Shown in pieces: positions 1 through 64,000 of a stretch of DNA of 64,000 bases (position 1 is the first letter of the stretch; the number at the start of each line of letters is the position of its first letter). A model generated the notes under the pieces. That model saw only the letters and a program-made list of their open reading frames with translations. It did not search any database and was not told the origin of the DNA. Source of the DNA: Halorarum halophilum (GTDB lineage: Archaea > Halobacteriota > Halobacteria > Halobacteriales > Haloferacaceae); the NCBI RefSeq assembly GCF_013401515.1, contig NZ_CP058529.1, positions 930,001 through 994,000 of the forward strand, written 5' to 3'. A program made the position numbers and the translations under genes.

Positions 1-164
1 TCCTCGGAGCGTCCGGTGACGACGACGTTCGCCCCTTCCGCCGCGAGTCGGCGCGCGATCTCGGCGCCGATGCCGCGGGTCGAGCCGGTGACGACGGCGG
101 TCCTGTCGCGGAATCGGGAGGGGAGCCGCTTCGCCTCGATGGCTGAGTTGTCGATGCTGGTCAT
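1..164 (-). CDS. SDR-family oxidoreductase, N-terminal fragment (runs off window)
   Basis: Only the first 54 residues are inside the window; the rest lies beyond position 1. The fragment carries TGSTRGIG (residues 27-34), the glycine-rich NAD(P)-binding motif of classical short-chain dehydrogenases, followed by a Rossmann helix and strand ending VVVTGRSE. The ATG at 162-164 is the natural start because it gives a short lead into the Rossmann strand. It is transcribed in the same direction as the galactonate dehydratase gene but 424 bases downstream of it, so joint sugar metabolism is possible but not shown. Substrate cannot be inferred from the N-terminus. Confidence 0.85.
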   Translation of the reverse strand, partial: MTSIDNSAIEAKRLPSRFRDRTAVVTGSTRGIGAEIARRLAAEGANVVVTGRSE

Positions 165-588
165 TCGATGTGTTTTCTATCGGTTGCAAGGGACTTCAGG
201 TCTGGTGCGAATGGGACACTGTCCGTTGGGACGTCGTTATCGCCGATCGGAGCGGTTCGAAAGCCCCCGGCGTCTCGGCTCCTTTCAATCCCGCACCCTG
301 GACGGTCGGTCGCCATTGCGCCCTGTCCCCAGTCCTCCCGGCGGGCGCGGCTCCCGATGCCTGACGGCGCCGCTCGCGTTCGCGCCCGCCGCATCCCCCT
401 GACCGTCGATCTGCAAACGCTCAGTGGGGACTACCAGCAGCGTGCACGTTCGGTAGTCGGGGTCGCGTCACTTCGCCGGAATCCGGCAGGGTGGGAATGG
501 AAGGGGCCGCGGGGGCTTCCACGATCGTCAGCGCGTCAGCGGTCGCAGAGCGAGAAGGAGAAACGCGGGATGCGTCGACGACCCGTAA
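165..588. other. Intergenic stretch with no convincing gene
   Basis: These 424 bases separate the SDR start from the stop of the galactonate dehydratase gene. Short open frames exist on both strands, but they are rich in Arg/Pro/Ser, lack the acidic composition of the neighbours and overlap each other. The part next to the SDR start is AT-richer (around 165-185) and is the likely promoter region. I see no tRNA, hairpin or repeat here. Confidence 0.6.
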
Positions 589-1737
589 TCACCACTCCGT
601 CACGGACCCATCGGGACGGCGCCACACAGGGTTGTGCCAGTCGTCGTGGCCGTCGCGCTCCTCCAGCACGTCCCGGTCCACCTCGATGCCCAGCCCCGGG
701 CCGTCGGGAATCGGAACGTAGCCGTCCTCGTACTCGAACACGGAGGGGTCCGCCAGGTAATCGAGCACGTTGCTCGTCTCGTTGTAGTGGATGTCGAGGC
801 TCTGCTCCTGGATCAGGGCGTTCGGCGCGACGGCGTCGAGCTGGAGGCAGGAGGCGAGCGCGACCGGCCCGAGCGGGCAGTGGGGTGCGACCGACACGTC
901 GTAGGCGCCCGCCATCGCGGCGATGCGCTGGACCTCGGTGATGCCGCCGGCGTGCGAGAGGTCCGGCTGGATGACGTCCACGGCGTTCTCCTCGAGGATC
1001 CGCTTGAAGTCCGTCCGGTGGAACATCCGCTCGCCGGTGGCGATCGGGATGGAGGTCGACGCGGCGATGTCCGCGAGCGCGTCGTCGTGCTCCGGGAGGA
1101 CCGGCTCCTCGACGAAGAACGGCTCGTACGGTTCGAGGGCGGCGACCAGTTGCTTCGCGGCCGTCTTGGTCGCCCGGCCGTGGAAGTCGACGCCGATGTC
1201 GACCTCGGGACCGACCGCCTCGCGGACCGTCCGGAGGCGCTCGGCGGCCTGTTCGATCGCCGCTGGGGACTCGACGCGCTCCAGTTCCGGCGTCCCGTTC
1301 ATCTTCAGGGCGGTGAAGCCGGCGTCGACCTTCTCGCGGGCCGCCTCGGCGACGCCCTCTGGCCTGTCGCCGCCGACCCACTGGTACACCCGGACCCTGT
1401 CGCGGACCGGCCCGCCGAGGAGCTGGTGGACGGGCGCGCCGAGGTGCTTGCCCTTGATGTCCCACAGCGCCTGGTCGATGCCGGCGATGGCGGACATGAG
1501 CACCGGGCCGCCGCGGTAGAACCCGCCGCGGTAGAGCCGTTCCCAGTGGTCCGCGACGGGGAGGGGGTCCTCGCCGAGCAGGTAGTCGTCCATCAGCTCT
1601 GAGACCGCCTCCTTCACGGTCCGGGCCCGCCCCTCGACGACGGGTTCGCCCCAGCCGACCGTGCCGTCGTCGGTCTCGATGCGGAGGAACAGCCAGCGCG
1701 GCGGCACCGCGTACAGGTCGTAGTCGACGATTCGCAT
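589..1737 (-). CDS. dgoD: D-galactonate dehydratase (enolase superfamily)
   Basis: The 382-residue protein matches the length and local sequence of bacterial DgoD throughout, for example RGGPVLMSAIAGIDQALWDI (79-94 region), QWVGGDRP (119-126), SHAGGITE (261-268) and APHCPLGP (284-291). Expected enolase-superfamily residues are present: D184 and H186 in DFHGR, E210 in EEP, E236 in GERMF as metal and base ligands, and H286. The family dehydrates D-galactonate to 2-keto-3-deoxy-D-galactonate, entering a De Ley-Doudoroff type route in the cytoplasm. The ATG at 1735-1737 reproduces the family N-terminus; a longer in-frame extension is not needed. In haloarchaea a related aldonate such as gluconate could also be a substrate. 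Confidence 0.9.
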   Translation of the reverse strand: MRIVDYDLYAVPPRWLFLRIETDDGTVGWGEPVVEGRARTVKEAVSELMDDYLLGEDPLPVADHWERLYRGGFYRGGPVLMSAIAGIDQALWDIKGKHLGAPVHQLLGGPVRDRVRVYQWVGGDRPEGVAEAAREKVDAGFTALKMNGTPELERVESPAAIEQAAERLRTVREAVGPEVDIGVDFHGRATKTAAKQLVAALEPYEPFFVEEPVLPEHDDALADIAASTSIPIATGERMFHRTDFKRILEENAVDVIQPDLSHAGGITEVQRIAAMAGAYDVSVAPHCPLGPVALASCLQLDAVAPNALIQEQSLDIHYNETSNVLDYLADPSVFEYEDGYVPIPDGPGLGIEVDRDVLEERDGHDDWHNPVWRRPDGSVTEW

Positions 1738-1774
1738 ACGCGCCGGGACGGAACCGACCACCAAAAGGCCGCCG

Positions 1775-2215
1775 TCACCGGAACGCGACGCCGACCGCCG
1801 GCGAGGGGTCCGCATCGTCGGCGGTGACGCGTCGGTACCGCGGGTCGTCCCCGCCCCCGCCGGGTTCGACCGCGAACACGCGGATCTCGACAACCAGCCG
1901 ACCGCGGTCCGGGAACGTCGCGCGGACGACCGGCCCGGTCGCGGTCACGACGACGTACGGCGGGGCGGCCACCGGCTCCGCCGGCAACGACGTCCCCAGC
2001 GCCTCGGCGGCAGTGTGTAGCAACGATGGAAGCCGGCTGAGGGCGCCGGCCCGCTCCAGCGCGGCGCGCAGCGGCGGGACCACCGCCTCGCGGTCGGCCG
2101 TCGCGTCGCCGTCCCAGCCGGCCGCGACCGCCTCGGCGCAGTCGGCCACCGTCCCGAGGAGGTCCGCGTGCCCGGCCAGGATGCGCTCGCGGACGAGCGT
2201 CGCGTCGTCGGTCAC
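1775..2215 (-). CDS. Conserved haloarchaeal hypothetical protein
   Basis: A 146-residue acidic protein that I do not recognise as a characterised family. The N-terminal half is predicted helical (residues 1-80), the C-terminal half alternates short strands around PPYVVVTATGPVVRATFPDR (85-104) and ends in a variable acidic tail. The GTG at 2213-2215 is preferred because upstream in-frame sequence is Arg-rich and unlike a haloarchaeal protein. It lies 37 bases upstream of dgoD on the same strand, so co-transcription is possible. No signal peptide or membrane segment is visible. Confidence 0.7.
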   Translation of the reverse strand: MTDDATLVRERILAGHADLLGTVADCAEAVAAGWDGDATADREAVVPPLRAALERAGALSRLPSLLHTAAEALGTSLPAEPVAAPPYVVVTATGPVVRATFPDRGRLVVEIRVFAVEPGGGGDDPRYRRVTADDADPSPAVGVAFR

Positions 2216-2437
2216 GCGCTCCGATGGAGTCGGGGGCCGCGTAAGCCCGTCGGTGAGCGACGTAGCGACGCTTTCCACTTCGACTGGGTTGCTCGTGGAC
2301 GAAACCGAGATAGGTGGGGCTGAAGAGGCCGAGAACGTTCGCGGTCGTGGTGCCAGTCGAACCGACGCAACCTGACGGCCAATGGGGACCGAACGAGCAT
2401 CCGACCGCTTTTCCCCTCCGGAATCCCAGACACGACC

Positions 2438-2707
2438 ATGAACGCCGAAGACGTGGAGGCGGCCATCGAGGCCGGCATCGAGGACGCCGAGGCGACCGTG
2501 ACGACGCCCCGCGCGCCCGACCCAGACCACGAGGACCAGCACTTCGCCGCCGTCGTCGTCTCGCCCGCCTTCGAGGGGAAGTCGCTCGTCCAGCAGCACC
2601 AGCTCGTCTACGACGCGGTCGGCGACGCGATGACGAGGGAGGTCCACGCGCTGGAGATCAAGACGTACACGCCGGAGGAGTACGAGGAGTACTCGGACGG
2701 GGCGTGA
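2438..2707 (+). CDS. BolA/IbaG-family protein
   Basis: An 89-residue protein with the BolA fold pattern: an N-terminal helix, then HFAAVVVSPAFEGKSLVQQHQ (35-55 region), which is the conserved strand-turn-helix containing the invariant His and the VxxFxGxxxxxRHxxV-like segment, then LEIKTYTPEEY near the C-terminus. BolA proteins act with monothiol glutaredoxins in Fe-S cluster trafficking in other organisms; a role in haloarchaeal iron-sulfur metabolism is inferred. The next gene starts 4 bases after the stop, so the two are probably co-transcribed. Confidence 0.88.
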   Translation: MNAEDVEAAIEAGIEDAEATVTTPRAPDPDHEDQHFAAVVVSPAFEGKSLVQQHQLVYDAVGDAMTREVHALEIKTYTPEEYEEYSDGA

Positions 2708-2711
2708 GGCG

Positions 2712-2978
2712 GTGCTCGGGAGGGTTGCGGAGGAGTACCTGACTTTCATCCGCCACTACGGGCGGTTCCCGTTCAGGGTCGCGTTCGCCGGGATCGTACT
2801 GTTCGGGCCCCTGGCGCTGGCGTTAGAGGTAACTCTCCTCCTCAGAATCGGAACCAGACTCGACGGCCCCCCGCCCATCCCCGCGGTAGCTGTAGTCACC
2901 GTGGCGGCCGCGGCGTTCTACGCGATCGAGTACGCCCTCGTCCGCCGGCTGGTCGAACGAGTCGAGAACCGGGCGTAG
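2712..2978 (+). CDS. Small two-helix membrane protein
   Basis: An 88-residue protein beginning with GTG four bases after the bolA-like stop. Two hydrophobic segments are visible, about residues 21-45 and 56-76, separated by a short polar loop with a PPPIP turn. A short basic/charged tail (RRLVERVENRA) follows, suggesting a cytoplasmic C-terminus. I do not recognise the family. The tight spacing suggests translational coupling to the BolA gene, but nothing in the protein indicates a shared function. Confidence 0.6.
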   Translation: MLGRVAEEYLTFIRHYGRFPFRVAFAGIVLFGPLALALEVTLLLRIGTRLDGPPPIPAVAVVTVAAAAFYAIEYALVRRLVERVENRA

Positions 2979-3031
2979 CGGCCGCGTAGCGGACCAACGT
3001 TTATGTTCGTCGTCGACGACGTCGAGGAACG

Positions 3032-3786
3032 ATGTCTTCTCACACGTCGGTTCTCCTCGAGGAGCGTACCTGGACGGAGGTCGAATCGGAGCTGGAGAAC
3101 GGAACGCGGACGGCCGTCGTCGCCGTCGGCTCCATCGAACAGCACGGTCCGCACCTGCCGCTCGTCATGGACACGCTGGCCGGCGACGAACTCGCGCGGC
3201 GAATCGCGGAGGGCCTCGGCGACGCGCTCGCGGCGCCGACCGTTCGACCGGGATGCTCCGTCACCACATGGAGTTCCCCGGGACGATCACGGTTCCCCCG
3301 GAGACGCTGATGGACACCGTTCGGGGGTACTGCCGGTCGCTGGACGAGCACGGCTTCGAGCACATCGCCCTCGTGCCGACCCACGGCGGCAACTTCGCGC
3401 CCGTCAACACCGTCGCGCCCGACGTCGCCCGCGAGATCGACGCCAGCGTGATCGCCGTCGCCGACCTCCACGAGCTCATGGCGTTGCAGAACGAGGGGCT
3501 GCGCGAGGCTGGACTGGACGAGGAGCCGGTGATCCACGCGGGCGCCGCGGAGACGGCCGTCGTGATGGCGGTGGACGAGGGCCTCGTCCGCATCGACGAA
3601 CTGGAGGTGGGTCACGAGGGCGAGGTCAGCACCGCCCGGTTGCTCAGCGAGGGGTTCAGGTCGATCACGGAGAACGGCGTCCTCGGAGACCCCCGACAGG
3701 CGACTGGGGAGGCCGGCGAGCGCATCCTCGAGCGCGTGACGGAGGCGTACGTCGATCGCATCGAGGCGGAACGGAACGCGGTCTGA
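3032..3786 (+). pseudogene. Creatininase-family amidohydrolase, interrupted by a one-base frameshift
   Basis: The reading frame starting at ATG 3032 encodes a normal creatininase-family N-terminus including GSIEQHGPHLPLVMDT, with the metal-ligand Glu, His and Asp, up to RPGCSV near 3261. The family sequence then continues in a different frame as HHMEFPGTI from about 3262 to the stop at 3784-3786, including THGGN and the second metal-site region. Joining the frames needs one extra base at about 3255-3264 and would give about 251 residues, the usual family length. Family members hydrolyse small amides (creatinine, or formamidopyrimidines in ArfB/MftE relatives). The break may be a real mutation or a sequencing error; no other damage is visible. 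Confidence 0.85.
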
Positions 3787-3792
3787 GCCCGA

Positions 3793-4596
3793 CTACTCCC
3801 CGGCCTCAACCGCCTCGAGTACCTCCACCGGGTCGCCGACGCGGAGTTCCTCCCCGTGCGCGTCGGCCGGAACCGCGGTGTTCACCATCAGCCGGAAGTC
3901 GTGGTCAAACCAGTCGCCCCCGCTCCACTCCGGCATCGTCGCCCGCCGCTTCTCGACGAACCGCTCCCTGAACCCCGGGTACTCCTCGCCCGTGTCGGGG
4001 TCGCGGGACGGGACGACGCAGCGCTGACACGGGTTGACGCCCTCCAGCCGTGCGTCGCCGACGCGGAAGCCGACCCGCTCGCCGCGCGAGGTGAACAGTC
4101 GGTCCTCCGCGAACGGCTCCGGCACAGCGAGTTCGAGGTTCGCGCGGAGCCGCCGTCGCATCCCCTCGACGGTGATCCCGTCGTACCACGACGCCACCTC
4201 GCCGAGCGTCCCCGTCGAGATGACCGTCGGGCCGTGGGCCTCGGTGTCGTCGGGGTAGCCGCCGGGTCGCTCCGCGACGAGCGACACCTCGTAGCCGAGG
4301 AACTCGCCGAGCCAGTCGGCCATCGCCGCGCGGTCGTCGTCGAGGTGGAACGTCGCGTCGTCCATCCCCGGTGCCGCCAGCCCGACGAGCCTTGCGTCGA
4401 GGTCGAACTCGGCGCGGACGCGGTGGATCTCCCGTTCGCGCTTCCCGTTCACGTACTCGCCGTCGGCGTCGAGGACGGCGAACTCCCGGTCCGGGTCGAG
4501 CCCGCCGGGCCCGATCCTCGCGGCGTCCACGTCCACGCCGTCGAGGGACTTCACGGGGAACACCCGGATTCGGTCGAGCGTGACGGAGTCGGTCAT
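3793..4596 (-). CDS. MOSC-domain protein with N-terminal beta-barrel (mARC-like)
   Basis: A 267-residue protein with an N-terminal MOSC-N beta-barrel (about 5-120, VFPVKSLDG) and a MOSC domain (about 130-260). The motif NPCQRCVVPSRDPDTGE (188-204) contains the conserved cysteine (C190 or C193) that ligates molybdenum in mARC/YcbX proteins. Members reduce N-hydroxylated compounds using the molybdenum cofactor; substrate here is unknown. The ATG at 4594-4596 fits the family. It is convergent with the broken creatininase gene, with only 6 bases between stops. Confidence 0.87.
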   Translation of the reverse strand: MTDSVTLDRIRVFPVKSLDGVDVDAARIGPGGLDPDREFAVLDADGEYVNGKREREIHRVRAEFDLDARLVGLAAPGMDDATFHLDDDRAAMADWLGEFLGYEVSLVAERPGGYPDDTEAHGPTVISTGTLGEVASWYDGITVEGMRRRLRANLELAVPEPFAEDRLFTSRGERVGFRVGDARLEGVNPCQRCVVPSRDPDTGEEYPGFRERFVEKRRATMPEWSGGDWFDHDFRLMVNTAVPADAHGEELRVGDPVEVLEAVEAGE

Positions 4597-4768
4597 GTCG
4601 CCGAGGACGACACCGTCGTGCTAAAAGGGGGAGGTTGGGGCAACCCGGGTACCCCCGTGGGCCTCGGCGGGTCGAGCGTTCGATTTCGGAGACGCTGACG
4701 GACCAGCGGCTCGGCGTTCGGCTCTGAAGAATCGAATTCCGATGCCCCACCGGCGGCCGGTGGCGGGC

Positions 4769-5518
4769 CTACTCCTCCTCGTCCTCGCTCTCCCCGTCGT
4801 CGGGGACGTCGATCCCCTCGAGGAGTTCCTCCATCTCCTCGACGGTGAGCGACTGGTAGCCGTCGTGTTCGGTGATGGTGGCGACGCTGAGATCCCCCGC
4901 GTCCAGTTCGTCGTCCGCGGTGAGCAGGGCGCGCAGCGCCAGGTCGATGCCGCCGTCGAGCGAGAGCGATTCGGTCCAGCCCTCCTCGAGGACCTCCTGG
5001 ATCTCGCCGCGCGAACCGCCGATGGCGGTCGCCTTCCACTCGTGCGGCGTCCCGGACGGATCCGCGCCGAACAGCCGTGGGCTGCCGTTCTCGAGGCCGC
5101 CGACGAGCAGCGCGGCGCCGTACGGTCGCGTGCCGCCGCGCTGGGTGTTCTCCTGGATGTGGTCGGTGACGTACTTCGTCAGCGTCTCGACGCCCACCGA
5201 CTCGCCGTAGCGGAGGCGGTTGCCCTGGGCCATCCGCCGGGCGTAGTCGATGAGCTGTCGGGCGTCGGCGACGTGGCCGGCGCTCGCGGTGCCGACGTGG
5301 TCGTCGAGCTTGTGCAGCTTCTCGATAGACTCGGACTCCATCAGCGTCGAGGACGCTCGGGCCTGCGCGGCGAGGACGATGCCGTCCGCCGTCCGTACGC
5401 CGACCGAGGGCGCGCCCCGCGAGACCGCCTCCCGCGCGTACTCGACCTGGTAGATCCGCCCGTCCGGCGAGAAGAGCGACGTCCCGCGGTCGTACGCCTG
5501 CTGGTCGTTTCCTCTCAT
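4769..5518 (-). CDS. psmA: Proteasome subunit alpha
   Basis: The 249-residue protein begins with the alpha-subunit signature YDRGTSLFSPDGRIYQVEYA (residues 9-28), which forms the gating H0 helix and the YDR motif that controls entry to the 20S core. The rest follows the Ntn fold without a catalytic N-terminal Thr, as expected for alpha. The C-terminus is strongly acidic (DDGESEDEEE). The alpha rings stack on beta rings and dock regulatory PAN ATPases. A strong Shine-Dalgarno is present upstream. No beta gene is adjacent; a beta-type gene lies 12 kb away. Confidence 0.97.
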   Translation of the reverse strand: MRGNDQQAYDRGTSLFSPDGRIYQVEYAREAVSRGAPSVGVRTADGIVLAAQARASSTLMESESIEKLHKLDDHVGTASAGHVADARQLIDYARRMAQGNRLRYGESVGVETLTKYVTDHIQENTQRGGTRPYGAALLVGGLENGSPRLFGADPSGTPHEWKATAIGGSRGEIQEVLEEGWTESLSLDGGIDLALRALLTADDELDAGDLSVATITEHDGYQSLTVEEMEELLEGIDVPDDGESEDEEE

Positions 5519-5522
5519 CGCG

Positions 5523-5529
5523 CACCTCC
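5523..5529 (-). promoter_or_regulatory. Shine-Dalgarno of psmA
   Basis: On the minus strand GGAGGTG lies four bases before the psmA ATG (5516-5518). It matches the complement of the archaeal 16S 3' end. It confirms the chosen start and contrasts with most genes in this window, which lack such a site and are probably leaderless. Confidence 0.75.
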
Positions 5530-5619
5530 AGCGCTGCTCGTTCTCACGGTATCGGTCATCGAGTTCGGCTATGTGTCGGCGCCGGAAAAAGCCTCCCTAA
5601 AGGGAATTGTAGCGACCGC

Positions 5620-5811
5620 TCACCCATCCACCCGAACGACGTCCGCGTCCGGGGCGTTCCGCTTGACGCTCTCCAACCCCTCGGTGGCCTTCTGCCTGCT
5701 CGCGTACCCCTCGCCGGAGTCCGCGATGATCCGTCCGTTGTCGTGGACGAGCCGCCAGCGCCACTCGTCCACGCGATCCTCGTACACCTCGAAGGTCGCC
5801 TTGCTACTCAT
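5620..5811 (-). CDS. DUF1508 (YegP-like) protein
   Basis: A 63-residue protein with one DUF1508 unit: FEVYEDRVDEWRWRLVHDNG (7-26), then IIADSGEGYASRQKATEGLESV, the classic pattern F-E-x-Y-x-D-x-x-x-x-W-R-W-R-L and G-x-x-Y-x-S. Homologues in haloarchaea are small, well-folded proteins (HVO_2922 type) of unknown biochemical role. The ATG at 5809-5811 is chosen because the 15 in-frame residues before it are not conserved-looking. A 19-base tandem repeat lies 50-90 bases upstream of the start. Confidence 0.88.
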   Translation of the reverse strand: MSSKATFEVYEDRVDEWRWRLVHDNGRIIADSGEGYASRQKATEGLESVKRNAPDADVVRVDG

Positions 5812-5861
5812 ACCAGTACCTGGTGGGTCCGGCCACGTAAGGGCTGGCTGTCTCATCCGTT

Positions 5862-5899
5862 CGCAGTTATCCCGTCTGCCCGCAGTTATCCCGTCCGCC
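5862..5899. repeat. 19-bp tandem direct repeat (two units)
   Basis: CGCAGTTATCCCGTCTGCC (5862-5880) is followed immediately by a copy differing at one base (5881-5899). The pair sits in the 148-base gap between the SNase lipoprotein stop and the DUF1508 start, upstream of the latter. Tandem operators for a dimeric regulator are one reading; a replication-slippage duplication is another. Confidence 0.7.
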
Positions 5900-5959
5900 C
5901 GTTCGTCATTGATCCCGATTGGTCGGTGGCCGCGCCGGATCCGTTATCAGTTCACCCGT

Positions 5960-6958
5960 TCAGGTGGACCGCTCCGCGACGACCTCGCCGCTCGCGTCGC
6001 GGAGCGTCACGGTCTCGCCGTCGTTGTTGAGGACGGGGCTCTCCCGGCCCCAGTACCGGTGGCCGTCGGAGTCCTCGCCGGTGCCGACGTGGACGGTCAC
6101 GGACGCGCCGGCGGCGAGGGTCGTCCCGTCCGCGAAGGTGTACGTGCGTCCGGCGGCCTCGGTGAGCGTCCAGCCACTCAGGTCGACCGCCTCGTCCCCC
6201 CGGTTCGTCACGACGACGTACTCGTCGTTCAGGTTCTCGCCGTCGGCGCCCTCGGCGTCGGCGTGCAGTTCCGAGACGACGACGCCGGTTCCCGTCGGCG
6301 GCGACGCGGTGGCGGACGCGGTCCTCGTCACGGTCGCCGTGCCTGTCCCGGCGTCGCCGTCGCGGCAGGCCCACAGCCCGCGTCCGTCGTCCATCGCCGC
6401 GGACTCGGTCGCGTAGTAGGCGTCGCGCTTCTCGAACGAGGAGTCGTACACCCGCGCCAGGCCGCGACGGATCAACCGGTGGTTGAACTCCCGGCCGTCG
6501 TGGTGGACGTAGACGAGCAGGCGGTCGTAGTAGCCCCGTCGCGGCTCGTTGGCGTCGAAGGTGATGGTGACCTCCTCGCCGACGAGTTGCCGCTTCGCGA
6601 ACGCGCTCGCCCGGTCGCCGTACTCGCGAAGGCACGACCGCCCGGCGTCGGTGTCCGGGACGCCCTCGAACTCGCCCGGCGTGTTCTCGCCGTACACCTC
6701 GGGCGTGTCGACCCCGAGCAGGCGGGCCGTGTCGCGCGTCCCGTTCGGGTAGCGGAGCTTCACGGTGTCGCCGTCGACGACCTCGACGACGGTCACCGTG
6801 GTCCCATCTGCCGGCGGCGTGCTCGTTCCGGACGTCCCGTCAGTGGCCGTTGCCGGTTCCCCAGTCGGCTGGCCGGGATCGCCCGGCACCGACACGGACG
6901 CGCAGCCGGCGAGGACGAGGAGGAGACAGCAGACGACGGCGGCGCGGGGTCGTCCCAT
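5960..6958 (-). CDS. Secreted lipoprotein with thermonuclease (SNase) and lamin-tail domains
   Basis: A 332-residue protein. Residues 1-19 form a lipoprotein signal with lipobox LAGC (C19). After a Thr/Pro-rich linker, an SNase domain spans about 52-198 with VVDGDTVKL, R79 and E87 in ARLLGVDTPE, and R146 in DRLLVYV, corresponding to the catalytic Arg-Glu-Arg set of staphylococcal nuclease, so it should be active. A second linker (200-224) leads to a C-terminal lamin-tail domain (about 225-328; VVTNRGDEAVDLSGWTL). It probably degrades extracellular DNA at the cell surface, with the lamin-tail domain aiding binding. The gene stands alone. Confidence 0.92.
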   Translation of the reverse strand: MGRPRAAVVCCLLLVLAGCASVSVPGDPGQPTGEPATATDGTSGTSTPPADGTTVTVVEVVDGDTVKLRYPNGTRDTARLLGVDTPEVYGENTPGEFEGVPDTDAGRSCLREYGDRASAFAKRQLVGEEVTITFDANEPRRGYYDRLLVYVHHDGREFNHRLIRRGLARVYDSSFEKRDAYYATESAAMDDGRGLWACRDGDAGTGTATVTRTASATASPPTGTGVVVSELHADAEGADGENLNDEYVVVTNRGDEAVDLSGWTLTEAAGRTYTFADGTTLAAGASVTVHVGTGEDSDGHRYWGRESPVLNNDGETVTLRDASGEVVAERST

Positions 6959-7081
6959 GGGGGACGGGCGGCCGGCCGTCGGAAAGCGATTTCGCTCAGA
7001 CGTGCCGGACCTTTCGCTCGGCTGAACCGACTCGAACAGCCGGGGTAGGCGACGGCAGTCCGACCGTCGGAGCCGCGTCGA

Positions 7082-7606
7082 TCACCCGTCGATCCGTTCG
7101 TAGACCACGAAATCGAAGTCGTCCCGTTCCTCACGGTCCACCTCCCGCCATCGCCCGCGGGTCCACTCCGGGAACACCGTGTCCCCCTCGTGGGCGTCGT
7201 GGAGTTCGGTGAGGACCAGCCGGTCCGCGCGGTCGAGGAACGCCTCGTACACCGCGCCGCCGCCGGCGACGTACACGGTGTCCGCGCCCGTCGCCTCGGC
7301 CGCCGCGACCGCCTCGTCGGGGGAGCCGACGACGACGACCCCGTCGGGCAAGTCGGACGCGGGAGTGGCGTCGGGACCCCCGCCGAGGTCCGGGGCGGAC
7401 CGGGAGAGGACGATGTTCGTCCGGCCGGGGAGCGGCCCGCCGAGGTCGCGCGCGATGGACTCGTAGGTGCGACGGCCCATGACGACCGGGCTCCCCATCG
7501 TCGTCTCCTTGAAGTGCCGGAGGTCCTCAGGGTGGTGCCAGGGGATGTCCCCGTCCGCGCCGATGACGTCGTTGGCCGCGACGGCGGCGATGATGACCAG
7601 GTCCAT
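7082..7606 (-). CDS. folA: Dihydrofolate reductase
   Basis: The 174-residue protein has the DHFR landmarks: AAVAANDVIGADGDIPWH (7-24), the catalytic acid in PEDLRHFKETT (D28), MGRRTYES for NADPH binding, and VYVAGGGAVYEAFL late in the chain. It reduces dihydrofolate to tetrahydrofolate with NADPH in the cytosol. It follows thymidylate synthase by 3 bases on the same strand, forming an operon that regenerates the dihydrofolate produced by TS. The acidic composition is typical of halophilic DHFRs. Confidence 0.96.
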   Translation of the reverse strand: MDLVIIAAVAANDVIGADGDIPWHHPEDLRHFKETTMGSPVVMGRRTYESIARDLGGPLPGRTNIVLSRSAPDLGGGPDATPASDLPDGVVVVGSPDEAVAAAEATGADTVYVAGGGAVYEAFLDRADRLVLTELHDAHEGDTVFPEWTRGRWREVDREERDDFDFVVYERIDG

Positions 7607-7609
7607 CGC

Positions 7610-8611
7610 TCACTCGGCGACCGCGAACCGGATTCCCTCGGCGGGGTCGTACTCGCGGAGGCGGACGTCGTCGTACGTCAACTCCTCGAGGGGCTTGTCG
7701 GCGACCTCGATGAGCGGGCGCTCGCGGGGCTCACGCGAGAGCTGGCGGAGCAGGCCGGGGACGTGGTCCATGTCCTCCTCGTCGTCGGCCTCGGGCGGGG
7801 CCTCGCGCTCGACCCAGTCGGCGACCTCGCGGTACTCCGCGCGCTCGGTCACGTCCGCGAGTCTGTCGGCGAGGTCGTCGCCGTGCTCGCCGTACCAAGC
7901 CCCGCGGTCGCCGCTCCCGCAGTAGACGTGCGCGTCGGTGACGGTGTGGGCGAAGGTGCCGGGCTCGAACCCGGTGCGCTGGGCGACGGCGGTGAGCAGC
8001 AGCGAGTAGGCGGCGACGTTGAACGGGACGCCGAGCGCGATGTCTCCCGAGCGCTGGACGAGCTGGAGGTTCAGCCGGTCGCCTTGGACGTTGAAGATGA
8101 ACGTGTAGTGACACGGCGGGAGCGTCGAGACGGTGGCGTTCGCGGGGTGCCAGGCGTTCACGACGATCCGTCGCGAGTTGGGGTTCTCCCGGAGCATGTC
8201 GAGGACGTACTGGATCTGGTCGAACGTGCGCTCGTCGTCGTTCACCCAGCGGTGGCCCTCCTCGGCCCAAGTCTCGCCCGGCAGGCCCTCGTCGGGGATG
8301 GGGTAGCGCCGCCAGAACCGCCCGTAGGCCGTGTCGAGGTTGCCCTCCTCGTCGGCCCAGGCGTTCCAGATGCCCGTCTCCTCCCGCAGGGTCCGAATGT
8401 GCTGCTCCCCGGAGAGGTACCAGAGGAACTCGTGGATGAGCGAGTTCCACCGGAACCCCGAGAGGTCCTTCGTCGTCAGGAGCGGGAACCCCTCGGCGAG
8501 GTCCACCTCGTACCCCTCCGCGAACGAGGAGAGCGTGTCGACCCCCGTGCGGTTGGGCTTGTGCGTCCCGGTCCGGAGGACGCGCTCGACGAGGTCGAGG
8601 TACTGTTGCAT
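7610..8611 (-). CDS. thyA: Thymidylate synthase
   Basis: A 333-residue ThyA-type enzyme that methylates dUMP with methylene-tetrahydrofolate. Catalytic C167 is in LPPCHYTF, the phosphate-binding pair is R147-R148, QRSGDIALGVPFN (186-198) contains the dUMP-contacting Asp and Asn, and DAHVY (226-230) is present. Between DAHVY and the C-terminal region there is an acidic stretch (about 231-285), longer than in the E. coli enzyme of 264 residues. ATG at 8609-8611. It is the first gene of an operon with dihydrofolate reductase, read away from the hairpin at 8741-8778. Confidence 0.96.
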   Translation of the reverse strand: MQQYLDLVERVLRTGTHKPNRTGVDTLSSFAEGYEVDLAEGFPLLTTKDLSGFRWNSLIHEFLWYLSGEQHIRTLREETGIWNAWADEEGNLDTAYGRFWRRYPIPDEGLPGETWAEEGHRWVNDDERTFDQIQYVLDMLRENPNSRRIVVNAWHPANATVSTLPPCHYTFIFNVQGDRLNLQLVQRSGDIALGVPFNVAAYSLLLTAVAQRTGFEPGTFAHTVTDAHVYCGSGDRGAWYGEHGDDLADRLADVTERAEYREVADWVEREAPPEADDEEDMDHVPGLLRQLSREPRERPLIEVADKPLEELTYDDVRLREYDPAEGIRFAVAE

Positions 8612-8961
8612 ACCAGGCGAGGGTACCCGCCGGGAGAAAAAACATTCTAGTGCGGTTACCCGGTCGCGATGCGGACCGACGCTGGAAGCACCTCAGAAGT
8701 GGCCCCGCAATTGGGTTGTGGGTATCGGCCGGCTGTGGTGGCGCGTGCCGGCTGGCACGGAGGCCAGCCGGCACGCGCGCGAGGGATAATGTGAGCCGAA
8801 GGCAAGCGAATCGGCTGGGGAGGGTGAGGTCTTTCATCACGCTCAGGGTAGTGGTCCACTTGGGTAGTGGTCCACTCGTCGTCACGAACAGTGTGCAACA
8901 TAGCAACTGAGACGGGGTATCGATGCGAAACGCGAAGTCCCACCCGGACGAACACACGCCA
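8612..8961. other. Divergent intergenic region between thyA and the MBL gene
   Basis: This 350-base region should hold the thyA promoter on its left and the MBL promoter on its right. It contains the 16-bp perfect inverted repeat described separately and a short direct repeat, GTAGTGGTCCACT, at about 8849-8861 and 8865-8877. I find no convincing gene; the open frames crossing it are not acidic and overlap on both strands. Confidence 0.6.
8741..8778. repeat. Perfect 16-bp inverted repeat (hairpin)
   Basis: GCGCGTGCCGGCTGGC at 8741-8756 is followed after a 6-base loop by its exact reverse complement at 8763-8778. It lies about 130 bases upstream of the thyA start and 184 bases upstream of the MBL start, so it is not a terminator for either gene. 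It could be an operator, a cruciform, or part of an untranslated RNA. Confidence 0.8.
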
Positions 8962-9585
8962 ATGATCCGGAACCTCGCCGCCGGCGTGCAGGCGTTCACG
9001 AGCAACGCGTTCCTCGTCTCCGGCGACCCGCGCGCCGACGCCCCGCCCCGAACGGAGGACGGCGAGCCCGGGAGACGCGTCCTCGTCGACACGGGGTCGA
9101 ACTTCGACGTCGCCTCCCGAATCCGCGAGCACGTCGATGACCTGGACGCCGTCGTGCTCACCCACACGCACCCGGACCACGTCGGTAACCTTGCCCACGT
9201 GCGCGACGCGTTCGACGTGGAGACGTGGGGGTTCGACACCGCGCTGGACGAGGTGGACAACGAACTCCCGGACGGCGGGACCGTGACCATGGGGACCGCC
9301 GAGTACGAGGCGCTGCACACGCCGGGCCACAAGGACGACCACCTCTGCCTGTACGCCCCCGACGCGGGCGTGCTGTTCGCCGGCGACCTCGTCTTCCAGA
9401 ACGGCGGCTTCGGCCGCACCGACCTCGCGGAGGGGAACCGCGAGGCTCTGATCGACAGCATCGACCGCGTGTACGGACGGGTCGGCGACGACCTGCGCGA
9501 ACTCCACGTCGGGCACGGGCCGAGCGTCCTCACGAACCCGTCGCAGGACGTGGAACTGGCAGCGCGCTCGGCCCGAATGGGATAG
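8962..9585 (+). CDS. Metallo-beta-lactamase-fold hydrolase
   Basis: A 207-residue protein with the HTHPDH zinc-binding motif (68-73), preceded by VLVDTG and followed by HTPGHKDDHLCLY and LFAGDLVFQ, the further His and Asp ligands of the MBL fold. It resembles glyoxalase-II-like single-domain enzymes. ATG 8962 is chosen over the in-frame codon 39 bases upstream because MIRNLAAGVQAF is a better family N-terminus. Substrate is unknown; thioester or phosphodiester hydrolysis are common in the family. Confidence 0.87.
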   Translation: MIRNLAAGVQAFTSNAFLVSGDPRADAPPRTEDGEPGRRVLVDTGSNFDVASRIREHVDDLDAVVLTHTHPDHVGNLAHVRDAFDVETWGFDTALDEVDNELPDGGTVTMGTAEYEALHTPGHKDDHLCLYAPDAGVLFAGDLVFQNGGFGRTDLAEGNREALIDSIDRVYGRVGDDLRELHVGHGPSVLTNPSQDVELAARSARMG

Positions 9586-9606
9586 GCAGGCGGTCGGGTT
9601 GCTCGA

Positions 9607-10455
9607 CTACTCCCCCGCGACGCCGAGCAGCGCGTCGTATGCTGACCGATTCGCGTCGGAGACAGAGTCGGGGTCGGCGCGCTCCGGCCCCGACAGCGCG
9701 GGGAGCGCGTGGGTCGAGACGGGGTCGACCATCCTCGTCACTGGCTCGACGCGCTCCTCCAGTTGCCCCTCGGCGTCGCTGCCGGCGGCGGCCGCTCGCG
9801 CAGCCTCCCAGCGGTCGCCGTCGTACACCCGCGCCCGACCGGGTTCGACGGCCGCCACCGCGTCGTAGTCGACGCCGGCGCCGGGAAGCGGGTCCGCGAC
9901 GTCGCCGTACGACTCCACGAGCGCCGCGTCGGCCGCGCGGACGCGCTCGGCCACGCCTTCGAGCGCCGGGAGGTGGATCGCCTGCATCGCGTCGTTGAAC
10001 GCCTCGACCGAGTCGACGTCGCGCGCGTCGGCGACCGGCAGTCGCTCGCGAATCGGGTCGGGGAGGTCGACGTTGGCGTTGCGGACCCACGTCGTCCCGT
10101 CGGGGGTCGACACCCGGTCGAGGAGGAACGTCCGGTTGGGGTCGCCGAGCATCCCCGTGCGGCCGGGCGTCGGCCGCCAGAGCCGGTGGACCGGGTTCCG
10201 TTCCTCGGGGACGCCGCCGGCGACGTCGGTGAGCCGACGGACGTCCTTGCCGTACAGTCGACCGTCCGCGGTCGCGGCCAGCACGTCGTCGTGGTCGAAC
10301 CAGTAGTCGTTGCCCGCGCGGGGCTTGAACGGCTCGACCGACCGACCCGAATCCGGGTCACCGACCCCCTCCGCGGCGAGGCGGGCCGCCAGGCCGACCG
10401 CGAACGTCGTCTTCCCCGCGTCGACGCGGTCGCCCCCGGCGACGAGCAGTCTCAT
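9607..10455 (-). CDS. P-loop ATPase, dethiobiotin-synthase-like fold (haloarchaeal)
   Basis: A 282-residue protein starting MRLLVAGGDRVDAGKTTF, a Walker A of the dethiobiotin synthetase/SIMIBI type (G-x-x-x-x-D-x-GKTT, residues 7-17). No enzyme-specific motifs beyond this are recognised. SFEPFKPRAGNDYWFDHDD-like sequence (60-75 region) is probably a conserved substrate-binding segment. Its ATG overlaps the stop of the upstream gene by 4 bases (ATGA), so the two are translationally coupled. The function is unknown; haloarchaeal homologues are simply called ATPases. Confidence 0.72.
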   Translation of the reverse strand: MRLLVAGGDRVDAGKTTFAVGLAARLAAEGVGDPDSGRSVEPFKPRAGNDYWFDHDDVLAATADGRLYGKDVRRLTDVAGGVPEERNPVHRLWRPTPGRTGMLGDPNRTFLLDRVSTPDGTTWVRNANVDLPDPIRERLPVADARDVDSVEAFNDAMQAIHLPALEGVAERVRAADAALVESYGDVADPLPGAGVDYDAVAAVEPGRARVYDGDRWEAARAAAAGSDAEGQLEERVEPVTRMVDPVSTHALPALSGPERADPDSVSDANRSAYDALLGVAGE

Positions 10456-10742
10456 TCCTCGTCGTCGAGGTCGCCGGCCTCCTCGCGGCCGTAGTAGCCC
10501 GGTTCCTCGTCCGTCCGGGGCTCGGCGACGACCAGGTCGTCGGCGTGACGCATCACCCACGGGATGGTCCAGTCGAGGAGGATCTCCTCGGTCCCCTCGT
10601 CGATGTTCGCGTCGGGTTCGAGCCCCTGGAGGAGGCGCGCGATCTCGTAGACGGTGTACATCTGATCCTCCTCGAGGAGCTCCTCTGGCGTGTAGAAGTC
10701 ACAGGGGTGGAGTTCCTGGAACTCCGACTTCGGTGTCGGCAT
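10452..10742 (-). CDS. Small conserved haloarchaeal protein (DUF5827-like)
   Basis: A 96-residue very acidic protein: SEFQELHPCDFYTPEELLEE near the N-terminus, MYTVYEIARLLQGLEPD in the middle and TIPWVMRHADDLV (59-71). I associate it from memory with the haloarchaeal DUF5827 family; this needs a profile search. ATG at 10740-10742. Its stop overlaps the start of the P-loop ATPase gene as ATGA, a strong operon signal, so the two products probably act in one process. Confidence 0.75.
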   Translation of the reverse strand: MPTPKSEFQELHPCDFYTPEELLEEDQMYTVYEIARLLQGLEPDANIDEGTEEILLDWTIPWVMRHADDLVVAEPRTDEEPGYYGREEAGDLDDEE

Positions 10743-11010
10743 GCCTGGAGGTAGGACGCGCGCCCCGTAAATACCGACGGATGCCCTCCGCGCCGTGTCC
10801 CGCCTCGCGGCGCTCCCGCCCCCACGAGGGCACGGTTGCAGCGAATCCTGGGTCTCCACCGTACGCAGCCGTAGCAGTTCCTGAGGTATCGGAGCGGACG
10901 GACGAACGTGACGGTGAACGAGATCAGACAGGACGGATGGACGGGACGCGTGTCGGACGCGTTCGCGGACCCGAACGGTTTTGACCCGAGATGGAAAGGC
11001 GTACCGTAGC

Positions 11011-11421
11011 ATGGACGAGGCGAAGGACGAACTGATCGCGTCGCTCCGGGAGTTCGGCGGCGACGCCCTCCGGGACGCGTGGCTGTTCGACGAGGAGACC
11101 CACGAGTCGCTGTACGTCCGCGAGGACGTCGAGCGTCGGGTGGCGGACGTCGACGTGTCGGGATACCTGGACAACGAACGGTACGGGTACGTGACCCGAC
11201 GGACCTTCGAGGAGCTCCACTACACCGGCTACAACTACACAGTCAGGGGGTTCGACGCGTTCACGCAGTTCAGGACGTTCCTGCTCGCGGGCGATCGCCG
11301 TATCGGACTGCTCGCGAGCTTCGACCCCGGCGAGAACTACGACTTCGACGACCTCTCGAACCGGATCGAGGACCTCGCCGAGGGCGCGGACCGGTTGGAG
11401 CTCGGCGGGAGCGGCGGCTGA
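11011..11421 (+). CDS. Conserved haloarchaeal hypothetical protein
   Basis: A 136-residue acidic protein with alternating helix and strand pattern. The N-terminus (ELIASLREFGGDALRDAWLF) is helical and is followed by strands rich in Tyr (LYVREDVERRV, YNYTVRGFDAFTQFRTFL). This is the layout of a haloarchaeal hypothetical family with a Roadblock- or PAS-like look, but I cannot assign it. ATG 11011 is preferred over an upstream TTG. It stands alone, convergent with sodA. Confidence 0.7.
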   Translation: MDEAKDELIASLREFGGDALRDAWLFDEETHESLYVREDVERRVADVDVSGYLDNERYGYVTRRTFEELHYTGYNYTVRGFDAFTQFRTFLLAGDRRIGLLASFDPGENYDFDDLSNRIEDLAEGADRLELGGSGG

Positions 11422-11471
11422 GCGGTCGGGTCGAAAGAAAGTGGAGGTCGACGCAGTCGTCGTCGAACGAC

Positions 11472-12074
11472 TTACTCGAAGAGCTCGGTAGCCTGCTCGT
11501 ACCGGGACGACGGCTCCTCCCAGTCGACGACCTCGAAGAACGCGTCGATGAAGTCGCCACGGGCCGGGCCGTAGTCGTAGTAGTACGAGTGCTCCCAGAC
11601 GTCCAGCGCGACGAGTGGGTGGCTGCCCCAGAGCGCGCCCTGGTCGTGCTTGTCCACGACGACGTTCTGCAGCTGGTTGCTGAACGAGTCGTAGACGAGC
11701 AGCGCCCAGCCGCTCGCGTTCTTGGCCGCGGCCTCGAACTCGCCCTTCCAGGCGTCGTACGAGCCGAAGTCCTCCTCGATGCGGTCCGCGAGCGACCCGG
11801 ACGGCTCGTCGCCGCCCTCGGGGCTCATGTTCTGCCAGAACAGGGTGTGCAGGATGTGCCCACAGCCGTTGTGGGTCACGTTGCGGAGCGCGCTGCCGGA
11901 GGAGCCGAAGTCGCCGGACTCGCGGTTCTCCTGCAGCGTCTCCTCGGCCGAGTTCCAGCCGTTGACGTAGCCCTGGTGGTGGGTGTCGTGGTGCCACGTC
12001 AGCACCTGTTCGGAGATGTGTGGTTCGAGCGCGTCGTAGTCGTACGGAAGGGGATCGAGTTCGTGTTCGCTCAT
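11472..12074 (-). CDS. sod: Superoxide dismutase [Mn/Fe]
   Basis: A 200-residue SodA/B enzyme. Metal ligands are recognisable as His in PHISEQVLTWHHDTHH (about residue 19-35), His in NGCGHILHTLFW, and Asp and His in LDVWEHSYYYDY near the C-terminus. It dismutates superoxide in the cytosol; haloarchaeal members are usually Mn enzymes. The start is fixed by a Shine-Dalgarno GAGGTGA four bases upstream of the ATG and a TATA-like element further up. Confidence 0.96.
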   Translation of the reverse strand: MSEHELDPLPYDYDALEPHISEQVLTWHHDTHHQGYVNGWNSAEETLQENRESGDFGSSGSALRNVTHNGCGHILHTLFWQNMSPEGGDEPSGSLADRIEEDFGSYDAWKGEFEAAAKNASGWALLVYDSFSNQLQNVVVDKHDQGALWGSHPLVALDVWEHSYYYDYGPARGDFIDAFFEVVDWEEPSSRYEQATELFE

Positions 12075-12078
12075 AGAG

Positions 12079-12116
12079 TCACCTCGTCCGGTAGATGGTT
12101 CGGATAGCTGTTAAAT
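12079..12116 (-). promoter_or_regulatory. sod Shine-Dalgarno and TATA box
   Basis: Reading the minus strand, an ATTTAACA TATA-like element (12109-12116) lies about 36-42 bases before the ATG, and GAGGTGA (12079-12085) is spaced four bases from it. This leadered, strong-SD arrangement suggests high expression. The TATA also overlaps the most upstream possible start of the divergent MFS gene, which argues for a later start there. Confidence 0.6.
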
Positions 12117-12219
12117 GTTGAGAAAGGGTTCGGGAATCCGTCACACGGGAGGCCCAGCGCGCGCGAACCCATCGGGCCACATCGAAGGTGAGAGGACCCC
12201 TCACCGCGAACGCCTCCCC

Positions 12220-13377
12220 GTGCGCGAATGGCGCGGCGTCGGGATGGTCGGCGGGTGGCAGTTGACCGCCAGCCTCTGCTTTTATGCGGTGTTCGCATCG
12301 ACCGGGTTCATCCGCGAGGGGTTCGGTCTCTCCGGCTTCCTGACAGGTATCGCCGTGACGGCAGTGATGCTCGGCTACACCGTCGCGCTTGCCGGTGCCG
12401 GCGCCGCGGTCGACGCCTACGGCGAGCGCCCGGCGATGCTCGCGGGGCTGACGCTGCTCGGCGTCGGCATGGTCGCCGTCGCGGTCGCGCCGACCTACCC
12501 GTGGCTGCTCGCCGCGCTCGTCTTCGTCGGGATGGCGTACGCGACGGCGATGCCCGCGACGAACCGCGCCGTGCTCGTCGTCGCACCCGAGGGGCGGCGC
12601 AACATCGCGATGAACGTGAAGCAGGTCGGCGTCACCGCCGGGTCGGGGCTCTCCGCGCTGCTCGTCACGACCGCGGGCACGAACGGCGACTGGCGCACCG
12701 GCTTCCTCGTCGCGGCGGCGGTCGCCGGCGTCGTCGCCCTCGCGTTCGGCTGGGACTACGAGGGCCGGCCGGGAAGCGGCGTGCTCTCGTTCCCCGACGT
12801 TCACGGGCTGCTCGACGTGGACGGCTACCGGGGGTTGCTGCTCGCGGGGGTGTTCCTCGGTGCGGCGGTGTTCACCACCACGGGCTACCTCGTCGTCTAC
12901 ATGCAGGACAGCACCGTCGCCGCGGCGGCCGGCTTCGCCGGGGCGACGTTCGCGGGCGTACAGGTGACCGGGAGCGTCGGTCGCCTCGCCGGAGGGGCGA
13001 TCGCCGACAGGCTCCCGGGCCAAGCGGACGCGAGCGCGCTCGTGCTCGTCGCACAGGCGGTCCTCACGGGCGTCGGCTTCGTCGCCGTGGCGCTCGCCGG
13101 TGCTCCCGTCTCGGCCGCGGTCGCCTTCCTCGCGCTCGGACTGTTCGTCCTCGGCTTCCCAGGCGTCTACTACGCCTGCCTCACGGGGCTCGTCCCGGAC
13201 GACGAGGTCGGCGCGGCCACGGCCGGCGGCCAGGCGGCGATCAACGTCGGCGGCCTCCTCGCGCCGCCCGCCTTCGGCTACCTCGCCGACGCAATCGGCT
13301 ACGCCGTCGGGTGGTACGCGCTCGCTGTCGTCGCGCTGCTCGCCGCGCTGTCGGTGCTCCCCGTCGCCAAGTCGTGA
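12220..13377 (+). CDS. MFS transporter
   Basis: A 12-segment major facilitator. Segments alternate with short loops; the motif-A loop after TM2 reads GAAVDAYGERPAMLAG, a form of G-x-x-x-D-x-x-G-x-R. GTG 12220 is chosen so that the protein begins VREWRGVGMVGGWQLTASLC just before TM1; ATG 12244 is also possible, and the far-upstream ATG 12115 lies in the sod TATA box. About 385 residues, usual for MFS. The substrate cannot be told from sequence; no neighbouring catabolic gene suggests one. Confidence 0.88.
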   Translation: MREWRGVGMVGGWQLTASLCFYAVFASTGFIREGFGLSGFLTGIAVTAVMLGYTVALAGAGAAVDAYGERPAMLAGLTLLGVGMVAVAVAPTYPWLLAALVFVGMAYATAMPATNRAVLVVAPEGRRNIAMNVKQVGVTAGSGLSALLVTTAGTNGDWRTGFLVAAAVAGVVALAFGWDYEGRPGSGVLSFPDVHGLLDVDGYRGLLLAGVFLGAAVFTTTGYLVVYMQDSTVAAAAGFAGATFAGVQVTGSVGRLAGGAIADRLPGQADASALVLVAQAVLTGVGFVAVALAGAPVSAAVAFLALGLFVLGFPGVYYACLTGLVPDDEVGAATAGGQAAINVGGLLAPPAFGYLADAIGYAVGWYALAVVALLAALSVLPVAKS

Positions 13378-13378
13378 G

Positions 13379-13993
13379 TCAGTCCGCGGGCTGCGGCGTG
13401 TACGCCTCGTGCTGGCGTCGGTACTCGAGAACGGTCGCCACCGCCTCGGCCACCTCGGCGCCCGCCTCGCGCTCGACGACGTGGAGCGCGAGGTCGAGCC
13501 CTGAGGTGACGCCGCCCGCCGTGAGCACGTCGCCGTCGTCGATCACCCGCTCCTCCCGCACGTCGGCGTCGGTCCCTCGGAGGTCGTCGATCGCGCCCGC
13601 GTGGGTGACGGCCGGCCGGCCGGAGAGCAGCCCCGCCTTCGAGAGCAGCATCCCGCCGGTACAGACGGAGGCGACCCGGGCGCCGGCGTCGTGGTGCGCG
13701 GCGATCGCGTCGGGGATCTCCCCGCGCTCGTACTCGGCCCACGCGCCGGCCTCGCTCCGGTCGTTCCAGCCGCCGCCAGGAACGACCAGGAGGTCCACCT
13801 CGCCCGGGTCGGGGAGGAGGCCGTCGACCTCGACGCGCATGCCGTGGCTGGCGGTTACGGGCCCGGTGCCGTCGAGCGAGACGAGCCGCGCGTGCAGGTC
13901 GGCGCCCTCGTCCTCGGCGTAGCCGAACACCTCGAACGGACCGACGGCGTCGAGTTCGTCGAACCCCTCGTACAGCAGAATCGCGACGTCCAT
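13379..13993 (-). CDS. DJ-1/PfpI-family protein
   Basis: A 204-residue class-I glutamine-amidotransferase-like protein. The nucleophile-elbow Cys is in ASVCTGGMLLSKAGLL, and the N-terminal strand ILLYEGFDELDAVGPFEVF carries the conserved Glu/Asp pair. It resembles the isonitrile-hydratase/transcriptional-regulator-associated subgroup (DJ-1/PfpI with GxVFPGxEELDxxGP-like start). The function could be glyoxalase, deglycase or hydratase. ATG at 13991-13993. It ends one base after the convergent MFS stop. Confidence 0.85.
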   Translation of the reverse strand: MDVAILLYEGFDELDAVGPFEVFGYAEDEGADLHARLVSLDGTGPVTASHGMRVEVDGLLPDPGEVDLLVVPGGGWNDRSEAGAWAEYERGEIPDAIAAHHDAGARVASVCTGGMLLSKAGLLSGRPAVTHAGAIDDLRGTDADVREERVIDDGDVLTAGGVTSGLDLALHVVEREAGAEVAEAVATVLEYRRQHEAYTPQPAD

Positions 13994-14090
13994 ACCCGAC
14001 CGTGGCAGGCCGGAGGGAAAGCCGTATCGCGGTCGGCAACGGCGGGGCCCGATCGAAACGGTTGACGAGACCCCGTCCGTGCGCCGACAC

Positions 14091-14231
14091 ATGGGTCGCT
14101 GTCCCGGCTGCGAGTCGGAGATCCGCGAGGTCGTCGAGAGCGACACCGACGCGCGCTACAACGGCGACGCGACGGTGTGGGAGTGTCCGAGCTGCGGCGC
14201 CATCCTCGGGGTGTCGGAACGCGGCGTCTGA
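14091..14231 (+). CDS. 46-residue zinc-ribbon protein
   Basis: A short gene with two CxxC pairs (CPGC at residues 4-7 and CPSC at 32-35), spaced for a rubredoxin-type zinc ribbon, with an acidic linker between. The ATG at 14091 is followed by MGRCPGCESE and the frame closes with TGA at 14229-14231, next to the photolyase stop. Small zinc-ribbon proteins of this type are abundant and mostly uncharacterised in haloarchaea; they may bind RNA, DNA or partner proteins. Too short for many gene callers. Confidence 0.75.
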   Translation: MGRCPGCESEIREVVESDTDARYNGDATVWECPSCGAILGVSERGV

Positions 14232-15650
14232 CTACCCGCCCGACCCGTCGTCCCCGCGGGCTCGCTCGAACATCCCGATGGCCGCCTCGCGCGCCTCGGC
14301 GTGGTCGACGATCGGGTGCGGGTGGTCGGCCGTCCGCTCGCGCTGCTCGTCGGTGAGGTCGGGCCAGCCGTGGACCTCCTCGGCCGGGATCCCCTCGAAC
14401 GCGGGGACGTACTCGCGGATGTACTCGGCGTCGGGGTCGTAGCGCTCGCCCTGGGTCGTCGGGTTGAACACGCGGAAGTACGGCTGGGCGTCGGTCCCGG
14501 TCGAGGCGGCCCACTGCCAGCCACAGGAGTCGTTGGCGGCGTCGTGGTCCACGAGCAACTCGCGGAAGTGGGCGTACCCCTCCCGCCAGTCGACCCGGAG
14601 GTCCTTCGTGAGGAACGACGCGACGATCATCCGGACCCGGTTGTGCATGTACGCCTCCTCGCGAAGCTGCCGCATTCCCGCGTCGACGATAGGAAACCCC
14701 GTCTCGCCGACCTTCCACGCCCGCAGCGCTTCGGGGTCCTCGCGCCACTCGATGGGGCGTTCGTACGTCCGAACGTTCTCGGACACGACGTTCGGGTTCG
14801 CCCATAGAACCTGCGCGTAGAACTCCCGCCAGGCGAGTTGCGAGCGGAACTCCTCGACCGACTCGGCGGCGCCATCGTCGGGCGCGTCCGCCGCGGCCGC
14901 CTCGACGGCCTCGGACACCTCGCGCACGCCGATCGTCCCCCACTTGAGGTCCGCCGAGAGCCGCGAAGTCCCCTCTCTCGCCGGGTATTCACGCGCCTCC
15001 TGGTACTCGTAGATGGGTCCGTCGAGGAAGGCATCGAGCCGATCGTGGGCAGCGTCGGTCCCGACCCTCTGCAGGACCGCGTCGGGCTCCGCGAAGCCGA
15101 GGTCGTCGAGATCGGGGAGCGGGTCGGCGGGGAGGTCGTCGGCCGGCACGAGCGACTCCGGGCCGGGCGCCGGGTACGGGTCCGCCTTGCTCCGGTCGCG
15201 CCACTTCTTCCAGAAGTAGCTGTACACCGAGTACGGCTCCCCTTCGTTCGTCGTGATCGTTCCGGGTTCGTGGTGGACGGCGTCGTGGAACGCCCTCGCG
15301 ACGAGGCCGTCGTCCTCCAGCGACCGTCGGACCGCCGCATCGCGCTCGCGCGCGAGCCCGGAGTAATCCTCGTTCCAGTACACTCCATCGGCGTCGTGGT
15401 GGGAGGCGAGCCGGGGAAGCTCCTCTGTCGGGTCACCGCGGACGACGAGGAGGTCCGAACCGAGACCGCGGTACGTCGCGCGCAACGAGGCGAGGGCGTC
15501 CAGCATGAACCGGACGCGGGTCGCGCCCGCGTGTTCCAGGACGCCGTCGTCGACGACGAAGGCCGGGAGGACGGTGTCGTCGGCCGCGGCCGCGGCCAGC
15601 CCCCGGTTGTCGGCGATCCGGAGGTCCCGCCGGTGCCAGAAGACGCGCAT
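14232..15650 (-). CDS. phr: Deoxyribodipyrimidine photolyase (class I)
   Basis: The 472-residue protein has an N-terminal Rossmann antenna-binding domain (VFWHRRDLRIADNRGLAAAA) and a C-terminal FAD domain: LAWREFYAQVLWANP, GFPIVDAGMRQLREEAYMHNRVRMIVA, and GWQWAASTGTDAQPYFRVFNP with FAD-contacting residues. It repairs UV-induced cyclobutane dimers using blue light, expected in a sunlit halophile. ATG at 15648-15650. It abuts the zinc-ribbon gene convergently. Cryptochrome function cannot be excluded, but the sequence is of the CPD-photolyase type. Confidence 0.95.
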   Translation of the reverse strand: MRVFWHRRDLRIADNRGLAAAAADDTVLPAFVVDDGVLEHAGATRVRFMLDALASLRATYRGLGSDLLVVRGDPTEELPRLASHHDADGVYWNEDYSGLARERDAAVRRSLEDDGLVARAFHDAVHHEPGTITTNEGEPYSVYSYFWKKWRDRSKADPYPAPGPESLVPADDLPADPLPDLDDLGFAEPDAVLQRVGTDAAHDRLDAFLDGPIYEYQEAREYPAREGTSRLSADLKWGTIGVREVSEAVEAAAADAPDDGAAESVEEFRSQLAWREFYAQVLWANPNVVSENVRTYERPIEWREDPEALRAWKVGETGFPIVDAGMRQLREEAYMHNRVRMIVASFLTKDLRVDWREGYAHFRELLVDHDAANDSCGWQWAASTGTDAQPYFRVFNPTTQGERYDPDAEYIREYVPAFEGIPAEEVHGWPDLTDEQRERTADHPHPIVDHAEAREAAIGMFERARGDDGSGG

Positions 15651-15763
15651 GCCAGACAGGACGGCCGCGTCGTTCCTAACGCTACTGGACCGGCACCACC
15701 GCGGAGGGGTGGCACGTCGAGGAGGGGGGAGGTTTCTTACGGGTCGCCCGGTTCCAGGGGGGT

Positions 15764-16762
15764 ATGACGCAGTTCGACGTGTCGTTGCCCGTCGCCGCCC
15801 AGCCCTCGCTCGACGATATCGTCTCGCTCGCCGAGACCGCGGAGGGTCACGGCTACGACCGCGTCTGGCTCCCGGAGACGTGGGGCCGCGACGCGGTCAC
15901 CACGCTCGCGCTCGTCGCGGAACGAACCGACGAAATCGGTCTCGGGGCGTCCATCCTCAACGTCTACTCCCGGTCGCCGACGCTCGTGGGCCAGACCGCC
16001 GCCAGCCTCCAGGAGGCCAGCGACGGCCGCTTCCGCGTCGGCCTCGGCCCCTCGGGTCCCGCGGTGGTCGAGAACTGGCACGGCGTCGACTTCGACGATC
16101 CGCTGAAGCGCACCCGCGAGTACGTCGAGGTCGTGAAGCGCGTCCTCTCGGGCGAGGAGGTGCGCTACGGCGGCGACGTGTTCAGGCTCGGCGGCTTTCG
16201 ACTCCGCCAGGGCGCCCCCGACCCTGCCCCGCCAGTCGACGCGGCCGGGATGGGCCCGAAGTCCGTCGAACTCGCCGGACGCTTCGCCGACGGCTGGCAC
16301 GCGCTCATGCTCACGCCGGACGGCCTCCGCGACCGCCTGGACGACTTCCGGCGCGGCGCGGAACTGGGAGGCCGCGACCCGGACGACGCACGGGTGACGC
16401 TGTCGCTCACCTGCTGTGTCGACGAGGACGGCGACCGCGCCAGGCGACTCCTCCGCCAGCACCTCGGCTTCTACCTCGGCGGGATGGGCACCTTCTACCG
16501 CGACGCGCTGGCCCGGCAGGGGTACGAGGAGACGGCCCACGCCGTCCACGACGCCTGGAACGACGGCGACCGCGAGGCCGCGATGGCCGCGCTCGACGAC
16601 GACCTGCTCGACGACCTCGCAGTCGCCGGGACGCCCGAGGAGGCGAACGAACGGCTGGCCGACTACGCGGAGATCGAGGGGGTCGACGCACTCACGATCG
16701 GCTTCCCCCGCGGCGCCGAGGACGACGACATCCGCGGGACGATGGAGGTGCTCGCGCCGTGA
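15764..16762 (+). CDS. LLM-class F420/flavin-dependent oxidoreductase
   Basis: A 332-residue luciferase-like TIM-barrel protein (FDVSLPVAAQPSLDDIVSLA; GYDRVWLPETWGRDAVTTLA; GRFRVGLGPSGPAVVENWHG). The pattern matches the haloarchaeal TIGR04024-type relatives of methylenetetrahydromethanopterin reductase, which use F420 or FMN. The substrate is unknown; these genes are common in haloarchaea that have no methanogenesis. Its stop overlaps the GTG start of the next gene (GTGA), so the winged-helix gene downstream is in the same operon. Confidence 0.88.
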   Translation: MTQFDVSLPVAAQPSLDDIVSLAETAEGHGYDRVWLPETWGRDAVTTLALVAERTDEIGLGASILNVYSRSPTLVGQTAASLQEASDGRFRVGLGPSGPAVVENWHGVDFDDPLKRTREYVEVVKRVLSGEEVRYGGDVFRLGGFRLRQGAPDPAPPVDAAGMGPKSVELAGRFADGWHALMLTPDGLRDRLDDFRRGAELGGRDPDDARVTLSLTCCVDEDGDRARRLLRQHLGFYLGGMGTFYRDALARQGYEETAHAVHDAWNDGDREAAMAALDDDLLDDLAVAGTPEEANERLADYAEIEGVDALTIGFPRGAEDDDIRGTMEVLAP

Positions 16763-17856
16763 GTCGCGGGGTCGACGGAACCTCCGACGATACCACCGAC
16801 CACGATGCCGACGGGGGTGGCCTCGACGACGGGGTTTCAGACGGCGAGCGCGGGTCGGCCCCCGACGACGCCTTCGCGGCGCTCGGGAACGCCACCCGGC
16901 TCCGCGTGCTCCGGACCCTCGCGAGCGCCGACGAACCGCCGACGTTCACGGAGCTGTTCGAGGCGACCGACGAGGACACCTCGGCCGGCTTCGCGTACCA
17001 CCTCCGACAGCTCGTCGACCGTTACGTCCGGAAGGACCCCGAGACGGAGGGATACCACCTCACCTACGCCGGCAGGCAGGCCGCCCGCGCGCTCGCCGCG
17101 GGCACGTACACGGAGCGGGTGAACCGGGACCCGGAACCCGTCGACGGCGACTGCCCGGTCTGCGGGGAGGCCGGGCTGGAGGGGCGGGTCGCGGACAACT
17201 TCCTCGCCGTCGGGTGCGTCGACTGCGGGACGGAACTCCTCTCACTTCCGTTCCCGCCGAACGGCGCGCGCGATCGCGACGCGGACGGGGCGCTCGCGGC
17301 GTTCGACGCCTACCACCGGAGCCGGTTCCGCCTGCTCGCCGACGGCGTCTGTCCGGACTGCGCCGGCCGAGCGGGGGCGGGAATCGAGTTCGTCGACGCC
17401 CCCGACCTGCCGGGGGAGGACCGCCGGCCGACGCTCGACGGTTCGTGTGCCGACTGCGACTTCCGGGTTCTGGCGCCCGTCTCGCTCGCGGTCCTCGACC
17501 ACCCGGAGGTCGTGGCGTTCTTCCGGGAACATGACCGGTCCGTCCGCGACCGACCGCTGTGGAACCTCGGTCCGGAGTGGGCCGAGACGGTGCTCTCGAC
17601 CGACCCGCCGGCCGTGCGGGTGTCGGTCCGACTCGACGGGGACGAACTCCGCCTCCTGGTCGGCGAGGGGCCGACCGTCGTCGACGTGGAGGGGTTCGAA
17701 CGCTCCCCAGACGACGGGGACCCGTCGCGGTCGGCGGACGGGACGGACGAGGGCGACGAGGCGGACGGGGCCAGCGAGGAGGACGGGAAAGAGGCGGGAA
17801 TGCAGCCCGGGAACGACGCGGAGGATTACGACGCGACGGCGGCCGGGTCGTCGTAG
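16759..17856 (+). CDS. Winged-helix transcriptional regulator with zinc-ribbon segment
   Basis: A 365-residue protein. Residues 40-110 form an ArsR-type winged helix (AFAALGNATRLRVLRTLASA; FTELFEATDEDTSAGFAYHLRQLVD). CxxC pairs at about 131-155 (CPVCGEAGLEGRVADNFLAV then CVDC) and further down (CPDC, CADC) suggest one or two zinc ribbons, followed by a C-terminal ligand or dimer domain and a very acidic tail. The GTG at 16759 overlaps the LLM stop by 4 bases. It probably regulates that operon. The last 31 bases overlap the proteasome-like gene convergently. Confidence 0.82.
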   Translation: MSRGVDGTSDDTTDHDADGGGLDDGVSDGERGSAPDDAFAALGNATRLRVLRTLASADEPPTFTELFEATDEDTSAGFAYHLRQLVDRYVRKDPETEGYHLTYAGRQAARALAAGTYTERVNRDPEPVDGDCPVCGEAGLEGRVADNFLAVGCVDCGTELLSLPFPPNGARDRDADGALAAFDAYHRSRFRLLADGVCPDCAGRAGAGIEFVDAPDLPGEDRRPTLDGSCADCDFRVLAPVSLAVLDHPEVVAFFREHDRSVRDRPLWNLGPEWAETVLSTDPPAVRVSVRLDGDELRLLVGEGPTVVDVEGFERSPDDGDPSRSADGTDEGDEADGASEEDGKEAGMQPGNDAEDYDATAAGSS

Positions 17857-18434
17857 CGGTCGAGGTCGACGCGCTCGCCGTCGACGACCGCGACGTTCAG
17901 GCCGTCGCCGGAGGCGAGGTCGCGCTCGGAGGCGGCGGCGACGGCCCGAGCGGCCACCGAGCGCGCCTCCGCGACCGACAGACCGTCGTCGTACTCGCTC
18001 TCCAGTACCCCGTACGCCGTCGGTCCGCCCGACCCATCGGCGGCGTACGGCTGGTCGAGCACTCCACCGGCGGCGTCGAACGTGTACAGGTGCGGCCCGT
18101 CGGCGTCGACGCCGCCGAGGACGTGCTGGACGCGCAGGGGGTTCTCGCGCATCGTGTTCGCCGTGAACGTCGCCAGCGCGGGGATCGACATCCGCTCGTT
18201 GCGGCGCGTCTCGTACAGTCGCACCTCCGTCTCGAGTTTCGGCACCAGCGCCTGCGCGTCGCCGACGGCGCCCGTGAACGCCAGCGCCGCCCGGTCGCCG
18301 ACGGGGAACACCTTGTCCGCCCGCTTGCTCGACACCATTCCACTCACGCTCGCGCGACGGTCCGACGCGAGGACGACGCGCCCGTCAGCGACGAGGCCCA
18401 CGATGGTCGTTCCGAACTCGGTCTCCTGAACCAT
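17826..18434 (-). CDS. 20S proteasome beta-type subunit, divergent paralogue
   Basis: A 202-residue Ntn hydrolase related to archaeal proteasome beta. The predicted cleavage site is G8-T9, leaving T9 as the catalytic nucleophile. The catalytic Asp and Lys (D17 and K33, counted from Thr1) are both present (LASDRRAS and ADKVFPV), so the subunit is probably active. Typical haloarchaeal PsmB has a propeptide of about 49 residues; here it is 8. It is likely a second beta subunit (psmB2-like) that mixes into 20S cores. It lies apart from psmA. Confidence 0.85.
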   Translation of the reverse strand: MVQETEFGTTIVGLVADGRVVLASDRRASVSGMVSSKRADKVFPVGDRAALAFTGAVGDAQALVPKLETEVRLYETRRNERMSIPALATFTANTMRENPLRVQHVLGGVDADGPHLYTFDAAGGVLDQPYAADGSGGPTAYGVLESEYDDGLSVAEARSVAARAVAAASERDLASGDGLNVAVVDGERVDLDRYDDPAAVAS

Positions 18435-18470
18435 GCTCCCCGCTCGGCCGGCCGCCCGGATAAGTGTCCG

Positions 18471-18486
18471 CTAAAATATACTTTAG
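18471..18486 (-). promoter_or_regulatory. TATA box of the beta-type proteasome gene
   Basis: CTAAAATATACTTTAG on the plus strand lies 37-52 bases upstream of the ATG (18432-18434). It is AT-rich in otherwise very GC-rich DNA and near-palindromic. Read on the minus strand it contains TATATTTTAG, a good haloarchaeal TATA box. The near-palindrome could also be bound by a repressor. Confidence 0.6.
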
Positions 18487-18540
18487 TCGGCGGGTCGCCG
18501 TCGAGCTTCCGACGCATCGACGGGGCAGGCGGCCCGACGT

Positions 18541-19215
18541 TCAGAGCGACTCGATGTGGGCGCGGCGTCCGTCGAGTACCGCGAACTCCTCGCCGCGACG
18601 ACGTTCCAGGAGGTGGAGCAGGCGTTCGGCCCACCGGAGCTTCCTCGCCTTCTCATCGGAGACGCCTGGGTCGTCGAAGTCCCAGCCGATGAACCGGAGT
18701 TCGGCGGCGTCGAGCGCGTCGGCGAGGAACGCGGCCCGGTCGCCGTCGGTGAAGCCCCCGAAGTTCCGAACCGGGCCCACCGGCTCCGCCTGGGTCGTCG
18801 CCAGCACGTGTTCCGCGTCGTACCGCGGCATCCACTCCTCGACGAGGTCGCCGTTGTCGCCGTGCGCGTGTGCGACGACCGGCGCGCCGCGCTCGGTGCG
18901 GTCGAGTCCAGTCTCGGGGTTCTTGTCGAGATCCGTAATCATGGCGTCGACCGCGACGCCGGCGTCGACGAGGCGGTCCGTTGCGGTGGAGGCGGCGAAG
19001 ACGCGGTCGGCGTCGCTGGCGCGGTCGAGTTCGACGTCGAGCGAGGGGCCCGACCCGGCGACCGCGACCGTCAGCCCCGAACAGTCCAGCCGGTCGAGGT
19101 CGAACGGTTCGGCCAGCTCCGCCATCCGATTTCGGACGGACTCGTCCCCGACCCTGTCGTAGCCGAAATCCGCGAGGATCAGCTCGTACGTCGGCTCCCA
19201 CTCGGCGAACTCCAT
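18541..19215 (-). CDS. mptE: 6-hydroxymethylpterin diphosphokinase, MptE-like
   Basis: A 224-residue DUF115-type protein. VAVAGSGPSLDVELD (50-64) is the glycine-rich nucleotide site and AMITDLDKNPETG (about 90-102) holds the acidic metal-binding residues of archaeal MptE. It pyrophosphorylates 6-hydroxymethyl-7,8-dihydropterin with ATP in tetrahydrofolate or methanopterin synthesis, replacing bacterial FolK. ATG at 19213-19215. Dihydropteroate synthase lies directly upstream on the same strand, the next pathway step, which supports the assignment. Confidence 0.9.
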   Translation of the reverse strand: MEFAEWEPTYELILADFGYDRVGDESVRNRMAELAEPFDLDRLDCSGLTVAVAGSGPSLDVELDRASDADRVFAASTATDRLVDAGVAVDAMITDLDKNPETGLDRTERGAPVVAHAHGDNGDLVEEWMPRYDAEHVLATTQAEPVGPVRNFGGFTDGDRAAFLADALDAAELRFIGWDFDDPGVSDEKARKLRWAERLLHLLERRRGEEFAVLDGRRAHIESL

Positions 19216-19250
19216 GGTCGTGACTGTGGGATTGTCGTCGCCACTCGGCG

Positions 19251-19269
19251 GTTAAAGATACGGTTTGGG
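19251..19269 (-). promoter_or_regulatory. BRE/TATA of mptE
   Basis: On the minus strand CCCAAACCG (BRE-like) precedes TATCTTTAAC, centred about 40 bases upstream of the mptE ATG. It suggests that mptE has its own promoter besides any read-through from the dihydropteroate synthase gene 137 bases upstream. Confidence 0.5.
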
Positions 19270-19352
19270 CCGGTAGTGCACTCAAGTACCCCTACCCGTA
19301 GTGCCCTTCCGGCTTCCAGCCGCTCGTACCGGCGCAGATGGTATAAGTTTTC

Positions 19353-20498
19353 TCACTCGTCCGAGGACCCGAATGTGGCAAGCGCGGCGTCGAGAGGGTC
19401 GGAGACGCCCGATGCCGCCCGTGAAGCGCGTTCGAGCGCGGCGGGCGTTCCCACGAGTAACGCGGCCGCCTCGTCGGCCCCGATCACGGCGACGGCGCGG
19501 GTCTCGGCCGCCGCCGCACGGAGGGCGCCGGTCTCGGCGGGGGAGAGCCCGTCGAACTCGAACACCCGCGTCACGGCGTCGGCCGCGACGGCCGGTTCGC
19601 CGCCGAGCCGATCCACGTGGCGGGCCGCCTCGCCCGGCGTCGTCACGTCCAGTTCCTCGACCGAGACATCGTCCTCGCGGCTTACTCGGCGCCGGGCGAA
19701 CTCCTTCCCGATCAGCGCCGCGTCGCGCGTCTCGGCGACGTCGTGGGTGCGGATCACGTGCGCGCCGCGCTCGACGGCCATCGACGTTGCGGCAAGCGAG
19801 ACGGGGAGCGCCCCCTCGGTGTCGCGGCCGGCGACCTCCCGGAGGAAGTTCTTGCGGTTGATGGAGACGAGGAGCGGCCGGCCGTAGCCGCGGAACTCCC
19901 GAAGCCTGCGGAACGTCTCGCGGTCGTCCTCGAGCGTCTTCGCCTCCGACCAGCCGCCGAAGGCTGGGTCGAGGATGGTCTTGTCGGTGAAACCGTTCCG
20001 CGCCAGCGCCTCGTAGATGTCGTCCACGTCCTCGACTGCGCCGGGTCGTTCGAGGTCCGGCGGCGACGCCATCTTGACGACGGCCGCGTCGTGCTCCTCG
20101 CACACCCGGGGCATCTCCGGGTCGGCGAAGCCGCAGATGTCGTTCACCGCGTCGAACCCCCTGGAGAGCGCCGCGTCGGCGACCTCGTGGTAGCGCGTCT
20201 CGATGGAGAAGACCGCGTCGCCGGAGACAGACTCGATGGCCTGAATGGCGGTGTCGAGCCGGTCAAGTTCATCCTCGGCCGTCAGCACCTCGAATCGCTT
20301 GTTCGCAGTCTCGAGCCCGACGTCCACGATGTCGGCGCCCTCGCCGACCAGTTCCTCGTCCACGTAGGCGGCCGCCTCGCCGGGGTCGTCGAAGACGCTG
20401 GGCGAGTACGGCGATTTCTCGGAGACGTTGAGCACGCCCATGATCCGGGGCGGGTGTTCGTCGCCGATCTCCAGCCCGGCGGCGTCCACGGTTCGCAT
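19353..20498 (-). CDS. folP: Dihydropteroate synthase, extended haloarchaeal type
   Basis: A 381-residue protein. [19 protein letters not shown] (18-36) corresponds to the DHPS loop 1 motif, [11 protein letters not shown] (54-64) and DAVNDICGF are family landmarks, and [13 protein letters not shown] carries pterin-site residues. It is about 100 residues longer than bacterial FolP (about 270-285); the extra segment (about 280-381) is Ala-rich and of unknown role. It condenses hydroxymethyl-dihydropterin diphosphate with p-aminobenzoate. ATG at 20496-20498. It is followed downstream by mptE. Confidence 0.92.
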
Positions 20499-20676
20499 TG
20501 GCGGGCGGTCGGGCGGGCTGTGCTTCGGTGTTTCGGTCCCGGACGCCGGAGCCTGTACCGGGAAACTCGACGCACCCGCCGCTGGCCGACCGGCTGGCGC
20601 GGCTCCGCGAACTGGAACGGGAACTGGAGACGCGCTAACGCGTCGTTTATGCCGGCGGCCCCGCTACCCTCCGATA

Positions 20677-21348
20677 ATGGGCAAGGTGAGCATCGGCCTG
20701 CGCGGCTGGCGCTTCGACGAGGACGATCTCTTCACCGACGAGGGCACCTGGCGCCCCCTGGAGGAGATCCCGAAGGACCCGCGCCACCGGCTGGTCCGCC
20801 TGCAGGTCGTCATCGGGAAGCCGTGCGACGCGTGCTACCTGATCCACGGCGAGGCGGAGAAACAGCGGTGCCGCGAGGCGGCGATCGTCTACGGCGAGCC
20901 GCTGGAGGAGATCCTCCTGTGTGCGGAACACGAACCCGACTTCCTCTACTGGTTCCGCGAGGAGGGCGGCGAGCGGCTGGCGGGCGAACCGGAGCTGAGA
21001 GACGAGTTCCACGAGTGGTTCGCGGACGGCGGACGCGCACCCGACGGGTACGCCGGCGTCGAGCACGTCGAGACCGACCCCGAGGGGCTACCGGACCTCC
21101 CGAGCCCCGAGGAGATCTACGAGCGCGAGCAGGAACTCCTCGAGGACGAGCGGGCCGACTTCGACCCGAGCGACGCGAGCGCCGTCGCAGAGCGTGGCGG
21201 TGAAGGTGGTGAGTCCGACGCCGACCGAACCGAGGACAACGAAGTGGACGAAGTCGAGGAGACGGACGAGGCCGACGAAACCGACGACCAAGGGGAGGAC
21301 GACCTCGACCTCGACGACCTCGATCTGGACCGCGAGTACCCCCGATGA
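20677..21348 (+). CDS. Conserved haloarchaeal hypothetical protein with acidic tail
   Basis: A 223-residue protein. Residues 1-150 look folded: [20 protein letters not shown], then [20 protein letters not shown] with a CxxC pair, and a histidine/cysteine later in ILLCAEHEP, so a metal site is possible. Residues 165-223 are a low-complexity Asp/Glu tail. I do not recognise the family. Its stop overlaps the TrmJ-like start as ATGA, so the two are translationally coupled; a role in RNA modification is a weak inference from that. Confidence 0.75.
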
Positions 21349-22181
21349 GCGACGGTGCGCGGGGGGACGGGAGCAAGTACGTCGTCGTGGTCGTCGAACC
21401 CGAGACGCCCGGCAACGTGGGGACCATCGCGCGGGCGATGAAGAACTTCGGCCTGTCGGACCTGAAGCTCGTCGATCCGCCCGAACTGGAGGAGGACGGC
21501 GAGGCGTACGGGTTCGCCGGCCACGCGCGGGAGGACGTGCTCCCGAACGCCGAGACGGTCACGTTCGACGAGGTCGTCGAGCGCTACCACACCGTCGGCT
21601 GCACGGCCATCACCGGCGAGGACGCCCGGCGGCACGTCCGCTTCCCGTTCCGCACGCCGGCCGAACTCCGCGACTCGCTCGCGACAGTCGAGGCGGACAC
21701 GGCGCTCGTGTTCGGGCGCGAGGGGTGTGGGCTGAACAACGACGAGCTGGCGCGGCTCGACGAGATCTGCTCCATCCCGGCGAGCGAGGACTACCCCGTC
21801 CTCAACCTCGGGCAGGCGGCGACCGTGACGCTGTACGAACTGCGCGACCTGTTCCTCGCGGGGACGCAGCTCCCGGACGTGGAGCACGAACGGGCGGCAG
21901 AACCCGACGTCGAGCGGCTGTACGAGCAGTTCTCCGCGTTCCTCGACCGCGTCGAACACCGGGACCACAAGCGCGAGCGGACCGAGCGGCTGGCGCGTCG
22001 GCTCGTCGGACGCGCGCACCCGACCGAGAAGGAGGTCAGCACGCTCACGGGCGTGTACCGGAAGGCGACCCGCGACCTCGACGAGGCCGACCTCGACCGC
22101 GGGTCGAGCGGCGGGAGCCGCGGGGACGACCGGGACCGCCGAGCGAACCCGGGCGGCGGGGTCGAACCCGACTCGGAGTAG
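21345..22181 (+). CDS. trmJ: TrmJ-like SPOUT tRNA/rRNA methyltransferase
   Basis: A 278-residue SpoU-class enzyme. The three SPOUT motifs are visible: [20 protein letters not shown] (16-35), [17 protein letters not shown] (about 120-136), and [23 protein letters not shown] (about 144-166), which together form the SAM-binding trefoil knot. The closest type is TrmJ, which 2'-O-methylates position 32 of tRNA. The C-terminal extension (about 170-278) is helical then acidic and poorly conserved. ATG 21345 overlaps the previous stop. Confidence 0.87.
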
Positions 22182-22625
22182 TCAGTCCTCCCGCCGGAGG
22201 TACATCACGTTGCTGACCATGGAGAACACGAGTTCGTCGTCCTGATTGTACGTCTCCGTCCGCGCGCGGATCAGGCCGCGTTCCGGGCGCTCCGGGGTCG
22301 TCTCGAGCACTTCGTTCTCGATGCGGAGCGTATCCCCCGGCCGGACCGGCTGCCACCACCGGAGTTCGTCCACGCCCTTCGCGCCGATGGAGGCGGCGTC
22401 ACCGAACGTGCCGTCGACGAGCAGGCGCATCGTCATCGAGGCGGTGTGCCAGCCCGAGGCGATGAGCCCACCGTAAGGGGACTCCTCGTCCGACCGCTCC
22501 GGGTCGACGTGGAACCACTGCGGGTCGTACTGCTCCGCGAACCGGAGGATCTCCTCGCGGGTGACCTCGTAACTCCCGTACTCGTCGGTGTCGCCGACGG
22601 ACACGTCCTCGAAGAACACGGTCAT
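22182..22625 (-). CDS. MaoC-family hot-dog dehydratase
   Basis: A 147-residue R-hydratase-like protein: FFEDVSVGDTDEYGSYEVTR at the start, then FAEQYDPQWFHVDPE (29-43) with the hydratase Asp/His pair, and YGGLIASGWHTASMTMRL. It probably hydrates trans-2-enoyl-CoA esters, in fatty-acid or polyhydroxyalkanoate metabolism. ATG at 22623-22625. Convergent with the TrmJ gene, with adjacent stops. No pathway genes next to it. Confidence 0.87.
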   Translation of the reverse strand: MTVFFEDVSVGDTDEYGSYEVTREEILRFAEQYDPQWFHVDPERSDEESPYGGLIASGWHTASMTMRLLVDGTFGDAASIGAKGVDELRWWQPVRPGDTLRIENEVLETTPERPERGLIRARTETYNQDDELVFSMVSNVMYLRRED

Positions 22626-22832
22626 ACCCGTGCGAACAGTGGGCTGGTGTATCAACGTTGCCCGTTCCGGGTGCCGCGCCGGTACGGGCACCTTAGGGAA
22701 ACGTTAGCAACTGAATTCGGGCGAAACGTCGACACCCATATCTACCGACCGGCCGACCCTACTCGTACCCCTACCCGAGTGTGCCCGTCCGTTTCACGCC
22801 CCTTTTTGGTACGGCCGGCGAAGCCGTCACCA

Positions 22833-24554
22833 ATGGACGAAGACCTGCGCGAGCGCGTTCGCTCGGCCGCCGAGACGGCCGCGCTCTACAACGCGCTCAA
22901 ACACGGTTCGGACCCCGAGGTGGGCGCCGTCATGGGCCCGCTGATGGGCGAGAACCCCGAGTTCCGGCCGCACGGCGACGAGATCCCCGGCGTCGTCGCC
23001 CCCGTGGCGAACGAGGTCGCCGGCATGGACGAGACCGAGCGCCGCGAGCGACTCGCCGAACTGGCTCCCGAACTGCTCGAGGAACTCGACGCCGAGGACG
23101 AGGAGGACGAGCACCCGCTTCCCGACCTCCCGAACGTCGAGGAGTACGACGAGGTGCGGATGCGGGCGGCGCCGAACCCGAACGGCCCGTGGCATATCGG
23201 CCACGCCCGGATGCCCTCGGTCATCGGCACGTACGCCGAGCGGTACGACGGCCACTTCCTCGTCCGCTTCGACGACACGGACCCGGAGACGAAGCGCCCG
23301 GACCTCGACGCGTACGACGCCATCCTCGAGGACATCGACTTCCTCGGGTTCGAGCCCGACGAGGTGCTGCGGGCGTCGGACAGGCTGGAGACGCACTACG
23401 AGCACGCCCGTGAACTCATCGACCTGGGCGGCGCGTACACCTGCTCGTGTCCGGCCGAGGAGTTCCGAAGCCTGAAGGCCGACGCGGAGCCGTGCCCCCA
23501 CCGCGACAAGGACGCCGAGACGGTCCGCGCGGAGTTCGACGCCATGGTCGCGGGGGAGTACGGCGAGGGCGAACTCGTCCTCCGCGTCCGGACCGACATC
23601 GAGCACAAGAACCCCGCGCTGCGCGACTTCGTCGCCTTCCGCGTCGTGGAGACGCCCCACCCGCGCCCCGAGGCGGCCGACTACCGGGCGTGGCCGATGC
23701 TCGACTTCCAGTCGGGCATCGACGACCACCTGACGGGCGTCACCCACATCATCCGCGGCATCGACCTGCAGGACTCCGCGAAGCGCCAGCGGTTCGTCTA
23801 CGACTACTTCAGGTGGGAGTACCCCGAGGTGCTCCACTGGGGGCACGTGCAGGTCGACGAGTACGACGTGAAGATGTCCACCTCGACTATCAAGGCGCTC
23901 ATCGACGAAGGCGAACTCGACGGCTGGGACGACCCGCGCGCGCCGACAATCCAGTCGGTCCGCCGTCGCGGCATCCGGGGCGAGGCGCTCGTCGAGGCGA
24001 TGGTCGATCTGGGCATGTCGACGAGCGACGTCGACCTCGCGATGTCGGCGGTGTACGCCAACAACCGCGACCTGGTGGACGACGTGTCCGACCGCCGGTT
24101 CCTCGTCCGCGACGGCGAGGAGTTCGCCGTGACGGGCGCGGACCGACCCGCGGCCGGCCACCCGCCGCTCCACCCCGACCACGACGAGCGCGGGACCCGC
24201 GACATCCCAGTCGACGACGGGGTGCTGCTCGAACCCGACGACGTCCCCGCCGACGGCGAGCGCGTCTGGCTGAAGGGGTACGGCTGTCTCCGCCGCGACG
24301 GCGACGCGCTGGACTGGACCGGCGACGACATCGACGCCGTCCGCGAGGAGGACGTGCCGGTCGTCCACTGGGTAGGGGCCGACGACAATGTCCGCGTTCG
24401 CCTCCGGACCATCGACGGCGACGTGTACGGCCGCGCGGAACCGGGCTACGCGGACTACGAACCGGACGACCTCGTGCAGTTTGAGCGGGTCGGGTTCGCG
24501 CGGTACGACGGGGTCGACGAGGCCGGGACGGTCGCGTACTACGCGCACCCCTGA
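22833..24554 (+). CDS. gltX: Glutamyl-tRNA synthetase, archaeal type
   Basis: A 573-residue class I synthetase. HIGH is at 121-124 (PWHIGHAR) and KMSTS at 347-351 (VKMSTS). It has the archaeal-eukaryal arrangement with an N-terminal helical part (1-100) and a C-terminal beta-barrel anticodon-binding domain (about 400-573) like GlnRS, so it is the non-discriminating form expected in haloarchaea that make Gln-tRNA via GatDE. ATG at 22833. No Shine-Dalgarno is visible, so the transcript may be leaderless. Confidence 0.96.
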   Translation: MDEDLRERVRSAAETAALYNALKHGSDPEVGAVMGPLMGENPEFRPHGDEIPGVVAPVANEVAGMDETERRERLAELAPELLEELDAEDEEDEHPLPDLPNVEEYDEVRMRAAPNPNGPWHIGHARMPSVIGTYAERYDGHFLVRFDDTDPETKRPDLDAYDAILEDIDFLGFEPDEVLRASDRLETHYEHARELIDLGGAYTCSCPAEEFRSLKADAEPCPHRDKDAETVRAEFDAMVAGEYGEGELVLRVRTDIEHKNPALRDFVAFRVVETPHPRPEAADYRAWPMLDFQSGIDDHLTGVTHIIRGIDLQDSAKRQRFVYDYFRWEYPEVLHWGHVQVDEYDVKMSTSTIKALIDEGELDGWDDPRAPTIQSVRRRGIRGEALVEAMVDLGMSTSDVDLAMSAVYANNRDLVDDVSDRRFLVRDGEEFAVTGADRPAAGHPPLHPDHDERGTRDIPVDDGVLLEPDDVPADGERVWLKGYGCLRRDGDALDWTGDDIDAVREEDVPVVHWVGADDNVRVRLRTIDGDVYGRAEPGYADYEPDDLVQFERVGFARYDGVDEAGTVAYYAHP

Positions 24555-24674
24555 CGGGCGGATTCGGTTCGAACATCGCGTTCGCGGTGACGTTCCTCAC
24601 GATTAGTCCGAAACGCGAGCGAGGAGCGCAGCAGCGGTCGCGGGAGCCGAGCACGCGGGGGCTTTCGAGGTCAC

Positions 24675-24688
24675 GGACTTCGAAGTCC
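24675..24688. repeat. 14-bp perfect palindrome between gltX and the next gene
   Basis: GGACTTCGAAGTCC is self-complementary and lies in the 210-base gap after gltX (stop at 24554) and 76 bases before the next start. It could form the tip of an RNA hairpin in either transcript, or be a protein site. Position fits a 3' or 5' untranslated region. Confidence 0.5.
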
Positions 24689-24764
24689 TCACGTATCGAG
24701 TGTGAGCCCACGCGACCCCAAATAGGAGCGTAACCGCTTTCCCGCAGCCGGATAACCCGCGAGT

Positions 24765-25220
24765 ATGCCCACGGTGTGTCTCGTCGGGGACCCGGAGGTG
24801 GAGCTCCGGTACGAACTCCTCTCCCGGGAGACGGCGCGCGACGCCCTCTCGACCTACGACCTCGCGTCCCCGTTCGAGAACAGCATCGCCGTCGAGACGG
24901 TGAGCCTCGGCGCCGCCGTCTCGCTCCTCAACGACCTGAACTGGTACCTCGTCCGCTTCGTCGACGAGGCGTTCGTTCGGGACCCCTCCATCTCCGACTC
25001 CGAGTGGCTCTCGCGCCGCCTCGCGACCGAGGTCCGAAACGACGCCGTCCGCCCCGAGGAGACCGACCGGTTGCTGAAGGTATTCGGCGTCGAGGACGGC
25101 AGGCTGGTCGAGCCGATGTTCCTCGCGCGCAGCGACGAGGCGCCGCTCCCCGAGTACGACCTCCGCGACGTCGAGGAGACAGTTCGGGTCCGGGTCACCG
25201 AGGACGAGTTCGAGGGATGA
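24765..25220 (+). CDS. Conserved haloarchaeal protein (DUF5804-like)
   Basis: A 151-residue acidic protein with well-conserved-looking segments: VCLVGDPEVELRYELLSRET, AVSLLNDLNWYLVRFVDEAF and LRRLATEV-like helices, ending in a strand pair (VRVRVTEDEF). I match it from memory to the haloarchaeal DUF5804 family, to be checked with a profile. ATG at 24765 gives the natural N-terminus. Single gene, function unknown. Confidence 0.78.
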   Translation: MPTVCLVGDPEVELRYELLSRETARDALSTYDLASPFENSIAVETVSLGAAVSLLNDLNWYLVRFVDEAFVRDPSISDSEWLSRRLATEVRNDAVRPEETDRLLKVFGVEDGRLVEPMFLARSDEAPLPEYDLRDVEETVRVRVTEDEFEG

Positions 25221-25476
25221 CCGTCCCACAAGGGGTGACTGCCCGACCGAGGGTAGAATCGATCCGGTGAAACGGGTACGAACTGTCGGCTGTGGGCCTC
25301 CGATCTGTTGTGAGGATGTGGAGTAACGAATATCGTTTATCACGTCAGACGCCACGTGCGTTCGTCACGTTGGCGGGGGCGATCAAACTGTTCTGGTGCG
25401 AGCACGTTCACCTCCCGCCCGTTCCGGCGTAGCCTCGCCGGACGACCCGACAGCTGATTGCGGGGGTACAGTCCCG
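25221..25476. other. Convergent intergenic gap with TATA-like element and hairpin
   Basis: This 256-base gap separates two converging genes, so no promoter is required, yet an AT-rich TATA-like stretch (GAATATCGTTTATCACG, 25327-25343) is present. A 7-bp hairpin follows: TCCGGCG at 25423-25429 and CGCCGGA at 25436-25442, close to the cysteine-synthase stop. A small non-coding RNA on the plus strand, or a 3' hairpin for the converging gene, are possible readings. No protein-coding frame is convincing. Confidence 0.4.
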
Positions 25477-26442
25477 TCAGTCGAACATCCCGGTCGACAT
25501 GTACCGTTCGCCGGAGTCCCAGAACACAGTGAGCACGAGCGGGTCGTCGCCGGACTCCCCGGCGTCCGACCTGGGTTCCCACCCGTCCACCGCGACGTCG
25601 CCGTAGCCGGGGTCCTCGCCGGTGGCGAACGCCTCGGCGACACGCCGGGCGAGGAGGTTCGACGCGCCGCTCGACTGGCCGACGAGGATGCCCTCCTCGC
25701 GGGCGAGCCGTCGGCACTCGGCCTCCGCCTCGTCGAGTCCGACGGTGAACACGCCGTCGAGGAGGTCGGCGTCGAGGTTCGGGCTGACGAAGCCCGGACC
25801 CATCCCCTGGAAGTCGTCCGCGTCGACCGACCCGCCCGAGAGCGCCGCGCTGTGCTCCGGTTCGACCGCGACGACGTCCATCGCGGGGAACGCCTCGCGG
25901 AGCCGGCGTCCGATACCGGAGAGCGTGCCGCCGGTCCCGACGCCCGCGACGAGCGCGTCCGGTTCGCGGCCGTCCAACTGGTCCAGGATCTCCTCGGCCG
26001 TCGTCTCGTAGTGGGCGCGGGGGTTCGCCGCGTTCTCGAACTGGCGGAGCTGGACCATCCCGTCGGCCTCGAGTTCGTCCGCGCGCGCCTTCGCGTCCTC
26101 GATGTTCCCCTCGACGAGTTCGATCTCGGCGCCGTACGCCCGCATCACCCGCCGCCGCTCCTCGCTCTTCGAGGCGGGCATCACGAGCGTCACGTCGTAC
26201 CCCTTCGCCGCGCCGACGAGCGCGAGCCCGACGCCGGTGTTCCCCGACGTCGGCTCGACGACGGCGTCGCCCGGCGTCAGTTCCCCGGCCGCCTCGGCCG
26301 CCTCCACCATGTAGCGGGCCGGGCGGTCCTTCGCGGAGCCGCCGGGGTTGCGCGACTCCAGCTTCGCCGCCACGGTGGCGCCCTCCGGCGAGCGTACCCG
26401 TACCAGCGGCGAGCCGATGGTCTCCAGCACGGAGTCGTCCAT
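25477..26442 (-). CDS. cysK: Cysteine synthase (O-acetylserine sulfhydrylase type)
   Basis: A 321-residue fold-type II PLP enzyme. K38 in NPGGSAKDR is the PLP Schiff-base Lys, EPTSGNTGVGLA (63-74) binds the substrate carboxylate, and GVGTGGTLSGIGR binds the PLP phosphate. It makes cysteine from O-acetylserine (or O-phosphoserine) and sulfide in the cytosol. The start is placed at ATG 26440-26442; a GTG 24 bases upstream is in frame but adds only NRSVLTD. Cystathionine beta-synthase without the regulatory domain is a close alternative. Confidence 0.9.
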   Translation of the reverse strand: MDDSVLETIGSPLVRVRSPEGATVAAKLESRNPGGSAKDRPARYMVEAAEAAGELTPGDAVVEPTSGNTGVGLALVGAAKGYDVTLVMPASKSEERRRVMRAYGAEIELVEGNIEDAKARADELEADGMVQLRQFENAANPRAHYETTAEEILDQLDGREPDALVAGVGTGGTLSGIGRRLREAFPAMDVVAVEPEHSAALSGGSVDADDFQGMGPGFVSPNLDADLLDGVFTVGLDEAEAECRRLAREEGILVGQSSGASNLLARRVAEAFATGEDPGYGDVAVDGWEPRSDAGESGDDPLVLTVFWDSGERYMSTGMFD

Positions 26443-26553
26443 GTCCGTCAGTACGGACCGGTTCACTTAACCAGTCCCCGACACCGGCAATACCCCGATC
26501 GCGGTCGCTGCCGCGGACGTGGAGGTTATGCCGCCCGCCCGCCTAGTCCGGCC

Positions 26554-26934
26554 ATGAGCCAGGCACTCGATACGATGGAGTCCAACCCGGGCGCGGGCCA
26601 CGACGCCCCAGCCGAGGTCGTGGAGGCGCTCGCGGACGACGACCTGCGGTTCAAGGTCTGGGGCGGCGACTGGTGTCCCGACTGCACCGACCAGCTCCCG
26701 CGGTTCGCCGCCGTGCTCGACGAAGCAGGCGTTCCCGCGGACCGCGTCGACCAGTACCCGGTCGAGAAGGTCGACGGCGAGAAGGAGGGCCCCGGGATGG
26801 ACGAGCACGACGTCGAGTACATCCCGACCGTCGTCGTGTTCCGGCGGGACGAGGAGGTCGCCCGGTTCGTGGAGTCCGCGAACGAGCCGATCGCGGAGTC
26901 CCTCGCTGGGGAACTGACCGGCAAATCGTCGTAG
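26554..26934 (+). CDS. Thioredoxin-like protein
   Basis: A 126-residue protein with a CPDC redox motif (C41-C44) in FKVWGGDWCPDCTDQLPRF, the thioredoxin-fold arrangement, and IPTVVVFRRDEEVARF with a cis-Pro. The approximately 60-residue insertion after the CPDC helix is short. Thiol-disulfide exchange is inferred, with possible partner in the divergent cysteine synthase 112 bases away. ATG 26554. Confidence 0.85.
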   Translation: MSQALDTMESNPGAGHDAPAEVVEALADDDLRFKVWGGDWCPDCTDQLPRFAAVLDEAGVPADRVDQYPVEKVDGEKEGPGMDEHDVEYIPTVVVFRRDEEVARFVESANEPIAESLAGELTGKSS

Positions 26935-27124
26935 CACGGAACCGGCCGACGAGGTTCGGCCCGGGCGAACGTTTTTCACCGGAAACGCAGCCAGACGGTG
27001 CGTGACCTGATTCGAACCGCGCGCCGGACCGCGAAATACCCGATACGACCGGCGCGCGAGCCGACCCCATCGAAAACCCCTGACCGGGAGGACAACGCTA
27101 CGTGGGACGGTGTCGGGTGTTCGC

Positions 27125-28324
27125 TCAGAAGGTGGAGAGCTCGCCCTCGATGACGCGCCGCGTGATGTCCGTCACGTTCGCGAGGCGCTCGTCGATGAGT
27201 TCGACCATCTCGGCCTCCACGTCGGCGACCGCCACGCCCTCCTCGGTGACGACCTGCGCGTCGGCAACGTGGGGCTCGTCGATGGGGCGTCCGATCTGCG
27301 AGAGGAGCCGTACCTGCAGGTCACGGATGCCGTCGACCTCTTCGACGACCGACTCCGCGATGTCCGTCGAGAGCAGGTTGTATATCTTCCCGATGTGGTT
27401 GACGGGGTTCTTTCCCGAGGTCGCCTCCATACTCATCGGCCGGTTCGGCGTGATGAGCCCGTTCGCGCGGTTGCCCCGTCCGACGGAGCCGTCGTCGCCC
27501 TGCTCGGCCGAGGTTCCCGTCGTCGTGAGGTAGATGGACCCCTCCTCGAGGTCGTCGGCGGTGTTCACCTGCACGTGGACCTCGCGGTCGGTGTAGTCGT
27601 GCGAGAGGTCGGTCACGAACTCCTCCACTCGCTCCACGGCGGCCACGTAGTCGTCCATGTCGGCGACGTACGAGTCGATCATCGCCGCGGCGACGGTGAT
27701 GTCGATCACGTCGCCCTCGCGCTTGCCCATGATCTTCACGTCCGGGCCGAGTTCCGGGTGGGAGTCCGCGTAGGACCCGTTGAGCGCGCGCTCGGCCTCG
27801 AGGACGATGCGTTCGGTCTCGGTCCGTGGAGCGTGGCCGACGCCGAAGGACGTGTCGTTCGCCATCGGAACCTGCGCGCCGTCCTCCCCGAAGACCTCCT
27901 GGAGGTCGCCCGATCCCTCGCCGAGCTTCACGTCCAGCACGATCTCCGTGCCGACGTCGAGTTCGGGGACCGTCTCGTTCAGGTACGTGCGGGCTGCTTC
28001 CAGCGCCGTCCGCTCGACCGGGAGCGTCTGCCCCTCGTACTTCTTGGTCGCGCGGCCGACGATGAGCAGGTAGATGGGTTCGAGCACCTCGCCGCCGCCG
28101 AACGCCGGCGAGGCCGAGCCCGCCGCGAGCTGTGTCTCGTCGGTGTTGTAGTGGAGCACCTTCCCGACGCGGTCGATGTACAGCTGCGAGAGCGCGCGGG
28201 AGACCGCCTCTGCGATGCCGTCGGAGATTGAGTCGGGGTGTCCGAGCCCCTTCCGCTCGACGATCTCCACGCCCTGATCCTCGACTGCACGGCGGTCGAG
28301 TTCGGAGACTTGGATGTTCCTCAT
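27125..28324 (-). CDS. mat: S-adenosylmethionine synthetase, archaeal type
   Basis: A 399-residue enzyme of the archaeal MAT family, unlike bacterial MetK. Landmarks: [18 protein letters not shown] (23-40), which carries the ATP/Mg residues, [15 protein letters not shown], and [20 protein letters not shown] with [12 protein letters not shown] following. It condenses methionine and ATP to SAM, feeding the methyltransferases here (for example TrmJ). ATG at 28322-28324. Monocistronic in this layout. Confidence 0.96.
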
Positions 28325-28384
28325 TACCCGAGCGGTCGAGATGGGCGGAACTATAACTTGCGGAAACGGTTTCGGTCGTGGCTA

Positions 28385-28966
28385 TTACTGCGAGGCATCC
28401 CCGTCGTCCGCGAGGAGGAGGCCGAGATACGAGGTCCGGATCTGGTCGGCGGGGTCGAGACCGAGGTCCCGGAGCACCTCGTACGCACCCTCGCGGGCCG
28501 ACTCGATCCCGTCCTCCTCGGCCTCCCGTTCGACCTCCACGAACTCGCCGAGGCCCACCACGCTGTCGAGCGTAACCGTGTAGCCGTCGAGGCCGTATCG
28601 CTCACGCTCCTTCTCGACGGTCGCGGCCGGTTCGAAGCCAAGGCCGTCGAGGACGCCCTCCAGGGCCGTTGAGTCGTCCACCGGGGTCTCGTGCTCCTCG
28701 CGGGTCTTCGACGCTCGCTCGACGAGCGGTCCCTTGTAGGTTAGCCTGGTCTCGGTCGGTTCGTCGTCGGCCTCCGCGTCGCCGTCGTCGGGACCCCCTT
28801 CGCGGCGGATGCGGAGCGCCTCGTCCGTCTCGGCGAACTCGCGGTGCGGCGCGTCATAGTACACGTCAGTCTGGCTGACCCTCTCGGTTCGCTCGGCGCC
28901 GAGTTCCGCGAGTCGCTGCCGGACGAGCCTGTGGTCCGCACGGACCTTCACCTCGACCTCGTACAT
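28385..28966 (-). CDS. CYTH-domain protein (CyaB-like)
   Basis: A 193-residue CYTH tunnel-fold protein starting MYEVEVKVRA, with the ExExK signature (E3, E5, K7) for metal and triphosphate binding. Internal strands end in basic residues (ALRIRRE, TRLTYKG) and FVEVEREAEE completes the pattern. Members are class IV adenylate cyclases or triphosphatases (ThTPase-like); which one applies here cannot be decided from sequence. An acidic linker (about 59-70) is inserted. ATG at 28964-28966. Confidence 0.87.
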   Translation of the reverse strand: MYEVEVKVRADHRLVRQRLAELGAERTERVSQTDVYYDAPHREFAETDEALRIRREGGPDDGDAEADDEPTETRLTYKGPLVERASKTREEHETPVDDSTALEGVLDGLGFEPAATVEKERERYGLDGYTVTLDSVVGLGEFVEVEREAEEDGIESAREGAYEVLRDLGLDPADQIRTSYLGLLLADDGDASQ

Positions 28967-29118
28967 ACGCGTGGGTGCTCGCCGGGACGGACAAAAAGGG
29001 TCCCGTCGAGACGCTCACGGCGGAGTTCACCTCGGGTTAGGGGGTCCGCCGAATAGCGTGCTAGCCCGGTCGAATCTGGTGCTCATGTTCCAGTTTCGGT
29101 CGTTTTCGGCGGCCGGGG

Positions 29119-29137
29119 ACGAAACGTGATTCTTAAG
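29119..29137 (+). promoter_or_regulatory. BRE/TATA of the FKBP gene
   Basis: GACGAAAC (BRE-like, 29119-29126) directly precedes GATTCTTAAG (29128-29137). The expected transcription start falls close to the ATG at 29162, so the mRNA is probably leaderless. Confidence 0.55.
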
Positions 29138-29161
29138 GACCGCACGGGCGACCGTCAGGAC

Positions 29162-30175
29162 ATGAGCGAAGAAGAGCAGGCTGACGCGGCCGAGTCCGCC
29201 GACGCCGACGCGGAGGCAGAGGACGCATCGGCAGCGCAGGACGACGAGACCGACGAGGAGAGCGGGATCCAGCAGAACGACTTCGTCAAACTCGAGTACA
29301 CGGTCCGAACCGTCGCGTCCGAGGAGGACGAGGAAGGTCGAGTCGTCGACACGACCAAGAAGGACGTCGCCGAGGAGGCCGGCATCGACGACGACGACTA
29401 CGACTTCTCTCCGCGGACCATCGTCGTCGGGGAGGGGCACGTGTTCGCGAGCGTCGACGAGGACCTCGTCGGCCGGGAGGTCGGCGACGAGAACGTGGTC
29501 ACCGTCCCCGCCGACGAGGCGTTCGGGGAGTTCGACCCCGAGGACGTCCGGACCGTCAGCGTCGAGAAGGTCCCCGAGGACGACCGCTACCCCGGCGCGC
29601 AGGTGACCATCGACGGCGACCAGGGCTACCTCGAGACGGTCATCGGCGGCCGCGCCCGCGTCGACTTCAACCACCCGCTCGCCGGCGACGACCTCGAGTA
29701 CGAGTACGAGATCCTCGAACTCGTTGAGGACCGCGAGGAGCAGGCCGCGAGCCTCATCGGCATGTACCTCCAGGAGACGCCCGAGGTCCGAATCGAGACC
29801 GAGACGGTCGAAGAGGAGGTCACCCTCGAGGCGTCCGAGAACGAGGACGGCGAGGTCGAGAAGGAGACGGAACTGCGCGACGTCGAGAAGGACACGCTGT
29901 ACATCGAGGCGACGCCGATGATGCAGATGAACCAGCAGTGGATGTTCTCGAAGCAGCAGATCGCCCAGGACCTGATGGGCCGACTCGGCCTCGACAGGGT
30001 CGTCGTCGAGGAGGTCATCGACGGCTCCGGCGGCATGATGGGCGGGATGGGCGGCATGATGGGTGGCATGGGCGGCCTCGGCGGCGAGGACGCCGAGGAC
30101 GTCGAGGAGGCGCTCGAGGACGTCGACGTCGACGCCGACGAGCTCGTCGAGGAGCTCGAGGGCGACGAGGAGTAA
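29162..30175 (+). CDS. FKBP-type peptidyl-prolyl isomerase with Gly-Met segment
   Basis: A 337-residue protein. An acidic leader (1-38) precedes an FKBP domain interrupted by an IF (insert-in-flap) domain as in SlyD/archaeal long FKBPs; VKLEYTVRTV (42-51) and VDFNHPLAGDDLEYEYEILEL (167-187) are the ends of the FKBP fold. A C-terminal domain (about 195-285) follows, then a Gly-Met-rich run at 290-308 with several GGM units and an acidic tail. It likely folds and isomerises proline peptides in the cytosol. The Gly-Met run recalls chaperonin C-terminal tails. ATG 29162. Confidence 0.9.
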   Translation: MSEEEQADAAESADADAEAEDASAAQDDETDEESGIQQNDFVKLEYTVRTVASEEDEEGRVVDTTKKDVAEEAGIDDDDYDFSPRTIVVGEGHVFASVDEDLVGREVGDENVVTVPADEAFGEFDPEDVRTVSVEKVPEDDRYPGAQVTIDGDQGYLETVIGGRARVDFNHPLAGDDLEYEYEILELVEDREEQAASLIGMYLQETPEVRIETETVEEEVTLEASENEDGEVEKETELRDVEKDTLYIEATPMMQMNQQWMFSKQQIAQDLMGRLGLDRVVVEEVIDGSGGMMGGMGGMMGGMGGLGGEDAEDVEEALEDVDVDADELVEELEGDEE

Positions 30176-30196
30176 ACCGGCACCCCCGTTTCTCGC

Positions 30197-30457
30197 ATGG
30201 CACTCGAATCCGTCCGCGACGACCTGCTGGTCGCCGGCGTCGCCGCGGCCTGTGCGGTCACGCTGACGCTGTCGCTCGAGCTGCTCGCGAACGTGTCGGT
30301 GTCGGTCTGGCTCCACTCGACGCCGCTTGCCGTCTACTTCGCCTACCTGTTCTCCCGGAAGGGTGGGCCGTACGGCCCGCTCGACACGGCGCAGAACTGG
30401 GCCGTTCTCGCGGTGGCGGTCACCGTCGTCGCTGGCGCGTACGCGCTGTTCGCCTAG
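30197..30457 (+). CDS. Small two- or three-helix membrane protein
   Basis: An 86-residue hydrophobic protein. Segments at about 10-31 (VAGVAAACAVTLTLSLELL), 35-52 and 67-85 are possible transmembrane helices; the loop SRKGGPYGPLDTAQNW is conserved-looking. I do not recognise the family. It follows the FKBP gene by 21 bases and may share its transcript. Position relative to FKBP does not by itself indicate function. Confidence 0.6.
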   Translation: MALESVRDDLLVAGVAAACAVTLTLSLELLANVSVSVWLHSTPLAVYFAYLFSRKGGPYGPLDTAQNWAVLAVAVTVVAGAYALFA

Positions 30458-30555
30458 AGAGTCGGTCGACGGACCCCGTCGGCCGACCGCGACGGCCCGG
30501 CCACCTATCTGCGCGCGGTCGCGGCGCTTTTACCACCGCACATCCAAGACAGCCC

Positions 30556-30957
30556 ATGAGCATCGAGACGGACGCGGAGTCCGACGCGACGGCCGGAACC
30601 GACGTGGACGCGCTCGCCGGACGGCTCGGCGAGGCCATCGTGGACCTGCCGGCCTACCGGCGCTTCGCCGAGGCGAAGGCCGCGGTGGAGGCCGACGAGG
30701 AGGCGCAGGAGCGCATCTCCGAGTTCGAACAGCTCCGTCAGGAGTTCTCCTTCGCGCGGCAGATGGGCAACGCGGACGAGGAGAGCCTCCGGAAGCTGCA
30801 GGAGGCCCAGGCCGACCTCCACTCGCTCCCGGTGATGGAGGAGTACGTCGAGGCGCAGGACGAGCTACAGGGTCGGCTGGAGGAACTGAACGAGGCCGTC
30901 TCCGCCCCGCTGGCCGTCGATTTCGGCGGCGAGGCCGGCGGCTGCTGTCAGGATTAG
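30556..30957 (+). CDS. YlbF/YmcA-family protein
   Basis: A 133-residue helical protein. Residues 18-120 form the YlbF-like helical hairpin: DALAGRLGEAIVDLPAYRRF, AQERISEFEQLRQEFSFARQ and LHSLPVMEEYVEAQDELQ. The C-terminus GGEAGGCCQD has a vicinal Cys pair found in haloarchaeal members. Bacterial YlbF/YmcA form an Fe-S complex involved in RNA processing with RNase Y; here the Cys pair could bind metal or be a thiol switch. ATG 30556 has no Shine-Dalgarno. Confidence 0.85.
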   Translation: MSIETDAESDATAGTDVDALAGRLGEAIVDLPAYRRFAEAKAAVEADEEAQERISEFEQLRQEFSFARQMGNADEESLRKLQEAQADLHSLPVMEEYVEAQDELQGRLEELNEAVSAPLAVDFGGEAGGCCQD

Positions 30958-30965
30958 GAACACGG

Positions 30966-31002
30966 ACCTCTTTTGACGGGGTCCTCCTCGCTCGCGGAGG
31001 AG
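30966..31002 (+). repeat. 3' gene-end element, copy A (shared with 33335-33362)
   Basis: A 28-base stretch beginning 9 bases after the YlbF stop (30966-30993) matches 33335-33362, after the RecA-like gene, at 24 of 28 positions. The copy here continues into a 6-bp stem, CTCCTC (30984-30989) with GAGGAG (30997-31002). Likely a transcript-end or small repeated element. Confidence 0.55.
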
Positions 31003-31081
31003 TGCTAGTTATGCCACGAGTTGGAGCTCGAATCCGTCGATTTTCGGACCGTTTACGTCACGTCCCCGCCATCTTTCGGAC

Positions 31082-31999
31082 GTGATCAGCCCTCCACCCA
31101 CGAGCGTCATCCTCCCGACGATACGCTGGACCTCGGCGTGTGACGAGGTCGCCGACCAGCTCGAACCGGACGACGAACTGCTCGTCGTCGCAGACGACGA
31201 GTCCGATCCGGTAGCCGACCACCTGGGGGACCTCCCGGACGGCGTCCGACTCGTGTTCGCGGGCGAGCCCGAGCGGTGTTCGGGGAAAGCCAACGCCATC
31301 GCCGCCGGGATGGAGGCCGCCGAGCACGACCGGCTCGTCTGGACTGACGACGACTTCCACCACCCGTCGGACTGGCTCTCCCGGCTCCACGCCGACTACG
31401 CCGAGCACGGACCCGTCTCCGAGGTCCCGTTCTTCGTCGGCCGAGATCCGCTGTCGACGTTGCTGGAGCCGATCTACGCCATCGGCGGGACGCTCGGCGC
31501 GTACGCCAACGATAAGGCGTGGGGCGGCGGCGTGCTGTTCGAGCGCGACGACCTCGACGAGGCGGCGTTCCTTCGCGACCTCCGGCGGACCGTGAGCGAC
31601 GACGGCCTGCTGTCGGAGCACCTCGACGTAACCCCCCTCCGACGGGCACGCCGCGTCGACGTCGGCGGGACGGTTCGCGAGACGCTGGAGCGACACGCCA
31701 GGTTCTGCCAAATCGTCCACCGACACGAACCCCGGGACACGGTCGTGATGGGGGCGACCGCGACGGCGACGACGGCGCCGCTCCTGCTGTTCCCGTGGGC
31801 CGGGATACTGCTCTCGACGCTGCTCGTCGCGGCCGTCTACGCCGCCTTCGGCGTTCGCAGGTGGACCGCGCTCCTCGCGTTCCCGGCGATGATCCTCCAG
31901 GCGCCCGCGCTCGCCTACGGGCTCGCTCGCAGGACGTTCGTGTGGGGCGGTCGCCGCTATCGCTGGCGGTCGAAGTTCGACGTCGAGGTCCTGTCGTAG
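31082..31999 (+). CDS. Glycosyltransferase family 2 with membrane segments
   Basis: A 305-residue GT-A glycosyltransferase. SVILPTIR opens the Rossmann fold, and WTDDDFHHP (about 97-105) is the DxD-like metal/nucleotide-sugar site. Two to three hydrophobic segments near 220-285 suggest a membrane anchor facing the cytosol, as in dolichol-linked sugar transferases. GTG start at 31082. It may act in S-layer or lipid glycosylation; neighbours give no further clue. Confidence 0.85.
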   Translation: MISPPPTSVILPTIRWTSACDEVADQLEPDDELLVVADDESDPVADHLGDLPDGVRLVFAGEPERCSGKANAIAAGMEAAEHDRLVWTDDDFHHPSDWLSRLHADYAEHGPVSEVPFFVGRDPLSTLLEPIYAIGGTLGAYANDKAWGGGVLFERDDLDEAAFLRDLRRTVSDDGLLSEHLDVTPLRRARRVDVGGTVRETLERHARFCQIVHRHEPRDTVVMGATATATTAPLLLFPWAGILLSTLLVAAVYAAFGVRRWTALLAFPAMILQAPALAYGLARRTFVWGGRRYRWRSKFDVEVLS

Positions 32000-32036
32000 G
32001 CGAACGTTCAAACCGGATGGGGCGGCCAGACCGCCC

Positions 32037-32666
32037 ATGCTCGCAGTGACCGGCGGGAAAGGCGGCTCCGGCAAGACGACGACGACTCTGGGTCTCGCCC
32101 GCGCGCTCGACTCGCCGGCCCTCGCCGTCGACGCCGACTGGGACCTCCCGGACCTCCACGCGCTCGCCGGCGTCCCGCGAGGGTGGACCGAGCCGAACGC
32201 GGTCGCGGCCGCCTCGAGGGCCCCGGTGTCCGACGGGGCGCGCGTCCTCGCCGCCCCGTCGGATCGCGACGAGCGGGATGTCGGCGCAGTCCTCCGGGCG
32301 CTCGACGGCGTCGACGCGTTCGTCCTGGCCGACTGCCCCGCCGGCGCCGGCCCGGACGCTGCCGTGCCGCTCCGTGTCGCCGACGCAGCGGTGCTGGCGG
32401 TCACTCCCTGCGCCCCCGCGCTCCGCGACGCCGCGAAGGCCGCGGCCATGGCCCGGCAGCTCGACACCCCCGTCCTCGGTGCGGTCCTCACGCGGGCCCG
32501 GGCCGTTCCGCCGGGTGTCGACGACGCGCTCGGCTGTCCGGTGCTTGCTCGGGTTCCGCCGGTTCGTCGGGAGGTCCTGTCGACCGAGCGCGTCCACGCG
32601 GCGTACGCGTCGGCCGCCGCGGAACTCGCGGAACTGTCGCAGCTATCATTGGAGAGATGCGGGTGA
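32037..32666 (+). CDS. MinD/ParA-like ATPase
   Basis: A 209-residue deviant Walker P-loop protein: MLAVTGGKGGSGKTTTTLGL with K8 as signature lysine and GKTT at 12-15, VDADWDLPDLHAL as the switch I Asp region. It lacks the membrane-targeting helix of bacterial MinD and is shorter than ParA. ATG 32037. It lies 35 bases upstream of the RecA-like gene, the pairing common in haloarchaea. Positioning of a cell component or regulation of the RecA-like partner are possible. Confidence 0.85.
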   Translation: MLAVTGGKGGSGKTTTTLGLARALDSPALAVDADWDLPDLHALAGVPRGWTEPNAVAAASRAPVSDGARVLAAPSDRDERDVGAVLRALDGVDAFVLADCPAGAGPDAAVPLRVADAAVLAVTPCAPALRDAAKAAAMARQLDTPVLGAVLTRARAVPPGVDDALGCPVLARVPPVRREVLSTERVHAAYASAAAELAELSQLSLERCG

Positions 32667-32701
32667 CAACCGTTATCTGCCTCCGCTCGGTTCGGTGGAG
32701 C

Positions 32702-33328
32702 ATGGCTGACCGGCTCCCGACCGGCGTCGACGTGCTCGACCGCCGGTTCGACGGCGGCATCCCGAAGGGGAGCGTCGTCCAGTTCGCGGCCGACGCCGCG
32801 AGCCAGTCGGAGCTACTGCTGTACGAGCTGACGGCCGCGCGCGGGACGTTGTACCTCACGACGCTGCGCTCGGAGACCGCCGTCGCCGACGCCTTCGCGG
32901 CCACGCGGACCCGGGTGGGCAACCCGACGGTTCGGGAGATCGACGGCGACGCGCCGCTGGACGCCGCCAACCGCCTCGTCGGGACCCTCCCGGAGGGCGC
33001 GAACCTCGTCATCGACGTGCTCGACCCGCTCGAACGCATGGATCGCGGACGGTACCGACGGTTCCTCAACGAACTGCAGACGACGATGGTGAACACCGGC
33101 AGCGTCGCGTTCCTTCACTGCATGAAGGGCGGGAACGAGCCGGAGAACCGGTCGATGACCGAGCACGTGGCCGACGTCGTCTGGGACCTCCGGACGACCG
33201 TCCGCGGGACGGACGTGGTGAACCACCTGGCGGTCCCGAAGTTCCGCGGCGGGCGGGCGCTCGACGAGACGGTGAAGCTGAAACTGGAGGAGTCGGTCAC
33301 GATCGACACCAGCCGGGACATCGCCTAG
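32702..33328 (+). CDS. RecA/KaiC-superfamily protein with degenerate P-loop
   Basis: A 208-residue protein with the RAD55-type opening, TGVDVLDRRFDGGIPKGSVV (7-26). The usual GxxGxGKT is replaced by FAADAASQSE (28-37), so it is unlikely to bind ATP normally. VIDVLDPLERM is at the Walker B-like strand. Homologues are called HTR-like proteins in haloarchaea. It follows the MinD-like gene and may be the sensory or output partner. ATG 32702. Confidence 0.8.
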   Translation: MADRLPTGVDVLDRRFDGGIPKGSVVQFAADAASQSELLLYELTAARGTLYLTTLRSETAVADAFAATRTRVGNPTVREIDGDAPLDAANRLVGTLPEGANLVIDVLDPLERMDRGRYRRFLNELQTTMVNTGSVAFLHCMKGGNEPENRSMTEHVADVVWDLRTTVRGTDVVNHLAVPKFRGGRALDETVKLKLEESVTIDTSRDIA

Positions 33329-33334
33329 CCACGA

Positions 33335-33362
33335 ACCTCTATTCTCGGGGTCATCCTCGCTC
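33335..33362 (+). repeat. 3' gene-end element, copy B
   Basis: Begins 7 bases after the RecA-like stop and matches copy A (30966-30993) at 24 of 28 positions, including CGGGGTC and TCCTCGCTC blocks. It is followed by CCTTCGGTCGCTCG and then two 10-bp hairpins. The two copies follow different genes in the same orientation. Confidence 0.55.
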
Positions 33363-33404
33363 CCTTCGGTCGCTCGTCGAACCCCCGGAAAACCCGTTCA
33401 TGTC

Positions 33405-33455
33405 GTGGGATTCCGCCGGAATCCCACTACTAACGGGAAATCTTCGATTTCCCGT
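33405..33455. repeat. Two adjacent perfect 10-bp hairpins
   Basis: GTGGGATTCC (33405-33414), a 3-base loop, then its complement (33418-33427). Five bases later ACGGGAAATC (33433-33442), a 3-base loop, then its complement (33446-33455). Both lie in the 275-base gap between the RecA-like gene and the exchanger gene. Tandem short-loop hairpins suggest an RNA element or a mobile repeat. Confidence 0.75.
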
Positions 33456-33603
33456 GATGCCAAAACGCCTCCTGCTCGGGCCTTACGGCCCTCGCTCGCG
33501 GTGGGAGTCGTAGTACTCTCACGGACAATTCGACCTTCCTCGCCGTGGCACGGTCGCATCCGAAACCGACCGGATTTACACCCTCCCGACCACGGACCCC
33601 GAT

Positions 33604-34614
33604 ATGGCCTCGCTCGCCGTCGCGATCGTACTCGCGGTCGTCGGCACGGTCGCCGTCTGGCTCGCGGGCGGTCGCCTGGAGTCCGCGAGCGAGCGCCTCG
33701 GCACCCACTACGGCTTCCCGCCGGTCGTACAGGGCGCGATCATCGCCGCCATCGGCTCGTCGTTCCCCGAACTGTCGAGTTCCATCATCTCCGTTCTGGT
33801 CCACGACGACTTCGGTCTCGGGGTCGGCGCCATCGTCGGCTCGGCCGTCTTCAACATCCTCGTCATCCCCGGCTGGAGCGCGATCCGGGGCCGAGGGCTT
33901 CGCGCCGACCGCGACGTGGTGTACAAGGAGGCGCAGTTCTACATGCTGGCGATCGCGGTCCTGCTGTTGACGTTCTCGCTCGGGGTCATCTACTACCCCG
34001 GGGATACGGGCAGGCTCGTCGCCACCGTCACCCGACCGCTCGCGATGATTCCGATCGCGCTGTACGGCGTCTACGTCTTCATCCAGTCGCAGGACGTCTC
34101 GGACTACGAGGCCCCGGAGACCGACGACGTGCGCGTTCGCCGGCAGTGGCTCCTCCTCCTCGGCTCGCTCGCAGTCATCCTGATCGGCGTCGAGGCGCTG
34201 ATCCAGGCCGCGCTGACCCTGGAGACGATCCTCGGCGTCCCCTCGACCGTCTGGGGGCTGACCGTCGTCGCCGCTGGAACGAGCCTCCCGGACGCGGCGG
34301 TGTCGGTGCGCGCAGCCGAGTCGGGGCGGGGGCCGACGAGCCTCGCGAACGTCCTCGGGAGCAACACGTTCGACCTGCTCGTCGCGGTACCGGCGGCCGT
34401 GCTGCTGAATGGAGACACCCCCATCGATTTCGCGACGGCCGTGCCGATGATGGGATTTCTCACCGTCGCGACGCTCGGCTTCCTGCTCGCCACGCGGACG
34501 AACCTCGAACTCACCCGGCGGGAGGCGGTGTGGCTGCTCGGGCTGTACGGCGTATTCCTCGCGTGGATGGTCCTGGAGACGCTGGAGGTCACGGCGTTCG
34601 TGCCGGGGGTCTAG
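33604..34614 (+). CDS. Sodium/calcium exchanger family (CaCA) protein
   Basis: A 336-residue membrane protein of about 10 helices with two alpha repeats. The first repeat contains IAAIGSSFPELSSSI (47-61 region) and GSAVFNILV, the second AAGTSLPDAAVSV and LGSNTFDLLVA, carrying the ion-binding Glu/Asp and Asn/Ser residues of YrbG-type exchangers. It exports Ca2+ in exchange for Na+ or H+, fitting a high-salt habitat. A polar segment in the middle (about 155-180) joins the repeats. Stop shared with phzF in a CTAG (34611-34614). Confidence 0.9.
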   Translation: MASLAVAIVLAVVGTVAVWLAGGRLESASERLGTHYGFPPVVQGAIIAAIGSSFPELSSSIISVLVHDDFGLGVGAIVGSAVFNILVIPGWSAIRGRGLRADRDVVYKEAQFYMLAIAVLLLTFSLGVIYYPGDTGRLVATVTRPLAMIPIALYGVYVFIQSQDVSDYEAPETDDVRVRRQWLLLLGSLAVILIGVEALIQAALTLETILGVPSTVWGLTVVAAGTSLPDAAVSVRAAESGRGPTSLANVLGSNTFDLLVAVPAAVLLNGDTPIDFATAVPMMGFLTVATLGFLLATRTNLELTRREAVWLLGLYGVFLAWMVLETLEVTAFVPGV

Positions 34615-35534
34615 AGCAACCGCCCTTCGGCGACGGGTGACACTCGACCCCCGACCTCGACCGCGACGTCGTCGCCCTCGGCTTCGGCGCGAAGGTGGAG
34701 CGTGGACGGGCGATCCATCTCGAATCCCTGCTCGACCCGGACGTCGACCTCCCGGGCGGCGAAGTAGCGGTGTTCGACCAGCCAGGCGGCGAGACAGCCG
34801 TTCGAGGAACCGGTCGCCGGGTCCTCCGGAACGCCCGCCCAGTCGGCGAACACCCGGGCGTGGAGGTCGCCGTCGGCCTCCGTCTCGTTCGTGAAGACGA
34901 GGACGTTGTGGCCGCCGTACTCCTCGATGAACTCCGTGTAGGCGGGATCGGTCGTGCCCGCCCGCTCCACGGCGCCGAGGGACGCCAGCGGGACGACGAG
35001 CGTCGGGAGGCCCGTCGAGACGGTCTGGACCGGGTAGTCGTCGAGGTCGGACTCGTCGAGCCCGAGAAGCCGGGCCGCGAGCGACCGGGGAACGGTCCCG
35101 CCGAAGTCGGGGGCGATCTGGCGCATCCAGTACAGTTCGTCGCCACCGCCACCTCCGCCGTCCACGTGTTCCCCATCGTCCCCAGCACCATTGTCGCCCC
35201 CGCGCTCGACGCGGACGTCGATGGGTCCCACCCCGAGGTTCAGGGTCAGTTCGTCCGGGCAATTCTCGCGGACGAACTCCCGGAGGACGTACGCGGTGCC
35301 GAGGGTCGGGTGGCCGGCGAAGGGGATCTCCTCCGCCGGGTCGAAGATCCGGACGTCGTAGCCGCCGTCCGCCTCGCCGACGAGGAAGGTGCACTCGGAG
35401 AAGTTCGTCTCACGGGTGAGCGCCAGCATCTCGTCCCCGTCGAGGTCGGCCGCGTCGTGGAAGACGGCGAGCTGGTTGCCGGTGTATCGCTCACGGGCGA
35501 ACACGTCCACCACGTGGAAAGGGTTGTCGGGCAT
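34611..35534 (-). CDS. PhzF-family isomerase/epimerase-like protein
   Basis: A 307-residue protein with the duplicated hot-dog-like PhzF fold. GNQLAVF (19-25), the catalytic Glu E47 in NFSECTFL, IPFAGHPTLGTA (about 70-81) and DPATGSSNG in the second half are family motifs. A low-complexity acidic/glycine insertion near 115-135 is unusual. Enzyme activity in the family varies (isomerase or epimerase); nothing shows phenazine synthesis here. ATG at 35532-35534. Its stop codon overlaps that of the exchanger. Confidence 0.88.
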   Translation of the reverse strand: MPDNPFHVVDVFARERYTGNQLAVFHDAADLDGDEMLALTRETNFSECTFLVGEADGGYDVRIFDPAEEIPFAGHPTLGTAYVLREFVRENCPDELTLNLGVGPIDVRVERGGDNGAGDDGEHVDGGGGGGDELYWMRQIAPDFGGTVPRSLAARLLGLDESDLDDYPVQTVSTGLPTLVVPLASLGAVERAGTTDPAYTEFIEEYGGHNVLVFTNETEADGDLHARVFADWAGVPEDPATGSSNGCLAAWLVEHRYFAAREVDVRVEQGFEMDRPSTLHLRAEAEGDDVAVEVGGRVSPVAEGRLL

Positions 35535-35637
35535 GGGTACGAGGTCTGTAGGCGGGAACAAGGCGCTGTCGGGGGTGTGGGACTCGTTGTCCCGAGTTGG
35601 CGTGCGAACAGCCCACCTACGACGGGTCAAGCGGGCC

Positions 35638-35646
35638 GTTTAACCA
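35638..35646 (+). promoter_or_regulatory. TATA-like element of dph2
   Basis: GTTTAACCA lies 24-32 bases upstream of the dph2 ATG (35670). The spacing places transcription initiation at or next to the ATG, so a leaderless mRNA is likely. There is no Shine-Dalgarno. Confidence 0.45.
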
Positions 35647-35669
35647 CCTACGCCCGTTACGCCGGTTCA

Positions 35670-36707
35670 ATGAGTCAGCGAAGCGAGGGCGACCTCACGA
35701 ACACCGGGATGTCCCTCAAGCACGACCGCGAGTGGGACTACGAACTCGATCGCATCGTGGAGGCGGTCGAGGAGCGCGACGCCGACAAGGTCGGCCTCCA
35801 GTTCCCCGAGGGGCTGAAGCGGCGCGCCCCGGCGGTCGCGGACGACCTCCGCGAACTGACCGACGACGTCCGCTACCTCATCTCGGGCCAGCCGTGCTAC
35901 GGCGCTTGCGATCTCGACACCTACCTCATGCGGCGCTGTGACGTGTTCGTCCACTTCGGCCACTCGCCGATGAAGGAGTCGGACAAGATCATCTATGTGC
36001 CCCTGTTCTCCAACGTGGATCCGTTCCCCATCATGGAGGACTCCCTCGAGGAGCTCGCGGACCCCGCCGAGGACCCCGACGTCGGCCTCGTCACGACCGC
36101 CCAGCACATGAACCTCTTCGAGGACATGTACGACTGGCTGGAGGAGCGCGGCTTCGACGTCCACACCCGCCGGGGCGACGATAGGTTGACCCACGAGGGA
36201 CAGGTTCTGGGCTGCAACTACGCCTCGGCCGACATCGACGCCGACCAGGTGCTGTACGTGGGCGGCGGGAAGTTCCACCCCCTCGGGCTGGCGATGGAAC
36301 ACCCCGAGAAGAACGTCGTCATCGCCGACCCCGTCAACAACGTCGTCACCATCGCGGACACCGAGAAGTTCCTGAAGCAGCGCTACGGCGCGGTCCACCG
36401 CGCGATGGACGCCGACACGTTCGGGGTCATCCTCTGTACGAAGATCGGTCAGGGTCGGTTCGACACGGCCGAAGAGATCGTCGAGAACAACGACGACGCC
36501 CACCTCATCACGATGGACGAGGTGACGCCCGACCGCCTGCGCAACTTCGACTTCGACGCGTTCGTCAACACGGGCTGTCCGCGCATCACGACCGACGACG
36601 GCCCCCGCTTCCACAAGCCGATGCTCACGCCCGGCGAGTACGAGATCGCCGTCGGGAACGAGCCGCTGGAGAACCTGGAGTTCGACACGTTCCACGGCAC
36701 CTGGTAG
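35670..36707 (+). CDS. dph2: 2-(3-amino-3-carboxypropyl)histidine synthase Dph2
   Basis: A 345-residue non-classical radical-SAM-type enzyme. Three cluster cysteines, one per domain, are visible: C80 in QPCYGACD, C182 in VLGCNYA and C303 in NTGCPRI, matching the pattern of Pyrococcus Dph2 and its [4Fe-4S] cluster. It transfers the aminocarboxypropyl group from SAM to the His of elongation factor 2, the first step of diphthamide synthesis. ATG 35670 with an in-frame ATG 39 bases further. It stands alone. Confidence 0.95.
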   Translation: MSQRSEGDLTNTGMSLKHDREWDYELDRIVEAVEERDADKVGLQFPEGLKRRAPAVADDLRELTDDVRYLISGQPCYGACDLDTYLMRRCDVFVHFGHSPMKESDKIIYVPLFSNVDPFPIMEDSLEELADPAEDPDVGLVTTAQHMNLFEDMYDWLEERGFDVHTRRGDDRLTHEGQVLGCNYASADIDADQVLYVGGGKFHPLGLAMEHPEKNVVIADPVNNVVTIADTEKFLKQRYGAVHRAMDADTFGVILCTKIGQGRFDTAEEIVENNDDAHLITMDEVTPDRLRNFDFDAFVNTGCPRITTDDGPRFHKPMLTPGEYEIAVGNEPLENLEFDTFHGTW

Positions 36708-36724
36708 CCCGGTAGCCCGGCTTC

Positions 36725-37741
36725 TCACCCGCCGGTCGCCCGCGGCTCTCGCTCCTCCGCGCTGACCCGGTAGGACTCCCCGTCGTACGAGATCCCGTAC
36801 GGCTCGTTCACGCCGAACGGCGGGGTCACCCCGTTCTGCTCGACCAGTTCCACGCGCTCGACGCCGTCCTCGAAGAAGGGGAGCGTGTTCCGCAGGCGAC
36901 GGTCGCGGATCGCCTGTTCGGCGACGTACCGCCGGGGGTCGGGGGCGTCCGCTCGTTCGAGCACGAACGCACACTCACGAGCGTCATCCCCGCCGTCCAC
37001 GTCGGTGCGCACCGTGACCGCGTCGCCGTCGCGTTCCGTGTCGGTCACCGTGTCGTCGGGAGTCAATTCGAGTTCCTCCCCCTCCAGCGCAAACCGCGCG
37101 GCGAGGCCGGTGCCGTCACGGTAGTCCTGGCCCTCGAACCAGCCGTCGACGGCGAAGGCGTACTCGCCGCCGCCAAAGCCGGACAGCGCCACCGACTCGG
37201 CCGACCCGCCCCGGGCCTCGTCGGCATCGTCGGCTACCGATCCCTCGGCGTCGACTGCGACCGTCAACGTCCACGACTCGCCGGGTTCGACGAAGAACAG
37301 CGGGTCGACCCACGACCGCGGGGCGACGTAGTACCACTCCCCTGCGACGCGCTTCCACACCTGCCAGTGGAACCGGTTGTAGCCGAACCGCAGGTCCGTC
37401 CCGTTCACCAGCGTGAACTCGAAGGTTGCCCGGGGGAGCGTTCCACTCGTCTTCGAGGGTCGCACGAACAGCGGGTCATCCGGGCGCCCGTCGGTCCAGC
37501 AGACGACCCGCCGGACGTGGTCGTCGAACGGCGGGCAATCGACTTCCGACGGCGTCCCTCCGACCTCGGGGTAGTCGGTCGCGGTGTCGTTCGTCGAGGT
37601 GACGTCCGTCGGGGTCGGGGTCGGTTCCCGCGTCGGCGACGCCGTCGAGGACGTCGGCGAGCGTCCGGTGGACTCGGCACAGCCGGCGCCGAGCGCGCCG
37701 CCGAACGCGGCGACTGCGGCGAGGAGGGCACGGCGGTTCAC
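36725..37741 (-). CDS. Predicted Tat-type lipoprotein, unknown function
   Basis: About 338 residues. A signal sequence NRRALLAAVAAFGGALGAGC has a twin Arg and lipobox-type Cys (GAGC), then a Thr/Pro/Ser-rich linker. The rest alternates short strands rich in acidic residues (FTLVNGTDLRFGYNRFHWQVW; SWTLTVAVDAEG) and could be an immunoglobulin-like, extracellular domain. The GTG at 37739-37741 gives this signal; an earlier GTG (37784-37786) is in frame. I do not recognise a family. Confidence 0.72.
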   Translation of the reverse strand: MNRRALLAAVAAFGGALGAGCAESTGRSPTSSTASPTREPTPTPTDVTSTNDTATDYPEVGGTPSEVDCPPFDDHVRRVVCWTDGRPDDPLFVRPSKTSGTLPRATFEFTLVNGTDLRFGYNRFHWQVWKRVAGEWYYVAPRSWVDPLFFVEPGESWTLTVAVDAEGSVADDADEARGGSAESVALSGFGGGEYAFAVDGWFEGQDYRDGTGLAARFALEGEELELTPDDTVTDTERDGDAVTVRTDVDGGDDARECAFVLERADAPDPRRYVAEQAIRDRRLRNTLPFFEDGVERVELVEQNGVTPPFGVNEPYGISYDGESYRVSAEEREPRATGG

Positions 37742-37826
37742 GTGCCGAGGTGGGGACGGCGGGATGAATGTCTTCAGGGGAGTTACATCACAAAGGGTAT
37801 GATTCGGCGGCGAGCGTGCTACGTCG

Positions 37827-38378
37827 ATGCCCTCCACACGCGCCGCGGGCCGGGCGACCGGCGCGCTCGTCGTGCTCGCGTTCGTCGGTGTCGCCGCCGC
37901 GCAGTACGGTGGCACGGACTCCTCGCCGGGGATCGACGTCAGGTTCGCCGCGGGGTTCGTGACCAACCTCCTGCTCGGCGGGGCGCTCCTCGCGATCGCC
38001 CCCGACTACGCCGAGCGGACGCTCGCCGAGTTCCGTTCGGACCTGGGGGCCGCGTTCGTCCGCGGCCTGCTCGTCTGGTTCGCGGTCCCGATCCCCCTCG
38101 TCCTGCTCGCGGTCCCCCTCGTGGGGCTGTTCGTCGCCGTCCCCGGGCTCATCGTGCTCGGAGTGGTCGGCGTTGTCGGCTCCGCGGTCCTCGTCGTCAT
38201 CGTCGGGGCCGGAGGCATCAGGCGCGAGACCCCCGGAAAGTCGGAGGTGGTGCTCGGCGCGTTCGTCCTCGCATCCGTGACCGCCATCCCCGTGGTCGGC
38301 GCGGTGTTCGCCTGGTTCATCTCCCTCCCGGGCATCGGGTTGGTCGGCCGGGACCTCTACCGCGCCTGGAAGGGCTGA
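37827..38378 (+). CDS. Membrane protein, first member of a paralogous pair
   Basis: A 183-residue hydrophobic protein starting MPSTRAAGRATGALVVLAFVG. After a signal-like segment it has about four transmembrane helices, including LLLGGALLAIAPDYAERTLAEF and LVLLAVPLVGLFVAVPGL, then a loop, and a final pair ending RDLYRAWKG. The gene at 38966 encodes a protein with the same start and the same overall pattern. The family is unknown to me. Confidence 0.75.
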   Translation: MPSTRAAGRATGALVVLAFVGVAAAQYGGTDSSPGIDVRFAAGFVTNLLLGGALLAIAPDYAERTLAEFRSDLGAAFVRGLLVWFAVPIPLVLLAVPLVGLFVAVPGLIVLGVVGVVGSAVLVVIVGAGGIRRETPGKSEVVLGAFVLASVTAIPVVGAVFAWFISLPGIGLVGRDLYRAWKG

Positions 38379-38380
38379 GG

Positions 38381-38857
38381 CTAATCCCCCCCTCCCGCGC
38401 CCTCGACCGCTCCCGTATCCACGGCGTGCTCGACGTACTCGACCGCCGCCGCCGGCGAATCGCACGCCTCAATGCCATCGATTTCGTGGGTTGCGAGCCC
38501 GGCGACGGGCCGGCCGTACACGAGCGCGAATCCGATCTCCGAGAGCGTCCCCGGCCCCCCGGTGACGGCGACGACGGCGTCGCCGTTCAGCGGGACCAGC
38601 GCGTTCCGCGCGTGGCCCAGCCCCGTCGCGACCGGCACGGTGACGTACTCGTTCGCCTCTGCCGGGTCCGCCGACGGGAGGATGCCCACCGTCTCGGCGC
38701 CCGACCCGCGCGCGCCGCGACAGGCCGCCCGCATGACGCCGCCGCGGCCGCCACAGACGAGCGTGTGCCCCCGCCCGCCGAGCAGTCGGCCGAGTTCCTC
38801 CGCGACCGCCGCCGTCCCCTCGTCCACCCGTCCGGCGCCGATGACACTGACTCGCAC
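38381..38857 (-). CDS. LOG-like (TIGR00725-type) nucleotide-binding protein
   Basis: A 158-residue Rossmann-like protein. VRVSVIGAG at the start, LVCGGRGGVM in the middle and VVAVTGGPGTLSEIGFAL with the GGPGTxxE motif of LOG/lysine-decarboxylase-like proteins. These hydrolyse nucleoside 5'-phosphates to free bases, as in cytokinin activation, though the archaeal substrate is unknown. GTG start 38855-38857. It runs opposite to the paralogous membrane pair and lies between them. Confidence 0.83.
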   Translation of the reverse strand: MRVSVIGAGRVDEGTAAVAEELGRLLGGRGHTLVCGGRGGVMRAACRGARGSGAETVGILPSADPAEANEYVTVPVATGLGHARNALVPLNGDAVVAVTGGPGTLSEIGFALVYGRPVAGLATHEIDGIEACDSPAAAVEYVEHAVDTGAVEGAGGGD

Positions 38858-38965
38858 GGTATCGACAGGGGGACGTGAGGACTTCGACCTACCGGCCCGG
38901 GTAGGGGGAACGCGGCCAGGGGGCGACCGGAAACGGTTTATCACGTCCTGTTGACATCCCGGCCG

Positions 38966-39529
38966 ATGCCCTCCACACGGACGCTCGTTCGCGCCAGCGC
39001 CGCGGCCGCGGCGCTCGGATTCGTGGGAACAGTCGCCGCACAGTCGCCGGGCGGGAGCGGCCTCGAACTCGGGGCTCGCCTGGGAATCCGCCTGGTCGTC
39101 TCGCTCGTCGTCTACCTCCTGCTCGGGGGCGCGCTGGTCGCGCTCGGTCCGCGCTACGCGACGGAGACGAGTCGTGAGATCCGCGAGGATCCCGGGTCGG
39201 CCTTCGTCTGGGGGCTGCTCGTCTCGATCGGAGTCCCCTTCGTGCTCGTCCTGCTCGCGTTCACGATCATCGGTCTGATCGTCGCCATCCCGGGACTCCT
39301 GCTCCTCTTCCCGGTCGGCGTCGTCGGCACGGCCGTTACGGTGGTGACCGTGGGGGCGGCGATTCGGGGGAGCAGGGGCGATGTCTCCGGAACCGACGCG
39401 GCGGTCGGCGCACTCGCGCTCGCCGTTCCCTTCGCGATCCCGGTCATCGGCGACCTCGTGACCACCGTCGCGACGCTGTTCGGCACGGGCATCGTCGGGC
39501 GGTTCCTGTACGAGTCCTGGCGCGGGTAA
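38966..39529 (+). CDS. Membrane protein, second member of the paralogous pair
   Basis: A 187-residue membrane protein starting MPSTRTLVRASAAAAALGFVG, close in start and layout to the 37827 gene (both contain VYLLLGGAL or similar, then AxxPxYAxET/RT-like and a run of helices, and both end YxxWRG/YRAWKG). The LOG-like gene sits between. The pair could be subunits of one membrane complex or a duplication. Substrate or activity cannot be inferred. Confidence 0.75.
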   Translation: MPSTRTLVRASAAAAALGFVGTVAAQSPGGSGLELGARLGIRLVVSLVVYLLLGGALVALGPRYATETSREIREDPGSAFVWGLLVSIGVPFVLVLLAFTIIGLIVAIPGLLLLFPVGVVGTAVTVVTVGAAIRGSRGDVSGTDAAVGALALAVPFAIPVIGDLVTTVATLFGTGIVGRFLYESWRG

Positions 39530-39547
39530 CGGGGTATTCCCCGACGG

Positions 39548-40315
39548 TTACGGGTCCGCATCCCCGGCCACGAGCGAGACGAGGTGGGGGAGGAGTTCGG
39601 TGACGTCCTCGCGGAACACGTACTCCGCGCGGTCGTCGTGGCGCGTCCTGTCGTAGTTCACGACCGCGAGTGTTCCGTCGCACTCCCGCGGCAGCGACGC
39701 CGCTGGGTCCACGGTGAGCGACGATCCGACGGCGAGGAACACGTCCGCGGCGGTGGCGAGCCGTCGGGCCTCCGCGAGTGCCTCGCCGGGTAACCGCTCG
39801 CCGAAGAGGATCACGTCCGGCTTCAGTGCACCATCGCACGACTCGCACCGCGGCGGAAGCTCCCCGTCGCGCGCCCGCTCCCGTGCCGATGTGGCGTCGG
39901 CCGTCCGGCTACAGTCCGGACAGACCACCCGTCGGGCGTTGCCGTGGAGTTCGACGACGGTCCCGCCGGCCTCGGCGTGGAGGCCGTCGGTGTTCTGCGT
40001 GAGGACGGCCTCGAACGGACCGTCGGCCGCCAGGTCGGCGAGCGCGCGGTGGGCGGCGTTCGGCTCCGGGTCGGCCGCGAACATCGTCTCGTGGAGTTCG
40101 AGACGGTCGCGCCAGAAGCCGGCCGGGTCGCGCCGGAACCGGTCGTACCTGAAGTCGTCGGGGTCGAACTCTCCGCCCCAGACGCCGTCCTCACCGCGGA
40201 ACGTGGGGATCCCGGAGGCGGCGCTCACGCCGGCCCCGGTGAGCGCGACGGCTCGGTCCGCGGCGCGCAGGTCGCCCGCGAGCGACTCGAGCCTGTCGTC
40301 GGACGCCTCGTCCAT
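39548..40315 (-). CDS. sir2: NAD-dependent protein deacetylase, Sir2 family
   Basis: A 255-residue sirtuin. ALTGAGVSAASGIPTFRG (24-41) binds NAD, TQNTDGLH (106-113) is the conserved loop, H124 in ELHGN is the catalytic base, and C132, C135, C157, C160 ligate structural zinc. It deacetylates lysines using NAD+, for example chromatin or metabolic proteins. ATG at 40313-40315. Convergent with the second membrane paralogue, separated by 18 bases. Confidence 0.93.
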   Translation of the reverse strand: MDEASDDRLESLAGDLRAADRAVALTGAGVSAASGIPTFRGEDGVWGGEFDPDDFRYDRFRRDPAGFWRDRLELHETMFAADPEPNAAHRALADLAADGPFEAVLTQNTDGLHAEAGGTVVELHGNARRVVCPDCSRTADATSARERARDGELPPRCESCDGALKPDVILFGERLPGEALAEARRLATAADVFLAVGSSLTVDPAASLPRECDGTLAVVNYDRTRHDDRAEYVFREDVTELLPHLVSLVAGDADP

Positions 40316-40370
40316 GTGCCGACGTTCGACGACGGGAGTGAAAACGGGTTCGGCGGTCGAGGATGGGGTG

Positions 40371-40478
40371 TCAGTCGGTCAGCAGTCCGGCGACGACCTG
40401 GGGGTCGAACGTGGGGACGCTGTCCGTGATATGCTGGCGCATCGAGGCGAAGTCCGCGGTGCGGCGGTGAGTTGACAT
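40371..40478 (-). CDS. Possible 35-residue protein
   Basis: A short frame, MSTHRRTADFASMRQHITDS (residues 1-20) then 15 more residues ending VAGLLTD, on the minus strand in the gap between sir2 and the UlaG-like gene. Codon choice has the GC3 bias of the region and GGAGGG lies about 12 bases upstream of the ATG. I have not recognised it. It may be a small regulator, or coincidence; conservation alone would decide. Confidence 0.4.
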   Translation of the reverse strand: MSTHRRTADFASMRQHITDSVPTFDPQVVAGLLTD

Positions 40479-40648
40479 GGCCCTGCGTACCCTCCGCCGA
40501 GGGGTAAGTTGCCGCCCCGCTGTTGCAAGCCCGCGGGACACCGGACGGACGGGGTGCCGTAGACCCGCAGGGAACCGGTTCCTCGTCTGACCGGCCCTCG
40601 CCGCCGGGAGTGGACAACGCTTAGTCCCCGGAACTGGTGGGTGGCGAC

Positions 40649-41488
40649 ATGGCAGACGCAACCTCCGACTGGGGCGACTGGCTCCCGCGAGCGGTCGAGT
40701 CCGCCGATCCCGACGGCGTCTCGCTCTGGTACCTGGGCTGCAACGGCTTCGTCGTGAAGGCGAGCGACGGGACGACGCTCTGGATCGACCCGTACGTGGG
40801 GACCGGCCGTCCCCCGCGGACCGTCCGGATGATCCCGGTTCCGTTCGACCCGGCCGACGTGACCGACACGGACGCCGTGCTCGTGACCCACGAGCACATC
40901 GACCACGTCCACGGGCCGTCGCAGGCGCCGATCCTCCAGAACAACGGCGCGTCGCTGTACGCGCCCGACGACGCGCTCGCGGTGGCCCGCGAGGAGGAGG
41001 CGTGGACCGAGAACTGGGAGGTGAGCGACGACCAGTTCGTGGATGTGGCCGAGGGCGAATCGTTCTCCGTCGGCGCGTTCGACGTCGACGTGGTCGAGGT
41101 GAACGACGCCGACGCGACCCACCCGGTCGGCTACGTCCTCCGGCACGAGGCAGGGACGCTGTTCCATGGCGGCGACACGAAACCCCATGACGGGTTCGCA
41201 GACCTCGGGGACGAGTACGACGTCGACCTCGCCGTCGTCGCGTTCGGCTCCGTCGGCCGCATCGACGACAAGGAGACGGGCGAACCGACGGTGACGAAGT
41301 GGTACTGCGACGAGAACCAGGCGGTCGAGGTCGCCAGCGAACTCCGGGCAGACCGAATGCTCCCCAGCCACTGGGACATGTGGAAGGGGATGACCGCGAA
41401 CCCCACGTCGCTCCACGAGCACGTTCGGAGCTTCGAGCACCCCCAGCGACTCGAACTCGTCGAGATCGGCGATCGGGTCGAGCTCTGA
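40649..41488 (+). CDS. Metallo-beta-lactamase hydrolase, UlaG-like
   Basis: A 279-residue protein with HEHIDH (81-86) as the zinc motif. WIDPYVGTGRPP and LFHGGDTKPHDGFADLG (approximately 150-166) supply further metal ligands. The late HWDMW is a ligand His. It resembles L-ascorbate-6-phosphate lactonase UlaG rather than lactamase or glyoxalase II. The substrate in haloarchaea is unknown. ATG 40649 is chosen over an upstream start four codons earlier. Confidence 0.88.
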   Translation: MADATSDWGDWLPRAVESADPDGVSLWYLGCNGFVVKASDGTTLWIDPYVGTGRPPRTVRMIPVPFDPADVTDTDAVLVTHEHIDHVHGPSQAPILQNNGASLYAPDDALAVAREEEAWTENWEVSDDQFVDVAEGESFSVGAFDVDVVEVNDADATHPVGYVLRHEAGTLFHGGDTKPHDGFADLGDEYDVDLAVVAFGSVGRIDDKETGEPTVTKWYCDENQAVEVASELRADRMLPSHWDMWKGMTANPTSLHEHVRSFEHPQRLELVEIGDRVEL

Positions 41489-41561
41489 GACGGGCGGGCG
41501 GAACTGTCGGATCTGTAACCTTAGTCACGGGTTTTTTGCCGGGACCAGCCGATTCGGGGGC

Positions 41562-42008
41562 ATGGAACACGCACTCGCGGTCGTCGGCCCGACGGAGACG
41601 GCGAAAGAACTCGTCCGGGAGGCCGGCGAACTCGCCGCCGGCGTCGACGCCGACCTGACGCTCATCCACGTCACCGACGAGGAGACGTACGACGAACAGC
41701 GCGAACAGCTGGCGAAGGTGACCAGCGCCAGTTCGACGTACAGCGTCGGCCAGGCGGTCGAGGGCGCCCGCAGTTACGCGAACGACATCGGACGCGAGGT
41801 GCTCCGGGACGTCGACGTGGAGTACGACGCCGTCGGGAGCGTCGGCGACAGGGCGGAGACCATCCTCACCGAGACTGACCGGCGCGGGTGCGACCACGTC
41901 TTCCTCGCCGGTCGGAAGCGGTCGCCGGCCGGCAAGGCGCTATTCGGCGACGATGCACAGCGGGTCATCCTCGACGCCGACGTCCCGGTTACGGTCGTCA
42001 CCGAGTGA
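41562..42008 (+). CDS. Universal stress protein, single domain
   Basis: A 148-residue UspA-fold protein. ALAVVGPTETAKELV begins the Rossmann-like fold; DHVFLAGRKRSPAGKALFGDDAQRV (112-134 region) is the C-terminal ATP-binding loop in modified form, since G-2x-G-9x-G-S/T is not exact. A stress or energy-sensing role is inferred. ATG 41562. It lies 72 bases before the coiled-coil gene, on the same strand. Confidence 0.87.
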   Translation: MEHALAVVGPTETAKELVREAGELAAGVDADLTLIHVTDEETYDEQREQLAKVTSASSTYSVGQAVEGARSYANDIGREVLRDVDVEYDAVGSVGDRAETILTETDRRGCDHVFLAGRKRSPAGKALFGDDAQRVILDADVPVTVVTE

Positions 42009-42080
42009 ACCCATCGGGCCGGATTCGCGGCTGAGAATCGGCCCGTGGGGTTTTTATGTGACGTCCGGGAGGGTGTATCC

Positions 42081-43679
42081 ATGAATCAGGGGTCCGACAT
42101 CGACGACACCGTGGTCGTGCAGGGGGACGGTGTCACCGTAGAGAAGCGCTTCGCCGCGGACGAGTTCCCCGTCCCGGCCGTCTCGTTCACCCTCCGGACG
42201 GAGCGGGACGACCCGGCCGAGTTCCGACTCGTCGACGACATCCCAGAGGACTTCCCGATGGACCGGGTCGGGTTCCACCCGGAGTACGAGTCCGAACACT
42301 GGACGGCGTACCAGGACCACCGGGTCGAGTACCGACGACGCCTCGAACCGGGGGAGGAGGTCACGACGGTGTACGGCATCCGGACGGACGATCCGAGCCG
42401 AGGCGAGGAGTTCCTCGGCGAGCCCTCCATCGAGGAGGTCGCCGAGGACGCGGACCCCGTCGGCGACGTCGCGGACGTCATCGGCGAGGACTCCTCGAAG
42501 GTGGTCCGGGACGTGCTCTCGGGCGAGCGGGACGCGATCCCCGGCGACGGCGACGAGGCGAACGCGACGATGGAGTCGGATTCGGCCGCGGACGCGGACG
42601 ACTCCCGGCTGAACCTCGCGGCCGCGGAGGACGACCTCGGGCTCGGCGGTTCTGACGAGGACGAGCAGGCCGACGACGTCGCCGCCGACGAGGCAGACGA
42701 CGTGACCGACGACGACGCGTCGGCCGACGACGACGCCATCGCGGAGGCGGTCGGCGGATCTGGCGTCGACTCCATCACCGAACCCGTTGAGCCGCCGGCG
42801 GACGAGTCCGATACCGACGCGGAGTCCAGCGTGGCCGACGACGAGGACCTCGGGATCGATGACCCCCTCGCCGACGCCGACGATGCGGACGCCTCGTTCG
42901 ACGAGGAACCGTCCACCGACGTGGACGGGAGCGACGTCGACACCGAGGTCGACGACGACGTGAACGTCGGCGAACCCGTCGCGGCCGGAGGGGCCGCCGG
43001 CGGCGTCGCCGCTGCGCTCGCGGCCGAACTCCGCGCAGGCGACGTGTCCGACGAGGACCGGGAACTGCTGAAGCGCGAACTCGAACTCGATCACTCGACG
43101 AGCGTGGACGCCAGGGTGTCCCGGCTCCAGTCGAAGGTCGAGGACCTCGGCGCGTACACCGACGCGCTCGAGGAGTTCATCGACGAGAACGGCACGGCGG
43201 ACGAACTCGTCGAGGGGCTGCGCGCCGACGTGACCGAGGTCCGCGAGGCGCTCGACGCTGTCGAGGCCGACGTCGCGGACGCCGAGGAGGAGCGGTCGGA
43301 CCTCTCCGACGACGTCGCGGACGTCCGCGCGACCGTCGAGAACGTCACCGACGAGGTGACGGAGCGTGCCGAGGAGCTGGAGGCGTCGGTCGCCGAGGTC
43401 CGCTCGGAGGTCGACGATCTGGCCGACGAGGTGGCCGAGGAGGACGACGCCGTCGCGGAGGTCCGCGACGGGATGGCGGACGTCGAGGACGAACTCGAGT
43501 CGATCTCGGCGATGCTCGACGACGAGGTCGGCGAGCTCCGAGCGGAACTCGCCGAAGTACGGACCGAACTCGAGGAGTTCGAGGAGTTCCGCGACCGGCT
43601 CTCCTCGGTGTTCGGCCCCGGCGGTGCCGCCGCTGCCGGCGGCGACGGCGCGGACGACGCGAACGAAGACGCGGAATAA
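42081..43679 (+). CDS. Large acidic coiled-coil protein, unknown function
   Basis: A 532-residue protein. Residues 1-150 form a folded domain (VTVEKRFAADEFPVPAVSFT; FPMDRVGFHPEYESEHWTAY). Residues about 150-300 are an Asp/Glu-rich linker. A short Gly-Ala-rich segment near 300 precedes about 190 residues of heptad-like coiled coil (VSRLQSKVEDLGAYTDALEE and onward, for example VADVRATVENVTDEVTERA). The C-terminus is GGAAAAGGDGADD. ATG 42081 follows a GGGAGGGTG Shine-Dalgarno-like site. The HisG-like gene starts 47 bases after its stop and may be co-transcribed. Family unknown to me. Confidence 0.85.
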   Translation: MNQGSDIDDTVVVQGDGVTVEKRFAADEFPVPAVSFTLRTERDDPAEFRLVDDIPEDFPMDRVGFHPEYESEHWTAYQDHRVEYRRRLEPGEEVTTVYGIRTDDPSRGEEFLGEPSIEEVAEDADPVGDVADVIGEDSSKVVRDVLSGERDAIPGDGDEANATMESDSAADADDSRLNLAAAEDDLGLGGSDEDEQADDVAADEADDVTDDDASADDDAIAEAVGGSGVDSITEPVEPPADESDTDAESSVADDEDLGIDDPLADADDADASFDEEPSTDVDGSDVDTEVDDDVNVGEPVAAGGAAGGVAAALAAELRAGDVSDEDRELLKRELELDHSTSVDARVSRLQSKVEDLGAYTDALEEFIDENGTADELVEGLRADVTEVREALDAVEADVADAEEERSDLSDDVADVRATVENVTDEVTERAEELEASVAEVRSEVDDLADEVAEEDDAVAEVRDGMADVEDELESISAMLDDEVGELRAELAEVRTELEEFEEFRDRLSSVFGPGGAAAAGGDGADDANEDAE

Positions 43680-43725
43680 CGCCCGAAGCGCGCCGTTTTT
43701 GACGCGGGAACCCGTGGCGTCGACA

Positions 43726-44625
43726 ATGACAGGGACGGTAGCCGTGGCGGTACCGCGGAAGGGGAGGCCGCTGGAGGCCGCGCTCGAACGCCTCGCAGCC
43801 GTCGGCGGTTCGGACGGCGCCGCGCTCGCCGACGACGTCTCCTCGACGCTCCGCTACGAGAAGGCCGTCACGAAGGGGCGCCAGTCGCCCGACGACCGGG
43901 TGTACGACCGCCTCGCCGACTACAGCGAACCGCACGGCGACGGCGCGGAGTACACGCTCGTCCGTGACGACCGCGAGGCACACCCGCGCCGGGTCGTCTT
44001 CGACAGCGCCCGGGTGACCGTCGACGGGACAGAGGTGCTGCTCGTCGGCCGCGAGGAGCCGTTCCGGGCGCTCCGGACGCACGAGTTCGCGCTCGGCTTC
44101 GACTCGGCGGACCTCGTACTCGAGGAGGTCGTTGGCCTCCGTCCCGAGGGGCTGTCCGAACTCGGGGACGTGAACGCGCGAATCGACCCCCGCGACACGG
44201 ACGTTCGCGTCGCGACGGGGCTCGGGGACACGGTCCGACACACCCTGATGGCGCGGCCCGAGACGCTCCCGCCCGGCGCCGACCTGGACCGCTCGTTCGT
44301 CGCGGACTACGAGGGGCGGCTCTGCATCTCGCCCCGCTACGAACGGCTCGTCGAGGCCGTCCTCGGGACGGACGCACTCGACGGGGTCGAGTTCGTCTAC
44401 CCCGAACCGGGGGTCGAAGAGGAGGCCGCCATCGCCGACACCGGGCTCGGCGTGTACCTCACCGTCACCGGCGGCACCGCGCGCGAACACGGGCTCGTCC
44501 TCGGCACGGACCTGTTCCCGAGCGAGACCGTGCTGCTGGAGAACGAGGCCGAGTCGACCGCCGCGACCGACGACCTCGAGGCGCTGCTCGGCCGCGGCGT
44601 CGAGACGGCGATCCGGGCCGACTGA
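43726..44625 (+). CDS. HisG-like (ATP phosphoribosyltransferase-related) protein
   Basis: A 299-residue protein whose start VAVAVPRKGRPLEAALERL resembles HisG, whose chain layout matches the bilobal type-2 periplasmic-binding-like fold, and whose C-terminal loop IADTGLGVYLTVTGGTAREH (236-255) and DLFPSETVLLEN resemble the HisG phosphoribosyl-diphosphate loop and the strand that follows it. The conserved acidic residue before TGxT is replaced by Thr/Val. It is not near other histidine genes, so it is probably a paralogue with a different role. Placed directly after the coiled-coil gene. ATG 43726. Confidence 0.65.
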   Translation: MTGTVAVAVPRKGRPLEAALERLAAVGGSDGAALADDVSSTLRYEKAVTKGRQSPDDRVYDRLADYSEPHGDGAEYTLVRDDREAHPRRVVFDSARVTVDGTEVLLVGREEPFRALRTHEFALGFDSADLVLEEVVGLRPEGLSELGDVNARIDPRDTDVRVATGLGDTVRHTLMARPETLPPGADLDRSFVADYEGRLCISPRYERLVEAVLGTDALDGVEFVYPEPGVEEEAAIADTGLGVYLTVTGGTAREHGLVLGTDLFPSETVLLENEAESTAATDDLEALLGRGVETAIRAD

Positions 44626-44737
44626 GCGACGGCGGGTCCGACACCACGAGTGCCGAAGGGTGCGGTCGGTTTCCGATGGATCGTGATTCGTTGGCAGCCA
44701 CAACCGTTTCACGGCGCCACGCCGAACGTTCGCGACG

Positions 44738-45955
44738 ATGGTGGATATCGGACCCACGGGTGGGTACGGCCGGGCTCGCGTCGGCTGGTGGGCGTTCGTC
44801 CTGATCCTCGCCGGTGCGGCGGCGTTCATCGCCCACTCGTTCGTCGGCATCCTCGTACTGGGCGTGTTCGGCTACTACGCCACGCGCCCGATCTGCCGCC
44901 GACTCGCGACCTACGTCGACTCGGACAGTCTCGCCGCCGGGTTGACCGTCACGCTGGTCCTGCTCCCGGTCGTCCTCGTCCTGTTCTACGCCGGTTTCCA
45001 ACTCCTCCAGCAGGCCCAGCAACTCCTCGGCGGGGGTGCGGGAATTCCGCTCCTCGGCGAGCACCTCGGCGCGCTCTCGGACGAGCAACGCCGAACGCTC
45101 CGGACGGCCCTGGAGAACCCGAGCCAACTCGTCACCAACCCGCGCCAGACGTTCCAGAGGGTGCTGGAGGCGGGCCTGGCCGCGACGTCGGTCGTCGCCG
45201 GGGCGCTGTTGCTCCTCTCGCTCTCGGTGACGCTGTCCTTCTTCCTCCTGAAGAACGACGACGCGCTGTCCGACGGGCTCCGCCAGTTGTTCGGCGGACG
45301 GGACACGACCGCCCACGCCTACGCCTCGGCCGTCGACGGTGACCTCGAATCCGTGTTCTTCGGCAACATGCTGTTCGTCGCCACCATGGCCGTGGTCGCG
45401 ACGGCGGTCTACTGGGGAACGAACCTCGTCGCACCCGAGGGCATCGCGGTCCCGATGGTACTGGTACTCGGGTTCCTGACCGGTGTCGCCAGCCTGATCC
45501 CCATCGTCGTCGGGAAGGTCGTCTACCTGCCGGTCGTGGGCTACCTCGGCCTCCAGGCGATGGGGAGTGGGGGCGGCTTCGCGTTCGTCGGCGGCGTGCT
45601 CGTCGTCTACTTCCTGGTTCTCGACATCCTCCCGCAGACGTTCCTCCAGCCGTACATCACGGGCCGCCAGATCGACCCGATGATCCTGCTGTTCGGCTAC
45701 ATCCTCGGCCCGATCCTGTTCGGCTGGTACGGCTTCTTCCTCATGCCGATCGTGTTCGTCGTCATCCTCGAGGCCGTCCGCATCGTCCTCCCCGAACTCG
45801 TCAGGGGGGAGCGGTTGACGCCGACCGTCTCGATGGGCGAGTCGGTGGGGGCCAGCCTCTCCTCCAGCGGTGAGCCGACGAACGACGACGGTTCGTCCGA
45901 GGAGGACGTCTCGGGCGGACAGACCGAGGAGGAACGGGCAGGGGACGCCGCCTGA
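44738..45955 (+). CDS. AI-2E family transporter
   Basis: A 405-residue polytopic protein of the PerM/TqsA type, about eight helices. Segment pairs at 16-70, the long periplasmic-type segment at about 100-165 (QAQQLLGGGAGIPLLGEHLG), and GFFLMPIVFVVILEAVRIVL near 345 match the family. The name comes from autoinducer-2 export, but Na+/H+ antiport has been shown for some members; in a halophile that is the more likely kind of role. The C-terminal tail is acidic. Confidence 0.87.
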   Translation: MVDIGPTGGYGRARVGWWAFVLILAGAAAFIAHSFVGILVLGVFGYYATRPICRRLATYVDSDSLAAGLTVTLVLLPVVLVLFYAGFQLLQQAQQLLGGGAGIPLLGEHLGALSDEQRRTLRTALENPSQLVTNPRQTFQRVLEAGLAATSVVAGALLLLSLSVTLSFFLLKNDDALSDGLRQLFGGRDTTAHAYASAVDGDLESVFFGNMLFVATMAVVATAVYWGTNLVAPEGIAVPMVLVLGFLTGVASLIPIVVGKVVYLPVVGYLGLQAMGSGGGFAFVGGVLVVYFLVLDILPQTFLQPYITGRQIDPMILLFGYILGPILFGWYGFFLMPIVFVVILEAVRIVLPELVRGERLTPTVSMGESVGASLSSSGEPTNDDGSSEEDVSGGQTEEERAGDAA

Positions 45956-46121
45956 ACGGACCCCACAGCCGAGCCCGATCGGTGCCCCATCGTGCCCGGT
46001 ATGACTCCCCTCCCGCCCGTCGGGAATCTAATTTGGTCGGACCGAGGAATATGGAGCGCACGTTGACATTTATTCGCTATCAACACCGTTAACCCAACCA
46101 GCGTGGAGGATAACCCACCGT

Positions 46122-46901
46122 ATGACTGACGAACCAGACGAGCGGACAGTAATAGTAACTGGCTCGAGCAAGGGGATCGGTAAACACGTCGCGAAGCGGT
46201 TCGCGGACGACGGTGCGAACGTCGTGGTCTGTTCGCGGTCGCTGGGCGACTGTGAACGGGTGGTCGAGGAGATCGAATCGGAGGGCGGATCCGCGCACGC
46301 AGTCGAAGTCGACGTTCGCTCCAAGCAGTCGGTCGACAACCTGATCGACGAGGCCGTCGATCGGTTCGGTCGGCTCGACGTGATGGTGAACAACGCCGGC
46401 ATCAACATCCGCGGCCCCGCGGAGGAGATCTCGCCCGAGGACTGGCAGCAGGTCGTCGACGTGAACCTGACCGGCGTCTTCTTCGGCGCCCAGGCGGCCG
46501 GCAGGCAGATGATCGAGCAGGGCGACGGCGGGAGCATCGTCAACATCTCCAGCATGATGGGCAGTGCGGGACAGCAGGACCGGACGCCGTACAACACGAC
46601 GAAGGGCGGCGTGAACAACCTCACGCGCTGTCTCGCCGTCGAGTGGGCCGAACACGACATCCATGTGAACGCCCTGGCGCCCGGGTACATCGAGACCGAG
46701 ATGGTCGAACAGGCCCAGGAGGACACCGGGTTCGACAAACAGGACATCAGGGACAGGACGCCGCTCGATCGGTTCGGAACCCTCAACGAGGTCGCGAACT
46801 GCGTCACGTTCCTCGCCTCCGGTGACAACTTCGTCACCGGGGAAGTGCTCACCGCGGACGGCGGCTGGATGGCCTTCGGCTGGGGCTGTAAGGACGACTG
46901 A
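46122..46901 (+). CDS. SDR-family dehydrogenase
   Basis: A 259-residue classical SDR. TGSSKGIG (13-20) binds NAD(P), NNAG is at 90-93, catalytic Ser is near 143, Tyr 157 and Lys 161 (YNTTK). LTADGGWMAFGWGCKDD ends it. Resembles gluconate 5-dehydrogenase/3-oxoacyl reductase relatives. TATA-like ATTTATTC and GGAGG upstream (46068-46112 region) support the ATG at 46122. Substrate unknown; its sister SDR fragment at the left end is a separate gene. Confidence 0.9.
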   Translation: MTDEPDERTVIVTGSSKGIGKHVAKRFADDGANVVVCSRSLGDCERVVEEIESEGGSAHAVEVDVRSKQSVDNLIDEAVDRFGRLDVMVNNAGINIRGPAEEISPEDWQQVVDVNLTGVFFGAQAAGRQMIEQGDGGSIVNISSMMGSAGQQDRTPYNTTKGGVNNLTRCLAVEWAEHDIHVNALAPGYIETEMVEQAQEDTGFDKQDIRDRTPLDRFGTLNEVANCVTFLASGDNFVTGEVLTADGGWMAFGWGCKDD

Positions 46902-47323
46902 CACACCCGACCGCCGACCTCGCGGCTGGCCGACGCGGCAGTCGTGGCTTCGGGAGCGTTCGTATTCGCAGTATCTCAAAAACGGATCGGGGTCACCTGC
47001 TGAAACGGCGAACGAGTTCGGCACAACGCGTTCTCGGAGAACACGCGATCTCGAAGCACGAGCAGGTGATCTATTTTCAGCCGAGCAGGACTCTATCTAC
47101 AGAACACGGGCTATCGCATATATACGGGATTTCTCTACGTATGGCTCTCGTTGGTTCTGACTCACGGACCTCCTAACCGCCATCTCTGTTGACATTACCC
47201 ATCCTCCGAACTACACGAAGTTGAGATTGTGACTCTCAGTGTGTACGCTATGTTCGAATATAAGTCGTTGAACCACTTCATCATTACAAAAGCGTTATTT
47301 TTGCTCTAATAGTAGGGCTATCG
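46902..47323. other. AT-rich intergenic region, no gene found
   Basis: These 422 bases have markedly lower GC than the flanks, especially 47030-47320. CGCG-TTCTCGGAGAA-CACGCG (47027-47047) forms a short imperfect hairpin. Near the end, TTATTTTTGCTC (47295-47306) is a candidate TATA/transcription region for the transporter gene starting at 47324. No coding frame with haloarchaeal composition is visible on either strand. Confidence 0.55.
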
Positions 47324-48712
47324 ATGGGAATCTTCGTGCTCGCAGCGGTATCGGGGGCCAGTATCGCACAATACACTGTGCCGATCGTGGGTACCGAACT
47401 GGGACAAACACAGGTCACCGCGGTCGGTGTCCTCTTGATTCTGATCCTCATCATGGGGTCGGGGTTCTTCTCGTCTTCTGAGATCGCATTGTTTTCTCTG
47501 CCAGCCCATCAGGTCGACGCGATGGTCGAGGAGGGTAAGCGTGGCGCACGAGTAGTCAAGTCCCTCAAGGAGGACCCTCACCGCTTGCTCGTGACGATTC
47601 TCGTGGGAAACAATATGGTCAACATCACGATGTCCTCCATCTCGACCACCATCGTCGGCTTCTATTTCGACGCGGGCACGGCAGTACTCGTCTCGTCGTT
47701 CGGTATCACGTCGATGGTCCTGCTGTTCGGTGAGAGCGCACCGAAGTCCTACGCCGTCGAGAACACCGACTCGTGGGCGCGGACCGTCGCTCCACCGTTG
47801 AAGATCGTCGGGAAAGTGCTGTGGCCGCTCATCACCATGTTCTACTATTTGACGAGCGCCGTAAACAGGATCACCGGCGGCAGCGCGTCCATCGAGTCGT
47901 CGTATGTCACCCGCGACGAGATCCAGAACATGATCAAGACGGGTGAACGGGAGGGCATCCTCGACGAGGAGGAACGTCAGATGCTTCAGCGCACCATGCG
48001 ATTCACCGACGCCAGCGCCAAGGAGGTGATGACCCCGCGCCTCGACATGGAGGCCATCTCCAGGGACGCGACCGTCGAGGAGGCCATTGAGAAGTGCATC
48101 CAGTCGGGACACGCCCGCCTGCCGGCCTACGAGGGCTCGCTGGACAACGTAATCGGCGTCTTCGACATCCGTGACCTGCAGGGTTCCAGCTACGGCGCCT
48201 TCGCCGACATCGAGGTGGAGGACGTGGTCGCCCCGACGCTCCACGTCCCCGAGTCCAAGAACGTCGACGAACTTCTCTCGGAGATGCGCGGAAACCGGAT
48301 GCACATGGTCGTCGTCATCGACGAGTTCGGCGCCACTGGAGGCCTCATCACGATGGAGGACGTGCTCGAGGAGATCGTCGGCGAGATACTGGTGGGCGGT
48401 GAGGACCACCCGATCGAGTCCGTCGACGACGACACCGTCCTGGTGGACGGCTCTGTCAACATCGAGGAGATCAACGAGGCTCTCGGCATCGTACTGCCGG
48501 AGGGCGAGGAGTTCGAGACCATTGCGGGCTTCATCTTCAACCGGGCGGGCCGCCTTGTCGAACAGGGCGAGGAGTTCGACTACGAGAACGTGACGCTGGG
48601 GGTCGAACAGGTGGAGAACACTCGTATCCAGAAGGCCCGGGTGACCGTCGATCGGACCGGCAGTGTCACGATCGACGAGGAATCGCCGGATGGCGAGGGT
48701 GAACCTGATTGA
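47324..48712 (+). CDS. CNNM/CorC-type transporter (hemolysin family)
   Basis: A 462-residue protein. The DUF21/CNNM transmembrane domain spans about 30-205 (LILILIMGSGFFSSSEIALF with the cation-coordinating SSE sequence; FGESAPKSYAVEN). A CBS pair (about 225-345; VMTPRLDMEAISRDATVEEA, then VVVIDEFGATGGLITMEDVL) follows, and a CorC_HlyC C-terminal domain (about 370-450). Mg2+/cation efflux is the family role. ATG 47324. GC content is lower than neighbouring genes, so later acquisition is possible. Confidence 0.92.
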   Translation: MGIFVLAAVSGASIAQYTVPIVGTELGQTQVTAVGVLLILILIMGSGFFSSSEIALFSLPAHQVDAMVEEGKRGARVVKSLKEDPHRLLVTILVGNNMVNITMSSISTTIVGFYFDAGTAVLVSSFGITSMVLLFGESAPKSYAVENTDSWARTVAPPLKIVGKVLWPLITMFYYLTSAVNRITGGSASIESSYVTRDEIQNMIKTGEREGILDEEERQMLQRTMRFTDASAKEVMTPRLDMEAISRDATVEEAIEKCIQSGHARLPAYEGSLDNVIGVFDIRDLQGSSYGAFADIEVEDVVAPTLHVPESKNVDELLSEMRGNRMHMVVVIDEFGATGGLITMEDVLEEIVGEILVGGEDHPIESVDDDTVLVDGSVNIEEINEALGIVLPEGEEFETIAGFIFNRAGRLVEQGEEFDYENVTLGVEQVENTRIQKARVTVDRTGSVTIDEESPDGEGEPD

Positions 48713-49075
48713 CTAGCAGTGTCTCAACGGCTAAGACTCCGAACAGGTGACTCAGCTCCTGTGAAAAGGCTGTACCGGCAAACCACGATTTTCCAAGAGT
48801 TCGCCACTTCAGTACTTCTTCTGGCACCCTCGGGGACTCGAACTTTTATCGCATCAGGACTGAGTTCCTCAACCAGATGGTCGGCTCTCCCCTGAGTCGT
48901 AGGGATTGTTTCTCGGTGACTTATTTCTGAAGTTGAGACCAGCTCTCTCGATAGTTGGAGACGGAGGACTGTACGATTGTGAGTGCGCTCCCTGAGGTTG
49001 GAGCCTTCACGGTGCATAACGGGTGAAAACCATTAGGGACGGGCTTTCGTACTCTCGCACGACCAGGATCTGGTC
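48713..49075. other. Intergenic region upstream of the truncated USP gene
   Basis: About 360 bases of lower GC than the flanking genes. A 97-codon frame on the minus strand (48724-49017) has no acidic bias and no recognisable motif, and I do not accept it. In the frame of the USP gene the next stop is at 49034-49036, so there is no room for a complete first USP domain. Confidence 0.5.
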
Positions 49076-49633
49076 GTGATGCCGACGCACGGCCACGAGG
49101 GCCTCTCGCGATACCTCAACGGAAGCGTCTCCGAGAAGGTCGTCCGGCTCTCCTCGGTTCCGGTTCTCACAGTCCGAATGCAGCCCGATGAACAGCTCGT
49201 GTTCCCCTATGAGAACATCCTCATCCCGACGGATGGGAGTTCCGCCGCGACGTACGCTGCCGATCATCTCGTAGAGCTCGCGGCGGAACTCGATGCGACC
49301 GTGCACGTCCTGTCTGTCGTGGACGACGCTGCACTCGGGCTGGACGTCCGATCGACGAGTTCCGGAGAAGAAAGTGAACAGGCCGCGACTGACGCTGTCG
49401 AGACCGTCGTCTCGAAGGCCAAGACACATGGGGTCACGAACACCGTCCGCCATATCGAACACGGAACACCCGTCGAGGTAATCCTCGACAGTATCGAATC
49501 GAACGACATACATGCTGTTGGAATGGGAACGACAGGAAAGCGCGGTACGGAGCGTATCTTGCTCGGCAGTGTCGCTGAGAAGACCGTGCGATCCGCCCCG
49601 GACCCCGTCATGACTGTCGCAGAACCGGAGTAA
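49076..49633 (+). CDS. Universal stress protein, 5'-truncated double-domain type
   Basis: A 185-residue protein whose first 40 residues (MPTHGHEGLSRYLNGSVSEK and on) are the C-terminal end of a USP domain, including the G-2x-G-9x-G-S ATP loop, followed by a complete second USP domain (NILIPTDGSSAATYAADHL to GTTGKRGTERILLGSVAEKT). The in-frame sequence can be extended back only to 49037 (next stop at 49034-49036), so the N-terminal strands and helices of the first domain are missing. The second domain could still fold. GTG 49076 and ATG 49079 are possible starts. Likely a decaying gene. Confidence 0.8.
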   Translation: MMPTHGHEGLSRYLNGSVSEKVVRLSSVPVLTVRMQPDEQLVFPYENILIPTDGSSAATYAADHLVELAAELDATVHVLSVVDDAALGLDVRSTSSGEESEQAATDAVETVVSKAKTHGVTNTVRHIEHGTPVEVILDSIESNDIHAVGMGTTGKRGTERILLGSVAEKTVRSAPDPVMTVAEPE

Positions 49634-49894
49634 CTCCTGTCAACAGGAAAGGTTTCCACCGCCTCCGCTCGGAGGATCCCCGAATGGAGATGCGGATTTC
49701 GGAAATATAGGTTTCTTCCCTGCACCATCCGAAGTACGCGTATCCGCCGCTCGGCTGTTCCTATAGCGGCATACCATGTATAAGTCGGCGGGGAGTCAGT
49801 ATTCCGTCGCCTCTCAAACGACGAAACGACCGATCCAGCGCCGACATTTCCGAAAAACGGCGGGCTTTACCCGACGTCACCGGAACGGGCGACC

Positions 49895-50701
49895 ATGCTC
49901 CGTTCCACGTTCGGGACCGACAGTCCGGTCGTCGGCATGGTACACCTCCCGCCGCTGCCGGGCGCGCCGAAGTACGAGGGCTCGCTCGAGGACCTGCTCG
50001 CGGACGCCCGCCGGGACGCGCGGGCGCTGGACGACGGCGGCGTCGATGGGATCATGGTCGAGAACTTCGGCGACGTGCCGTTCTACCCGGACGACGTCCC
50101 GAAACACGTGGTGGCGACGATGACCCGCGCAGTGCGGGAAGTCGTCGAGGCGGTCGACGTTCCGGTCGGCGTGAACGTCCTGCGAAACGACGCCGACGCC
50201 GCCGTCTCGGTCGCCGCGGCGACCGGTGCGGAGTTCGTGCGGGTGAACGTCCACACGGGCGCCCGCGTCACCGATCAGGGCGTCGTCGAGGGGAAGGCCC
50301 ACGAGACCGTCAGGCTGTGCGAGCGGATCGACGCGGACGTTCGAATCCTCGCGGACCACGACGTGAAACACTCGGCGCCGCTCGCCGCGCGCGAGTTCAC
50401 CGCCGAGTCGATAGTCGACGGCGTGGAACGCGGCCTCGCCGACGCGACGGTCGTGAGCGGCATCGGGACCGGCCACGGCGTCGACCTGGCCGACCTGGAG
50501 GCGGCCGTCGACGCCCGCGAGGAGTTCGACCTCGACACGCCCATCCTCGTCGGCAGCGGCGTCACCGTCGACACCGTCGGGGAGATCCTGTCACTCGCCG
50601 ACGGCGTCATCGTCGGCACGGCCCTGAAGGAGGACGGCGACGTCGGCGAGCCCGTGTCTGAGCGACGCGTCCGCGAACTGGTCGAGGCCGCAGAGCTGTA
50701 A
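49895..50701 (+). CDS. BtpA/SgcQ-family protein
   Basis: A 268-residue TIM-barrel protein beginning TDSPVVGMVHLPPLPGAPKY with GVDGIMVENFGDVPF in strand 2 and GVNVLRNDADAAVSVAAAT, the family signature. BtpA is needed for photosystem I stability in cyanobacteria and SgcQ sits in a sugar operon, while the archaeal substrate is unknown. ATG 49895. It is convergent with a PfkB kinase, and stops are 73 bases apart. Confidence 0.88.
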   Translation: MLRSTFGTDSPVVGMVHLPPLPGAPKYEGSLEDLLADARRDARALDDGGVDGIMVENFGDVPFYPDDVPKHVVATMTRAVREVVEAVDVPVGVNVLRNDADAAVSVAAATGAEFVRVNVHTGARVTDQGVVEGKAHETVRLCERIDADVRILADHDVKHSAPLAAREFTAESIVDGVERGLADATVVSGIGTGHGVDLADLEAAVDAREEFDLDTPILVGSGVTVDTVGEILSLADGVIVGTALKEDGDVGEPVSERRVRELVEAAEL

Positions 50702-50774
50702 TCGACCCCCGGGGCCGAAAACGCGATCTCATCGTTTACTCCGGAAAACCACGAGAAGGAGGTTCGAATCGGAG

Positions 50775-51704
50775 CTATCGTTCGGCCAGGAACGCCCCGA
50801 CCTCCGCCGCCGTCGCCAATCCCCCGCGCGCCCCCGCCGCGGTGCAGTTGAGCGCGGCGGCCGCGGCGGCGAAGCGGCCCGCGGACTCCGCGTCCCGGTC
50901 GCCGAGCATCCAGGCGTCGAGGAGGCCAGCGACGAACGCGTCCCCCGCGCCCGTCTCGTCGACGACGTCGACGTCGAACGCGGGCACGTCGGCGTCGGAG
51001 GCCGGGCCGAGGAGTGTCGCCCCGGCTTCCCCGCGCGTGGACGCGACTCGAGCAGCGCCGCGCTCCCTGAGTTCGACGGCCGCCTCGCGACCCGAACAGC
51101 CGAGGTACGCATCGGCGGCGACCTCGCCGACGACGAACAGCGACGCCGCGTCGACCCACTCGTCCACCGACGCGGGGCGTGCGCCGCGCCCCTCGAGTTC
51201 GGCCAGCCGTCCGGAGAGGTCGAAGGTGACGGGCGGGAACCCGTCCTCCCGCGCTCGTTCGAGGAGCGCTCGCTGGACCCGGTCGGGGGCGTACGCCGTG
51301 ACGAACACCGCGTCGGCGCCCGCCAGGTAGTCGAGATCCGCCGCCGAGAGCCGGAGCCGTTTGGTGCTGTCCCCGGCGGTGGCGATGCTCCGTCTCCCAC
51401 CGCCGTCCCGGAGTATCACGCAATGTGTACTCGTTCCCGGTTTTCGCACGACGTGAGAAATATCCAGAGGACTGTCGCGGAGCTCTTCGAGCACCAGTTC
51501 GCCAACGTCGTCCTCGCCGAGACGGGCTACCAGCCCCGCCTCGCGGCCGAGGCGCGCACAGCCGGTGGCGACGTTCGCGGCGACGCCGCCGAACGTCTCC
51601 TCGACCACGTGCGCGAATGCCCCGCCGTCGGGTTCGGGGTGGTTCGAGACGAGGTACTGCCGGTCGACCGTCGCGGCGCCGATCGTGACGATGTCGGGTG
51701 CCAC
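50775..51704 (-). CDS. PfkB-family carbohydrate/nucleoside kinase
   Basis: A 309-residue ribokinase-like enzyme. The start IVTIGAATVDRQYLVSNHPE with GGVAANVA is the family N-terminal motif; DVVDETGAGDAFVAG near 245-260 is signature 2 with the catalytic Asp and anion hole. Haloarchaeal PfkB proteins include 2-keto-3-deoxygluconate kinase, fructokinase and ribose-1-phosphate kinase; the sequence does not let me choose. ATG at 51702-51704. Confidence 0.88.
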   Translation of the reverse strand: MAPDIVTIGAATVDRQYLVSNHPEPDGGAFAHVVEETFGGVAANVATGCARLGREAGLVARLGEDDVGELVLEELRDSPLDISHVVRKPGTSTHCVILRDGGGRRSIATAGDSTKRLRLSAADLDYLAGADAVFVTAYAPDRVQRALLERAREDGFPPVTFDLSGRLAELEGRGARPASVDEWVDAASLFVVGEVAADAYLGCSGREAAVELRERGAARVASTRGEAGATLLGPASDADVPAFDVDVVDETGAGDAFVAGLLDAWMLGDRDAESAGRFAAAAAALNCTAAGARGGLATAAEVGAFLAER

Positions 51705-51773
51705 TTCGTTACCCCAGTGTCCGCGCGTTCGCGCGGGTCGTTCGTAGTCCCGTCGGTGGGTCCCGATGGCCGA

Positions 51774-52742
51774 TCATCGTTCCTCGACCAGCGGGAACTG
51801 AGCCAGCCTGGCGGCGGCCATGCCCGTCAACCCCCGCGCCGTGACCGAGTCAGTCGAGCGCTCGCGGTACGCCCGGACCGTCCCTGCGAAGTCAGTCACC
51901 GGGACGAACCGCACGTCGGTCCCCTCGGGTCCGGCCTCGACGAGGAGGTAGCCCTGCGGGAACGAACAGGTCGTCGGGACCATGAGTTCGCGTACCGATC
52001 CCTCGCGGGCGGCCGACGGCATGTGCAGGTGGCCGGTGAACAGGAGCGACACGTCGTGTTCGTTCAGCAGATCGATAAACGGCTCCGGGTTTCGGAGCTC
52101 CGGCGGGACGAACATGTCCGGTTCCGCCAGGTCCCGCTGCTCGCGTAGCTGCCCGTACATCGCAGGGAGGTTGTGGTGGGCGAGTACCACCGGCGTCCCT
52201 ACCTCCGGGAGCCTCTCGGCGAGCCAGGCGAGCTGGTCGTCGGTGACCAGCCCCTCGTGAGAGTCGTGGAGGAACGAGCGGCTTCCCGCCGTGTTCAGTC
52301 CCAGGAGGTCCAGGCTGCCGACGCGGACGTGGAACGGGAACCCCTGCCCGGGCGGCGCGTACCGGTCGGCGAACGCCGACACAGGCATCGTCTCGTGCTC
52401 GTCGCCGTCCTTCGGAACGTCGTGGTTCCCGGGGACGGCGTAGAAGGGGGCGTCCAGATCGGCGAGGAGTTCGTCGAACCGCCCGTAGTTCCACGGCTCG
52501 CCGTCCTTGGTGATGTCCCCGACGCACACCATCGCGTCCACGTTCCGACCGTTCGCGTCGGCGATGGCCTTCTCGACGCTCTCGACGGTGTGCTCGAACA
52601 GTTTGGAGGACCCCTCCGCCCGCGTCGAGAGGTGGGGGTCGGCGACGACGGCGAGGCGGGTTCGCTCCTCCGTTCGCGGGCGCCGTAGGCGAGCCATCAG
52701 CGACCCGCTCGTCGGCCCTCCGCGCTCGACGGGTGAAACCAT
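51774..52742 (-). CDS. Calcineurin-like metallophosphoesterase
   Basis: About 322 residues. The five metal-binding blocks are present: VVADPHLS, VGDITKDGE, PGNHD, AHHNLP and TGHLH. A start at ATG 52742 gives an extra N-terminal stretch, MVSPVERGGPTSGS; ATG 52697 (MARLRRPRTEERTRLAVVAD) is also plausible. It probably hydrolyses phosphodiesters such as cyclic or glycerophospho substrates. The dpp operon begins 200 bases further on, in the opposite orientation. Confidence 0.86.
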   Translation of the reverse strand: MVSPVERGGPTSGSLMARLRRPRTEERTRLAVVADPHLSTRAEGSSKLFEHTVESVEKAIADANGRNVDAMVCVGDITKDGEPWNYGRFDELLADLDAPFYAVPGNHDVPKDGDEHETMPVSAFADRYAPPGQGFPFHVRVGSLDLLGLNTAGSRSFLHDSHEGLVTDDQLAWLAERLPEVGTPVVLAHHNLPAMYGQLREQRDLAEPDMFVPPELRNPEPFIDLLNEHDVSLLFTGHLHMPSAAREGSVRELMVPTTCSFPQGYLLVEAGPEGTDVRFVPVTDFAGTVRAYRERSTDSVTARGLTGMAAARLAQFPLVEER

Positions 52743-52946
52743 GCACGCGCCTTCGAGCCGGGACAAAAAACACCGCCGATACCGCCGGAGTGCAGACCAT
52801 AACGTCGGAGAGGACGTTTGAGGAGTCCACTCGGAAATTGAAAATAAGTACACGAACATAGGGACCAGTTGGATAGATAGTTACCTGGAACCGCACGGAT
52901 ATGTAGATGAAAAGGTATTTGCGTGGTGACTGGTGGTATCCATCCG

Positions 52947-54851
52947 ATGTCTGACGATACCACTCGTCGACGCTTCCTCGCGGTGGCCGGAACCGGAGCG
53001 GCGGCTGCGCTCGCGGGCTGTGCCGGAAACGATCCGAGCCAGGAGGACACCCCCAACGGCGATTCGACCGACGGATCGACCGACTCCACGACGACCCCCT
53101 CGGACATGGGCCAGCCGGTGAAGGCGGGGGGCCCGGAGGGCACCCTCCGCATGGTCTCGAACGGACCGGTCCAGACGCTCGACCCTATCAACGCGAAGGG
53201 GTCGGGCGCTGGTTACCTGCAGTACGGCGAATCGCTGATGTCGTTCCCGAACGGCGACCTCCCGCCCGTCGGGCGACTCGCGGAGGATTATAGCGTCTCC
53301 GACGACGGGCTGACGTACACGTTCCAGCTGAAGCAAGGCGTCGAGTTCCACAACGGCGACGAACTGACCGCGGACGACGTCGTCTACTCCTGGGAGCGGA
53401 TGGCCCAGTCGAGCAACAGCCGGAACAAGGACGACATCATCGGCGGGACGTTTACCATCGCGCACGAGGGCGAGACGGGTGAGAGCCTCGACAACTACGA
53501 GCCGGGGTCGCTCGATATGGAGGCCGCGGGCGACTACGAGTTCACGTTCACCCTCGATTCCCCGTTCCACGGCGCCATCTCGCAGATCGCCGGCGGCGCG
53601 TTCGCGGTCATCCCCGAGAACTCGGTCGGCGACATCGAGGGGTACGACGGCGAGTACTCGTACAACGAGTTCTTCTCGACGTCCGGCGACGGGCCGATGT
53701 TCGTCTCCACCGGCCCGTTCGAGATCGACACCTGGACGAAGGGCGACCAGCTCACCCTCTCGGCGTTCGACGGCTACCACGGCGAGGGGCCCCAAATCGA
53801 CGCCATCACCTACACCGTCATCGGGTCGGAGGACACGCGGTTCAGCCGCTTCAAGAACGGGAACCTCGACGTGCTCGACTACGGCATCCCGACCTCCCGG
53901 TTCGACCCGAACCACTTCGTCATCGACGAGGAGACTGGCGGCCGTCGCAAGGGTCGCTACGAACTCGACAACGGCGACGTCGTCCACTACGGCGACGTGA
54001 CCGCGCTCGACACCCGCTACCTGGTGTTCAACTGCCAGAACGTCGAGCGCCCCGCCCGCCAGGCCATCGCCTACCTCGTCAACCAGGAACAGATCGCCAA
54101 CGACGTCTACAAGGGCCTCGCCAGGCCGGCCTACCACATCACGCCGCCGCCGGCGTTCATGGCCCGGGAGGGAGAGGAACCCACCGACGTGTACGACCGC
54201 CACGCGATGGAGGGCTTCCGCGCGGAGACGGAGTTCGGCGCGGACGGCTACCCGTACTCCCCGGGCGAGACCGACATCCAGAGCGCGACCGAGGTGATGG
54301 AGGAGGCCGGCTACTCCTCGGACGACCAGTACAGCATCGAGTTCACGGTGCTCTCCGGCGACACCGCCCGCGACCAGTTCGCCCAGCAGCTCCGCGACCA
54401 GGCCCAGGCCGCCCACCTCGACATCACCATCCAGAAGGCCGACTTCGGGACCATCATCTCGAAGGCCATCGACGGCACGATGGACATGTTCACCCTCAGC
54501 GATGGGATGGAGTGGCCCGAGTCGGACAACTTCCTTCGCTTCCTCCACGCCGAGAACCCCGGGACCGCGTTCACCCGCTGGGGGAAGGACGCCCACGCGA
54601 ACCCGGACTACGTCGACACCGCCAGCAGCGCCTGGAACGACTACTACGTGCCGAACACCGGGCCGGGCGACGAGGCACAACAGCAGCGGAACAAGGCGTA
54701 CTACGCCATCGAGGAGATGAACTGGGCCTCCGTCCAGGAGCTCCCGACGGTCCACGCGGTCTCCCAGCGCATCTGGTACGACGACGTGAACCTGCGGATG
54801 TACGGCACGATGGAGAACCAGACGTTCCAGCGCGCCGAACTGGACCGGTAA
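52947..54851 (+). CDS. dppA: Peptide/nickel-type ABC transporter substrate-binding lipoprotein
   Basis: A 634-residue SBP_bac_5 family protein. A Tat-type signal RRRFLAVAGTGAAAALAGC ends at C25, which is lipidated. After an acidic linker the chain has the family motifs LDPINAKG, VGRLAEDYSVSDDGLTYTFQ and KQGVEFHNGDELTADDVVY. It captures oligopeptides or similar solutes outside the cell for the permeases that follow. ATG 52947. First gene of a five-gene operon (52947-59916). Confidence 0.93.
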   Translation: MSDDTTRRRFLAVAGTGAAAALAGCAGNDPSQEDTPNGDSTDGSTDSTTTPSDMGQPVKAGGPEGTLRMVSNGPVQTLDPINAKGSGAGYLQYGESLMSFPNGDLPPVGRLAEDYSVSDDGLTYTFQLKQGVEFHNGDELTADDVVYSWERMAQSSNSRNKDDIIGGTFTIAHEGETGESLDNYEPGSLDMEAAGDYEFTFTLDSPFHGAISQIAGGAFAVIPENSVGDIEGYDGEYSYNEFFSTSGDGPMFVSTGPFEIDTWTKGDQLTLSAFDGYHGEGPQIDAITYTVIGSEDTRFSRFKNGNLDVLDYGIPTSRFDPNHFVIDEETGGRRKGRYELDNGDVVHYGDVTALDTRYLVFNCQNVERPARQAIAYLVNQEQIANDVYKGLARPAYHITPPPAFMAREGEEPTDVYDRHAMEGFRAETEFGADGYPYSPGETDIQSATEVMEEAGYSSDDQYSIEFTVLSGDTARDQFAQQLRDQAQAAHLDITIQKADFGTIISKAIDGTMDMFTLSDGMEWPESDNFLRFLHAENPGTAFTRWGKDAHANPDYVDTASSAWNDYYVPNTGPGDEAQQQRNKAYYAIEEMNWASVQELPTVHAVSQRIWYDDVNLRMYGTMENQTFQRAELDR

Positions 54852-54943
54852 CCCGACAGTCCACGGATAGTTCGATTCGGTAGTGTTTATCGCTCCGATT
54901 CGCAAGCGACCGACACCCTCGGCACCCCACGACCACACCACAC

Positions 54944-56005
54944 ATGAGTCGATGGAGATACCTGGCGAAACGACTGCTACTGTCCATCCCGGTCCTCTGG
55001 CTCGGGACCAGCATGACCTGGTTCATCGTCTTCCAGGGCCCGGTCGACCCAGCGGCCAACGTCCTCGGGAGCGCGAACCCGCAGAACCAGGAACTGTACC
55101 AGGACGCGCGCGAGCAGCTCGGCCTGGACAGACCGCCCCTGGAACACTACGTGGACTGGATGACCAACCTGTTCACGCTGGACCTCGGTCGCACCTGGCT
55201 GCTGTACCCCGGCTCGAACGTCAACGCCCTCATCGCGGACTTCCTCCCGCGGACGCTGTGGCTCGGGTTCTGGTCGGTGCTCATCGCGGTGTTCGTCGGC
55301 GTCCCGCTGGGGTTCTACGCGGGCCTGAACTCCAACACCGCCGCCGACTACGTCACCTCGCTCTCGGGCATCGTCTGGCGGGCCATGCCGAACTTCTGGC
55401 TCGCGGTCATGCTGCTCTCGCTCCTGGTCAGCTCCGAACAGTGGACCGAACTGCTGTTCGGCACGCCGCTCAACTGGGACGCCCTCGGCGTCGAGATCGA
55501 CGCCGTCACCGGCAACCCCAGGCTCGGCTACATGCACGGTGACCCCCTCGCGCTCGTCACCGAGCCGCGCAACACCCTGGCGGCGATCAAGAAGATCCTC
55601 CCCGCGGCGATCGTCCTCGGCTCCGCGTCGATGGGCAACGAGATGCGCATCGGCCGGACCGCCGTGCTCGAGACCCGTCGCGAGAAGTACATCGACCTCG
55701 CGAAGGCGAAGGGAGTCTCCCGACGTGCACTCGTCTGGAAGCACGTCCTCCGGAACGCACTGGTGCCACTCGTCCCAATCATCACCAGCGAGGCGTTCCT
55801 GCTCATCGGCGGCTCCGTGCTCGTCGAGGCGGTCTTCGGCATCCAGGGGATCGGCTGGCTGTTCTTCAAGGCGGCCATCCAGGGGGACCTCCCGCTGGTC
55901 GGGACGCTCATGTTCGTCTTCATCGTCATGATGCTCACCATCAACATCGCACAGGACCTGCTGTACACGCTCATCGACCCCCGCGTCGGCTACGAGGAGG
56001 CCTGA
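54944..56005 (+). CDS. dppB: ABC transporter permease, DppB type
   Basis: A 353-residue inner-membrane permease. N-terminal helix LLLSIPVLWLGTSMTWFIVF, then a long external segment, then the core of helices with the EAA-type loop RREKYIDLAKAKGVSRRALV (239-258 region) that couples to the ATPase. FGIQGIGWLFFKAAIQGDLPL is a conserved C-terminal segment. It lies 92 bases after the binding protein, a gap with AT-rich GTGTTTATCG near 54881 that could hold an internal promoter. Confidence 0.92.
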   Translation: MSRWRYLAKRLLLSIPVLWLGTSMTWFIVFQGPVDPAANVLGSANPQNQELYQDAREQLGLDRPPLEHYVDWMTNLFTLDLGRTWLLYPGSNVNALIADFLPRTLWLGFWSVLIAVFVGVPLGFYAGLNSNTAADYVTSLSGIVWRAMPNFWLAVMLLSLLVSSEQWTELLFGTPLNWDALGVEIDAVTGNPRLGYMHGDPLALVTEPRNTLAAIKKILPAAIVLGSASMGNEMRIGRTAVLETRREKYIDLAKAKGVSRRALVWKHVLRNALVPLVPIITSEAFLLIGGSVLVEAVFGIQGIGWLFFKAAIQGDLPLVGTLMFVFIVMMLTINIAQDLLYTLIDPRVGYEEA

Positions 56006-56006
56006 G

Positions 56007-57446
56007 ATGTCGGTACCGACCGACACCGGGACGACGCTCCGTGACCGGGTTCGGGACGACCCCCGACCGGCGCTCGTCTGGATCGCGGGCGCGGCGTTCC
56101 TGCTCGCGCTCGAGGCCGGGGCGGCGTTCCACTTCGCCGCGACGCTGCTCGCCGACGCGGTCGCCGCGCTCCCCGTCACCGCGGGCCCCGGGTTCGCGGG
56201 CACGCTCTCGGAACACGCCGCGGGGATCCCGACCCTGCTCTCGCGGGACGTCGTCCCCAACGGCGGCTACTGGAACGGCAGCGGGTACGTGGGCACCTTC
56301 CTGGGCCTCTCGCCCGTGATGTCGTGGCTCCTCCGGGTGGCCCTCGTCTACCTCTACTCGTTCGCGCTGCTCGGCTGGGCGTGGGTCGGGTACGTCTGGT
56401 TCCGGCGCCACTACCGCGTCGCCGACTGGACGCCCCGTGACGACGTCGTGAACCGCCTGCGCGGCCACAAGTGGGGCATCTTCGGGCTCGTCGTCGTGTT
56501 CATGTTCGTCGTGCTGGCCGCGTTCGCGCCGGCGCTCGGCCCGTCGACGGTCCAGCAGAACCTCCAGAACCCCTACGACCACACGATCCAGTACTGGAAC
56601 GCCGAGACGGACAGCGTCGAGGAGGTGAACGTCGGCGTCGCGAACAGCAACGCCCGGTCGGTCGGGACCGACAACAACGTCGGGGTTTGGAGCTACGACG
56701 ACTACGGCCGCTTCCACCCGTTCGGAACGCTCCCGTCGGGGAAGGACCTCTTCACGTTCCTCGCGGCCGGCGCCCGGATCTCGCTCGTCATCGGGGTGCT
56801 CTCGGTCGGCCTCAGCGCGCTGTTCGCGACGACGTTCGCGCTGCTGTCGGCCTACTACAAGGACAAGGTCGACCTCTCGCTCGTGCTCGTCTCGGACTCG
56901 GTCAGCGCGCTCCCGCAACTGCTGTTGCTCATCATGCTCACGGTCGTCCTCGCGGACACGTGGATCGGCAACCTGTACAGCGGCGCGTTCGTCCTCGCGC
57001 TCATCTTCGCCGGGACGACCTGGCCGTACATGTGGCGCTCCCTCCGCGGGCCCGCGTTGCAGGTGTCGGAGGCGGAGTGGGTCGACGCCGCGAAGTCGTT
57101 CGGCCAGACCCCGGGACGGATCATGCGAAAGCACATGTTCCCGTACATCGTCGGCTACCTGCTCATCTACGGCTCGATGACGCTCGGCGGCGCCATCATC
57201 TCCATAGCCGGCCTCTCGTTTCTCGGACTCGGCGTCAACCCGCCGACGCCGGAGTGGGGACGGGCGGTCAACGCCGGGCAGGCGTACGTCGGCGGGCCGT
57301 CCTGGCACATCTCGCTCATCCCAGGCGTGCTCATCACGCTGGTCGTCACCGGCTTCAACGCCCTCGGCGACGGCATCCGGGACGCCATCGACCCCGAGTC
57401 GGACAGCGCGACAGACGGGGCTGCCGGTCGCGGGGGTGGTGCGTAG
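56007..57446 (+). CDS. dppC: ABC transporter permease, DppC type with extended N-terminus
   Basis: A 479-residue permease, about 180 residues longer than bacterial DppC. Residues 1-150 contain two to three extra hydrophobic segments (LVWIAGAAFLLALEAGAAF; VMSWLLRVALVYLYSFALLG) not seen in the standard family. The core begins near 150 (HKWGIFGLVVVFMFVVLAAF) and includes the coupling loop SEAEWVDAAKSFGQTPGRIM. It is one base past the DppB stop, so the two are coupled. Whether the extra helices serve gating or anchoring is unknown. Confidence 0.9.
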   Translation: MSVPTDTGTTLRDRVRDDPRPALVWIAGAAFLLALEAGAAFHFAATLLADAVAALPVTAGPGFAGTLSEHAAGIPTLLSRDVVPNGGYWNGSGYVGTFLGLSPVMSWLLRVALVYLYSFALLGWAWVGYVWFRRHYRVADWTPRDDVVNRLRGHKWGIFGLVVVFMFVVLAAFAPALGPSTVQQNLQNPYDHTIQYWNAETDSVEEVNVGVANSNARSVGTDNNVGVWSYDDYGRFHPFGTLPSGKDLFTFLAAGARISLVIGVLSVGLSALFATTFALLSAYYKDKVDLSLVLVSDSVSALPQLLLLIMLTVVLADTWIGNLYSGAFVLALIFAGTTWPYMWRSLRGPALQVSEAEWVDAAKSFGQTPGRIMRKHMFPYIVGYLLIYGSMTLGGAIISIAGLSFLGLGVNPPTPEWGRAVNAGQAYVGGPSWHISLIPGVLITLVVTGFNALGDGIRDAIDPESDSATDGAAGRGGGA

Positions 57447-58543
57447 TGCGTTCCCGAGGCGACACGGGTGACGCCGCCGGGTCGGCGTCCCGAAGTGACG
57501 AGGGGGAGGCCGCCACGACGGCGATCGATCGGACCGGCGAGGACCCACTTCTCGCTGTCGAGGACCTACAAACGGTGTTCCACACCGACAAGGAGACGAT
57601 CCGTGCCGTCGACGGCGTCAGCTTCGACGTCCACCCCGGCGAGACCGTGGGTATCGTCGGCGAGTCCGGCTCCGGCAAGTCGGTCACGGCCCGCTCCATC
57701 CTCGGGCTCATCGAGGAACCGGGCGTCGTCGAGGCCGGCTCGATCCGCTTCCGCGGCGACGAACTCACCGGCGGCAACTGGGACGCCCACCGCGGCGACC
57801 TCGCCATCGTGTTCCAGGACCCCATCAACTCGATGAACCCGGTGTACACCGTCGGGAACCAGATCCGCGAGGCGCTGCGCATCCACCAGGACCTCCGCGG
57901 AACCGCGGCACGCGAGGAGGCCGTCCGCCTGCTGGAGGCGGTCGGGATCCCCGACGCGCCGCGGCGCGTCGACGAGTACCCCCACCAGTTCTCCGGCGGG
58001 ATGCGCCAGCGCGCCGTCATCGCGATGGCGCTCGCCTGCGACCCCGATCTCCTGGTGTGCGACGAGCCGACCACGGCGCTCGACGTCACCATCCAGGCGC
58101 AGATCCTCGACCTGCTGGAGGAACTCCAGGCCGAGGAGGACCTCGCGATCCTCTTCATCACCCACGACATGGGCGTCATCGAGGAGACGACCGACCGCGT
58201 CAACGTGATGTACGCCGGCGAGATCGTCGAGACCGCGCCGATCGACCGGCTGTTCGAGTCGCCGAAACACCCGTACACCCGTGGGCTGCTCGCGTCCATC
58301 CCCGGCCGGACCGCGCGGGACGAGAGGCTCCCGACCATCGAGGGCGAGGTCCCGACGCCGACCGAGGAGGCGACCGCGTGCCGGTTCGCCGACCGCTGTG
58401 CCGAGTCGTTCGACGCCTGCGAACGCGTCCACCCCGGACACGTGACGGTGGGACCGGACCACTCGGCGGCCTGCCTGCTCCACGAGCAGGAGTACGAGCC
58501 GGAACTCGGGGACGACGGTGACGGACCTGGGGGTGCCAGATGA
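57446..58543 (+). CDS. dppD: ABC transporter ATP-binding protein, DppD type
   Basis: A 365-residue ABC ATPase. Walker A GESGSGKS at 72-79, signature FSGGMRQR, Walker B LLVCDEPTTALD, H-loop ITHD, and a C-terminal oligo_HPY segment with the usual CRFADRCAESFDAC cysteines, proposed to bind iron-sulfur or structural metal. GTG start at 57446 overlaps the DppC stop by one base (TAGTG). It energises uptake with DppF. Confidence 0.93.
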   Translation: MRSRGDTGDAAGSASRSDEGEAATTAIDRTGEDPLLAVEDLQTVFHTDKETIRAVDGVSFDVHPGETVGIVGESGSGKSVTARSILGLIEEPGVVEAGSIRFRGDELTGGNWDAHRGDLAIVFQDPINSMNPVYTVGNQIREALRIHQDLRGTAAREEAVRLLEAVGIPDAPRRVDEYPHQFSGGMRQRAVIAMALACDPDLLVCDEPTTALDVTIQAQILDLLEELQAEEDLAILFITHDMGVIEETTDRVNVMYAGEIVETAPIDRLFESPKHPYTRGLLASIPGRTARDERLPTIEGEVPTPTEEATACRFADRCAESFDACERVHPGHVTVGPDHSAACLLHEQEYEPELGDDGDGPGGAR

Positions 58544-59916
58544 GCCGCTCCGACGAACCCGGGACGAACGAGGAGCCGGGCCGGAGCGGGGCGAACCCGG
58601 CATCGACGGACGACGTGGAGACGGTGGTGGAGGTCCGCGACCTGAAGAAGCACTACGAGGACGAGGGCTTCCTCACGGGCGACCCCGTGCGGGCCGTCGA
58701 CGGCGTCTCCTTCGACGTGTACGAGGGCGAGACGCTCGGGCTCGTCGGCGAGTCCGGCTGCGGGAAGACCACGCTCGGGCGGACCATCCTCGGGCTGGAG
58801 AGCGTGACCGCGGGCTCGGTCAGCGCGGACGGCCGGGACGTCGCGAGCCTCTCCGGGACCGAGCTCCGCGAGTGGCAGCGGGACGCCCAGATGGTGTTCC
58901 AGGACCCCGACTCCAGCCTCAACGACCGGATGACCGTCGGGGAGATCATCCGCGAACCGCTCGACGCTCACGACTGGAGGGGGCGACCCGAGCGCCGCGA
59001 GCGCGTGTTCGATCTCATCGAGCGGGTCGGCCTCAACGAGGAGCACTACTACCGGTACCCCCACCAGTTCTCGGGGGGACAGCGCCAGCGCGTCGGCATC
59101 GCCCGCGCGCTCGCGCTCGAACCGGAGTTCATCGTCCTCGACGAGCCGGTGTCCGCACTGGATGTGAGCGTACAGGCGCGCATCATCAACCTCCTCGAGG
59201 AACTCCAGGAGGAACTGGGGCTGACGTACCTGTTCATCGCTCACGACCTCTCCGTCGTCCGGCACATCGCCGACCGGGTCGCCGTGATGTACCTGGGGAA
59301 CGTCGTCGAACTCGGCAGGACGGAGGAGGTGTACGCCGACCCCGCCCACCCGTACACGATCTCGTTGCTCTCGGCCATCCCCGGGAGCATCGCCGAAACC
59401 GACCGCGAGCGGGTCGTCCTCCGAGGGGCCCCGCCGTCGCCACGCGACCCGCCGCGGGGCTGTCCGTTCGTCACTCGCTGTCCGGCGAAGGTTCGACCCG
59501 ACGAGTTCGCGGACCTGCCGGAGGGGACCTGGAACGCGCTCGACGCGCTCCACTCCGTCCTCCGCGAGCGGTCGGGGAGCGGGACCGGCCTGACGGAACG
59601 GTTGAAACGGAGCCTCGGCCTCTCGGTCGGCGACGGTGACATCGACGAGATCGTCGACGACCTGTTCGCGGGCGTGACGCTGACCGACGACGCCGACGCG
59701 GCGGTCGAGGACGCCCTCGAGTTCGCCCGTGAGGGCGAGGACGCCGAGGCCGTGGCCGCGCTCCGCGACACGTTCGGCTCGGTCTGCAACAGGGAGCATC
59801 CCCACCCGCACGTCGTCGACGACTCCGGACGAACCAGCAGGTGTGTTCGCCACGAGGAGGGGTACGACAGCCCCGCGGAGGTCGTCGACCGGAGGCTCTC
59901 GCGCCCCCGTGATTGA
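58540..59916 (+). CDS. dppF: ABC transporter ATP-binding protein, DppF type with C-terminal insertion
   Basis: A 458-residue ABC ATPase. Walker A GESGCGKT (70-77), signature FSGGQRQR (177-184), Walker B VLDEPVSALD. In the C-terminal oligo_HPY region C308 and C314 are followed by about 100 residues (317-415) not found in typical DppF, before C416 and C435. The insertion is acidic and helical (DIDEIVDDLFAGVTLTDDAD). Start ATG overlaps the DppD stop as ATGA. Last gene of the operon. Confidence 0.91.
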   Translation: MSRSDEPGTNEEPGRSGANPASTDDVETVVEVRDLKKHYEDEGFLTGDPVRAVDGVSFDVYEGETLGLVGESGCGKTTLGRTILGLESVTAGSVSADGRDVASLSGTELREWQRDAQMVFQDPDSSLNDRMTVGEIIREPLDAHDWRGRPERRERVFDLIERVGLNEEHYYRYPHQFSGGQRQRVGIARALALEPEFIVLDEPVSALDVSVQARIINLLEELQEELGLTYLFIAHDLSVVRHIADRVAVMYLGNVVELGRTEEVYADPAHPYTISLLSAIPGSIAETDRERVVLRGAPPSPRDPPRGCPFVTRCPAKVRPDEFADLPEGTWNALDALHSVLRERSGSGTGLTERLKRSLGLSVGDGDIDEIVDDLFAGVTLTDDADAAVEDALEFAREGEDAEAVAALRDTFGSVCNREHPHPHVVDDSGRTSRCVRHEEGYDSPAEVVDRRLSRPRD

Positions 59917-59934
59917 GGGGCTGACCCCTATTTT
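59917..59934 (+). terminator. Hairpin terminator of the dpp operon
   Basis: Directly after the dppF stop, GGGG CTGA CCCC forms a 4-bp stem, followed by TATTTT. This is the usual layout of a factor-independent archaeal terminator, though with a short stem. Confidence 0.5.
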
Positions 59935-60794
59935 GGTCTAAGATCGCCGTACACCAGTGCGAAACGGAGTACCGCTGAGGCCGAGTCTCGTGTTCGTTTC
60001 CGAGACCGCACCTCGGGGTTCCCTGGATCGTAGAGACGTCCGCGAGTCGGGTGAGACGTCGTTCCAATCCGGCGCTGACCTCCCCGTCCCACCCCCACCC
60101 AGACTGGTACACGACCAAGTCGCTAGCCGCGACCCAGTCCGCTTTCGGTGTGTTGGACGACCTTTCGCCGTTCGGTGGGGGACGTGAATCCAAGGGTGTA
60201 TCCTCACCCACACAGGGGGGTCCAGACCGGCAAACTGTCCGCCAGCCTGCGTATAGCGACATGTAGTTCATAAGATGGCCTTAGGACGGTAGAAATTATT
60301 CTATTCCGAGTTAATATTGGTAGTGGTATGCAGTTGAGCGATTATTGGCCAGGGAGGGGTATCGAGAACCTCCATCAACAGGACCACTCCACCGCCTATC
60401 GGATCGAGAAACGAGGATCCTCACAACGACCCCTCGTGAGCACCGAGCCACAGACGACCCCCTGACCGAGGAGTGGATTGGGAAGCTCCAGCGCGACGAA
60501 GATCGGCGGAGATTCGACGAAGACATCTCAGTCTCGTCCAGCCAACCACGCGATCACCAGGTTGCGTGACGTTTGCTCTGGCGTAGTCCCAGTCCCGGCT
60601 GAACGAAGGCACTGATAGACAGACAGGAAGTGGTGGAAGGTCAGAATAGAATGAAGACATAGTATTGAGGAAGTAGAATAGTTAAGACAGAATTTAGAGC
60701 CTCAATTGGGAGAAATCATAACCCCATACACAGTCTTAGTAAGTTAGGACAGGAAACAGGGGAATTGATATGGGATGGACGTCACGACGAGTCC
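59935..60794. other. AT-rich gene-poor stretch left of the integrase
   Basis: About 860 bases, much lower in GC than the rest, especially 60270-60330 and 60640-60770. I find no gene I would accept; a 74-codon frame at 60345-60569 has a plausible acidic C-terminus (TEEWIGKLQRDEDRRRFDED) but no start context or recognisable motif. The last 120 bases probably contain the promoter of the DUF5805-type gene. The stretch is the left arm of the integrase island. Confidence 0.55.
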
Positions 60795-61202
60795 GTGAGC
60801 GATCCCGACACCGATCGGACGGAGGTGCGCGTGAAACTCCCCCGATACCAGAAGGAGGAGTGGGCCGACGACGCCGACGACCTGGACATGTCGCAGGCCG
60901 AGTTCGTCCGTACGATGGTCCAGGCGGGCCGCAGCGACCTCGGACTGGAAGCCGACACCGCGCCCCAGGCGACCGCCAGCGCGGAACCCACTTCCGAAGG
61001 CGTTGACCCCCGGGGTGGCGGCCTCGAAGAGCGGATCCTCCGGGTTCTTCGGCAGGAGGAGGCCATGTCGTGGGACGACCTACTCGAGGAGGTGGTCGGC
61101 GACCTCGAGGACCGACTCGACGAGACGATGGGCGAGTTGCAGCAGTCGGGACGCGTGAGGTTCAGCGGCCGCGACGGGGGGTACGTGTTGACCGATGAGT
61201 AG
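60795..61202 (+). CDS. DUF5805-like protein, putative integrase-associated regulator
   Basis: A 135-residue protein. Residues 6-48 look like a ribbon-helix-helix DNA-binding domain (EVRVKLPRYQKEEWADDADD; LDMSQAEFVRTMVQAG). A linker is followed by a winged-helix-like C-terminal half (LEERILRVLRQEEAMSWDDL; LQQSGRVRFSGRDGGYVLTD). I match it from memory to DUF5805, which often sits beside haloarchaeal integrases. The GTG at 60795 is chosen; TTG 60765 is in frame. Its last 8 bases overlap the integrase start (ATGAGTAG). Confidence 0.8.
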   Translation: MSDPDTDRTEVRVKLPRYQKEEWADDADDLDMSQAEFVRTMVQAGRSDLGLEADTAPQATASAEPTSEGVDPRGGGLEERILRVLRQEEAMSWDDLLEEVVGDLEDRLDETMGELQQSGRVRFSGRDGGYVLTDE

Positions 61203-62268
61203 CGCCGACGACTCCGACGTCGACGACCCCGCCGATTCGGTCGGGTACTTCCTCCAGGACATGGAGTTCCACGGCAAGAGCGACCGGACGCGACGGGAGT
61301 ACGGCCGCGTCCTCCGGCGGTTCGAGTCCTTCCTCTCGGGCGGCGGGCCGTCCGGGTCCGTGGGGATCGAACCCGGCGACGCGTCCCACCGCGACTGCAT
61401 GGCGTTCGTCCACGATCTTCGCCGTGACCCCGACCTCGCCGACTCGACGGTCGCGACGTACGCGGCGTACCTCCACCGCTTCTACGCGTACATGACGCAG
61501 GTCGGGACCTTCGACGCGAACCCGATGGCGCTCGTGATGGAGGAACTCGACGAACGAATCGACACCGACCCGACCCGCCGGGAGATCTCGGTCCCCCGGA
61601 TGCGGGCGTTCGTGGCAGAGATCGATCACCCTCTGGAGCGGGCACTGGTGGTGACGCTCCTGAAAACCGGGATGCGGGTGGGGGAGCTGTGCAACCTCGA
61701 CCTCCGGGACCTCTCGCTCTCCCGCGACCTCGACGGATTCGACGTCGGAGGGAGGGCACAGCTCGACGGCCGCCCGGACTCGCTGTACGTCGCGTCCGAA
61801 CCGACCGTCGGTGAGGTGTATAACGGCGAGGAGCGTACCGCCTCGAACAAGCGCAAGCGCGGCACCGTCGTCCCCGTCGATGACGAACTCGAACGGACGC
61901 TCCTCCGGTGGCTCGCCGTCCGGCCGGACCCGGTCTCACCCGCCGAACCGCTGTTCGTCGGAACCGCGAGCGGATGGGGCGAACGGCTCACCCCCGAACA
62001 GGTCCAACGCGTCGTCCGCGACCACGCGACCGCCATGGGCTGGTACGAGTCGGGCGCCGGGGCCGCAGAGAACGTCACGCCCCACTACTTCCGACACTTC
62101 TTCACGACACACCTCCGGGACCGGACCGGGGAGCGCGGCGTCGTGAAGTACCTCCGCGGCGACGTCGCGAAGGACATCATCGACACCTACACGCACAACT
62201 GGGGCGACAACGTCCGCGAGACGTACGAGCGACACATCTACTCGCTTCTCGACTTACCGCCGAGGTGA
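61195..62268 (+). CDS. Tyrosine recombinase/integrase (XerA-like)
   Basis: A 357-residue phage-integrase-family enzyme. SAM-like N-terminal domain about 15-115 (DRTRREYGRVLRRFESFL). Catalytic residues: R161 in TGMRVGEL, K219 or K221 in ASNKRKRG, H297 and R300 in HYFRHFF, H334 in THNW, and Y344 in ETYERH. Most parts are intact, so it is probably active. The start overlaps the DUF5805-like stop, which indicates co-expression. It may mobilise the flanking gene-poor region or act as a chromosome-dimer resolvase. Confidence 0.93.
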   Translation: MSSADDSDVDDPADSVGYFLQDMEFHGKSDRTRREYGRVLRRFESFLSGGGPSGSVGIEPGDASHRDCMAFVHDLRRDPDLADSTVATYAAYLHRFYAYMTQVGTFDANPMALVMEELDERIDTDPTRREISVPRMRAFVAEIDHPLERALVVTLLKTGMRVGELCNLDLRDLSLSRDLDGFDVGGRAQLDGRPDSLYVASEPTVGEVYNGEERTASNKRKRGTVVPVDDELERTLLRWLAVRPDPVSPAEPLFVGTASGWGERLTPEQVQRVVRDHATAMGWYESGAGAAENVTPHYFRHFFTTHLRDRTGERGVVKYLRGDVAKDIIDTYTHNWGDNVRETYERHIYSLLDLPPR

Positions 62269-63282
62269 CTCGGAGGGTAGTCAGGTGATGTTCGTCCGCA
62301 GAACCGGTCGAGACGGGGCTAACGTGATCGAGACGTCGGGAACGGGTGGCGCGACGCCTCCCTCTGCCCTATCCCGATGAACAGGATCGCCTGCTCAGAG
62401 ACGATCCCGAAGGTCGACAACTGATGGCTTCCGCCGTGGATCGCCTGTCGCGGTCGACGTATACCGGTTCGGGTATTGCGGTGTCGAGCTCCGAACGTCG
62501 ACTCGATCGAACAGACGGACGATGGCTGTCCGAAACGCGGGCTGACTCCCCTGGGCACCCGCGCCACATCGTCGGCTTCACCCCACGAGATCACCACTGA
62601 GCCCGTCTCGACGGTACTGGAATCGGGTGCAGACTGGGGCTCACGGCGGAGTTATCGAGCGGCCCATTCCGGCGGTTGATTTTGTCTCCAACCTCGAGGG
62701 CGTCGGAACGGCCGGCTCGCGCTTTCGACGTTACCGTCGACGCTGATTTCGGACTCCGCCGACCGATGAGGAGTCCCGCCGACAGGCGGACAGTCACGGT
62801 TCGTCCCGCCACCTGGCTAGTTCCCGAATCCGCCGTTGAGGCGTTCGAGACAGTACTCAGTTCCGGAATGAAGGTAATCAGGGGGCGCCTTCGTCGCGAC
62901 ATATAAACCTTATACGGCTATAGCAAAGTGTAGTGTATGTGTGCCCACCAGCGATGGCGCTCTCGGGACAATCGACCGCGCCTGCGTCTCGGCGAACGGG
63001 GCGCGTGCCATCGAATCCGCGAATCTGGCTTTCCCCGGTTGATCGATAACCACTACAAATGGCCGGAGGTCCGACCCGGGTGATCACGAAGCCCCGTTTC
63101 GACCGAGATTCGTCGGGCGACGCTCGCAACACGCGTTTTGGTTCGATGCGTACCAGTCGCAGGCGACGAGTAGAGGTCCGGGGAACGCGGGAGGCTTCCG
63201 AGGGAGTGGAACACCCAGAGCCGCCGGTTCGATGGGGCTGAGCGGCGGTATCTTTCATTAGCAGGGACGTGTCCACTCGACC
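62269..63282. other. Gene-poor region right of the integrase
   Basis: About 1 kb without a gene I can support. Weak frames at 62346-62600 and 62676-62906 lack acidic composition and start signals. ATATAAACCTTATA at 62901-62914 is the best TATA-like element in the gap, with a possible short basic frame after it (62937-63083), which I do not accept. An AT-rich site just before 63283 drives the aldolase gene. The region looks like decayed insert material. Confidence 0.5.
63249..63260 (+). promoter_or_regulatory. TATA-like element of the aldolase gene
   Basis: TATCTTTCATTA lies 23-34 bases upstream of the GTG at 63283, so transcription would begin at about the start codon and the mRNA would be leaderless. 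Confidence 0.5.
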
Positions 63283-64000
63283 GTGAAACGAACGACCATC
63301 GCCGAACGACTGGAGACCGGCGCCGACGTGCTCGGCGCGCGAACGGTGACGATGAGCCCGTCGATGGTCGAGGTGTACGGCCACCTCGGACTCGACTTCA
63401 CGTGGCTCGACTTCGAGCACTGCGGCGGAAGCCCGTCGGACAGCGACCTCCTCGAGCGGTACACGCGCGCCGCCGACGTCGCCGACGTAGACCTCCTCGT
63501 CCGACTCCCCCAGGGGGACCCGTCGCTCGTCCGCAAGGTGCTGGACACGGGCGTCCGTACCCTGCTCGTCCCGCAGGTCGAACGTCCGGGGGACATCCGA
63601 CCCGCGATCGAGGCCTCGAGGTTCACCTACGACGGCGCACCCGGGACGCGGGGGAGCGGCATCGGCCGGGACAACGTCTGGACCGCCGAGATTCCGGACG
63701 ACGTCGACGAGGTGGATTCGGAGATCGCCGTCGGCTGCATGATCGAGACGCGCACGGCGGTCGAGAACGTCGAGGAGATACTCTCCGTGCCGGGACTGGG
63801 CTTCGTCGTAATCGGCCCGTCGGACCTCTCCATCTCATACGGCCACCCCTTCGACCGGGACCACCCCGAGGTTCGGGACGCGATAGACACCGTCCGGGAG
63901 GCGTGCCTCGACGCCGACGTCCCGGTCGGCGGCGTGACCGACGACACCGACGACGCCCGGACGAAACTGGACGAGGGATACCGGCTCCTCCGGGTCGGCG
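63283..64000 (+). CDS. HpcH/HpaI-family aldolase, C-terminus beyond window
   Basis: 239 codons are in the window. The opening RLETGADVLGARTVTMSPSM, GLDFTWLDFEHCGGSPSD with the Asp-Glu-His region, LVRLPQGDPSLVRKVLDTGV and IGPSDLSISYGHP are family motifs of 2-keto-3-deoxy acid aldolases, class II metal-dependent. Such enzymes cleave 2-keto-3-deoxy-glucarate or -rhamnonate to pyruvate and an aldehyde. GTG start; the protein is probably 250-260 residues. It may belong to a sugar-acid pathway related to dgoD at the left end, though 60 kb apart. Confidence 0.9.
   Translation, partial: MKRTTIAERLETGADVLGARTVTMSPSMVEVYGHLGLDFTWLDFEHCGGSPSDSDLLERYTRAADVADVDLLVRLPQGDPSLVRKVLDTGVRTLLVPQVERPGDIRPAIEASRFTYDGAPGTRGSGIGRDNVWTAEIPDDVDEVDSEIAVGCMIETRTAVENVEEILSVPGLGFVVIGPSDLSISYGHPFDRDHPEVRDAIDTVREACLDADVPVGGVTDDTDDARTKLDEGYRLLRVG

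Follow-up and report, generated by a model that had tools for sequence, protein, structure and literature searches.

Gene content and layout of the locus

In the 64-kb window, by which we mean the whole stretch of DNA that was analysed, two overlapping genes and a palindrome before them lie on the forward strand between two gene-poor stretches. The first gene (60795..61202) encodes a DUF5805 protein of 135 aa, identified by Pfam, an alignment of 8 orthologs and an AlphaFold model, and the second (61195..62268) encodes a tyrosine recombinase of 357 aa, identified by Pfam, an alignment of 59 orthologs and an alignment to XerA (5hxy). Both ORFs are present in the ORF list, and the end of the DUF5805 gene at 61202 and the start of the recombinase gene at 61195 give the 8-base overlap described in the earlier note. 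The GTG at 60795 is more likely to be the start of the partner gene than the TTG at 60765, because it aligns with the starts of the orthologs and the TTG falls within the conserved site. The palindrome, 54 bp as modelled (60715..60768), stands just before the pair and had been overlooked.

Only unconvincing ORFs occur in 59917-60794 and 62269-63282, in agreement with the earlier description of both sides as gene-poor, and no Rfam family was found in either flank. The ORF list, and upstream also the composition, delimit a gene-poor stretch before the palindrome (59917..60714) and another after the recombinase (62269..63282). The flanks had also been called AT-rich, which holds for part of them and fails for the remainder: of the 1-kb bins, the one at 60.0-61.0 kb has 57.9% GC and the one at 62.0-63.0 kb has 63.4%, against 65-75% in the other bins of the window, except at 46-50 kb, where GC falls to 55-63%. 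No tRNA was found in the 64-kb window. The label hisG was dropped for one neighbouring gene, whose protein has no Pfam match.

The recombinase and its DUF5805 partner

The recombinase matches Pfam Phage_integrase (E 2.1e-13) and carries SAM-like N-terminal domains. R161, K219, H297 and R300 are kept in all 59 aligned orthologs and Tyr332 in 58 of them; from family knowledge and the alignment to XerA 5hxy we take these five residues to be catalytic. The fifth catalytic position of Xer recombinases is usually His or Trp (R-K-H-R-[H/W]-Y). Here, Asp323 is found opposite the His of XerA 5hxy in 59/59 orthologs, and in the same alignment the stretch from R161 to K219 is longer than in XerA by about 30 residues. 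The structure model of the recombinase was poor (mean pLDDT 49.5) and hence was not used. The NCBIfam XerA model NF040815 gives the protein 106 bits, below the curated cut-off of 220, so canonical XerA is rejected as its identity; the XerS model gives only 37.8 of 267 bits. No protein in the 60 genomes reaches the XerA cut-off, and the best score (214.8 bits) belongs to another recombinase of G009. Some genomes hold other recombinases with far higher XerA scores in a patchy distribution, and these could be further dimer resolvers.

The partner matches Pfam DUF5805 (PF19121, E 8.8e-27), a family on which our literature search found no paper. Its AlphaFold model (mean pLDDT 67) has helices at 17-29 and 34-48, then two short strands together with helices at 77-88 and 93-117. 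The earlier proposal of a ribbon-helix-helix plus a winged helix agrees with this arrangement of helices, and is left without a significant structural match, since Foldseek against the PDB gave none at E <= 0.001. We therefore regard an N-terminal ribbon-helix-helix-like part followed by a C-terminal winged-helix-like DUF5805 part as weakly supported by the model. Among the Foldseek matches listed, those best superposed were AmrZ, Arc and TacA1 (TM over target 0.71-0.73), over the helix pair only. The FtsK-gamma winged helix also appears in the list (E about 3) and was discounted as evidence. Of the two functions suggested earlier for the partner, that of an excisionase is unsupported, as there is no sign of an element to excise, and that of a repressor survives as a possible autoregulatory role. 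Solo DUF5805 genes lie near Orc/Cdc6 and ParA on contig C4 of the same genome, and elsewhere DUF5805 is found beside other recombinases too, e.g. in G022. Two haloarchaeal megaplasmid records contain a partner match with the recombinase beside it; none of 50,697 phage records contains a partner match.

Conservation of the pair

The recombinase is present in 135/135 genomes of a wider sample with completeness of at least 95%, nine of which have more than one match, and a strong ortholog occurs in 56 of 60 relatives, the four others being assemblies that are 59-78% complete. DUF5805 lies directly upstream of the recombinase in 56/56 genomes checked, so that co-occurrence of the two genes, proposed earlier as a check, is complete. 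No empty site was seen among the 60 relatives and the 135-genome sample, and the direct repeats near the gene pair, sought as att sites around 59.9-63.3 kb, are short or imperfect and chance-like. The recombinase and DUF5805 are thus a fixed housekeeping pair in the haloarchaea sampled and no mobile element. The earlier note had left two readings side by side, the core of an otherwise empty element and a resident recombinase system without cargo; the latter stands, and the fixed housekeeping recombinase that we find is the very outcome it had named as fatal to the former. An empty or degenerate mobile element is rejected on universal presence and the lack of convincing repeats, tRNA or empty sites.

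A nested palindrome with a dif-like core

Within the palindrome, the register of alignment A1 defines a 28-bp core (60728..60755, forward strand) with a dif-like layout, in which 11-bp arms, ACACAGTCTTA and TAGGACAGGAA, surround the 6-bp spacer GTAAGT (60739..60744). Read in the window sequence, the symmetry of this core is limited to the inner part of the arms. The spacer varies between clades and is identical in the congener G001. Outside the core lie a left outer arm AACCCC (60720..60725) and a right outer arm AGGGGA (60758..60763), corresponding to outer helix columns 6-11 and 44-49 of A1. Motif alignment places at 60757..60773, on the forward strand, the clade version of a conserved block that reads GGGATAGATTGATGTGG elsewhere; its GGAATTGATA recurs in the congeners G001 and G002. 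This downstream block may be a promoter or start region, or a site bound by the partner.

The palindrome was aligned over 57 sites, taken from 53/56 genomes and four named contigs, ten of them placed by hand; G043, G045 and G058 were left out of training because no credible site was seen in them. Covariation over these sites is 0.393 against 0.185 when shuffled (0/500 as high), a comparison in which the inner-arm shuffle values are inflated, since the register was chosen with an eye to symmetry out to position 12 from the spacer. Slid pairings give 0.094-0.139, and of the five measures of covariation two fail to rise above the shuffles (double-change pairs 321/500, pair types 35/500). The inner arms form seven pairs, of which five show double changes, and extra outer arms lie beyond them. 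The arms change together between clades (GATAA/TTATC, GATTA/TAATC, GATCA/TGATC and TCTTA/TAAGA) around the varying 6-bp spacer, and long near-perfect arms occur in some genomes only, e.g. G026 and G161. About 40 of the 57 sites have inner arms of the ATAA...TTAT type, which we take to resemble known dif arms. The outer positions 13-19 played no part in the choice of register; strict base complementarity gives p 0.001-0.03 at positions 14-19 and p 0.10 at position 13, with no signal at positions 20-24. Within the genus of the window the site is not set apart by block-wise identity (0.57-0.70, against 0.35-0.72 elsewhere upstream).

Occurrence of the site

The site model R1, whose E-values are rough and whose both-strand matches at one site were counted once by hand, matches the window only once, at 23.2 bits and E 0.0065 when run with filters off. 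This copy is a weak instance, with a genome-wide E of 0.44 in G000 even though it belonged to the training set of 57, and the genome's remaining contigs give no match at E<=1. In a held-out test of 110 genomes, where held-out means outside G000-G059 and some could be species of the four named training contigs, 59 of 60 matches at E<=0.05 lie 381-635 bp upstream of the recombinase. Over the genomes of the wider sample 76/77 matches are at the operon, and 74 of these 76 are oriented like the recombinase gene; 59 of the 135 genomes have no match at E<=0.05. Ten such missed genomes, chosen by us, were re-read near the operon; nine have a local match ahead of it (E 0.0025-0.23), and G124 has none.

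Among the 60 relatives, the operon-side site is the best match in 46 of the 47 genomes that have one, a figure that tests uniqueness and not detection because these are mostly training genomes; further places score E 0.29-1.0 in three genomes. The 13 genomes without a match at E<=1 comprise three without a strong recombinase match, the three in which no credible site was seen (G043, G045 and G058), and seven with training sites, both congeners of the window included. There is one strong site per genome where the site is detected, with exceptions. G122 carries an additional site at a distance of 257 kb that lacks the genes, and G050, in which no recombinase was found, has an isolated site match (E 0.024). 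The pattern GATAA-N6-TTATC occurs at 63 places in the 60 genomes, of which 19 are operon sites and 44 are not; a reversed-pattern control gives 35. Second site copies identified in this way were rejected: 30 loci were inspected, and by eye the 21 of them that lie off the operon lack the outer elements.

Position relative to the genes and the terminus

The site usually lies about 40-75 bp upstream of the partner gene. It is 284-318 bp from the gene start in G009, G035 and G026, and is inverted and 148 bp away in G038; in G027 the distance is 3.26 kb, with a PLP enzyme gene and PIN/antitoxin-like genes in between. In G161, G130 and G141 the same site has on its far side a second pair, in part decayed or frameshifted, that points the opposite way.

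On the chromosome, the site lies at 0.88 +/- 0.09 of a half-chromosome from the oriC1-type Orc1 gene in 17 genomes (minimum 0.72), oriC1 being placed through its Orc1 gene only. In 14 further genomes, where those without a site match were positioned at the 5' side of the recombinase, the mean is 0.89 and the minimum 0.60. The distance is at least 0.70 in 30 of these 31 genomes, whose positions are non-independent because gene order is conserved. Eight control genes, assigned by score with one per genome, scatter, with averages of 0.20-0.73 and SDs of 0.18-0.30.

A proposed Xer/dif-like module

We propose that the pair and the palindrome are probably the haloarchaeal chromosome-dimer resolution module, working like Xer/dif. 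We say that it works like Xer, and do not file it as canonical Xer, because Asp323 takes the place of His or Trp. Hypothetically, a recombinase tetramer would form on the inner arms of two sister sites, cleave where the 6-bp spacer meets the arms and swap strands, so that a dimeric circular chromosome would be resolved back to monomers. The DUF5805 partner would attach to the outer arms or to the conserved block beside them, either to assemble and activate the synapse or to regulate how the pair is expressed. We infer all of these steps, from binding and cleavage to resolution, and likewise the role of the partner. A partner-dependent form of Xer/dif is a more tentative idea, about which we are somewhat doubtful: DUF5805 on the outer arms round the core may supply an FtsK-like control of synapsis, giving a system with a built-in regulator and an Asp-variant active site.

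Arch1 tyrosine recombinases have been described as specific to Halobacteria, Xer-like and bearing a short insertion, and were proposed to replace the missing Xer (PMC8138268). We take the window recombinase to be a probable Arch1 member; the roughly 30 residues by which it exceeds XerA between R161 and K219 may correspond to the short insertion reported there. The available part of that account gives no site, partner, terminus location or Asp at the H/W position (PMC8138268), and our literature search found no description of a dif site or partner for Arch1 recombinases. The module also resembles XerS/difSL and XerH/difH, as excerpted, in its single recombinase of about 356 aa, a gene adjoining a palindromic site, and the terminus (PMC5357621, PMC2731167); in the present case the 381-635 bp between site and recombinase is room taken by the partner gene. 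However, the central region of difSL is 11 bp, whereas the spacer here is 6 bp, and the excerpts present these modules as bacterial and FtsK-dependent and mention no DUF5805-like partner (PMC5357621, PMC2731167). Archaeal XerA/dif, in the portion of the report available, shares a tyrosine recombinase, a palindrome with a 6-bp spacer and a terminus location (PMC2958812; structures 5hxy and 4a8e), and is placed 122-144 degrees from oriC in an excerpt of a further source (PMC5357621), against an average of about 160 degrees here. In Thermococcales, as excerpted, gene and site are apart and XerA works without a partner (PMC2958812), whereas the present recombinase is linked to both a site and a partner, and the site has outer arms in addition. 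The cer system of XerCD and ArgR/PepA, as outlined in an excerpt, is similar in that accessory-protein DNA flanks a core site, but cer belongs to a plasmid, has two accessory sequences of about 180 bp, and draws on proteins that the host encodes separately (PMC5357621); in our case the accessory candidate is co-encoded with the recombinase and the outer arms lie next to the core.

Alternatively, the palindrome might be only an operator or promoter, at which one of the two proteins, the partner or the recombinase, keeps down expression of the operon, the recombination site being elsewhere or the recombinase having another job. The usual spacing to the partner start is where such an element would be expected, the conserved TTGAtG block is a possible transcript start, and the shared orientation of site and recombinase gene fits as well. 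However, the site is inverted or farther away than usual in five genomes, which makes it unlikely to be an operator only, and neither a Xer-like layout, with a variable spacer of constant length between covarying arms, nor a terminus location would be expected of one. We consider this explanation unlikely as a whole, although the operator and recombination-site roles are compatible in one sequence. It is more improbable still that a terminus recombination system has a different output, for instance decatenation of sister chromosomes, control of copy number or ploidy, or a DNA inversion switch. The oppositely oriented second pairs across the same site would suit that output, but an inversion switch cannot work with only one site on the chromosome, and universality together with the conserved terminus location suits dimer resolution best. 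A domesticated or defective integrative element, to which the gene-poor and partly AT-rich flanks, the integrase-family protein and the DUF5805 genes beside other recombinases might point, is very improbable given the fixed presence and linkage of the pair, the lack of convincing att repeats, tRNA or empty site, and the absence of the partner from phage records. A current mobile element is refuted, and an ancient origin from one is possible.

If the Xer/dif-like reading is correct, each genome has one candidate recombinase, which lies far from the main origin and comes with a clonable site some 50 bp long. DUF5805 gains a proposed function, as a partner linked to the recombinase in every genome checked. 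Were the partner-dependent form true, the solo DUF5805 genes near Orc/Cdc6 and ParA might extend this control to plasmids.

The recombinase and its DUF5805 partner

In the window, a tyrosine recombinase gene (61195-62268, +) is overlapped by 8 bases by a DUF5805 gene and the flanks are gene-poor, as the earlier note had described; the recombinase starts at 61195 and the partner ends at 61202. The partner most likely starts at 60795, because orthologs begin there and an earlier TTG falls within the conserved block of the palindromic site discussed below. GC content is 55-63% at 46001-50000, below the rest of the window except near the pair.

The earlier note had left open whether the pair was the core of an otherwise empty element or a resident system, and its distribution supports the latter. 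Of 60 relatives, 56 have a strong recombinase ortholog and the rest are 59-78% complete assemblies, and the recombinase is found at E <= 1e-60 in all 135 genomes of a second sample drawn from the order at a completeness of at least 95% (nine have additional recombinase matches). The two genes also co-occur, DUF5805 lying directly upstream of the recombinase in 56/56 genomes by tblastn, including G043, G045 and G058, where a diverged partner (E 4e-6 to 5e-5) escaped the Pfam family search. The window contains no tRNA, and a search for flanking direct repeats (att sites) yielded no repeats near the module beyond our chance expectation. The gene pair is therefore not mobile. A SRAP gene neighbours it in G027 (Pfam) and, by eye, lies within a few kb of it in G009, G035, G026 and Halobaculum litoreum.

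All 59 aligned orthologs have recombinase residues R161, K219, H297, R300 and D323, and 58 have Y332; solved XerA has His at the position of D323. The recombinase scores 106 bits on the XerA model against a cut-off of 220, which no protein in the 60 genomes passes; other recombinases approach it in a few genomes (214.8 bits in G009, 214.6 in G029) and could share the job there. The protein is about 30 residues longer than XerA between R161 and K219, consistent with the ‘Arch1’ group of Halobacteria, described in the available text of PMC8138268 as Xer-like, carrying a short insertion and possibly making up for Xer. The partner is modelled (mean pLDDT 67) as an unpaired stretch, a helix pair like a ribbon-helix-helix subunit, a linker, and a winged-helix-like DUF5805 part.

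A dif-like palindrome upstream of the pair

Alignment of upstream regions identified a conserved motif just 5' of the partner gene. Its inner arms, most often GATAA and TTATC, flank a variable 6-bp spacer; the motif also has outer arms similar to CCCAC/GTGGG and a conserved block, TAGATTGATGT. Between clades the arms covary and the spacer length is constant at 6. In 57 aligned sites with 13 pairs, whose register was chosen partly by symmetry near the spacer with no part played by outer positions 13-19, 74.2% of cells are paired against 60.3% when shuffled, and the covariation score is 0.393 against 0.185 (0/500 shuffles as high), falling to 0.094-0.139 with partners slid by 1-3 columns. Neither pairs with a double change (321/500 shuffles as high) nor the number of pair types (35/500) exceeded shuffles of these 57 sites. 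The window's own site (60715-60768) is a weak instance, at 23.2 bits and a genome-wide E of 0.44; its spacer, GTAAGT (60739-60744), is identical in congener G001. TCTTAGTA and GGAATTGATA are common to this genome (G000) and congeners G001 and G002, but within the genus the site does not stand out by block-wise identity from the rest of the region upstream of the gene.

A covariance model of the site matched 76 of the 135 genomes at E <= 0.05. Of 77 distinct matches, 76 fall around the start of the partner gene, 381-635 bp 5' of the recombinase match (59 of 60 in the 110 genomes held out from the first 60). The one other match is a second site in G122 (L178 8640-8693), which is 257 kb distant from the operon; the 17 kb read there contain neither a recombinase nor a DUF5805 match. 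The remaining 59 genomes gave no match at this threshold; on local re-reading of ten of them, nine matched before the operon (E 0.0025-0.23 in that smaller search) and G124 did not. Most sites of the first 60 genomes had served to train the model. At E <= 1, 47 of these genomes have a match, and in 46 the top-scoring one is the site beside the operon; the 47th, G050, is 59% complete with no recombinase found and has an isolated match at E 0.024. Other places matched in three genomes (E 0.29-1.0), and 13 of the 60 had no match at E <= 1; sites from seven of these, the window's two congeners among them, had been used in training. Outside the training set, a site (E 7.8e-5) precedes the pair in Natrinema thermotolerans CP031304, a record filed as a 987-kb plasmid; in Halomarina NZ_CP119993 the site was recognised only by eye.

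Position relative to the replication origin

One recognisable Orc1/Cdc6 type occurs on each of 17 chromosomes (it matches in two pieces whose scores total 463-483 bits), and we infer that this gene is the oriC1 initiator. The site's distance from it is 0.72-0.99 of the half-chromosome (mean 0.88, SD 0.09). Eight genes for aminoacyl-tRNA synthetases or translation GTPases, assigned on score and used as controls, have means of 0.20-0.73 and SDs of 0.18-0.30. Fourteen further single-contig genomes gave fractions of 0.60-0.99 (mean 0.89), such that 30 of 31 genomes are at 0.70 or above, the exception being G114 at 0.60. G059 has two Orc1/Cdc6 genes of oriC1 type; a hand calculation from the gene positions shifts its value from 0.90 to about 0.62 when the second is used. 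A second conserved Orc gene mostly stays near oriC1; origin-proximal gene order is therefore partly conserved and the genomes are non-independent samples.

Operator or recombination site

The palindrome may be an operator of its own operon, and its core does lie at an operator-like distance, about 40-75 bp before the partner start, in most genomes. However, five genomes separate the site from the gene start. It is 284-318 bp from the partner gene in G009, G035 and G026, the last with near-perfect arms (ACAGTATAA/TTATACTGT); in G038 it is 148 bp away in inverted orientation; and in G027 it lies 3.26 kb from the operon, which appears to retain a right-half-like remnant of the site. Because the site can shift and flip relative to the gene, a recombination site is a better explanation than an operator alone, and the palindrome may also have a regulatory role. 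The genes between site and operon in G027 (L122 6329-8744), encoding a PLP-dependent enzyme, two PIN-domain proteins and a likely antitoxin, are possibly cargo inserted at the site.

Further DUF5805 and recombinase loci

The window's genome has a second DUF5805 gene (L087 9422-9847; PF19121, E 1e-18) on contig C4, which is 148,857 bases long. Orc/Cdc6 and ParA-like genes are close by, the 19.5 kb read contain no recombinase match, and just upstream is a weak site-like match (outer arms GGTGCCA/TGTCACC, E 0.44). Three genomes carry a second DUF5805-recombinase pair in opposite orientation across the same site from the first (G161, L175 4319-7190; G130, L176 4097-7204; G141, L177 4052-7151); its partner match is without the N-terminal half, and in two of these genomes the match to its recombinase is broken across frames. 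Six others (L179-L184, in G124, G104, G115, G114, G158 and G144) have a second, diverged recombinase of 49-51% identity, beside a 26-30% identical partner in all except L184; upstream of some of these loci is a tandem pair of dif-like palindromes, spaced by about 70-90 bp and recognised partly by eye. In G034 (L125 10280-11579), a DUF5805-like gene precedes a gene whose CxxC/HNH-like start, by eye, runs into a recombinase-like region.

Relation to known Xer systems

Archaeal XerA/dif was defined by Cortez et al. 2010, in the available text of which a search finds no word starting ‘halo’ and no Haloarcula, Halobacterium or Natronomonas. The accessible part of a 2020 review of H. volcanii leaves open the role of 12 xerC/D genes (PMC7776575), and in the portions of open-licence literature consulted we recognised no description of a haloarchaeal dif site or DUF5805 partner. 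As far as the available text of PMC2731167 describes them, XerS/difSL and XerH/difH share with this pair a single recombinase, an adjacent site and the terminus; unlike them, the haloarchaeal module has a co-encoded partner, outer arms and Asp at position 323. By analogy with Xer systems, as covered in the available part of PMC5357621, a recombinase tetramer probably joins two sites and exchanges strands at the spacer borders, and the partner would occupy the outer arms or the adjoining block. We propose that the pair and its site probably constitute a haloarchaeal Xer/dif-like module for the resolution of chromosome dimers.
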